Shown here one piece after another: positions 1 to 33,966 of a DNA stretch of 33,966 nucleotides (positions within the stretch are counted from its first letter, which is position 1; every line of letters begins with the position of its first letter). A program made the translations under genes and the position numbers. The notes under the pieces were generated by a model. That model was not told where the DNA came from, made no database searches, and saw only the letters and a list, made by a program, of their open reading frames with translations. Where the stretch lies: positions 1 to 33,966 of the forward strand of contig JAKLFG010000023.1 in NCBI GenBank assembly GCA_022711315.1. The letters are read 5' to 3'. The stretch comes from a bacterium (lineage in GTDB: Bacteria > UBP6 > UBA1177 > JAKLFG01).

Positions 1-2606
1 AAATCGGTGTCACAGGCCCAGTCGCAGTCGGCGGGCAGTTCCCAGCCGCCTTCGGTGGTGTAGTGGATGGTGACATTCGCGATGATGTCGCTGCTGTTCA
101 CCGGATTGCCGTTATCCTCGTCGCACGATACATCCTTCTGATCGATGCAGGCGTCCCCTTCAAAAACATAGTCGATCTCACAGGTCAGGTAGAACATCCG
201 CACCGACCCTATGAGAGAGGTCGAATCGTTCATAAACCCCCCGTATGCATTACCGCGCACCCTCACATAGTAGTTTTGATAGAACGGCAGGGAAAGACCG
301 GCGATCTCCCAACCGCCCGATATCCTATTGCCTATGCCAAGGAAGGTCCAGTTGACCCCATCGGACGATCCTTCAAAAAAGACATGATGCACCTCCGGTC
401 CCGAACCGCTCCTTATCCACTGAACGGTCGTACCGTCTGAAGAGACCGCGATCTCCTGCAGCGCCGCCTCATCAGCGCTCAAGCGGGCTATCCGGTTTCT
501 CGTTTCTCCCCCTATGGAGGCGAAATCGCCACCCGCGACGATCTTACCATCCGCCTGTATCGCAAGAGCATAGACAGAGGAGTCGGCATTCGGGTCGAAC
601 GCGGCATCTAGTGACCCGTCAGAGTTGAGTTGGGCTATGTGGTTTCGGGTCACACCTCCGAGTGTGGTGAAGTTGCCGCCGGCGACGATCTTGCCGTTCG
701 TTCTAATAACTACGGGATAAACCTGTCCATTTGCGCTGAGATTGAAAGCCGTATCTACGGAACCGTCCGCATTGAGACGGGCTATCCGGTTGCGCGCCAC
801 ACCGCCTATGGTTGAAAAGGCACCACCCACGAGTATCTTGCCGTCCGCCTGTACCGCTACTGAACGGACAAAATTGTCTGCGTTTGTGCTAAAAGCCGTA
901 TCCAGGGTGCCGTCCGCATTCACGCGGGCGATGCGGCTTCGCGTCTGTCCGCCGATCGTTGCGAAGGCGCCGCCCACCAGTATCTTTCCATCGGATTGCA
1001 ACGCCAGAGCACTGATATAGTTGTCCGCACCGATATCAAAGGTCGTATCCAACGAGCCATCCGCATTGAGTCGGGCCAGTCGATTCCGTGTGACACCGCC
1101 GATGGTGGTAAAAGAGCCACAGACAACGATCTTACCGTCGGGTTGAACGAGCGCTCCGAACACCGCGTCATTCGCATTCGGATCGAAAACCGTATCCAAT
1201 GACCCGTCAGTATTGAGGCGGGCCAGCCGATTCCGCGTCGTACCTTCGATAGAGGTAAATTCCCCTGCCAAAAGCATGTTACCGTCGGCCTGCAGGGCAA
1301 GCACATAAACCGTGCTGTTCACCGACGGGTCAAAGGTCGCATCGAGCGTTCCATCGGCATTGAGGCGGGCAATATGGTTGCGTGTAGTGCCACCGATGGT
1401 GGTAAATGAACCACCTACGAGTATCTTGCCATCGGCCTGCAGTGCAAGGGCAGAGACCGTATTGTTCGCACCGGGATCCAAGGTCGTCTCGACCGTGCCG
1501 TCGATATTGAGGCGGGCGATACGGTTTCGTGCCTGACCGCCGATGGAGGTGAAGTTACCGCCCGCGAGTATCCCGCCGTCGAGCTGTAGGGCGAGGGTGT
1601 AGACCCAGTAATTCGCGTCGGGGTTGAAGGTCGTATCGGCGGTGCCGTCGGCATTGAGACGGGCGATATAGTTCCGTGTCTGACCGCCGATAGAAGTGAA
1701 GGCGCCGCCTGTGAGTATCTTACCGTCGGGCTGTGGGGCGAAAGCATAGACCCCGCTGTCCGCGTCGGGATCGAAGGTCGTATCGAGCGTTCCATCGGCA
1801 TTGAGGCGGGCTATCCGGTTGCGCGCCTGACCGCCGATGGAGGTGAAGTCGCCACCCACGAGTATCTTACCGTCGGGTTGTAGGGCGATGGCTCTGACCC
1901 AGTTGTTCGCGTTGGGATCGAAGGTCATATCGACTGTGCCGTCGGCATTGAGGCGGGCTATCCGGTTGCGCGCCTGACCGCCGATGGAGGTGAATTCACC
2001 ACCCACGAGTATCTTACCGTCGGGCTGTGGGACAAGGGCATGGACCCAGTTGTTCGCGCCGGGATCGAAGGTCGTATCGGCGGTGCCGTCGGCATTGAGG
2101 CGGGCGATATAGTTCCGCGTCTGACCGCCGATGGAGGTAAAGTAGCCACCCGCGAGTATCTTACCGTCCGGCTGTAGGGCGAGGGCATGGACCCAGTCGT
2201 TCGCGTTGGGATCGAAGGTCGTATCGGCTGTGCCGTCGGTATTGAGGCGGGCGATATAGTTCCGCGTCTTACCGCCAATAGAAGTGAAGGCGCCGCCCGC
2301 GAGTATCTTATCGTCGGGTTGTAGGGCGAGGGCATTGACCCACTTGTCCGCGTTGGGATCGAAGGTCGTATCGACTATGCCATCGACATTGAGACGGGCG
2401 ATATAGTTCCGTGTCTGACCGCCGATAGAAGTGAACCCGCCGCCCGCGAGAATCTTACCGTCGGGCTGTAGGGCGAGGGCTCTGACCCATTCGTTCGCGT
2501 TGGGGTTGAATCCGTCATTCGCGGACGCCGCCTGCGTCATGACCGGCAGGAGCAGAAGCAGGGCGAGGAACGCCACTTTCCCAACCGTTATTGTCTTTTT
2601 TTCCAT
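1..2606 (-). CDS. secreted delta-60 repeat protein (3' end off window)
   Basis: An unbroken frame of 868 codons runs from an ATG with a strong ribosome binding site (GGAGGA) to the left edge, so the C-terminus is missing. Residues 1-29 form a Sec signal peptide ending TQAASA. Residues 30-715 are 14 tandem 49-residue repeats with the core LQPDGKILVGGxFTSIGG and RNxIARLNADGTxDTTFDP, the delta-60 repeat family (TIGR02608), which builds beta-propeller-like extracellular domains. After the repeats come a beta-rich segment (SDGVNWTFLG, then GLSLPFYQNYYVRVRG), as is usual in this family, and a Cys/Asp-rich part at the edge. The protein is probably exported or surface-exposed; its ligand is unknown. 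A sigma70-like promoter lies upstream. The true C-terminus, and whether it carries the GCGC tail of its neighbours, cannot be seen here. Confidence 0.93.
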   Translation of the reverse strand, partial: MEKKTITVGKVAFLALLLLLPVMTQAASANDGFNPNANEWVRALALQPDGKILAGGGFTSIGGQTRNYIARLNVDGIVDTTFDPNADKWVNALALQPDDKILAGGAFTSIGGKTRNYIARLNTDGTADTTFDPNANDWVHALALQPDGKILAGGYFTSIGGQTRNYIARLNADGTADTTFDPGANNWVHALVPQPDGKILVGGEFTSIGGQARNRIARLNADGTVDMTFDPNANNWVRAIALQPDGKILVGGDFTSIGGQARNRIARLNADGTLDTTFDPDADSGVYAFAPQPDGKILTGGAFTSIGGQTRNYIARLNADGTADTTFNPDANYWVYTLALQLDGGILAGGNFTSIGGQARNRIARLNIDGTVETTLDPGANNTVSALALQADGKILVGGSFTTIGGTTRNHIARLNADGTLDATFDPSVNSTVYVLALQADGNMLLAGEFTSIEGTTRNRLARLNTDGSLDTVFDPNANDAVFGALVQPDGKIVVCGSFTTIGGVTRNRLARLNADGSLDTTFDIGADNYISALALQSDGKILVGGAFATIGGQTRSRIARVNADGTLDTAFSTNADNFVRSVAVQADGKILVGGAFSTIGGVARNRIARLNADGSVDTAFNLSANGQVYPVVIRTNGKIVAGGNFTTLGGVTRNHIAQLNSDGSLDAAFDPNADSSVYALAIQADGKIVAGGDFASIGGETRNRIARLSADEAALQEIAVSSDGTTVQWIRSGSGPEVHHVFFEGSSDGVNWTFLGIGNRISGGWEIAGLSLPFYQNYYVRVRGNAYGGFMNDSTSLIGSVRMFYLTCEIDYVFEGDACIDQKDVSCDEDNGNPVNSSDIIANVTIHYTTEGGWELPADCDWACDTD
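462..2519 (-). repeat. 14 tandem 147-bp units encoding delta-60 repeats
   Basis: Fourteen in-frame units of exactly 49 codons follow the signal peptide with no insertions or deletions between units. Units 1-7 (about 1491-2519) resemble each other most closely, with FTSIGGQ/K in every unit. Units 8-14 are more varied (FTTIGG, FATIGG, FASIGG, and one EGTTRN). This suggests recent amplification or gene conversion at the N-terminal end. Confidence 0.93.
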
Positions 2607-2660
2607 CGGGTTTTCCTCCTTGTTAATATCAACAACATCGTCGATATCTGGTCAGGAATA

Positions 2661-2689
2661 AAAATAGCTGTTCAGGAGAAGAAAATCAA
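2661..2689 (-). promoter_or_regulatory. sigma70-type promoter for the delta-60 gene
   Basis: Read on the minus strand, TTGATT (2689-2684) and TATTTT (2666-2661) are separated by 17 bases. They sit about 55 bases upstream of the ATG at 2606. Confidence 0.5.
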
Positions 2690-2704
2690 GAGAACATTAT
2701 GGAT

Positions 2705-3979
2705 TTAGAACGCCAGCGAACAGCCGCACCCATTGTCGGCAGGTTTGTCGGTGTCGGCGCCGGGAATGAAGGCATCTTCGTCGCCGAGCAGTTCGTCGCC
2801 CGCCTCGTCGGGGACCTCGTTATCGGTCACGGCGGGATCGGTGTCAACGATATCCTTATCTGAAGGCGACAGATCTTCCTCGGGCAATTCATCAATATCG
2901 GGCATGGCCGGCTCATCATCCATAGTCATCCACTTTGCGACGAAAGGACTGCTTTTGCCCCCGGCGGTCGAAAATTTACCACCTACTAAAAGATCTCCCT
3001 CTTCGTCAATGGCAAGGGCATAGACACTCCCGTCCACGCCGCTCCCCAACGGATGCCACGCGGCCCCGTCCCACCGGGCAATGCTGGCCGCCTCCATGTC
3101 GGCGGCGGTGGTGAAATGTCCGCCAACATAGAGATCTCCATTCTCATGGACCGCAATGGTATCGACCTCGCCATTCATCGCGCCGCCCAGAACACTCCAT
3201 GCAGTGCCGTCCCAACGCACTACCCGGTTCGCCGCGGGGACGCCATCTATCCCGAAATATCCGGCAGCGTAGAGTATGCCGTCATTGTCGACCATCAACA
3301 TCTTCGGCGCATTATCCAAACCGTTCCCAAGGGTCGTCGCAGTGGTGCCGGTGAGTTTCACGATATGGTTCACCGCGATATTGTTGGCGGCGGTGAAGTA
3401 TCCTGCGGCGTAGAGAGACCCCGGACCCTTGTTCGCAAGGGCGGTCACCTCGCCGTTGAATGAGCCGATGGTCGTCCATGTTGAACCGTTCCAAAGGTTC
3501 ACTTCATAGAACCACTGTCGTCCCTGGTATCCCCCGGTATCGCCGATGGCGGCATATATGTTTCCCTCCTCATTGGAAACAAGAGCCGTAACATTCCCGC
3601 TTTCGACGGCGCTCCATGCGGCGCCGTCCCACCGGGCGAGATCGTCTACCGCGATCCCCCCGGCGTTCTGGAAATAGCCGCTGGCGAACAGCGTTCCGGC
3701 ACCATCCATAGCCAGATGCCACACGACATTGTCGACTCCCGTGCCGAGCGGATACCATGTACCGCTCGAAATATCCAGTCGGGCAATGTTCGATGCCGTG
3801 ACGCCGTTCACCGCCCCAAAGGTGCCGCCGATGTAGAGATCCTCTCCTTTACACACCATGGCGTTCACTGTTTCGTTGCCGAAGGCCCCGTTATTGATCG
3901 ATACCCACCGTTCATCGGATTCAGCGGCGTTCAACAAAGAGCATAGGAACAAGAACAGCAGAAGACATGAGCGGTCCAT
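2705..3979 (-). CDS. secreted propeller-repeat protein with acidic GCGC C-terminal tail
   Basis: A 424-residue exported protein. I chose the ATG at 3979 because GAGGG precedes it and the residues after it are a signal peptide (MDRSCLLLFLFLCSLLNAAES); the longer frame would run into the upstream gene. The body is about seven units of roughly 45 residues with the pattern WDGxAWxxLGxGVDGxVxAL, then GxLYVGGxFTxAxxxxxxxIARWDG. These are kelch-like or Rax2-like propeller blades, distantly reminiscent of the delta-60 repeats next door. After residue about 360 there is a Glu/Asp-rich linker, then the last residues DNGCGCSLAF. There is no lipobox, so the protein is not a classical lipoprotein. It lies 35 bases behind the preceding gene and shares its tail almost exactly, so the two are probably co-transcribed and functionally linked. 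Binding partner unknown. Confidence 0.88.
   Translation of the reverse strand: MDRSCLLLFLFLCSLLNAAESDERWVSINNGAFGNETVNAMVCKGEDLYIGGTFGAVNGVTASNIARLDISSGTWYPLGTGVDNVVWHLAMDGAGTLFASGYFQNAGGIAVDDLARWDGAAWSAVESGNVTALVSNEEGNIYAAIGDTGGYQGRQWFYEVNLWNGSTWTTIGSFNGEVTALANKGPGSLYAAGYFTAANNIAVNHIVKLTGTTATTLGNGLDNAPKMLMVDNDGILYAAGYFGIDGVPAANRVVRWDGTAWSVLGGAMNGEVDTIAVHENGDLYVGGHFTTAADMEAASIARWDGAAWHPLGSGVDGSVYALAIDEEGDLLVGGKFSTAGGKSSPFVAKWMTMDDEPAMPDIDELPEEDLSPSDKDIVDTDPAVTDNEVPDEAGDELLGDEDAFIPGADTDKPADNGCGCSLAF
2714..2824. repeat. 111-bp direct repeat, copy 1 (tail coding)
   Basis: This stretch matches 4024-4134 with only 6 differences in 111 bases by manual alignment. It encodes the shared tail from NEVPDEAGDE to GCGCS. 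Outside it the two genes are unrelated at base level, so the tail behaves as a copied module. Confidence 0.9.
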
Positions 3980-4014
3980 CGGATCCCTCATAGATGAAGA
4001 AAAAGGTGTCCTGT

Positions 4015-5841
4015 CTAGAAAATCAGCGAACAGCCGCACCCGTCGTCGCCCGGTTTGTCGTTGTCGGCGCCGGGAATGAAGGCATCTTCGTCCCCGAGCA
4101 GTTCGTCGCCCGCCTCGTCGGGGACCTCGTTATCCACGACGGTGGTATCGGTGACCGTCGTGTCGGCGACAGCACTATCCTTGTCGGCCGGCGCGGCGTC
4201 ATCCGGGGTCACGGTATCGTCCCCGAGCGGGGTGCCGTCGTCGAGGATGACCGGCGCATCGTCGGTCTCTTCCTCGTCTATCAGGATGTCATCGGTCGCT
4301 ACATCGTCGACGACCTCCTCGTCCGGCTCCTCCTCGTCGACGACCATCTCGTCCACCAAGGTCTCATCGGTGACGGTCTCGTCGGGCAGGATGTCGTCGG
4401 GGACCGGGGTCTCCTCGCGTTCGATGGTGAGGGTGAAGTCGCCGGTGCCGCTGAGTGACTCTACCACGAGCGTCGCGTTGCCGCCGATGAGCGGCGTATA
4501 GGTGAACGAATCGGTGTCGCCGCCGGTGTTGAGACAGGTGGCGTTGGTGAAAATGACGCTACAGATGGGGATGATGGCGATGAAGCCGGTCCAGCCGCCG
4601 TGGCGTTCGATCGATATCGTGTATTCGACCCCGCCGTCCATGTCGACATGAACGACGACATCGCCGAGCGGCGCACTGTTCGTCGGGCAGTTGGTGCCGT
4701 AGGTGGTCAGGTGGCTCGTCCGGCCGACGGTGGTGCTCTCCAGCACATACGGGAAGGTCGATGCGTCGTAGGCATCGGAACAGGAGCCGATGATCTCGGT
4801 GCCGAGGCATTCGCCGTTGGCGCAGGTCTCTTCGTCGGTGTAGTCGTAGAGGTCCTCGCAGGAGATACCGTTGGTCGCGGTGTAGTCCTCGGGAGGGCAG
4901 ATGTCCGAATAACCGTCACATTTTTCGGGGGCATCGCAGGTGCCGGTCGAGGGGCGGCAGATGTCATTCGCCGTCAGGTATTTGTCCTCGGGGCAGGGGC
5001 CGCCCGCGCCATCGCAGTATTCGATGGCATCGCAAAGGTGGCCGATCGCCCGGTCGCGACACGGGGTGGTGTCGAGCTCGAAGTTGTCAAGGCACTGACC
5101 CGCGTCGTTGCAGGTATCGGGCTTGTTGCACACGGTATTGGTATTATCGCCGCACGGGGTGTCCTTGACCTCGAAGTTGTCGAGACATGCGCCGTCGCCG
5201 TCGCAGTAGTTCGGGCCGTCGCAGTCGGTGTCGGTCTGATCGCCGCAGGGGGTGAATTCGGCGGTGGGGCCGTTCACGCAGCCGAAGACAGTATCGCACA
5301 CATCGTTGGTGCATTCGTTATCGTCGTCGCAATCAATGGTCGACCAGTCGTATATGCCGCCGTCCTGCAGTTCACACAGCACCAGATCGCCGTTGTCGCA
5401 GTACTGTTCCCCGGCGACGCAGATATCGGGATCGTTGCATTTCTCTTCCCAATCCCCCGTGACGCATTCCTCGTAGGCGACGCCGTTCCCGTTCTTTCCG
5501 CAATCGGTGCCGAGCAGACGGATGTTGCCATCGGTGCAAGTGAACTTCGCATCAACGCTCTTCACCTCGTTCATCGTCACCGCGCAGGCGCCGGAGCCGG
5601 TGCAGGCGCCGCTCCACTCGACGAAATGGCTCATGAGGTCGGCGGTGGCGGTCAGGGTCAGGGCCGTATTCTCCTCATAGGAAAAAGAACAGGTCTCGCC
5701 GCAGTCGATGCTGAACTGATCGGCCACCGTGCCGTCACCCGAACCGCTCTTGGTGACGGTCATGGTGTAATACGCCGGTTCGGCAAGAAGCAGGCACGGT
5801 ACGAGCGCGACGAGAAAAAGAACAAAAAACACCCTTTTCAT
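4015..5841 (-). CDS. secreted Cys-rich multidomain protein with acidic GCGC tail
   Basis: A 608-residue exported protein. The start at 5841 has GGGAGGA and begins a signal peptide (MKRVFFVLFLVALVPCLLLA). Residues about 24-100 look like a bacterial InlB-type B-repeat (YTMTVTKSGSGDGTV, LTLTATADLMSHFVEWSGAC). Residues about 100-345 are Cys-rich, disintegrin-like segments (CDDDNECTNDVCDTVFGC, TPCGDNTNTVCNKPDTC). Residues about 355-455 resemble a pre-peptidase C-terminal beta domain (VEYTISIERHGGWTGF). A linker of more than 100 Asp/Glu/Thr/Val-rich residues then leads to DDGCGCSLIF. The many paired cysteines suggest oxidative folding outside the cytoplasm. It is the first gene of a likely two-gene unit with the propeller protein. 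No enzymatic motif is visible, so it is probably structural or adhesive. Confidence 0.9.
   Translation of the reverse strand: MKRVFFVLFLVALVPCLLLAEPAYYTMTVTKSGSGDGTVADQFSIDCGETCSFSYEENTALTLTATADLMSHFVEWSGACTGSGACAVTMNEVKSVDAKFTCTDGNIRLLGTDCGKNGNGVAYEECVTGDWEEKCNDPDICVAGEQYCDNGDLVLCELQDGGIYDWSTIDCDDDNECTNDVCDTVFGCVNGPTAEFTPCGDQTDTDCDGPNYCDGDGACLDNFEVKDTPCGDNTNTVCNKPDTCNDAGQCLDNFELDTTPCRDRAIGHLCDAIEYCDGAGGPCPEDKYLTANDICRPSTGTCDAPEKCDGYSDICPPEDYTATNGISCEDLYDYTDEETCANGECLGTEIIGSCSDAYDASTFPYVLESTTVGRTSHLTTYGTNCPTNSAPLGDVVVHVDMDGGVEYTISIERHGGWTGFIAIIPICSVIFTNATCLNTGGDTDSFTYTPLIGGNATLVVESLSGTGDFTLTIEREETPVPDDILPDETVTDETLVDEMVVDEEEPDEEVVDDVATDDILIDEEETDDAPVILDDGTPLGDDTVTPDDAAPADKDSAVADTTVTDTTVVDNEVPDEAGDELLGDEDAFIPGADNDKPGDDGCGCSLIF
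4024..4134. repeat. 111-bp direct repeat, copy 2 (tail coding)
   Basis: Second copy of the tail module at 2714-2824, with 6 mismatches. Both copies lie at the extreme 3' end of their genes, in the same reading frame and orientation. Confidence 0.9.
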
Positions 5842-5887
5842 GAATATCCTCCCTTTCTCTACGGGTAAAAAACATCTTAATGGATCG

Positions 5888-5916
5888 ATGCTAATAAAGA
5901 ACGGATCGGATGTCAA
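5888..5916 (-). promoter_or_regulatory. sigma70-type promoter for the Cys-rich/propeller gene pair
   Basis: On the minus strand, TTGACA (5916-5911) and TAGCAT (5893-5888) are 17 bases apart. The -35 box overlaps the bioF stop codon, so this promoter begins exactly where the upstream operon ends. Confidence 0.65.
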
Positions 5917-7049
5917 TTTATCGCCGATAGGGCTTTAATGAGTGCCGCGATCTCCCCGTCGGTGTGTCCCGCCGAGAGCGAGAGGCGCAGACGGCTCGTC
6001 CCTTCCGGCACGGTCGGCGGTCGGACCGGCAGACCGAGAAGCCCATTTTCGAGCAGGGTTTCATAGCGGGCCATCGTTGCCGGGATATCGCCCAGCACTA
6101 TCGGCACTATCGGTGTCGCGGCGGCCGGAACGACCGCGCGGAGCGCCGCGATGTGGTGTTGAAGCCGTTCGCGGAGTTGTGCTCCCTCTTCCGATCTGAC
6201 CACATCGATGGCGGCGGCGCAGGCGGCGCAGACCATCGGCGGGGTCGCGGTGGTGAAGATGAAACTGCGGGCGCGGTTCACAAGATATTCGATGGTCGCG
6301 CGGTCGCCGGCGACATAGGCCCCCGCCGCGCCGAGTCCTTTCGAAAAGGTCCCCATTTCAAGGAACGCCTTCCCCGAAAGCCCCCGCTCCTCCATCAGGC
6401 CACCGCCCGTTGCGCCGTACACCCCCGATGCGTGCGCCTCGTCGACGATGAGAAGCGTGCCGTACCGTTCGCAGAGCCCGACGATATCTTCCAGCGGCGC
6501 GATGTCGCCGTCCATGCTGAACAGCGTATCGGTGACGACCAGTTTCCGTGCGGCGGTCGACCTTGCAAGGAGTCGTTCGAGGTCGCGTGGGTCGTTGTGG
6601 CGGTAGCGGTGCAGTTTCGCCCGCGAGAGTATCGCGCCGTCAACGATGCTTGCGTGGTCGAGTTTGTCCAGAAAGATATCGGTGTCGCGGTCGGCGAGCG
6701 CCGCGATGATGCCGGTGTTCGTGCCGTAGCCCGATCCGAAATAGAGCGCCGCCTCGCGCTTTTTCCAAGTTGCCGTTTTTTCTTCGAGTTCGCGCGCCCA
6801 CGGCCCGGTGCCGGTGATGAGCCGCGACGCCGACGCGCCGACCGGCCACTTCTCCAAGGCGTCCTGTGCCGCCTTTTTGAGCACCGGATGGTTGTCGAGA
6901 CCGAGGTACGAATTCGACGAGAAATTGACGACGCGATGCCCGCGGAACTCGCCGCGCAGGGCGGAACCAGCGGGTACGAATTCGCGCAGGGTACGCGTCA
7001 GCCCCGCCGCCGCGAGTCCGGCCAGTTCCTTTTCGATGAAGTCGGTCAT
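5913..7049 (-). CDS. bioF: 8-amino-7-oxononanoate synthase
   Basis: PLP-dependent enzyme that condenses pimeloyl-thioester with L-alanine to 8-amino-7-oxononanoate, an early step of biotin ring formation in the cytosol. The 378 residues match the usual family length. Visible landmarks are NFSSNSYLGL (42-51), GSGYGTNTG (106-113), the PLP-contacting DEAHASGVYG (203-212) and the Schiff-base lysine K237 in GTFSKGLGAAG. The related 2-amino-3-ketobutyrate CoA ligase is the main alternative, but the adjacent bioD decides for BioF. Its ATG overlaps the bioD stop as ATGA, so translation is probably coupled. bioA, bioB and bioC are not in the window. Confidence 0.95.
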   Translation of the reverse strand: MTDFIEKELAGLAAAGLTRTLREFVPAGSALRGEFRGHRVVNFSSNSYLGLDNHPVLKKAAQDALEKWPVGASASRLITGTGPWARELEEKTATWKKREAALYFGSGYGTNTGIIAALADRDTDIFLDKLDHASIVDGAILSRAKLHRYRHNDPRDLERLLARSTAARKLVVTDTLFSMDGDIAPLEDIVGLCERYGTLLIVDEAHASGVYGATGGGLMEERGLSGKAFLEMGTFSKGLGAAGAYVAGDRATIEYLVNRARSFIFTTATPPMVCAACAAAIDVVRSEEGAQLRERLQHHIAALRAVVPAAATPIVPIVLGDIPATMARYETLLENGLLGLPVRPPTVPEGTSRLRLSLSAGHTDGEIAALIKALSAIN

Positions 7050-7777
7050 GCGCCGCAGGCCGCGAGGATGGCGGGCCAGTCGAACCGCTCCTGCAGGGCG
7101 TCGGCCGACGAGCCGGTCATCCAGCCGGGCCGTTCGGTGTCAAGCCCGAGGACGCGCGGCAGAACGCCGAGGAGCGGCAGGCCGTTCATCTCGACGAGCA
7201 TCCGGAGGTTCCGTTCAGCCGAAGGATCGCCGGCGTCATAGCCTGACACGACGATACCGGCGATGCTGACGCCGCGTTGCCGCAGGAATTCGACCGTCAG
7301 CCGGGTATGGTTGAGCGTTCCGAGCCCCGGCCGCGCGACGATGAGCGCCTGCTGGCCGAGGTCGGCGATGAGGTCGGCGAAAAGATACCGGTCGGTCAGC
7401 GGCACCGCGGCGCCGCCCGCCCCTTCGGTGATGAGGAGATGCTCTTTCTCGAGTTCCTTTGCCCGCGTCAGGATGGCGGCCGGATCGATGGCGACCCGCT
7501 CTTTTTCGGCGGCGTGATCGGGCGCTATCGGGTCGCGGAAAGCGTAGAGCGACCGCTCCCGGCAGTAGGTGGCGACCGCCTCATCGGGCGCGACGATGCT
7601 GTGCGAGAAGGCGAGATCGGCCGGGAACTCAGCGCCATTCACGGTAATGAAACCCGACTGGACCGGCTTGAAATGGATGGCGGGACAGCCGCGCGAAAGA
7701 AGGCCACGGACCAGAAGCGTGGAAACGAGCGTCTTGCCGACGCCGGTATCGGTGGCGGTGATGAACAGACCCCTCAT
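7046..7777 (-). CDS. bioD: ATP-dependent dethiobiotin synthetase
   Basis: Closes the ureido ring of dethiobiotin from 7,8-diaminononanoate, CO2 and ATP. The 243-residue protein opens with the BioD P-loop TDTGVGKT (9-16, K15), followed by HFKPVQSG, the TEGAGGAAVP motif in the middle and a late VLPR segment. Length is typical. It follows metK by 22 bases with a G-rich ribosome binding site and overlaps bioF by four bases, making a metK-bioD-bioF unit. DAPA aminotransferase (BioA) uses SAM as amino donor in many bacteria, which gives the metK linkage a plausible logic, but bioA itself is not visible. Confidence 0.95.
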   Translation of the reverse strand: MRGLFITATDTGVGKTLVSTLLVRGLLSRGCPAIHFKPVQSGFITVNGAEFPADLAFSHSIVAPDEAVATYCRERSLYAFRDPIAPDHAAEKERVAIDPAAILTRAKELEKEHLLITEGAGGAAVPLTDRYLFADLIADLGQQALIVARPGLGTLNHTRLTVEFLRQRGVSIAGIVVSGYDAGDPSAERNLRMLVEMNGLPLLGVLPRVLGLDTERPGWMTGSSADALQERFDWPAILAACGA

Positions 7778-7799
7778 CCGGCTCCCCCCGCCGGATCGG

Positions 7800-8960
7800 C
7801 TACTGCCCGCAGGCGGCGAGCAGATCTTTCACCCTGTCGGTCTTTTCCCACGGCATGCCGTCGCGGCCGAAATGGCCGTAAGAGGCGGTCTTGCGATAGA
7901 TCGGGCGGAGCAGGTCAAGCGTCGCGATGATCTTCGCGGGGCGCATGTCGAACACCTCGTTGATGGCGTTCTCGATGCGCTGTTCTTCTATCGCGGCGGT
8001 ACCGAAGGTGTTGACGAAAACCGACACCGGCTGGGCGACGCCGATGGCGTAGGCGATCTGGACCTCGCACTGTTTGGCGAGTTTCGCCGCGACGACATTC
8101 TTGGCGATGTAGCGCGCCATGTAGGAGGCGGAGCGGTCGACCTTCGACGGGTCCTTGCCCGAGAAGGCGCCGCCGCCGTGACGGCCCCAACCGCCGTAGG
8201 TGTCGACGATGATCTTACGACCGGTGAGCCCCGCGTCGGCGACCGGGCCGCCGATGACGAACCGACCGGTCGGGTTGATGAGGTATTCGGTCTTCGCGTG
8301 CAGGAGGTTCGCCGGGATGATGGGCTTTATCACCTTCTCGATGACCGCATGACGGATCTCGTCGTGCTTCGCGCTGTCGAGGTGCTGGGTCGAAACGACC
8401 ACCTTGTCGACGGCGACCGGCTTGCGCCCCTCGTAACGGACGCTCACCTGCGATTTGCCGTCGGGGAGGATGAAGGGGACGGTCTTGCTCTTGCGGACCT
8501 CGGCCAGTTTCCAGCAGAGTTGATGGGCGAGGTTTATCGGCGTCGGCATGTAGTCAGCGTTCTCGTCGGTGGCGTAGCCGAACATGAGCCCCTGATCGCC
8601 GGCTCCCTGTTCCTTGTCCTTCCCGGCGTCGACCCCCATCGCGATATCGGGCGACTGCTTGTCGAGGGTTGATATGACCCCGCAGGTGTCTGCGTCAAAG
8701 CCGCATATCTTGGTGTCGATGTAGCCGATCTCGCGGACCGTCTTGCGGACGGTCGCCGGGATGTCGACCCACCCTTCGGTCGTTATCTCACCGCCGACCA
8801 CCACGAGCCCCGTCGTGATGAAGGTCTCGCAGGCGACGCGGGAATGTTTGTCCTGTTCGAGCATCGCGTCGAGCACCGCGTCCGATATCTGGTCGGCTAC
8901 TTTGTCGGGATGACCTTCAGTGACCGATTCTGAAGTGAAGGTGAAAACGCGTTCTTTCAT
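7800..8960 (-). CDS. metK: S-adenosylmethionine synthetase
   Basis: Makes SAM from methionine and ATP in the cytosol. The 386 residues are full length with all signature segments: [19 protein letters not shown] near the N-terminus, [12 protein letters not shown], and the [17 protein letters not shown] loop, with the usual basic and acidic ligands for triphosphate and Mg. The start has a perfect GGAGGA. It heads the bioD-bioF genes. A strong hairpin with a T run ends only about 17 bases upstream of the ATG, and I see no obvious promoter in the 94 bases after rpsI, so expression may depend on read-through from the ribosomal genes (see findings). Confidence 0.98.
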
Positions 8961-8977
8961 GGCCGGTTCCTCCTAAG

Positions 8978-9016
8978 AAAAAAATATCCCCCTCGCCGCA
9001 CAAAGGGACGAGGGGG
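8978..9016 (-). terminator. intrinsic terminator after rpsI, abutting the metK RBS
   Basis: On the minus strand an 8-bp perfect stem (CCCCCTCG / CGAGGGGG) with a 13-base loop is followed by AT then seven T. It would stop rplM-rpsI transcription. Unusually, the T run ends right beside the metK GGAGGA, leaving no room for a separate metK promoter downstream of it. Confidence 0.8.
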
Positions 9017-9054
9017 AGAAAGAAACGATCGACATCTCGGTATGAGACCCGGGT

Positions 9055-9441
9055 CTAGCGCTTGCTGAACTGGAAGCGGGCGCGGGCGCTCTTGAGGCCG
9101 TATTTTTTGCGCTCTTTCTTCCGCGCGTCGCGGCGGATGAAACCCTCTTTCTTGAGCGGGGGTCGCAGTTCCTTGTTGAAATCGCACAAGGCGCGGCTGA
9201 TGCCGTGGCGGACCGCCTCGACCTGAGCCACCACGCCGCCGCCGGTCACCGTGACGAACACATTGAACCGTTTCTCGGTGCCGGTCACCTTGAAGGGGGC
9301 GAACAGTTTGCCGACATTCGTATCGGTGTAGAAGTATTCCTTCGGGTCCTTGCCGTTCACCGTCACCTCGCCGTTGCCGGGACGCAGGAATACCCGCGCT
9401 ATCGCCGTTTTCCGCTTACCGGTCGCGTACCACTGTTCCAT
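9055..9441 (-). CDS. rpsI: 30S ribosomal protein S9 (uS9)
   Basis: A 128-residue small-subunit protein with the diagnostic ATGKRKTAIARVFLRPG start, GGGVVAQVEAVRHGISRAL in the middle and the basic tail ending QFSKR, which reaches into the P site and contacts tRNA. Length is normal. It follows rplM by 22 bases, the classical L13-S9 operon order, and is followed by an intrinsic terminator. Confidence 0.98.
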   Translation of the reverse strand: MEQWYATGKRKTAIARVFLRPGNGEVTVNGKDPKEYFYTDTNVGKLFAPFKVTGTEKRFNVFVTVTGGGVVAQVEAVRHGISRALCDFNKELRPPLKKEGFIRRDARKKERKKYGLKSARARFQFSKR

Positions 9442-9463
9442 CGTATATCGCTCCTGACCTAGG

Positions 9464-9895
9464 TTATAACTCTATCTTCACCGGCGACTGCGCCTGATGC
9501 GGATGCTCCGTCCCGGCGTACACCTTGAGTTTCTTGATGACGGCGCGCCCCAGTTTGTTCTTCGGGAGCATCCCCTTCACCGCGTGAGTGACGATAAAAT
9601 CGGGGCGGCGGGTGACCATCTCCTTGGCGGCGTGCGCCTTCATGCCGCTCTGGTACCCCGAGTAACTGTAATAAAGTTTGTCGTTCCACTTGGCGCCGGT
9701 CAGGACCACCTTGTCGGCGTTGGTGACGATCACATAATCGCCGCAGTCGACATGAGGGGTAAAGAAGGGCTTATCCTTGCCGCGCAGGATGGTGGCGATA
9801 CGGGTGGCGAGCCGGCCGAGCGTTTTGCCCGCGGCGTCGATCTCGAACCACTTGTGTTGCGCGTCCTCTTTTCTGAGGCTCCGGGTAATGTTCAT
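9464..9895 (-). CDS. rplM: 50S ribosomal protein L13 (uL13)
   Basis: An early-assembling large-subunit protein of 143 residues, the normal length. Recognisable segments are KWFEIDAAGKTLGRLAT, DCGDYVIVTNADKV, YYSYSGYQSG and the conserved GMLPKNKLGRA, ending AGTEHPHQAQSP. It is the first gene of the L13-S9 operon. A near-consensus promoter (TTGACA, TATCAT) lies 42 bases upstream of its ATG. Confidence 0.98.
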   Translation of the reverse strand: MNITRSLRKEDAQHKWFEIDAAGKTLGRLATRIATILRGKDKPFFTPHVDCGDYVIVTNADKVVLTGAKWNDKLYYSYSGYQSGMKAHAAKEMVTRRPDFIVTHAVKGMLPKNKLGRAVIKKLKVYAGTEHPHQAQSPVKIEL

Positions 9896-9936
9896 GGCGC
9901 ACCTTTCAAATCAAAGTTACCGAAAAAACGCAGGCG

Positions 9937-9964
9937 ATGATACCGGCGGGGCCGTCGTTGTCAA
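9937..9964 (-). promoter_or_regulatory. sigma70-type promoter of the rplM-rpsI operon
   Basis: On the minus strand, TTGACA (9964-9959) and TATCAT (9942-9937) are separated by 16 bases. It lies directly after a T run that could end the upstream gene. Confidence 0.75.
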
Positions 9965-9965
9965 G

Positions 9966-9994
9966 AAAAAAATCTGCCGCTGTCGCGAACGGGC
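9966..9994 (-). terminator. possible weak intrinsic terminator of the arylsulfotransferase-like gene
   Basis: On the minus strand a short imperfect stem (GCCCGTT / AGCGGC with one bulge) is followed by A then seven T. The stem is weak; the T run is the main support. Confidence 0.4.
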
Positions 9995-9999
9995 CGTTA

Positions 10000-11910
10000 T
10001 TACGGGGCCGTAAGACCTTCCGGCAGGGTGAAGTTCGCATACGGATCGACCCGTTCGGCGCGATAGACGCTGAAGGGGGCGTTCGGATAATCCTCTGAAA
10101 TGACCCGTTCGATGAGGAGCGAGTGTATCTCGTCGCCGGTATCGGCGTCGACCTGCGTGATGTAGGCGCCGATCGGCCCGTCGCCGTACTGGGTCATGAT
10201 GATGGGGGGGTAGAACGCGCTCCCGAGGGCGCCAGAGGTGATGAGGATCGAGCCGTCGGGCAGTACATCCACATCGCTCACCGCCGCGCTGAACCGGTGC
10301 CACATCGGGTCGTGGGCGAGGACATATTCGGCCGACTGCTCGACCGTCCCGCCGTAGCCGTCCCCGTCGGGGGTTATCCGGTAGGCGACCGCACGGCTGA
10401 AGGTGTCTTGATTTATGATGGTGAAGTTGCGCGAAAGGCCGTTGTCGAACAGCATCAGCGTGCCGTCGGCCGTCAGGAGCGGGGCGTGCGGCCGGAAAGG
10501 CCATCGGAAATCGGCGCCGTCGGCAAAGCCGCGGAGGACCGATTCGTCGGTGATCGGATCGCCTGCGCCGTCGAGCGGCGTCAGCAGGAACTCGCCGTAA
10601 CTGAAATCGAAAGGATAGGTCCCCGCCGCCGGTTCGCCGCCGCACGGCATCCGTTCATCGGTGTAGTTCTCGCCGGTGTAGTCGCCGATCCAGGTCATCT
10701 GGTTGTCCGGGTCGTAGTTGGCCATGAAGCTGTCGCTCACCCCGTCGCTGTTCGCGTCGTCGATGTAGCGGGTCAGATGGGGCGCGAGGAACCATTTAAT
10801 CGTCCCGTCCGCCGCTATCTTCGCGATGCCGGAGCGCTGTGAGGAAACGATGAGCCCGCCGTCGCTCGGGTCATGGACGACGCCGTTCAGGTGAACCGGA
10901 TCGTTGGTGACGCCGTAGGTCTCGGTGCTGGTGGGCGGGATGTCGCGGTAGAGGTCGGCCACATCGGGGAATACCGGGCGCAGGTCCCATTCTTTCTCTA
11001 CCGTCCCGGCGACCGTGTCGACCTCTATCACATATTCCTCGACATATTCGTTGGTGGTCGGGTCGGCGGTCAGGATGAGATGACCGTTCGGCAGTTTGAT
11101 GACATCGTGGTGTATCCAGAGGAACCCGAGTTCACCGAGGTCGAGCGAGCCGACGGTCCTCCCCATGAAGTCGTGCCACCAGAGCACCCCCGCCTCGGTC
11201 CCCCAGTCGCTCCCGTAGATGTAGCCGTCGATGATCTCTATCGCGGCGATCTTCTTGTAGGTGAGGTCGGAATACCAACGGATATGCCCTTTTTTGTCGA
11301 ACATGATGCTCACGAATTCGGGGATGACGCCCGGGACCGTCTCGACCCCGCCGTTCTCCTCCGGTTCCTCTTCGGAGGCCCGGGTGAGGTAGTAGACGAT
11401 GAAGGTGAAGGCGTCGCCGGCGTAGGTGCCGACGGGAGTTGCGGTCGGGAAGTCCTCCGGGGCCGGCGCGGTGGTCAGCGTGAACTCTCGGGTGCCACGG
11501 GTCGTACCCTCGCCGTCGAATACGGTTATCGTGACTACATTCGCGCAGTCGGCATAGAGACCCATCACCGGGATCGGTATCGTCGCGCCGCCGGTGAAGG
11601 CGAACTCCTTTTCGTAGGGATCGGTCCCTTCCAGAGCGGGACATTCGATCCGCAGGGCGAGCGCTCCCGGGATGTCGGGGGTGAAGGGTATCTCGGCGGT
11701 GAGCGGCGCCTGCCCCGAGGGGTTGAGTACCGGTTCTCCGAAAAGCGTCGCGAGGGGATCGACGACCTCGTCGTCGTCGGGGAGGAGCGCATCGCCATCG
11801 GTCGCGGCGTCGGTCGCCGCATCGGCGTCGCCGGGGGCGTTAGCGCCGTTATCGCAGGCGGCGAACAGCGAGAGGAACAGGGCGCAGACCATAAGAACGG
11901 GCCGTGTCAT
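10000..11910 (-). CDS. arylsulfotransferase-family (ASST-like) lipoprotein
   Basis: A 636-residue protein starting at the ATG at 11910, which has a clear GGAGGT; the longer open frame has no start signals. The signal peptide ends in a lipobox (SLFAAC, lipid Cys19), followed by an Asp/Ala-rich linker. The rest resembles the periplasmic arylsulfate sulfotransferase family (PF05935), a six-bladed propeller that moves sulfate between phenols through a histidine. Candidate active-site histidines are H267/H268 in WIHHDVIKLPNGH, H340 in DPVHLNGVVHDP and H475 in RPHAPLL, each in the context typical of the family. The segment SSQRSGIAKI replaces the usual SSR pattern. The lipid anchor and linker suggest it faces outward from a membrane. 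The substrate cannot be read from sequence, and a non-catalytic propeller role is possible. Confidence 0.8.
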   Translation of the reverse strand: MTRPVLMVCALFLSLFAACDNGANAPGDADAATDAATDGDALLPDDDEVVDPLATLFGEPVLNPSGQAPLTAEIPFTPDIPGALALRIECPALEGTDPYEKEFAFTGGATIPIPVMGLYADCANVVTITVFDGEGTTRGTREFTLTTAPAPEDFPTATPVGTYAGDAFTFIVYYLTRASEEEPEENGGVETVPGVIPEFVSIMFDKKGHIRWYSDLTYKKIAAIEIIDGYIYGSDWGTEAGVLWWHDFMGRTVGSLDLGELGFLWIHHDVIKLPNGHLILTADPTTNEYVEEYVIEVDTVAGTVEKEWDLRPVFPDVADLYRDIPPTSTETYGVTNDPVHLNGVVHDPSDGGLIVSSQRSGIAKIAADGTIKWFLAPHLTRYIDDANSDGVSDSFMANYDPDNQMTWIGDYTGENYTDERMPCGGEPAAGTYPFDFSYGEFLLTPLDGAGDPITDESVLRGFADGADFRWPFRPHAPLLTADGTLMLFDNGLSRNFTIINQDTFSRAVAYRITPDGDGYGGTVEQSAEYVLAHDPMWHRFSAAVSDVDVLPDGSILITSGALGSAFYPPIIMTQYGDGPIGAYITQVDADTGDEIHSLLIERVISEDYPNAPFSVYRAERVDPYANFTLPEGLTAP

Positions 11911-11942
11911 GACGGGACCTCCTGAAAGTCGTACCGTCGGGG

Positions 11943-11970
11943 ATAGTAGCACGCTCCGGTCTGAAATCAA
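11943..11970 (-). promoter_or_regulatory. sigma70-type promoter for the ASST-like gene
   Basis: On the minus strand, TTGATT (11970-11965) and TACTAT (11948-11943) lie 16 bases apart, about 33 bases upstream of the ATG. It is divergent from the smpB promoter. Confidence 0.6.
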
Positions 11971-11988
11971 TATAGTGGGGGAAGAAAC

Positions 11989-12016
11989 TTCACGAACGGT
12001 CGCTTCCGTGTATAAT
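11989..12016 (+). promoter_or_regulatory. sigma70-type promoter for smpB-yraN-rsmI
   Basis: A perfect -10 box TATAAT (12011-12016) has a weak -35 (TTCACG, 11989-11994) 16 bases upstream. The ATG follows about 22 bases later, so the leader is very short. Confidence 0.65.
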
Positions 12017-12037
12017 CGGTCCGGCACGGAGGAGACG

Positions 12038-12496
12038 ATGGCCGAACGGAAGACCATAGCGCGCAACAAAAAGGCGTGGCACGAATACGAGATACTCGAG
12101 AAGTTCGAGGCGGGACTGGCGCTCACCGGCACCGAGATAAAATCGATACGCGACGGCAATGTCGCCTTCCGCGATTCCTATGTGGAGATAAAGAACGGCG
12201 AAGCGATCCTGACCGGGTTCCACATCGCGCCCTATATCTGCGGCAACCGGTGGAACCACGCCGAGGACCGGCCGCGGACCCTGCTCCTGCACAAACGGGA
12301 GATACTCAAATGGTCCCAGAAGGTGAAGGAGCGCGGGTTCACCGTCATCCCGCTCGAACTGTACCTCGATGAGCACGGCCGCGCCAAGATGCAGGTGGCG
12401 CTCGTGCGGGGCAAGGCGCTCCACGACAAGCGCGACACCCTGCGGAAAAAGGAGATGAAACGGGAACTCGACCGGGTGCGGAGCGGCGAGCGATGA
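12038..12496 (+). CDS. smpB: SsrA-binding protein SmpB
   Basis: Binds tmRNA and brings it to stalled ribosomes for trans-translation. The 152 residues are the usual length. Typical segments are ARNKKAWHEYEI, GLALTGTEIKSIR, DSYVEIKNGEA, HIAPYICGNRWNH, ERGFTVIPLELYL and the basic tail with KALHDKRDTLRKKE, which enters the mRNA channel. The start at 12038 follows GGAGGAG and a TATAAT promoter. It is the first of three genes; its stop overlaps the yraN start as ATGA. The tmRNA gene itself was not found in the window. Confidence 0.97.
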   Translation: MAERKTIARNKKAWHEYEILEKFEAGLALTGTEIKSIRDGNVAFRDSYVEIKNGEAILTGFHIAPYICGNRWNHAEDRPRTLLLHKREILKWSQKVKERGFTVIPLELYLDEHGRAKMQVALVRGKALHDKRDTLRKKEMKRELDRVRSGER

Positions 12497-12888
12497 CGAC
12501 GCCCGAACGGAACACCCGCCAGCGCGGCGCCGAGGCCGAGGCATTCGTCGCGAAGCACCTCGAAAAAGAGGGCTTCACGATAGCCGACCGCAACTTCACG
12601 GTGCGCGGCGGCGAACTCGACATCGTGGCGCGGAAGGGGGACCTGCTCCTCTTCGTCGAGGTCCGGTCGTGGAAAAAGCGGTTCTGGGAGGGCGGCACCC
12701 CCGCCGAGACGATACACCCGCAGAAGATACGGCATATCGTGAAGACCGCGCTCTACTGGGCGCAGACCCACGGCGTACGGCTCCAACGGACCCGCATCCG
12801 GTTCGATGTCGCGGCGCTCGTCGGCGAGAACGGACGGTTCGATATGGATTACCTCGAGGACGCCTTCCCGGCGGCGGGACTGCGATGA
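12493..12888 (+). CDS. yraN: YraN/UPF0102 family nuclease-like protein
   Basis: A 131-residue protein of the UPF0102 family, which has a restriction-endonuclease-like fold. It shows the family order: RQRGAEAEAFVAKHLEKEGF, RNFTVRGGELDIVARKGDLL, then LFVEVRSW and the late HPQKIRHIVKTA. The Glu-Asp pair and ExK-like FVEVR match the nuclease core, with Arg in place of the more common Lys. The cellular role of the family is poorly defined; location among RNA and translation genes is common. It overlaps smpB and rsmI by ATGA on both sides. Confidence 0.93.
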   Translation: MTTPERNTRQRGAEAEAFVAKHLEKEGFTIADRNFTVRGGELDIVARKGDLLLFVEVRSWKKRFWEGGTPAETIHPQKIRHIVKTALYWAQTHGVRLQRTRIRFDVAALVGENGRFDMDYLEDAFPAAGLR

Positions 12889-13682
12889 GCGGCACCCTCT
12901 ACATCGTCGCGACCCCCATCGGCAACCTCGGCGACCTTTCGGAGCGGGCCCGCGCGGTGCTCGCCTCGTGCGATCTCATACTCGCCGAGGACACCCGGCA
13001 GACGGCGAAACTCTGCGTGCGGCACGGCATCTCGACGCAGGTCGAGTCGTATCACAAGTTCAGCGAAAAGGGGAAACTGTCGCACTATCTGACGCTCCTC
13101 ACCGACGGGAAAAGACTCGCGCTCGTCTCCGACGCCGGGACCCCCGCCGTCAGCGATCCGGGTAAATACCTCGTTGCTGCGGCGCTCGAACGGGGCCTGT
13201 GCGTATCGCCCCTGCCCGGCCCGTCGGCCGCCGCCGCCGCCTTCTCGGCGTCGGGGATGCGGGCCGACCGGTTCCTTTTCGGCGGCTTCCTGCCGGCCAA
13301 GGGGGCCGAACGGACGCGCGACCTCGAGGCACTCCTCGCGGGCGGACTGCCGGTGGTCCTGTATGAATCGCCCAACCGCATCGCCGACCTGCTCACGCTC
13401 CTTCAGCCGCGCTGCGACCGCATCGTCGTCTGCCGCGAACTGACCAAGGAATTCGAGGAGATATTCATCTATGCCGGCGGCCCGGTCCGGGAACAGGGCG
13501 AATTCACCGTGGTCGCTCAGCCGCGCATCCTGCCGCCGCGCACTTCTCCGCCCGACGACGCCGACCGCGACCGCATCCTCGATGCGCTCTCGGTCAAGGA
13601 CGCGCTGGCGCTCCTGACCCGCATGTGCCCGGATATCGCCCCCAACCGCCTCAAGGAATGGCTCTACGCCCGCCGCCGCTAA
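12885..13682 (+). CDS. rsmI: 16S rRNA 2'-O-methyltransferase RsmI
   Basis: SAM-dependent methyltransferase of the tetrapyrrole-methylase fold that modifies C1402 of 16S rRNA in the decoding centre. The 265 residues contain the family landmarks LYIVATPIGNLGD at the start, ILAEDTRQTAKL, the SDAGTPAVSDPG loop, PLPGPSAAAAAFSASG, and FGGFLPAKGAER. The C-terminal tail is short but carries the usual helical part with LTRMCPDIAPNRLKEWLY. The start at 12885 overlaps the yraN stop as ATGA, so all three genes of the operon are translationally linked. Confidence 0.96.
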   Translation: MSGTLYIVATPIGNLGDLSERARAVLASCDLILAEDTRQTAKLCVRHGISTQVESYHKFSEKGKLSHYLTLLTDGKRLALVSDAGTPAVSDPGKYLVAAALERGLCVSPLPGPSAAAAAFSASGMRADRFLFGGFLPAKGAERTRDLEALLAGGLPVVLYESPNRIADLLTLLQPRCDRIVVCRELTKEFEEIFIYAGGPVREQGEFTVVAQPRILPPRTSPPDDADRDRILDALSVKDALALLTRMCPDIAPNRLKEWLYARRR

Positions 13683-13755
13683 TTTCCTTGCAAACCTTTT
13701 TATTGTATGGTAGGAAGATAGAACTTTACGGTTTTTGGTGACGGTACGATCGTTC

Positions 13756-14223
13756 ATGCGCCAACGCCTTGAGGCTTTCTGCCGGGATAACCCCGGCGCC
13801 CGGAAGATCGCCCACGCGCTCAGCGCCGCCGCCGCGGTGCGGCTCCGCGTCCTCCCCGATACCGATGTCGCGTTCCGCAAGGCGGGAGAGGTGTTCGCGC
13901 TGACCGATGCCGCGTCCTGCGGGGCCCTCGAGTACGACATGGAGGTGACGCTCCCCGCCGCGATGCTGGAGGATTTCCTCGCCGCCGATCCGCAGACGGC
14001 CGACGCGATCATCCTCTTTTTCGCCGAGAACTACTATCAGGAAAAGTACCGCGACCATATCGACCTGAGGATACTGTCGGGGGTGTTCCGGCTCACGATG
14101 AAGGGCTATCTCGGGCTCATACCGCTCGGCGGCCCGGCGCTCATGAGCATACTCCGCGCGAAAGGCTTCGGCTCGATCGGTTCGATAACGGCGGCGCTGA
14201 AGGGTATAGGGAAGAAAGGATAA
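13756..14223 (+). CDS. unknown protein, weakly SCP2-like
   Basis: A 155-residue protein that I do not recognise with confidence. It has no signal peptide or membrane segment. The centre (FALTDAASCGALEYDMEVTL, then AAMLEDFLAADPQTADAII) and the later GVFRLTMKGYLGLIPLGG faintly recall the sterol-carrier SCP2-like fold, in which a small beta sheet and helices make a hydrophobic pocket; this is only a pattern impression. The start is uncertain: the ATG at 13756 lacks a good ribosome binding site, and TTG at 13735 or GTG at 13738 would extend it by up to seven residues. It precedes the FrzS-like gene by 19 bases on the same strand, so it is probably in that operon. Confidence 0.72.
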   Translation: MRQRLEAFCRDNPGARKIAHALSAAAAVRLRVLPDTDVAFRKAGEVFALTDAASCGALEYDMEVTLPAAMLEDFLAADPQTADAIILFFAENYYQEKYRDHIDLRILSGVFRLTMKGYLGLIPLGGPALMSILRAKGFGSIGSITAALKGIGKKG

Positions 14224-14242
14224 CGAACGCGGAGAGGATGCC

Positions 14243-15868
14243 ATGACCACTAAGACCGTGCTGATCTACGAGTACGACAACAAACACGCCAAGTCGCTCA
14301 GAAAGGCGTTCGAGCAGTTCGACCTCACCGTACGGACGGCCCGGTCGGAGGATGATATGCAGGAGTTCCTCGGGACCGGGGCGATAGACCTGTTCGTCAT
14401 CCGGGCCGAGAACCCGAGCATCAGCGGTCTGCTCCTGTGCAAGAAGATACGGGAGATATCGGAATACCGCTCCACGCCGATACTCGTCCTCTCAAGCGAG
14501 GCGACCGAGCAGACCTTTGAGAAGCACCGCGCACTCGACTTCGCGGCCGATCACTACATGTCGCTCCCGCAAGACGCCGAATCGATACTCGCGGCGGCCC
14601 ACATGCTCATGCCGTTCCTCGACGGCGCGGAAGAGGCGGTCGAAGAGGTCCCGGCGGCGGCGCCGGTCGCCGACGGGCAGGCCGCGATGTTGCAGGAAGA
14701 GGTGAAGAAACTGCGCAGCGAACTCCAGCGGCGCGACGCCGAACTCAAGGAGGCATCGTCGCAGGAGGCCGCGCTGAAGAAACTCCGCGAGGAGAACGAG
14801 AGACTCGCCGCCGAGGCGGGCGAACTCAAGGAGGCGATAGCCCAGAAGGCGGCGCAGGCGAAGGAACTCGAGAAGGCGGTGTCGCAGGGTGCCGATCTCG
14901 CGGCCGAGTTCGACAAGGCGGCGGGACAGATAACGGCGCTCCAGACCGAGGTGAAACGGCTCGAGGTCGAACTGTCGGCCGAGCGCGAAAAGTCGCAGGC
15001 GATGAACGAGGACAAGACCGAGGTGTCCCGGTCGCTCGAACAACTCAAAGCGCAACTGAAGGAGGAATCGGACCGCGCCATGAAGGGGGCGTCGGTCGAA
15101 GCGGAGGAACTCAAGAAGAAGTACGACGAGGCCAAGGACGAACTCGGCGACCTCAGGATAGTCAACAAGGAGATGAAGGACAAGGTCAAGGCGTCGGAGA
15201 AGGATATGGAGAAGATGAAGGCCGAACACGAGGCCTTCACCGCGGAGAAGGATGCGCTCCTCAAGAAGGCGAAGGAAGCCGAAGAGGCGGTCGTCGAGCA
15301 GGCGCGGACGCTCAAGGAGGAGTTCGAGCAGAAGGAGAAGAGCGCGCAGGCCGAATCGAAGCGGCTTCTCGACGAACTGCAGGCGAGTTACGAGGAGAAA
15401 CTGAAGCCGATAAGCGACGAACTCAAGGTCAAAAGCGAAAAACTGGAACTGCTGCAGGCCGAGAAGGAGAGCATAGAGATAGATCTCGCCACCTCCCGTT
15501 ACAAGGCGACGCAGGCCGAGAAACAGTGCGGGGAATCGAAGACGCGGCTCGAGGCGGCCGAAAAGGAACTGAACGAACTGCGCGAAACGGTCCTGCAGTT
15601 CTCGTCGCTCAGCGACGACCGCGACGCTGCCCTGAGGGACAAGGAGGCCGCGCTCGCCGAAGCGGCCGCTCTCACGGCCCGCATCGAGGCGCTGGAGGCC
15701 GAAAAAGGGGCGGTGGAAAAGAAGGCCGCCGAGTTGGCGGCGGAGGTGGACCGGATCGCCGAACTCGAAAAGACGATAGCGGCGAAGGATGCCGACATCG
15801 CCGCGGCCAAGGAAGAGGCGACGCGCCTTGCCGAGATCATCGAGTCGGTGCGGAAGGCCGTTTCGTAA
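14243..15868 (+). CDS. FrzS-like pseudo-receiver/coiled-coil protein
   Basis: A 541-residue protein. Residues about 1-125 form a response-regulator receiver fold (VLIYEYDNKHAKSLRKAF; DLFVIRAENPSISG; TPILVLSSEA; DHYMSLPQD). The phospho-acceptor aspartate position holds Arg54 and the conserved late lysine (KP) reads LP, so phosphorylation is not expected. A linker rich in Ala, Glu and Val (about 128-145) leads into about 390 residues of almost unbroken coiled coil rich in Glu, Lys, Ala and Leu. This architecture matches Myxococcus FrzS, a polar protein that controls type IV pilus motility, and the receiver pattern (LLLCKKIREISEYRSTPILV) fits FrzS as I remember it. It has a GGAGAGG binding site and stops 4 bases before the PilB/GspE-type gene. 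A generic scaffold role is the alternative. Confidence 0.88.
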   Translation: MTTKTVLIYEYDNKHAKSLRKAFEQFDLTVRTARSEDDMQEFLGTGAIDLFVIRAENPSISGLLLCKKIREISEYRSTPILVLSSEATEQTFEKHRALDFAADHYMSLPQDAESILAAAHMLMPFLDGAEEAVEEVPAAAPVADGQAAMLQEEVKKLRSELQRRDAELKEASSQEAALKKLREENERLAAEAGELKEAIAQKAAQAKELEKAVSQGADLAAEFDKAAGQITALQTEVKRLEVELSAEREKSQAMNEDKTEVSRSLEQLKAQLKEESDRAMKGASVEAEELKKKYDEAKDELGDLRIVNKEMKDKVKASEKDMEKMKAEHEAFTAEKDALLKKAKEAEEAVVEQARTLKEEFEQKEKSAQAESKRLLDELQASYEEKLKPISDELKVKSEKLELLQAEKESIEIDLATSRYKATQAEKQCGESKTRLEAAEKELNELRETVLQFSSLSDDRDAALRDKEAALAEAAALTARIEALEAEKGAVEKKAAELAAEVDRIAELEKTIAAKDADIAAAKEEATRLAEIIESVRKAVS

Positions 15869-15872
15869 CGAT

Positions 15873-17615
15873 ATGCAGATAGCGCTGACGCTCGAGTTCC
15901 TGTGCGGCCTTCTGGAGGAATACCGGATCCTGCCGCACGAGAAGACGGAACTGTTCGTCGCCAAGCGCGGGTACTACGAGTCCCAGTACCGCGACCGGTT
16001 CAAAAAAGACCCGTTCGTGACCGACCTTGTGCTTTTCATGTGCCGCGAGGAGGGGGTGACGGTCGAGGAGGAGACGCTCCTGCGGCTCGTCGCGGGTCGC
16101 GCCGGATGCGACTATATCGTGCCCGACCCGCTCAAGATAGATTCGCAACTGGTCACCTCGATCATATCGCTGCCCTACGGTCGTTCCCATTTCGTTCTCC
16201 CGCTTTATGAGGAGGACGGCGCCGTCGTCATCGCGATGGCCGACCCGTTCAGGATGGAGATCGTCGATCAGTTGCGGTCGGCCGCCGGTCGGCCGGTCGT
16301 GCCGGTGGTCGCCGCGCCGTCGTCCATAGAGAAGATACTCGGCGACCTGTTCGGCTTCAAGCGGTCCATCAAGGCGGCCGCCAAGGAGCGGACCCGCGAC
16401 GCCTACGCCTCGATAGAGCAGTTGACGAGCATCGTCGCGAGCGGTCAACTCGACGACAAACACATCGTCAACGCGGTCGACTACATGCTCCGGTATGCCG
16501 TGGAGCAGGGGGCGAGCGACATCCATATCGAGCCGAAGCGCGACGAGACCGTCATCCGGTTCCGGCTCGACGGCGTGATGCAGACGATATACAACTTCCC
16601 GATACAGGCGCACGCCCCGTTCCTGTCGCGGCTCAAGATGCTCGCCCGCATGGACATCGCCGAGAAGCGGCGCCCGCAGGACGGCCGCATCAAACTCCTG
16701 CTCGACGAGGCGCAGGAGGTCGAACTGCGCGCGAGCACCGTGCCCGCCGTGTACGGCGAGAAGATGGTCCTGCGCATCCTCGAATCGGGCCATTTCGTGC
16801 GGCCGCTCGAAGAGATAGGGTTCGAAGAGGCGCAACTGGAAGCGTGGCGCGGCGGCATGCAGAAAGGGTACGGCATGCTGCTCGTCACCGGCCCGACCGG
16901 GAGCGGCAAGTCGACCACGCTCTACTCGACGCTCAAGGAACTCGCCAAGCCCGATGTCAACATCGTCTCCATCGAGGACCCGATAGAGATCGTGATAGAG
17001 GAGATCAACCAGATCGGGGTGAACACGAGAGCGGGCATCACCTTCTCGTCGGCGCTCCGTCACATCCTGCGGCAGGATCCCGACATCATCATGGTCGGCG
17101 AGATACGCGACAAGGAGACGGCCGACAACGCGGTGCAGGCGGCGCTCACCGGGCACCTCGTGTTCTCGACGCTCCACACCAACGACACCGCGAGCACGGT
17201 CGAGCGGCTCATCGACCTCGGCGTCGAGCCGTTCCTTCTCTCCTCGATGCTCAACGGCGTGCTCGCCCAGCGGCTGGTGCGGAAACTCTGCACCTCCTGC
17301 TCGTTCGACCGCGACATGACCGAAGAGGAGAAGATCGCCCTGAAACTCCCCATCGAGAGCCGTTACCGCATCAAGGGTTCCGAAGGGTGCGTCAAGTGCC
17401 GCTACACCGGCTACAAGGGGCGCACCGCCATCATGGAATACATGCCGGTGTCGGGCAAGATAGGCCGGCTCATCGCGAACCGCGCGACGACCGACGAGAT
17501 ACGGCAGAACGCGGTGCTCGACGGCATGGTCACCCTGCGCGACGCGGCGATACGGAAACTCGCGGACGGCGCGACCTCGTTCGAGGAGATCGTGCGGGCG
17601 CTCTATTTCGAGTAA
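15873..17615 (+). CDS. type IV pilus/type II secretion assembly ATPase (PilB/GspE family)
   Basis: A 580-residue cytoplasmic AAA-like ATPase that drives pilin or pseudopilin assembly at the inner membrane. An N-terminal regulatory region (about 1-165) precedes the NTPase core: GASDIHIEPKRDETVIRFRLDG, the Walker A GPTGSGKST (340-348, K346), the Asp box SIEDPIE, the Walker B/Glu switch DPDIIMVGEIRD (402-413, E410), and a His-box segment STLHTNDTAST. Two CxxC pairs (C473/C476 and C506/C509) form the zinc site typical of assembly ATPases and absent from the retraction motor PilT. PilB and GspE cannot be told apart without the neighbouring pilus or secretion genes, which are not here. The FrzS-like gene upstream favours pilus control. 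The start at 15873 lacks a strong ribosome binding site, suggesting coupling. Confidence 0.93.
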   Translation: MQIALTLEFLCGLLEEYRILPHEKTELFVAKRGYYESQYRDRFKKDPFVTDLVLFMCREEGVTVEEETLLRLVAGRAGCDYIVPDPLKIDSQLVTSIISLPYGRSHFVLPLYEEDGAVVIAMADPFRMEIVDQLRSAAGRPVVPVVAAPSSIEKILGDLFGFKRSIKAAAKERTRDAYASIEQLTSIVASGQLDDKHIVNAVDYMLRYAVEQGASDIHIEPKRDETVIRFRLDGVMQTIYNFPIQAHAPFLSRLKMLARMDIAEKRRPQDGRIKLLLDEAQEVELRASTVPAVYGEKMVLRILESGHFVRPLEEIGFEEAQLEAWRGGMQKGYGMLLVTGPTGSGKSTTLYSTLKELAKPDVNIVSIEDPIEIVIEEINQIGVNTRAGITFSSALRHILRQDPDIIMVGEIRDKETADNAVQAALTGHLVFSTLHTNDTASTVERLIDLGVEPFLLSSMLNGVLAQRLVRKLCTSCSFDRDMTEEEKIALKLPIESRYRIKGSEGCVKCRYTGYKGRTAIMEYMPVSGKIGRLIANRATTDEIRQNAVLDGMVTLRDAAIRKLADGATSFEEIVRALYFE

Positions 17616-17645
17616 GATACCTCCCCGACCGGGGAAAAGCGGCGG

Positions 17646-18860
17646 TCAGCCCTTCATCGCTTCCTTTATGACCTCGGCGAGACGCCGGATGCCTTCGATG
17701 TTCTTCTCCTTCGGTGCGAACGAGAAGTTGAGCCGCATCGTGTCGCGTCCCGAGCCGTCGCAGTGGAAGACGCTGCCAAGCACATAGGCGACATTCTTCT
17801 CTATCGCCTTGGGGAACAGTTTTTCGGCGTCCATCCCGTCGGGCAGGGTGACGAACAGGAACAGCCCTCCCTCGGGGCAGGTCCACGAGACGCCCTTCGG
17901 CATGTGCTCCTTGAGGGCGGCGAGCATCGCGTCGCGTTTCTCGCGGTACATCGCAATGACCCGTTGGAGGTTGGCGTCGAAATGTCCCTGATTCAGGTAG
18001 AGAGCGCCGATCTTCTGGACGAACGAGGAGGTGCAGAGGTCGGCCGCCTGCTTGACGGTCACGAACTTGTCGAGCAGGTCCTTGTTGCCGATGATCCAGC
18101 CGATGCGGAAGCCGGGGACGAATATCTTGGAGAAGGTGCCGAGCACGACGACCTGTTCCTTGCCGTCGAGTTTGTAGAGCATCGGCGGATTCTTGCCCTC
18201 GAAGCGCAGTTCGCGGTACGGGCTGTCCTCGACGACGAGCACATCGTACTCATGGGCGAGCGCCAGTATCTCTTTGCGGCGCGATTCGGGCATCGTGATG
18301 CCGGCCGGGTTCTGGAAATCGGGGACGGTGTAGATGAATTTCGGCTTCTTCCCCGCCTTTTTCAGTTCTTCGAGTTTCGCCTTCAGGAGGTCGGCGCGCA
18401 TCCCCTTGTCGTCCAGTTTGATGCCGTGCATCTCGGCCCCGTAGGCCGCAAAGGCCTGCAGGCCGCCGAGATAGGTGGGGAGCCCGCAGACGACCGCGTC
18501 GCCCGGGTCGACGAGGACGCGGCCGAGGAAGTCGAGCGCCTGCTGGGAGGAGGTCGTGATGATGATGTTCTCCATCGCCAGTTCCAGTCCTTCGTCCTTG
18601 CGGTATTTCTCGATGAGCGCCTTACGCAGGCCGTTGTCGCCCTCGGTCATGCTGTACTGGCATGCGGCGGTGCCCTCTTTCTCGAGCACCTCGACCGAAA
18701 GTTTCTTGAGGATCTCGAGCGGGAACGATTCGGGGGCGGGCAGACCGCCGGCGAACGAGATGATCTCGGGGCGCTGGGTCAGTTTCAGCAGTTCGCGGAT
18801 GGCCGATTTCTTGGCGCTTTTCGCGCTGCGGGAGAGGATGTTCTGAAGGTCTTTGATCAT
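17646..18860 (-). CDS. PLP-dependent class I/II aminotransferase
   Basis: A 404-residue fold-type I aminotransferase resembling the 2-aminoadipate/aromatic (LysN, KAT II-like) group. The start at 18860 has GGAG and matches the family N-terminus (RSAKSAIRELLKLTQ pattern, then IISFAGGLPAPESFP). Visible active-site elements are SSQQALDFLGRVL, VPDFQNPAGITM (179-190), EDSPYRELRF (211-220) and the PLP lysine K245 in GTFSKIFVPGFRIGW. The late arginine is in DTMRLNFSF. The substrate is not certain; branched-chain, aromatic or aminoadipate are all possible. It is monocistronic and convergent with the PilB/GspE-type gene, with 30 bases between them. Confidence 0.93.
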   Translation of the reverse strand: MIKDLQNILSRSAKSAKKSAIRELLKLTQRPEIISFAGGLPAPESFPLEILKKLSVEVLEKEGTAACQYSMTEGDNGLRKALIEKYRKDEGLELAMENIIITTSSQQALDFLGRVLVDPGDAVVCGLPTYLGGLQAFAAYGAEMHGIKLDDKGMRADLLKAKLEELKKAGKKPKFIYTVPDFQNPAGITMPESRRKEILALAHEYDVLVVEDSPYRELRFEGKNPPMLYKLDGKEQVVVLGTFSKIFVPGFRIGWIIGNKDLLDKFVTVKQAADLCTSSFVQKIGALYLNQGHFDANLQRVIAMYREKRDAMLAALKEHMPKGVSWTCPEGGLFLFVTLPDGMDAEKLFPKAIEKNVAYVLGSVFHCDGSGRDTMRLNFSFAPKEKNIEGIRRLAEVIKEAMKG

Positions 18861-18918
18861 GGGCGTCTCCTTAAAAAAAGATAAAAACGGCACACGCACG
18901 GAGGGACCCTTCAACAAA

Positions 18919-18947
18919 AAGGTATGCGGGAAGAGCGGCAATGTCAA
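18919..18947 (-). promoter_or_regulatory. sigma70-type promoter for the aminotransferase gene
   Basis: On the minus strand, TTGACA (18947-18942) and TACCTT (18924-18919) are 17 bases apart, about 59 bases upstream of the ATG. Confidence 0.6.
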
Positions 18948-19003
18948 AAAAACAGGAACAGTTCGCTGACGGCACTCACCTCACGGTCGGGTACTGGCGC
19001 CTT

Positions 19004-19954
19004 TCATGCTTGGGAGACCTTAAGTTTATTCAACATTTCCATTGCGCCGCGGTCAAGCTTTGAAAACGCAAACCACTTTTTACCTAAATCTTTGAGAGAT
19101 GCTCCGAGGTGGTATGTCTCCTTTTCGTCCACGATCAGAAAACGATCATGCGCATCTTTGAATTCCACGATGGTGATCGGTGGGTACTGTTCGTTGTGCT
19201 TCTTCAGATCAAGGGCAAGTCCTTGGGATATGTTTTTCGTATATATCGTTACCGACACTTCCTCCTTACGCTTAGCAAGAAGCGTTAAGACCGTATCGTC
19301 GACATAATTGTCGATCAGGACAAGCGATTTTCGCGCCCGCCGGATCAGATCGGCGACAAAGGTATAGGCATCATAGATTTGTCCATCGTAAAAGATTCCC
19401 TGTTTCGGAGGCTCCGTGCGTTGTCCCAAGGCATCAAAAACCTTTTCGAAATTCTGAGCCGTTTCCGACTCGAAGGTTAGCTGCCGGCGTTCTACCGAAT
19501 CGAGGCGGAAGAATATCTGAGCGTTGTTTTGTAAAAATCTGCGCATTTCGACAAACGCCTTCATAATCTGTACGCTTACTCGAACCGCTGTCTTGCTTCG
19601 CAAAACGGCCGAAAGCATAGCAACTCCCTGCTCGGTAAAAGCATAGGGAAGATAACGACGGCCACCGCGTCCCGTGTTTGAGGTCACAAATTGTGATCTC
19701 AAACCGTTGCCCGCTACTTTGGCGGTATCAGAAGGGGCGGTCAGTTCTTCAAATTCAGCCTTAGTAAGCTGGAACATAAACTCTTCGGGAAAACGATCCA
19801 TGTTTCGTTTAACAGCCTGATTGAGAACACGGATCTCGACGCCATAGAGCGCAGCCAGATCGCTGTCCGTTATCACTTGGACACTGCGGACAACATGGAT
19901 CCGGGAACCGAGATTCGCAGGACTCATTACTAAGTTTAGGTTCTTTTTTGCCAT
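19004..19954 (-). CDS. ORF6N-domain protein with C-terminal PLD-like domain
   Basis: A 316-residue protein. Residues about 15-115 are an ORF6N domain (HVVRSVQVITDSDLAALYGVE, NMDRFPEEFMFQLT, FTEQGVAMLSAVLRS), a DNA-binding-type module first seen in phage antirepressors. Residues about 120-165 are helical. Residues about 185-300 resemble a phospholipase-D-like fold, with YDAYTFVADLIRRARKSLVLID and H269-D-R271-F-L-I-V-D276, where Arg replaces the Lys of the usual HxK(x4)D motif; only one half-site is visible. The gene is AT-richer than its surroundings, has its own near-consensus promoter and GAGGGG binding site, and has no obvious partner, suggesting horizontal acquisition. Its role (regulator, phage relic or defence) is unknown. 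Confidence 0.88.
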   Translation of the reverse strand: MAKKNLNLVMSPANLGSRIHVVRSVQVITDSDLAALYGVEIRVLNQAVKRNMDRFPEEFMFQLTKAEFEELTAPSDTAKVAGNGLRSQFVTSNTGRGGRRYLPYAFTEQGVAMLSAVLRSKTAVRVSVQIMKAFVEMRRFLQNNAQIFFRLDSVERRQLTFESETAQNFEKVFDALGQRTEPPKQGIFYDGQIYDAYTFVADLIRRARKSLVLIDNYVDDTVLTLLAKRKEEVSVTIYTKNISQGLALDLKKHNEQYPPITIVEFKDAHDRFLIVDEKETYHLGASLKDLGKKWFAFSKLDRGAMEMLNKLKVSQA

Positions 19955-19998
19955 CGCATGCCCCTCATGTTTTCTTTGCCGCCTAGGTACTGGGGAGT

Positions 19999-20027
19999 TA
20001 TGTAACGAGAAGCCGAATAGGTGTCAA
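19999..20027 (-). promoter_or_regulatory. sigma70-type promoter for the ORF6N gene
   Basis: On the minus strand, TTGACA (20027-20022) and TACATA (20004-19999) are separated by 17 bases, a near-consensus arrangement about 45 bases upstream of the ATG. Apart from this promoter I see nothing clear between 19955 and 20145. Confidence 0.7.
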
Positions 20028-20145
20028 GCAAAACGAGGGGTGAACCAAATGACCGGTTTGTCGTAAGCGGGGAACATGAATTGTCTTTTTACCTCAACAG
20101 ACCATCTCATGGGCATACACAAAATGGTCGGCGGCCGTTTTATCC

Positions 20146-20613
20146 TTATTTTTTGCTTCGGAAAGTGAAATAGGCGAATGGCGCAAAATAGAATATCAAC
20201 CAGTGTCCAGAGAACCCACGCAGTTCTTTTGCTACAAAACGGTGATATTCTTCGGCTGTCAGTTCTCTGATAAGTCTTCCGTGATCGTGAAGAATGTATT
20301 TGCCCTCTTCTATGCTGGGGCTACCCTCCATGCTGATCGCAAAATAGAGAAAGTTAAAAACGACATATGTAAAGAGACTTATGCTAGCAGTTTTTACCCA
20401 TTCGGGAGCATGGGGGAAAATAAGAGAGTTCCCGTTAGAATCTTTTTTTGCATAAAAGACAAGAGGAGCAAAGACTACGAATGCCCCAAGATGTAATAGC
20501 CACGCGGAAGGGAAAAATTGCGACACATCGACACTGAACACCGACAAAAGATGCACGATGAGAGAGAGGATAAGTCCGATGAAAGATAGCGCTGCTATGA
20601 GATGGTCAACCAC
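20146..20613 (-). CDS. small four-helix membrane protein of unknown function
   Basis: A 155-residue protein starting at GTG 20613, whose G is shared with the TAG stop of the HD-GYP gene (TAGTG); AAGGA lies 7 bases upstream. Upstream extension is only the other frame of that gene. Hydrophobic segments at about residues 5-27, 37-58, 73-92 and 135-150 suggest four membrane helices. Between the last two is a soluble loop with HDHGRLIRELTAEEYHR, a pattern I associate with an uncharacterised bacterial membrane-protein family. Base composition is clearly AT-richer than the gene it overlaps. The tight coupling to a cyclic-di-GMP phosphodiesterase makes joint expression likely but does not show function. 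Confidence 0.8.
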   Translation of the reverse strand: MVDHLIAALSFIGLILSLIVHLLSVFSVDVSQFFPSAWLLHLGAFVVFAPLVFYAKKDSNGNSLIFPHAPEWVKTASISLFTYVVFNFLYFAISMEGSPSIEEGKYILHDHGRLIRELTAEEYHRFVAKELRGFSGHWLIFYFAPFAYFTFRSKK

Positions 20614-21719
20614 TAGATATCCTTGAGCCGTTCGCGGATGGCGGTGAACTGGTCGAGGTGGGCGAGGAAGGTGTCTATCAGCGCCGGGTCGAACTGGGCG
20701 CCGCGCTGGGCCGTGAATTCCTCGACTATCTTCTCGATGGGCCACGCCTTCTTGTAGACGCGGTCACTGCCGAGCGCGTCGAACACATCGGCGATGGCGC
20801 AGATGCGGCCGAAGATATGGATATCATTGCCCTTGAGGCCGCGCGGGTAGCCTGTGCCGTCGTACCGTTCGTGGTGTTCGCGGGCGACGGTCGCCGCCGC
20901 CTTGAGGATGGGCCGCGCCGAGCCTTTGAGTATCGTGTAGCCGCTCTCGGCGTGGGTCTTCATGACGGCGAACTCCTCCGGGTCGAGCCGTCCCGGCTTG
21001 AGCAGTATCGCGTCGGGTATCGCTATCTTGCCGATGTCGTGCATGGGGGCGGCGAGTTTGAGCAGTTCGGCCTCCTTTTTGGGCAGGCAGGCGAGGAGCG
21101 CGAGCGACCGGCAATATTCGGATACCCGCTGGACATGGTTGCCGGTCTCTTTCGACCGGGTCTCCCCCGCCTCGGCGAGCGCGAAGATGACATCGCGCTG
21201 GGTCTCCTCGATCTCCTCGTTGAGCTTCGCCGCCTCTATCGCCTCGCCGGCGTAGGTCGAGGCGAGTTTGAGGTACTTGATGTCGCTCTCCTCGAACTTG
21301 CCTGCGGCGGTCTGCTTGTTGATGGTCTGGAAGGCGCCGAGCACCTCGCCGCGGCTGTTCTTTATCGGGACCACGAGGATGCTGCGGGTCGTGTAGCCGG
21401 TCTTCCGGTCTATCTCCTGATTGAAACGGGGGTCGCGGTACGGATCGTTGACGATGACCGTCTCGCCGCTTCCGACGGCGACCCCGGCGATACCGCTCCC
21501 GGCCGGCATGTGGACGCGGTCGATGCCGTGCGCCACCTTGGTCCAGAGTTCCTTCTTCTGCGTGTCGAGCAGCCACAGCGTACAGCGGTCGGCGTTGACG
21601 AGCACGCGCCCCATCTCCGAAAGGAGTATGAGCACCGCGTCTATCTTGCGGACCCCCTCTATCTTCGACATGTAGCCGAGTATCGTCTCCAGCATCGAGC
21701 CTTCGTCGTGAGCGGCCAT
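20613..21719 (-). CDS. GAF-HD-GYP cyclic-di-GMP phosphodiesterase
   Basis: A 368-residue cytoplasmic signalling enzyme. The start at 21719 is preceded by GGGAGGGG; the longer frame is unsupported. Residues about 20-165 are a GAF sensor domain (DRCTLWLLDTQKKELWTKVA, GIAGVAVGSGETVIVNDPY, RSILVVPIKNSRGEVLGAFQ). A short helix links it to the HD-GYP domain (about 175-350), with all metal ligands in place: N194-H195, HDIGK (227-231), H255 region, and HHERYDGTGYP (282-292), which contains the GYP element. It should hydrolyse cyclic-di-GMP. GAF input ligand is unknown. Given the nearby FrzS-like and PilB/GspE-type genes, a link to motility or adhesion is reasonable but inferred. Confidence 0.95.
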   Translation of the reverse strand: MAAHDEGSMLETILGYMSKIEGVRKIDAVLILLSEMGRVLVNADRCTLWLLDTQKKELWTKVAHGIDRVHMPAGSGIAGVAVGSGETVIVNDPYRDPRFNQEIDRKTGYTTRSILVVPIKNSRGEVLGAFQTINKQTAAGKFEESDIKYLKLASTYAGEAIEAAKLNEEIEETQRDVIFALAEAGETRSKETGNHVQRVSEYCRSLALLACLPKKEAELLKLAAPMHDIGKIAIPDAILLKPGRLDPEEFAVMKTHAESGYTILKGSARPILKAAATVAREHHERYDGTGYPRGLKGNDIHIFGRICAIADVFDALGSDRVYKKAWPIEKIVEEFTAQRGAQFDPALIDTFLAHLDQFTAIRERLKDI

Positions 21720-21744
21720 GGGTCCCCTCCCGTAAAGAAGACCC

Positions 21745-21773
21745 ATCGTATCGCGGGTCGGTTGGCTTTTCAA
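21745..21773 (-). promoter_or_regulatory. sigma70-type promoter for the GAF-HD-GYP gene
   Basis: On the minus strand, TTGAAA (21773-21768) and TACGAT (21750-21745) are 17 bases apart. It overlaps the divergent promoter at 21762-21790. Confidence 0.65.
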
Positions 21774-21790
21774 GATTTTATCGCTATACT
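21762..21790 (+). promoter_or_regulatory. sigma70-type promoter for the amylase-like gene
   Basis: TTGGCT (21762-21767) and TATACT (21785-21790) are separated by 17 bases. The -35 region interlocks with that of the opposite-strand promoter, so the two polymerases would compete for the same DNA. Confidence 0.6.
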
Positions 21791-21814
21791 CGATCGTCCG
21801 ATCGGAGGGTCCCG

Positions 21815-24004
21815 ATGCGCGCATGGTCCCTGCTACTGGTCATCCCGCTGCTTTTTTCCTGCGGGGAGAAAAGCGCCCCCGCCGTTTGCGCGGGGATATC
21901 CGTCACCACTGACGGGGATGCCACCGAGGAACTCTACCTGCGCGCCTCGTTCAACAACTGGTCGCTTTCGACGCCGATGAGTTTCCGCACTGGCCGGTGG
22001 GAGGTCGAACTTTCCCTGCCGCCGGGCGACTATCCTTACGCCTTTTACGACCGGAAAAAGGATGCGTGGCGGCTTGACGAGGCCAAGCCGCTCGCCCGGT
22101 ACGACAGCGGCAAACGGTACAGCCGGCTCATTATTCCCGACTGTCGCTACCCGCGCCTTGAGGTGGTCGGTCGCCCGGTCGCCGACGGGTCGTCGCTCTC
22201 GCTGACGGTCCGCTATCTTCCCGGGGCGAGCGGCGCCGGGCCCGACCTGAAAAAGAGCACGGTGACCCTTTCGGGCGGGACGGTCAACCCCTCGTACGAC
22301 GAGGCAACACGCTTGTTCGCCCTGACCGCCGACACCCTCGCGCCGGGGAAATATACGGCCCTGTTCACGATCCGTGACACCGACGGGTTCGCCGCGACAC
22401 CGCTGTTCGTGCCGGTCTGGGTAGAAAAAGAGCCGTTCGACTGGCGCGACGCGGTCCTGTATCAGGTCATGACCGACCGCTTCGTGAACGGCGATACCGC
22501 CAACGACGGCCCGGTCGCCGGTGTCGACACGAAGGCAAACTGGCAGGGGGGTGACCTGCGCGGCATCATCGAAAAGATGGAGGAGAACTACTTTACCGAG
22601 CTGGGCGTCACCGCGCTCTGGCTATCCTCGCCGCTTCGCAATACGCAGGGGGCGTGGAAGGGTATGGGAGGCGACACGCGGCTCTACGCCGCCTATCATT
22701 CCTACTGGCCGGTAGCGACCGGATGGAGCGATCTGACGCCTCTGCCGGGGCTGGCGTCGCCCGTCGATCCGCACTTTGGCGACGAGGCCGACCTGTGGGA
22801 ACTGGTGAAGAAGGCGCACGACCGGGGCATCCGCGTGCTGTTCGATATCGTTCCCAACCATGTCCACGCCGAAAGTTGGCTCTGGAACACCTACCGCTAC
22901 GACGGCTGGTTCAACGACGCGCCCGAAGGCCTGCCGCGCAACGCGCTCGGCGGCTATACCTGCGGCTGGGAACGGCCCGAGGAATGCTGGTTCACCGACT
23001 ATCTGCCCGATATCGACCACCGCAACGCGACGGCGCTGGAGACCCTCATCGCGCATTACCTGTGGCTGGTCCGGACCTTCGACGCCGACGGGTTCCGCGT
23101 CGATGCGGTGCGGCTCATGAACCTCGACCTCACGATAACGCTTCGCTATTTCATCGAGCGCGAGGCGGCGGCGGGCGGCACCCCGTTCTACATGGTCGGC
23201 GAGACCTTCACCGGCGACACCGGCTGGGAGGAGATCGGCCGCTATCTTGGCCCCGACAAACTCGACAGTCAGTTCGATTTCCCGCTGTTCCACCATCTGG
23301 CGCGCGCCTTCCTCATCGGCTCGGAAAGCCTGTCGGACCTCGCCTCTTTTCTGCTGACCCACGACGGCCGGTATCAGCGCGACTACCATCCCGGCGCGAT
23401 CATGGCGACCTTTCCCGGCAACCACGACCTCTGCCGCGCCCTTTCGACCGCGCATGGCGATTTCGACGGCACTTCGCAGGGCGGGGCACGGGCATCCGAA
23501 CGGGTCTGGGAGAACGAGCCGGAGACCCCGACCGCCGCCGCGCCGTATGAAAAACTGCGCCTTGCGTGGGCGTTTCTTTTCACCTCGCCCGGCGTGCCGA
23601 CCATCTATCAGGGCGACGAGTTCGGGATGCCGGGGGCGAACGACCCCGATAACCGCCGCATGATGCTCTTCGGCGACGACCTGAACGAACATCAGCAAGA
23701 TACGCTCGCCGTTGTGAAGGAACTGGCGACGGCCCGCGCGGCCCACCCCGCTTTGCGGCGCGGCACGCGGACGACGGTCCATGTCGAGGAGGATGTCTGG
23801 CTCTACACGATGAGCGACGGGGACGATACGGTGCTTGTCGCCTTCAACCGCGGAGAAGAGACGATCGATCGGACCTTCGCGGTGCCGCTTGCCGACGGGA
23901 CCTATGCCGATGCGCTGTCTGAGGGGACGATGGGGGTGAAGGACGGATCGATCGACCTGACGCTCCCGCCGCGGTCGGCGGCGATCTACGCGAAAGCGGA
24001 GTAG
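21815..24004 (+). CDS. GH13 alpha-amylase-family lipoprotein
   Basis: A 729-residue lipoprotein (lipobox LLFSC, Cys16) that should cleave or transfer alpha-glucans outside the cytoplasm. Residues about 35-115 look like a CBM48/isoamylase-N-type domain (LYLRASFNNWS). A beta domain follows to about 205. The TIM barrel begins at YQVMTDRFVNGD. The four conserved regions are present: DIVPNH (344-349), GFRVDAVR with nucleophile D430, VGETF with acid/base E463, and FPGNHD with D538. YQGDEFGMPG follows, and a C-terminal beta domain ends the protein. Similarity is to the neopullulanase/cyclomaltodextrinase and secreted alpha-amylase groups; specificity is not decidable. GGAGGG precedes the start. Its stop codon directly abuts the stop of the convergent gene. 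Confidence 0.94.
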   Translation: MRAWSLLLVIPLLFSCGEKSAPAVCAGISVTTDGDATEELYLRASFNNWSLSTPMSFRTGRWEVELSLPPGDYPYAFYDRKKDAWRLDEAKPLARYDSGKRYSRLIIPDCRYPRLEVVGRPVADGSSLSLTVRYLPGASGAGPDLKKSTVTLSGGTVNPSYDEATRLFALTADTLAPGKYTALFTIRDTDGFAATPLFVPVWVEKEPFDWRDAVLYQVMTDRFVNGDTANDGPVAGVDTKANWQGGDLRGIIEKMEENYFTELGVTALWLSSPLRNTQGAWKGMGGDTRLYAAYHSYWPVATGWSDLTPLPGLASPVDPHFGDEADLWELVKKAHDRGIRVLFDIVPNHVHAESWLWNTYRYDGWFNDAPEGLPRNALGGYTCGWERPEECWFTDYLPDIDHRNATALETLIAHYLWLVRTFDADGFRVDAVRLMNLDLTITLRYFIEREAAAGGTPFYMVGETFTGDTGWEEIGRYLGPDKLDSQFDFPLFHHLARAFLIGSESLSDLASFLLTHDGRYQRDYHPGAIMATFPGNHDLCRALSTAHGDFDGTSQGGARASERVWENEPETPTAAAPYEKLRLAWAFLFTSPGVPTIYQGDEFGMPGANDPDNRRMMLFGDDLNEHQQDTLAVVKELATARAAHPALRRGTRTTVHVEEDVWLYTMSDGDDTVLVAFNRGEETIDRTFAVPLADGTYADALSEGTMGVKDGSIDLTLPPRSAAIYAKAE

Positions 24005-24937
24005 TTATTCCTCGCAGATGGGGGCGGGCAGGTTGGCCTCGGCCACCTTGGGATCGTACATGTTCCCGCTCGCCGTGGTGATGTGGAGCGTGCCGTTGCC
24101 CGAATCGCCGGCGACGGTGTAGGAGCCGTCGGCCGACACGGCGCGGATGCACTCGATGTTCATGGCGCCGCCCGACATCGTCATGTCGCCGTACATGACC
24201 ATCGACTGGGTGTCCGCCAACTGTTTGGTGCCGGTGGTGTTCTGCGCCGCGGGCATCGAGAAGGCGAAGAACTTGACCGATCCGCTCATGGCCAGTTTCT
24301 CGAGCCAGATGGTCGTGATGGTGGTCCCTTCCTGCAGATTGGCGAGCGGGAAGCCGATGTTGCCGTAAGGGACGGTTATCTTGACATAGGAGAAGTCGTC
24401 GCCGAGGTGCGAGAAGGTCGCGGTGCCGTCGCCCCCCTGCAACTGCTGGGGATCGGTCGTCTCGTTGATGACCCCTTCGAAGTCGAACGAGAACTCTCCG
24501 GTCTTGGTGAGTTCGTCCTTGACGCACTCTCCCGAATTCCAATGGTAGCCTTCGTTGCACTCGCACTTCGCGTCGGCGCCGCCCGTTCCTTCGACGCAGG
24601 TGCTGTTCGGGTCGTCGCAGGTGATCTCGGCGCAGGTCTTCGGGGGCATGTCGTTGTCGGGGACATTCTGGTCGTTCTGGACGGTGTCGCCATCGCTCTG
24701 CGTGTCGGTCTGGATATCGTCGGTCTGGATGTCGTCCGATTGCACATCGTCGGTCTGGATGTCGTCCGATTGCACATCGTCGGTCTGGATGTCGTCGGTC
24801 TGGACCGTGTCGGTGTCGGTGTCGCCGGTCGTGTCGGTGACCGCCGTGTCCTTATCGACCAAGGTGCGCGTCGCGTTGTCGCACGCCGCCGTCAGGATAA
24901 GCGCGAAACAGGCGATGAAGAACAGGAACCCTCTCAT
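24005..24937 (-). CDS. EGF-like-domain lipoprotein with Asp/Gln-rich repeat linker
   Basis: A 310-residue lipoprotein. The ATG at 24937 has GGGAGGT; the signal peptide ends LTAAC with lipid Cys19. Residues about 25-95 are a spacer of repeated TDDIQTDDVQS-type units, encoded by perfect 30-base tandem repeats. Residues about 100-140 are an EGF-like module (CAEITCDDPNSTC, CECNEGYHWNSGECV). The remaining residues are a beta-rich domain (TGEFSFDFEGVIN, YVKITVPYGNIGFPL, YTVAGDSGNGTLHI) ending PAPICEE, which I do not recognise. The protein is probably surface-displayed on an extended acidic stalk. It is divergent from the Kazal-like lipoprotein gene and convergent with the amylase-like gene with no bases between the two stops. 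Confidence 0.88.
   Translation of the reverse strand: MRGFLFFIACFALILTAACDNATRTLVDKDTAVTDTTGDTDTDTVQTDDIQTDDVQSDDIQTDDVQSDDIQTDDIQTDTQSDGDTVQNDQNVPDNDMPPKTCAEITCDDPNSTCVEGTGGADAKCECNEGYHWNSGECVKDELTKTGEFSFDFEGVINETTDPQQLQGGDGTATFSHLGDDFSYVKITVPYGNIGFPLANLQEGTTITTIWLEKLAMSGSVKFFAFSMPAAQNTTGTKQLADTQSMVMYGDMTMSGGAMNIECIRAVSADGSYTVAGDSGNGTLHITTASGNMYDPKVAEANLPAPICEE
24721..24795. repeat. 30-bp perfect tandem repeat, about 2.5 copies
   Basis: 24721-24750 and 24751-24780 are identical and 24781-24795 begins a third copy. The unit encodes ten residues (VQSDDIQTDD in the minus frame) of the acidic stalk. Copy number is likely to vary between strains. Confidence 0.92.
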
Positions 24938-24979
24938 GATGACCTCCCTCGTTGTGGTGGAACGCTTGAAACAGGAGCG

Positions 24980-25007
24980 ATTGTAGAACATTGCCGTCCG
25001 AAGTCAA
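24980..25007 (-). promoter_or_regulatory. sigma70-type promoter for the EGF-like lipoprotein
   Basis: On the minus strand, TTGACT (25007-25002) and TACAAT (24985-24980) are 16 bases apart, about 43 bases upstream of the ATG. Confidence 0.7.
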
Positions 25008-25038
25008 GCGGAAAAAACCGTTCTTTTTTCGCGCCGAC

Positions 25039-25067
25039 TTGCGGAACTCGTCGCGGCGCGCTATACT
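25039..25067 (+). promoter_or_regulatory. sigma70-type promoter for the Kazal-like lipoprotein
   Basis: TTGCGG (25039-25044) and TATACT (25062-25067) are 17 bases apart, 30 bases before the ATG. Together with the opposite promoter it fills the 160-base divergent gap. Confidence 0.65.
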
Positions 25068-25097
25068 GACGCCCGAACCGAATGGTGGAGGGACGGT

Positions 25098-26432
25098 ATG
25101 AGAACGCTCGTGACCTGTTCGCTTTGCGTGGTCGCGGTCTTGCTTGCCGCCGCATGCGAGAATCGGACCCTGAGCCGGCCGCTCGATGCCGATCAGGCGG
25201 CCGTCGCTGACGGCGATACGATGGTCGCCGACGATATCGCCGATGATACCGACGACCTTCTTTCCGACGGTACCGTCGACGAAGCGATGCCCGACGAGGC
25301 GGTGGACGACGGCGAACGACCCGACGGCGATACGCTGGAGGCGATGTGTCTGGACAACGGCGACTGCTCCGAGGGGCTGTTCTGTCTCCGCGGGGCGCCG
25401 ACGCCCTGCGAGGGTTCCGGGACCTGCGCGGCACAGCCCGCCGCCTGCGACGAGAATTATGCGCCGGTCTGCGGGTGCGATGGCAAGAGTTACCCCAACG
25501 AGTGTTCGGCGTGGGCGGCCGGTATGAATATCCGGCACGGAGGCCCCTGCGGCTCGATGATACCCTGCACCGCCACCAAGCAGTGCACCGAGACCGAATA
25601 CTGCGCCAAGCCGCTCGGCGTATGCGACGCCGACAGCTCCGGGGTCTGCGACCTGCGCCCGATAGACTGCGATCTCCTCACCGAATTCGCCCTTGCCTGC
25701 GGCTGTGACGATACGACCTACCTGCATCCCTGCCACGCCGCCGCCGCCGGCGTCAATGTCGCTCATCCGGGAAAGTGCGACGGCGAGAACATCTGCCTCT
25801 ACAACGACGAGTGCGGCCAGACCGAGTTCTGCCGGAAGGCCGAAGGGGTGTGCGGTCAGAGTTCGGGTGCCTGCGAGGCGCGACCCGAGGCCTGCCCGTT
25901 CTCGTTCGATGTCGGCGTGCCGGTCTGCGGGTGCGACGGGGTCACCTACCTCGACGAATGCGCCGCATGGATATCGGGGATGAACATCGCCTTCACCGGC
26001 GCCTGCGAGGATGCGATACCGAAATCCTCTCTGACCTACAGTTACCGGAAGGGCGAGGATCCGGAGGTGACCGCCCATATATTCGCCGCGCTCTCGGTCG
26101 GCGAGACGGCCGAATATTTCGGCGCGAGCGTCGTCGAGAAGGACAACAGCGGCATAGCCAACATACTCCTGAAGGTCACCTACGGCGGCGGCGCGCCGGG
26201 CGATGAGGCGATCCTCGTCCAACTCTCCCTGCCGCGCACCGCGAATGTGCCGTACGCGGTGACGATAGACGGCGCCGGTAATTATGTCCGCTGGCTCGAC
26301 GCGATGGGGGTGCCGAAGGCCGATCTTGTCGGCACGGTGACCATCACGCTCTACGAGACCGACAACGATTTCCCGAACTACACGGCGACCGCGATCGACT
26401 TCTTCGGGGAGAACCTCGTCCCGAAACCGTAA
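25098..26432 (+). CDS. lipoprotein with three Kazal-like domains
   Basis: A 444-residue lipoprotein (lipobox LLAAAC, Cys20) with GGAGGG before the start. Residues about 27-80 are an Asp-rich spacer. Three Cys-rich repeats follow (about 85-152, 155-231, 235-312). Each begins with a CxxxxxCxxxxxC knot and ends in a Kazal-like motif: APVCGCDGKSYPNECSAW, LACGCDDTTYLHPCHAAA, and VPVCGCDGVTYLDECAAW. Kazal domains are serine-protease inhibitors in animals and in some bacteria and oomycetes. The reactive loops here are short, so inhibition is possible but unproven. The C-terminal 130 residues are a beta-rich domain (SSLTYSYRKGEDPEVTAHI) of unknown type. It probably sits on the cell surface; the tail overlaps nothing, ending 3 bases before dapA's stop on the other strand. 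Confidence 0.88.
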   Translation: MRTLVTCSLCVVAVLLAAACENRTLSRPLDADQAAVADGDTMVADDIADDTDDLLSDGTVDEAMPDEAVDDGERPDGDTLEAMCLDNGDCSEGLFCLRGAPTPCEGSGTCAAQPAACDENYAPVCGCDGKSYPNECSAWAAGMNIRHGGPCGSMIPCTATKQCTETEYCAKPLGVCDADSSGVCDLRPIDCDLLTEFALACGCDDTTYLHPCHAAAAGVNVAHPGKCDGENICLYNDECGQTEFCRKAEGVCGQSSGACEARPEACPFSFDVGVPVCGCDGVTYLDECAAWISGMNIAFTGACEDAIPKSSLTYSYRKGEDPEVTAHIFAALSVGETAEYFGASVVEKDNSGIANILLKVTYGGGAPGDEAILVQLSLPRTANVPYAVTIDGAGNYVRWLDAMGVPKADLVGTVTITLYETDNDFPNYTATAIDFFGENLVPKP

Positions 26433-26435
26433 CGG

Positions 26436-27305
26436 CTAGATCAGCCGGTATCTTTTGAGCGTCTCGACGAGTTTTTCGCGGTTCTGTATCTCCATGGTCG
26501 CGAGCGGTGCGCGCAACACCTCTTCGCAGAAGCCCATGAGATGGAGCGCCGTCTTGACCGGTATCGGGCTCGATTCCATGAACAGGGCGCGTATGAGCCC
26601 GTTCAGACGCACCTGCAGGGCGGCCGCTTTCCCGAAGTGGTCCGCGAGCGCCGCGCCGGTCAGTTCGACCGTCTCGGCGGGCGCGATGTTGGAGACCACC
26701 GATATGACCCCGGCGCCGCCGAGCGCGACGAACGGCGTTATCGTGAAATCGTCGCCCGACAGCATCGCGAACCGGTCGGGACCGACCTGCTCGAGGTAGT
26801 CGACCAGTTGCGCCAGGTTTCCGCTCGCCTCCTTGACCGCCGTGATCCCCGGTATCGCCGCGAGTTCCTTCAGCCACGCCGCCGGGAGGTTGAGCCCGGT
26901 GCGTCCCGGCACATTGTACAGCACGATCCTCGCGCCGGTCGCCGCGATGGCGCCGTAGTGGGCCATAAGCCCGCGACAGGTGGGCTTATTGTAGTAGGGG
27001 GTGACGGCAAGCACCTGCGTATAGCCGAGCGAAAGCGCCATCTCGGTCAGTTTCACCGAGCCGGCGGTGTCGTTGGTGCCGGTGCCGGCGACAAGGTCGA
27101 GCCCCGCCGCTTCCTTCTTCACGAACGCGAACAGGTCGCGTTTCTCCTCGAAGGAGAGCGTCGCCGCCTCGCCGGTCGTCCCGGCGACGACGATGCCGGC
27201 GACCCCGCCTTTCCTCTGGGCCTCGAGAAGTTTTTTCAGCGCCGCCTCGTCGATCGATCCGCTCTTCGTGAACGGCGTGACGATCGCGGTGTAGACCCCT
27301 TTCAT
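26436..27305 (-). CDS. dapA: 4-hydroxy-tetrahydrodipicolinate synthase
   Basis: Condenses pyruvate with aspartate semialdehyde, the first committed step of lysine and diaminopimelate synthesis. The 289 residues are normal. Visible active-site features are GTTGEAATLS (42-51) with the Thr pair, VTPYYNKP (101-108), YNVPGRTG (130-137) with the proton-relay Tyr130, and the Schiff-base K158 in ITAVKEASG. The start has GGAGG and lies 15 bases behind the RelA/SpoT gene, so it is the last gene of gmk-rsh-dapA. Related aldolases of the same superfamily are less likely because the TTGE and GRTG motifs are intact. Confidence 0.95.
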   Translation of the reverse strand: MKGVYTAIVTPFTKSGSIDEAALKKLLEAQRKGGVAGIVVAGTTGEAATLSFEEKRDLFAFVKKEAAGLDLVAGTGTNDTAGSVKLTEMALSLGYTQVLAVTPYYNKPTCRGLMAHYGAIAATGARIVLYNVPGRTGLNLPAAWLKELAAIPGITAVKEASGNLAQLVDYLEQVGPDRFAMLSGDDFTITPFVALGGAGVISVVSNIAPAETVELTGAALADHFGKAAALQVRLNGLIRALFMESSPIPVKTALHLMGFCEEVLRAPLATMEIQNREKLVETLKRYRLI

Positions 27306-27320
27306 GCCGCTACCTCCCTG

Positions 27321-29627
27321 CTACAGTCGTGACACATTGCTGATGGTGTAGGACAGTATCGAGCGTTTGTTCTTCATCTCCTGACTCACCTGCTCGATCT
27401 GCCGGATGTCGGTCCCCTTGAGCGTGATGTAGACCGGTCCCGATTTTTCGTTCGCGGCGTGTGAATCTATGTGGAGGCTGTCGATGTTGAGCCCTTCGCT
27501 CGATATCTCCTGTATCACCTCGAGGAGCGTCCCCGGGGCATTCTTTATCTCGATGATGAGTTCGACCTGATAGAGCGCGTAGTGGTACCAGAACGCGTTC
27601 TTCTCTATCCGTTCGGCCGAGAGCCGCTGGACCGTCGGACAGCCGCTCTTGTGGACGATGTAGCCGCGGGTGGAGGAGACATAGGCCACGATGGGGTCGC
27701 CCTCCTCGGGCATGCAGCATTTGGCGACGCCGTAGTCCTTCACCTGCCCGATGCCGCGAATGTAGACGGTCGCGGTGCCCGGGACGACCTCGACGGTGGT
27801 CCGCTTGGCGCGCCGTTCGGGGAAGAGCGCGCCGACCTTGCGCGGCAATTCCCGGATGAGCCCCTCGACCTCGTCGTCGGAAAAGAGTTTCTTGAGCACC
27901 GTGCGCAGTTTTATCTCGCCCGACGCGACCTTCTGGAAGAATATCGCGAGCCGCCCCTCCTTGGGGAGCGAGTAGGTGTCGGCGATCCCCGCGAACCCTT
28001 CAAGCGTCTCGATCCGGTTGAACGCGGCGGGGCGCCCCGCCTTCTCGAACAGTTGCTTCACCGTCGCGCGGCCCGCTTCGACCAGTTGCTCCTTCTCCTG
28101 CTGGGTAAGATGGCGCCGGATATGTATCTTCGCCTTGTGGGTGACCACGAAATTGAGCCAGTCGCGGCGCGGCACCTGCTTTTTGGACGATTCGACCGAC
28201 ACCTCGTCCTTGTTGGAGAGCCGGTAGTATATGGGGACCTTGCGGCCGTTCACGGTGCCGCCGGCGCAGGCATCGCCGAGGTCGCCGTGTATCGCGTAGG
28301 CGAAATCGAGGAGCGTCGCCCCCTCGGGGAGCGTGATGAGATCGCCCTTCGGGGTGAAGACCGATATCTTCTCGAGCGGTATCGCCGTCGCAATGTCGTG
28401 GACGAAATCCATGGGGTTCGCGGTGACATCGGGCAGGTCACCGAGCACCTGCCGGAGCCACTGCACCGCCTTGTCGTTGCCCGCGATCTCGTTCTTGTAG
28501 GCCCAGTGGGACGCGTCGCCCTCCTCGGCGATACGGTGCATCTCGCGGGTCCGTATCTGCACCTCCATCGAATACTCGTGGTAACGGACCACCGTGTGTA
28601 TCGACTGGTAGTCGTTCGCCTTGGGCCGCGCGATGTAGTCCTTGAACCGGTCGTTCATCACGGTGAATTCGGGGAACGAATGGATCGCCGCCATCGCGAG
28701 ATAGCAGTCGTCGCGGTTGGGCGAATCGAGTATCACGCGGATGCCGATGATGTCGTGCAGGGAGCCGATGGACTTGTTCTGCCGTATCGTCTTGCGGTAG
28801 ATGCTCGGGTAGGATTTGATGCGGCCGTAGACCTGCGCGATCCTCCCGGCGACCGACGGGCAGTGTTCGGCGATGACCTCGCGCACCTTTTTCTGCAGGG
28901 TCTCGAGCGCCTTGGCGGGGTCCTGCCGGAACCGCTCGGTGATGTAGTCGTTTATCTGTTTCCACTCGTCGGGATAGCAGTAATAGAAACTGAGCGACTC
29001 GAGTTCCTCCTTCATCCAGTAGACGCCGAGCCGGTGGGCGAGCGGCGCGTACAGTTGCAGGGTCTCGCGGGCGACCCGCTGCTGTTTCTCGGGGCTCACC
29101 GCGTCGAGCGTCATCATGTTCTGCAGGCGGTCGGCGAGTTTGACGAACAGCACCCAGATGCCGTCGCGCGCCGCGTAGACGAAGAGTTTCTGGAACGCCT
29201 GCGCCTTCTTCTCCTCCTTGCCGATATGCGAGAGCGACAGTTTGGTCACGCCGTCCACGAGGTTGGCCACATCGTCGCCGAACAGCCCGCGGATCTCGTC
29301 GAGCGTGGTGGTCGCGTCCTCCACCGTGTCGTGCAGGAACCCGGCGATGACGCATTCGACGCTCATCCCCATCTTGGCGAGCACATAGGCGACGGCATAC
29401 GGATGGGTGATGTACGGCTCGCCGCTCTCGCGCAGGACCCCTTGGTGCGCGGCGGCCGCGAGGACGATGGCCTTGTTGATCTTTTCCCGCGCCCTCATCC
29501 GTTCCTCGTCGGTCAAGGAGGGGTGCGCCTCCATGACGGCGCGGATGATGTCGGTGGGGCGGATGATCCGCAGGATATCGAAGTGCGGAGGCCTCTTGAC
29601 AATGTGCTGGAACAGTTTCAGGTCCAT
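27321..29627 (-). CDS. rsh: bifunctional (p)ppGpp synthetase/hydrolase (RelA/SpoT)
   Basis: A 768-residue stringent-response enzyme. The hydrolase HD domain is intact (H61, H75, HD at 99-100 in FLHDTVED, VKLADRLQNM), though the common RLHNM reads RLQNM. The synthetase domain has GRIKSYPSIYRK, DIIGIRVIL, and the RFKD motif in RFKDYIARPKANDYQSIH; RxKD rather than ExDD is the signature of bifunctional Rel enzymes. EVQIRT follows. A TGS domain (about 425-485, ISVFTPKGDLITLPEGAT), a zinc-finger-like CC region with AKCCMPEEGD, and a C-terminal ACT domain complete the usual order. It begins 4 bases after the gmk stop without a clear ribosome binding site, so translation is probably coupled. gmk supplies GDP from GMP, the precursor pool for this enzyme. 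Confidence 0.96.
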   Translation of the reverse strand: MDLKLFQHIVKRPPHFDILRIIRPTDIIRAVMEAHPSLTDEERMRAREKINKAIVLAAAAHQGVLRESGEPYITHPYAVAYVLAKMGMSVECVIAGFLHDTVEDATTTLDEIRGLFGDDVANLVDGVTKLSLSHIGKEEKKAQAFQKLFVYAARDGIWVLFVKLADRLQNMMTLDAVSPEKQQRVARETLQLYAPLAHRLGVYWMKEELESLSFYYCYPDEWKQINDYITERFRQDPAKALETLQKKVREVIAEHCPSVAGRIAQVYGRIKSYPSIYRKTIRQNKSIGSLHDIIGIRVILDSPNRDDCYLAMAAIHSFPEFTVMNDRFKDYIARPKANDYQSIHTVVRYHEYSMEVQIRTREMHRIAEEGDASHWAYKNEIAGNDKAVQWLRQVLGDLPDVTANPMDFVHDIATAIPLEKISVFTPKGDLITLPEGATLLDFAYAIHGDLGDACAGGTVNGRKVPIYYRLSNKDEVSVESSKKQVPRRDWLNFVVTHKAKIHIRRHLTQQEKEQLVEAGRATVKQLFEKAGRPAAFNRIETLEGFAGIADTYSLPKEGRLAIFFQKVASGEIKLRTVLKKLFSDDEVEGLIRELPRKVGALFPERRAKRTTVEVVPGTATVYIRGIGQVKDYGVAKCCMPEEGDPIVAYVSSTRGYIVHKSGCPTVQRLSAERIEKNAFWYHYALYQVELIIEIKNAPGTLLEVIQEISSEGLNIDSLHIDSHAANEKSGPVYITLKGTDIRQIEQVSQEMKNKRSILSYTISNVSRL

Positions 29628-29631
29628 GGTC

Positions 29632-30273
29632 TCAGCCCAGCATCCGCTCTATCAGTTCGCGGTTCCCGCGCGTGGAGCAGTACAGTTCGGTGGCGACGAT
29701 GCCCGAGAGCAGCGACGCGGCCCGTTCGAGGTCGTCATTCACGACGATGTGGTCGTAGTGGACATAGCGCCGCATCTCGGCCTTCGCTTCGTCGAGCCGC
29801 CGCAGGATGACCGCCTCGTCGTCGAGCGCGCGCCCCCGGATGCGCCGCCGCAACTCCTCCAGCGAGGGAGGCAGGACGAAGATGAGCACCGCCTCGTCGG
29901 GCAGCAGGTTCTTGAGAGCGACCGCTCCCTGCACATCGATGGCGCAGACGACATGGTGCCCCGTCTCTATCCGCTCCAGCAGGCGGTCCTTCGGTGTCCC
30001 GTAGTAGTGGCCGTACACCTGCGCCCATTCGAGGAACGCCCCCTCGGCGATACGCCGCTTGAAAGCCTCTTCGGTCAGGAAGAGGTAGTCGCGGCCGTTC
30101 TTTTCGCCGGTGCGCGGCGGGCGGGTGGTGCAGGAGACCGACTGCTCGAGGAAGGGGAACCGCTTGCGGAGCGCCGTGACGAGCGTCGTTTTGCCGGTCC
30201 CCGACGGAGCCGATATGACGAACGCCGTGCCGCGCTGCGCGGCCGATCCCTGCGGGGTCTCTTTCTTTCTCAT
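29632..30273 (-). CDS. gmk: guanylate kinase
   Basis: Phosphorylates GMP to GDP. The 213 residues start at the ATG at 30273, which has GGAGGT; the longer frame has no support. The P-loop is SAPSGTGKTT (21-30, K28), followed by the GMP-binding VSCTTRPPRTGEKNGRDY and the lid with RGRALDDEAVILRRL. Length is typical. It heads the gmk-rsh-dapA operon, a common pairing of gmk with relA/spoT (rpoZ, often between them, is missing here). Confidence 0.96.
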   Translation of the reverse strand: MRKKETPQGSAAQRGTAFVISAPSGTGKTTLVTALRKRFPFLEQSVSCTTRPPRTGEKNGRDYLFLTEEAFKRRIAEGAFLEWAQVYGHYYGTPKDRLLERIETGHHVVCAIDVQGAVALKNLLPDEAVLIFVLPPSLEELRRRIRGRALDDEAVILRRLDEAKAEMRRYVHYDHIVVNDDLERAASLLSGIVATELYCSTRGNRELIERMLG

Positions 30274-30300
30274 GGTGCCGGTACCTCCGGTGAACGGGGT

Positions 30301-30329
30301 ACTATATACCAAACAAAAAAGAAAGTCAG
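30301..30329 (-). promoter_or_regulatory. sigma70-type promoter of the gmk-rsh-dapA operon
   Basis: On the minus strand, CTGACT (30329-30324) and TATAGT (30306-30301) are 17 bases apart, 27 bases before the gmk ATG. Confidence 0.6.
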
Positions 30330-30368
30330 AGAATTTTTTTACGGCGCAAGGTACGGCGGCGGTCAGGG

Positions 30369-31262
30369 TCAGGAACAGCACCGCGCGCAGGGTTCGTCCG
30401 GTCCCTCGAGTTCGATGGTGCAATGGCCGACGCCGAGTTCTTCCATCGCGACGGCCGTCTCCCGTTTGACGCGGCAGGCCGTCTCCGGTGTCACCGGCGC
30501 GTCGAGCACCAGATGGACCGTCAGTATCGTCCGTTCACCGTCGAGGCTCCACAGATGCAGGTCGTGGGACGACGCGACCCCGGCGACCGCCGTGAGCCGC
30601 GCCTCGATAGCCGCGAGGTCGACCTCCTCCGGGATCCCCTGCAGAAGTATCTTGGCCGATGACCGGAGCGCTCCGAGCGCCGTGATAAGTATGAAGGCGG
30701 CGATGCCGAGCGACAGGAGCGGGTCTATCCAGTACCACCCGGTGAAGTGGATGACGACCGCCCCGACGAGGACCGCTCCCCAGCCGAGCACATCTTCCAG
30801 CAGGTGGAGCGCCACCACCTTCGCGTTCTGCGAAGTTCCCTTTTTGAGGCGCAGGACCGCCGCGCCGTTGACCACGATGCCAAGCACCGCGAGCAGGAGC
30901 ATCCCCCATGTCACGGTCGGTTGCGGCTCGATGAGGCGCGGGATGGCGGCAAAGACGATGACCACCGACCCGACGATGAGTATCCCGCTCCCGGCAAGCG
31001 CCCCGAGGAGCGAGAAACGCTTGTAGCCGTAGGTGTATCGCCGGTCGCGCCCGCGGTCCGACACCTTCTGCAGATACCACGCCAGAGCGAGCGCAAGGCT
31101 GTCGCCGAGGTCGTGGAGCGCGTCGGAAAGTATCGCGATGCTGTTGGTGAGCAGACCGCCCGCCACCTCAATGAGGGCGAACGAGAAATTCAAAAGGAAC
31201 GCGACGCCGATATGGCCGGTATCGCCATGATCGTGGCCCCGATGATCGTGGTCGTGCGTCAT
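30369..31262 (-). CDS. cation diffusion facilitator (CDF) metal exporter
   Basis: A 297-residue inner-membrane antiporter that exports Zn(II), Co(II) or similar in exchange for protons. The His-rich N-terminus (HDHDHRGHDHGD) is a metal-binding tail typical of CzcD-like members. Six helices are visible. TM2 carries SDALHDLGDS (D47, H50, D54) and TM5 carries H153xxxD157, the transport site of CDF proteins. A cytoplasmic ferredoxin-like domain follows from about residue 215 (VASSHDLHLWSLDGERTILTVHLVL). It ends CARCCS, with three cysteines in the last six residues, which could bind metal. The start at 31262 has a GGAG. It faces the flavodoxin-like gene across a divergent promoter region. Substrate is inferred only by similarity. 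Confidence 0.95.
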   Translation of the reverse strand: MTHDHDHRGHDHGDTGHIGVAFLLNFSFALIEVAGGLLTNSIAILSDALHDLGDSLALALAWYLQKVSDRGRDRRYTYGYKRFSLLGALAGSGILIVGSVVIVFAAIPRLIEPQPTVTWGMLLLAVLGIVVNGAAVLRLKKGTSQNAKVVALHLLEDVLGWGAVLVGAVVIHFTGWYWIDPLLSLGIAAFILITALGALRSSAKILLQGIPEEVDLAAIEARLTAVAGVASSHDLHLWSLDGERTILTVHLVLDAPVTPETACRVKRETAVAMEELGVGHCTIELEGPDEPCARCCS

Positions 31263-31292
31263 CTCCGCTCCGGAAAGAGTTGTTTCCGATAG

Positions 31293-31321
31293 ACCATAGA
31301 CGCTCCCTGCCGCCGCGTAAA
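31293..31321 (-). promoter_or_regulatory. possible promoter for the CDF transporter
   Basis: On the minus strand, TTTACG (31321-31316) and TATGGT (31298-31293) are 17 bases apart. Match is moderate. No clear metal-regulator operator was recognised. Confidence 0.4.
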
Positions 31322-31337
31322 GTTTTTTGTCGGCCTC

Positions 31338-31366
31338 TTGTCTTTCGACGACACCTGTTATATCTT
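31338..31366 (+). promoter_or_regulatory. sigma70-type promoter for the flavodoxin-like reductase
   Basis: TTGTCT (31338-31343) and TATCTT (31361-31366) are 17 bases apart, about 25 bases before the ATG. Confidence 0.55.
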
Positions 31367-31391
31367 TGTCCGTTTGTGATGGAGGCGCCTT

Positions 31392-32183
31392 ATGTCGAAG
31401 AAGATCGTCGTGTTCCACGGGAGTCCGCGCAGGAAAGAGACCTACGCCTTCGTCCAGCAGTTCGAAAAGGCACTCGCGGCGCTCGGGCCGGTCGAGGTCG
31501 AGCATGTTCTGCTCAAAGATGCGAACATCCAGTTCTGCCGCGGCTGTTTCGCGTGTCTTTCGCGCGGCGAGGAATTCTGTCCGCTCAAGGACGACATCCC
31601 GGCGCTCGTCGCGAAGATGCATGCGGCCGACGGCGTCGTTTTCGCCACCCCCAACTATTCGTTGCAGGTGACGGCGATCATGAAGAACTTCCTCGACCGC
31701 TGCGCCTTCATATTCCACCGCCCCGCGCTGTTCCATAAAGTGTCCATCGCGCTGGTCACGCAGGGGGCCATCGGCGGCGAAAAGATCGTCTCCTACCTCG
31801 ACGAGGTCTGCGGTTACTGGGGTTTCATCGTGGTGAAAGGGGCGTGCGTGACCACCATCCGGCCGCTCACGCAGGCCGAGGAGAAGAAGGTCGCGGCGGC
31901 GGCCGTCGCGGCGGTGCACCGGTTCCACGCGGCGCTCCACGGCGATCTTGCGCCCCAGCCGTCGCTTTTCCGGCTGGCGATATTCCGCGTGGTCCGGGCG
32001 ATGCACCGGTTCTGGCAGGAGGAGGATTCGCGCGACTACCGCCATTTCCGCGACAACGGCTGGTTCGAAAGCGCCTACTACTATCCGGTGAAACTCTGCC
32101 CCGGTAAGCGGCTCATCGGCGCGCTCGTCGACCTCTTCGGGACGAGAATGGCGCGGTCGAGGAAGAGGGAATTGGAGAAGTAG
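31392..32183 (+). CDS. flavodoxin-fold NAD(P)H-dependent oxidoreductase
   Basis: A 263-residue protein of the NADPH-dependent FMN reductase/iron-sulfur flavoprotein group. The FMN phosphate loop is VVFHGSPRRKETYAF (6-20). Next comes a Cys-rich stretch CRGCFACLSRGEEFCPLKDDI (49-69), typical of this group, in which CxxCxxxxxxxxC may serve redox or cluster roles. ATPNYSLQVTAIMKNFLDRC follows, the FMN/dimer segment. The last 90 residues are helical and basic (RHFRDNGWFESAYYYPVKL), longer than in minimal members. GGAGG precedes the start. The substrate is unknown. Its divergent neighbour is a metal exporter, but no shared regulator is visible. Confidence 0.92.
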   Translation: MSKKIVVFHGSPRRKETYAFVQQFEKALAALGPVEVEHVLLKDANIQFCRGCFACLSRGEEFCPLKDDIPALVAKMHAADGVVFATPNYSLQVTAIMKNFLDRCAFIFHRPALFHKVSIALVTQGAIGGEKIVSYLDEVCGYWGFIVVKGACVTTIRPLTQAEEKKVAAAAVAAVHRFHAALHGDLAPQPSLFRLAIFRVVRAMHRFWQEEDSRDYRHFRDNGWFESAYYYPVKLCPGKRLIGALVDLFGTRMARSRKRELEK

Positions 32184-32200
32184 GGGCGCGCCGCTCTCTC

Positions 32201-32228
32201 TTGACTTATTCAGTCTGGGTCAGATAAT
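32201..32228 (+). promoter_or_regulatory. sigma70-type promoter for the LRR lipoprotein
   Basis: TTGACT (32201-32206) and GATAAT (32223-32228) are 16 bases apart. A perfect GGAGG (32249-32253) and an ATG (32260) follow, giving an alternative, longer start for the gene below. Confidence 0.65.
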
Positions 32229-32291
32229 GAATGGGATGAGATAACGCCGGAGGCGAACGATGAAAAGGGAAAAGCGGACCTCGCCCAATAA

Positions 32292-32382
32292 CCTCACCCG
32301 GCAGAGCCGCCCTCTCCTTGTAAAAGGCGAGGGCGCTACCATGTACCCCTTCTCCTTTTCCAAGGAGAAGGTTGGGATGAGG
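32292..32382. repeat. palindromic MITE/REP-like element in the LRR gene leader
   Basis: The ends are near-inverted (CCTCACCC at 32292-32299 and GGGATGAGG at 32374-32382). Inside are two hairpins: an 11-bp stem with one mismatch (32309-32334) and a perfect 10-bp stem with a TTCC loop (32348-32371). The sequence resembles widespread intergenic palindromes of the CCTCxCCC...CTCTCC type. The second hairpin buries the AAGGAG before the ATG at 32377, and that ATG lies in the element's right end. No other copy is in the window. Confidence 0.7.
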
Positions 32383-32948
32383 TCATCCTTTTTTATCCTC
32401 CTCCTTTTCTTCCTCGCCTGCATCGGTTGTGACGGTGACGGGCCGCTGAAACCGGGTGAATTCGAGGACCCGGCGTTCGCGAAGTGTGTGGAGAAAAAAA
32501 TCAGTTATGCCGAATTGGACAAGAATGATCCTGATTTGTATAATAAGATTAGTAGCTTAGAATGTTATGGGGGGGGGTTTCGAGCCTCAAAGGCATCGAA
32601 AACATGCCTAACATGGACTGGCTTGCCATAGTCGACAACGAGATCGAATCGCTGGAGCCGCTCCGCACCTTGACGAAATTGGAGTTCCTGAAACTGAATA
32701 ACAACAAGATAAAGGATCTGGAACCGTTGTCGGGGTTGACGGAGTTGGGCTATCTTTCCCTAGATAACAATTTTATCGAGGATCTCTCCCCCCTATATGG
32801 CTTGTTGAGCTTAGACTACTTATATGTGACCAACAATTGCGTGAAAGATCTTTCTCAATTTGACGAACTAGAGAAAAGAAATTCGAAATTAGTTTTTGCA
32901 GAACAAACCATAACTTCCCAGAACTCTGAGAAGTGCTATCAACCATAG
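32377..32948 (+). pseudogene. leucine-rich-repeat lipoprotein, frame broken at a G9 tract
   Basis: The first frame starts MRSSFFILLLFFLACIGC, a lipoprotein signal peptide, and continues to residue about 64 (FEDPAFAKCVEKKISYAELD, KISSLECYGG). At nine consecutive G (32569-32577) the frame shifts; the first frame then stops at 32631 (84 residues). The second frame continues with an internalin-like LRR domain (SSLKGIENMPNMDWLAIV, LTKLEFLKLNNNKIKDLEPL, then LSLDNNFIEDLSPL) to the TAG at 32946. Ten or seven G would join them into one lipoprotein of about 190 residues. The gene is much AT-richer than its neighbours, suggesting transfer. It could be a phase-variable gene caught off, a pseudogene, or an assembly error in the homopolymer. 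An alternative start at 32260 has a perfect GGAGG but would put 39 residues before the signal peptide. Confidence 0.82.
32569..32577 (+). repeat. poly-G tract (nine G) at the LRR frame break
   Basis: A run of nine G lies exactly where the reading frame changes, between the lipoprotein head and the LRR domain. Runs of this length slip during replication in phase-variable genes of other bacteria. Confidence 0.95.
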
Positions 32949-33966
32949 GTGAGGAACATACATCTCTCCCTCGTCCAACGCGCCCTCATGCGGCTCCTCG
33001 AAGATGAGGTGAGTGATTTCGGTGACCATTTCAATGATCTTATCTCGGCCCTTGATGACATCGACCTCTCCTCTCTCGCTGGCGAACTCGAAACACCCGC
33101 TGCTATCGAAGATTTTCTGGGCGACCCCGTTGCGTTCGATGAAGGAAATATAAAGAGTGCGCTTACCGGCATCCTCGACACCGAAAATCTGTCCACCCTC
33201 ATGGAGATATATATCGCGGCGGCGGCGGAACAGTTCAACTTCGAGGTGCTCAACGAGATACTGAGCGGTAACTTCAACTACAAACAGTTCGTAGAACAGG
33301 CGCTCGTCGGTTGCCTTACCGATAGCGAGATCCCCTCCAGTCTCACGAACCACCCGATCGGGAACGCGGCGCTCCGGGAGGCGCTCGATTGCGGGAGTAC
33401 CTGCACGCTGGGCGCTGTCCTCGGTAATCTGGACGACATAGGGACCGGCTTGGGAGCGGCCGCGAACGATCCGGGCCTGCTCGCGGGGAAGGCGAAGGAA
33501 TTGAGCGGAAGCGTGATGACGGGTATCGAGAAGCGTATCCGCGAGATCATCATGGAGAAACTGATGCTGTTGCCGTACGGGGAATTCGTCCTGCACGGGT
33601 ACGGGGCGGTATCGTTCTTCGATCATACCGAAACGATCTATGAGATGACCGGGTTCATCGGGACGCGGCTCCGGCCGGAGGGGATACCGTTGGATCCGAG
33701 CGAGTACGCGCGGCTGGACGGCGTGAAGAAACGGGCGCGCGACCGGTTCATAACTGCTTACGATACATCGCTGGAGCCGTTCCTGCCGTACTATAAGTTC
33801 TACGCGAAAGGGATGGTTATCGGGCTCGCGGACGCGATCATAGATGGGACCTTGGCGAAGGCGCAGACGGCGACGGGCTTGGACAAGCTACTGGGAGGCA
33901 CCTTGAGCGCGGACGATATCCGCGATATCCAAGCGTCGATAAGCCGCGGCGAATTCGATCAGGAAC
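32949..33966 (+). CDS. unknown protein, open to the right edge; start unclear
   Basis: An unbroken frame of at least 339 codons runs from directly after the LRR gene's TAG to the window end, in the same frame as the LRR domain. Possible starts are GTG 32949, touching the stop codon, and ATG 32988; neither has a ribosome binding site or signal peptide. The product is mostly helical and rich in Ala, Asp, Leu and Gly (LVQRALMRLLEDEVSDF, LTGILDTENLSTLMEIY, LDCGSTCTLGAVL, FLPYYKFYAKGMVIGLADA). I do not recognise a family. The missing start signals suggest it is the rest of a longer protein whose original N-terminus has been lost or replaced by the LRR cassette. GC content returns to that of the region. 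The opposite-strand frame at 32889-33626 is its shadow. Confidence 0.65.
   Translation, partial: MRNIHLSLVQRALMRLLEDEVSDFGDHFNDLISALDDIDLSSLAGELETPAAIEDFLGDPVAFDEGNIKSALTGILDTENLSTLMEIYIAAAAEQFNFEVLNEILSGNFNYKQFVEQALVGCLTDSEIPSSLTNHPIGNAALREALDCGSTCTLGAVLGNLDDIGTGLGAAANDPGLLAGKAKELSGSVMTGIEKRIREIIMEKLMLLPYGEFVLHGYGAVSFFDHTETIYEMTGFIGTRLRPEGIPLDPSEYARLDGVKKRARDRFITAYDTSLEPFLPYYKFYAKGMVIGLADAIIDGTLAKAQTATGLDKLLGGTLSADDIRDIQASISRGEFDQE

Follow-up and report, generated by a model that had tools for sequence, protein, structure and literature searches.

A short helix-less cysteine tail on exported proteins of a UBP6 bacterium, probably a minimal variant of the MYXO-CTERM class of sorting signals

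Why do two neighbouring secreted proteins with unrelated bodies end in almost the same acidic tail, with the same cysteine motif directly at the stop codon? The two genes in question, here called A and B, lie in a stretch of 33,966 nucleotides (the window) from a bacterium of the UBP6 lineage and are laid out as follows.

4015..5916, minus strand: open reading frame of gene B, a secreted protein with an InlB B-repeat domain and cysteine-rich (disintegrin-like) repeats, then acidic linker and tail; likely start at 5841
5782..5841, minus strand: signal peptide of gene B, MKRVFFVLFLVALVPCLLLA, without lipobox
4042..4419 (approximate limits), minus strand: acidic linker of gene B, from the translation
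4018..4041, minus strand: short tail of gene B, GCGCSLIF, abutting the stop
2705..4039, minus strand: open reading frame of gene A, a secreted protein with a beta-propeller body (Rax2/Reg_prop/DUF5122 repeats), then acidic linker and tail; likely start codon at 3988 or 3976
3920..3988, minus strand: signal peptide of gene A, MRDPMDRSCLLLFLFLCSLLNAA, without lipobox
2732..2920 (approximate limits), minus strand: acidic linker of gene A, probably disordered, from the translation
2708..2731, minus strand: short tail of gene A, GCGCSLAF, abutting the stop
2706..2843, minus strand: copy 1 of a 138-nt repeat, 89% identical to the copy at 4016..4153
4016..4153, minus strand: copy 2 of the 138-nt repeat

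The first-pass annotation of this DNA had described two adjacent proteins with unrelated bodies that share the ending GCGCSLxF at the stop and lack a lipobox, and these observations hold, the signal peptides of both being of the ordinary kind. From the translations, the product of gene B ends in GADNDKPGDDGCGCSLIF and that of gene A in GADTDKPADNGCGCSLAF. The near-identity of the last 37 or so residues was also seen correctly (4 of 37 residues differ), but the 111-bp segments encoding them differ at 9 positions and not at the 6 originally counted. The 138-nt repeat is a recent copying of linker and tail. At 1..2650 of the window, also on the minus strand, lies a third secreted gene, with signal peptide MEKKTITVGKVAFLALLLLLPVMTQA and repeats of 147 nt (49 residues) that carry a GGGFTSIGGQT-like motif; its frame stays open for 883 residues up to the contig end and, as its C-terminus falls outside the window, it may also bear the tail.

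Is the tail a peculiarity of this pair? A search of the genome (2.67 Mb, 83% complete) for GCGC-type ends, the check proposed at the outset, returned about 28 proteins that end in this core on bodies that are otherwise mostly unrelated, a count that rests on searches and may be low. The recurrence is far beyond chance, and the possibility that the tail occurs only in the two window genes is thereby ruled out. Among the 28 tabulated tails, which typically end in GCGCSLxF at the stop and usually follow an acidic linker, 26 contain CxC and two a single cysteine. The residue after the last cysteine is serine in 24 and the next one leucine in 23, and phenylalanine occupies position +4 in 19. Four residues follow the cysteine in 24 of the 28, the stop codon falling 3–5 residues behind it overall, and a few tails (SLI, SLTG, VLVM) do without the terminal F or W. 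The shared pattern can thus be written as an often acidic linker, then [GS]C, S or T, two hydrophobic residues and F, W or L at the stop. The proteins that carry it include beta-propellers, DUF11 proteins, a metallophosphatase, a Golvesin/amidase protein and others, and an N-terminal signal peptide, called with a simple rule on hydrophobicity and by visual inspection, is present in all 20 tail proteins with an intact 5' end. Two giants of 1862 and 2296 residues (L098 on contig C30 and L105 on contig C58 of genome G000) bear an N-terminal lipobox in addition, so the tail cannot simply replace N-terminal lipidation; these two would be anchored at both ends if lipobox and C-terminal cysteine were both lipidated.

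How far does the tail extend beyond this genome? NCBIfam tag models match neither the window proteins nor the isolated tail. A scan of 84,980 species genomes found 25 stretches of DNA encoding GCGCSLxF followed by a stop; every stretch with an acidic linker comes from one of four metagenome-assembled genomes of this family, and the remaining ones, in short frames or without linker, look like chance. With a model of the tag, the family's five genomes yield 26, 25, 23, 10 and 21 copies (per-genome tail counts in four other members are 10–25), and the rest of the order yields few. A second model detects single-cysteine variants elsewhere in the order, such as SSGCSLVL, SDGCSMLFI and RGCSITTI, and such tails predominate in genus g4. 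Since these single-cysteine versions exist, the last cysteine is the constant residue. Moreover, the tail is kept between families of the order on orthologous bodies. In f4, the only other family of the phylum sampled, neither tag model found such tails.

What kind of signal does the tail represent? The same genomes encode DUF11 proteins of about 1000 residues with a full MYXO-CTERM-like tail, consisting of CxC[ST]hh (h, hydrophobic), a helix and arginines. The MYXO-CTERM model TIGR03901 matches these full-tail proteins in much of the order and passes its curated cut-off in five genomes; they are tandem paralogs, four each in genomes G000 and G004, with ends such as GCGCSTVGDTTTASSALFLLLPALFLLLRRKISRS. 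Behind the last cysteine, short tails continue with S/T/A/V, then L/V/M, any residue and F/W/L/G/M, and full tails with S/T/A, a hydrophobic residue (or T), V/I/T and a small residue. The relation between both types is seen most directly in a short-tail protein of 634 residues (contig C54) and its full-tail paralog of 1071 residues (contig C25), which are 63–65% identical (63% over residues 14–633 of the 634); the alignment ends at CxCS[VL][VI], at the penultimate residue of the short protein, where the paralog adds AGEGDEPPAWIVLLAAALAALFPFLRRRTTA. Among 36 homologs of the full-tail protein with a complete C-terminus, gathered by body sequence alone and with tail labels corrected by eye because the script missed some helices, the full tail occurs in 23 and the short tail in 12, and one protein has neither. 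On a tree of the bodies the tail type has to change five times, and at least four of these changes are forced by well-supported branches. Behind the stop codons of 28 short-tail genes no hidden helix was found in any frame, the single flag being the signal peptide of the next gene, and truncated or frameshifted MYXO-CTERM genes are therefore ruled out. As the tails switch on homologous bodies and no helix is encoded behind the stops, the short tail is a natural alternative to the full tail and not a broken copy of it. MYXO-CTERM had initially been set aside for want of a helix and arginines; both are indeed absent from the short tail, but since either tail can be found in the same place on homologous proteins within these genomes, the short tail is best seen as a truncated MYXO-CTERM variant, and MYXO-CTERM is its closest relative. 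Of the earlier proposal of an undescribed C-terminal sorting tag, the genome-wide tag on exported proteins with a near-invariant cysteine remains, but not its independence of known classes: the tail probably belongs to the MYXO-CTERM class of surface-sorting signals, as a minimal form without the helix.

Comparison with described systems sharpens this placement. In Myxococcus xanthus the MYXO-CTERM (TIGR03901)/MrtX system likewise comprises dozens of signal-peptide proteins with an invariant cysteine, set in a generic GCGC motif close to their C-terminus, and the experimentally studied tails all have a helix, which is credited with keeping the substrate at the membrane (PMC11980579). The genome analysed here also encodes a myxosortase-like CPBP protease and a type II secretion secretin. 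In contrast to MYXO-CTERM, the short tail has neither transmembrane helix nor arginine-rich end, stops mostly four residues past the cysteine and mostly with F, and has no NCBIfam match, and the protease lies below the MrtX and Mrt_core cut-offs. JDVT-CTERM/MrtJ and Synerg-CTERM/MrtS also combine an invariant cysteine with a dedicated CPBP protease, and both protease models match the protease here, but their tails, as far as known, have a three-part architecture with a helix. The eukaryotic CaaX box resembles the short tail in being a short C-terminal motif of cysteine and hydrophobic residues without helix, served by the protease Rce1, which removes aaX from prenylated CaaX proteins and belongs to the same CPBP/Rce1 family (PF02517). 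It differs in having three residues after the cysteine and not four, and since a signal peptide directs the tail proteins out of the cytoplasm, their modification by a cytosolic prenyltransferase is improbable. Finally, the acidic lipoprotein export signal of Bacteroidetes (PMC5080379) places an acidic stretch beside the lipid-carrying cysteine of surface lipoproteins, but it follows an N-terminal lipobox cysteine, whereas here a far longer linker precedes a C-terminal one.

A protease that could act on such tails had been proposed as something to look for, and a myxosortase-like CPBP protein was found in nearly every sampled genome of the order. PF02517 matches occur in every genome of the order, and wherever the protein was read the protease is of the PEEFFFRG type and single-copy, except in G003 (65% complete), where the second CPBP gene alone was found. 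All catalytic motifs are present (EExxxR as PEEFFFRG, FxxxH as FGVAH, HxxxN as HTVAN; PF02517 53.5 bits). In four proteins scanned, the best NCBIfam matches are all myxosortases, namely MrtP with 85–91 bits, Mrt_core with 81–85, MrtC with 74–83 and MrtJ with 61–67, and the MrtS model also matches with 58–71 bits. The curated cut-offs were missed throughout (250 for MrtP, 100 for Mrt_core NF040914, 180 for MrtX NF040593, which scored 45–55), and because every score lies under its cut-off, the protease is termed myxosortase-like only. Nothing exceeded the cut-off of MrtX itself; the protease found is another member of the Mrt-like group. The family's second CPBP gene is unrelated and, in its G003 copy (L127), has no Mrt match, and a search of solved structures by sequence returned no match for the protease.

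Is the protease linked to the tails? In G000 it is followed on the minus strand by an FKBP isomerase, the 634-residue short-tail protein and a short-tail protein of 509 residues, and in G001 and G002 by the FKBP gene, one further gene and a short-tail protein; given the relatedness of these genomes, this linkage counts as one observation. The protease locus of G004 contains no short-tail gene, and in other families the protease does not adjoin tail genes either. More broadly, cysteine-type CTERM substrates with full and short tails are present in members of the order. The co-occurrence is imperfect, because f4 has a related myxosortase-like CPBP protease (L226:3665-4357 in G026, MrtP 104 bits; L227:2-304 in G025) and none of these tails was found there.

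Which enzymes could attach a lipid and move the proteins outward? Usually a genome contains one Lgt-family gene, whereas in the 28 genomes of the phylum PF01790 counts 3–7 per genome. The secretin GspD of type II secretion exceeds its cut-off in 25 of these 28. In G000 the Lgt-family genes comprise one near LspA, a second canonical copy, two divergent ones and a regulator fusion. The latter (L220:3547-7275, contig C52; homologs L224 and L225) encodes 1242 residues with an Lgt-family membrane domain, regulator-type propeller repeats, Y_Y_Y and an AraC-type DNA-binding domain and, by its domain content, appears to be a transcription regulator that is bound to the membrane and includes an Lgt-like domain. 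As an Lgt-like enzyme has been put forward by Guo et al. for the missing acyltransferase step of MYXO-CTERM (PMC11980579), the Lgt paralogs are candidate acyltransferases only. In addition, about ten N-terminal lipoproteins of the genome have a lipobox cysteine, a short polar stretch often with K/T and then the same kind of acidic linker (for example AAC, then DGTKTTKNDADQLPTDDLAADGDLLTDDLIPDEEEPDE), and the tail proteins show the reverse order of body, acidic linker, short K/T/D stretch and cysteine. Acidic residues beside the lipid cysteine are a surface-export signal in Bacteroidetes (PMC5080379), and by analogy these mirror-image acidic lipoproteins support a lipid on the tail cysteine.

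How could a tail without helix work? The tail protein would be exported by Sec, whereupon the last cysteine would be lipidated by a membrane acyltransferase, possibly one of the Lgt-family enzymes, of which there are several, and the lipid would take the place of the helix as membrane anchor. Trimming of the SLxF tetrapeptide by the CPBP protease may follow, in the way Rce1 acts on prenylated CaaX proteins, and the protein would reach the surface, probably via type II secretion, the acidic linker serving as spacer. Lipidation of the last cysteine is the step that we consider reasonably likely; surface display through type II secretion has about even prospects, and trimming of SLxF by the myxosortase-like protease may occur at somewhat less than even chances. 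Because the short tail has no helix, lipidation would precede the intramembrane cut, as it does with CaaX proteins and Rce1. The whole could tentatively be described as an exported CaaX-like lipid-anchor system in bacteria, in which a helix-less cysteine tail would be lipidated outside the cytoplasm and trimmed by an Rce1-family myxosortase.

Alternatively, the cysteine could be lipidated and anchor the protein while the tail stays uncut, SLxF being the recognition site of the acyltransferase and the protease serving the helix-bearing paralogs only. A short tail offers no helix in need of removal, its cysteine core is identical to that of the full tails, and the protease is linked to short-tail genes in part of one family only; yet the linked gene is of the short-tail and not the full-tail type, and CPBP relatives such as Rce1 cleave just such short peptides behind a lipidated cysteine, and this reading appears rather unlikely. 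The CxC motif, common as it is in this genome beside an acidic stretch, might instead form a disulfide, a metal site or an envelope cross-link and make the tail a redox or metal device. This is very unlikely, given the single-cysteine tails in this genome, their dominance in genus g4 and the same CxC ahead of the helix in full MYXO-CTERM-like tails; the metal-binding tag considered in the first-pass annotation is likewise weakened by single-cysteine tails across the order. The terminal phenylalanine and the fit of G-C-S-L-x-F to a loose pattern of G-x-x-hydrophobic-x-aromatic recall the signal by which BamA recognises beta-barrels of the outer membrane, and the tail could route its proteins through the BAM machinery, but the constant residue is cysteine and not phenylalanine, as the sister-lineage ends listed above illustrate, the linker is acidic without beta strand, and homologs have a helix tail at the same place, which leaves this idea highly improbable. 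Local duplication of a low-complexity acidic end, spread by gene conversion and without further function, would account for the window pair with its 138-nt repeat and for a third copy on contig C21 that shares 78–100% of linker and tail with the pair, but most other tails keep the cysteine core only on diverged linkers, the tail is conserved between families on orthologous bodies, and its genome-wide spread rules out duplication as the whole story and leaves this reading next to no probability.

What would a minimal MYXO-CTERM variant mean? To our knowledge, based on Guo 2025 and NCBIfam, descriptions of prokaryotic C-terminal sorting signals that membrane proteases process include a transmembrane helix and a basic end. 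A helix-less tail that occurs naturally and can take the place of the full one on homologous bodies touches a question of the myxosortase field, whether the cysteine is lipidated before the cut; since little other than a lipid could keep such a tail at the membrane, it predicts a lipid-first order. The multiple Lgt paralogs offer a short candidate list for the missing acyltransferase. Moreover, as the tag escapes NCBIfam, these genomes contain a group of putative surface proteins that goes undetected. If true, the CaaX-like system would be an intermediate between the helix-bearing sorting signals of prokaryotes and the CaaX boxes of eukaryotes, and would imply lipidation before proteolysis.
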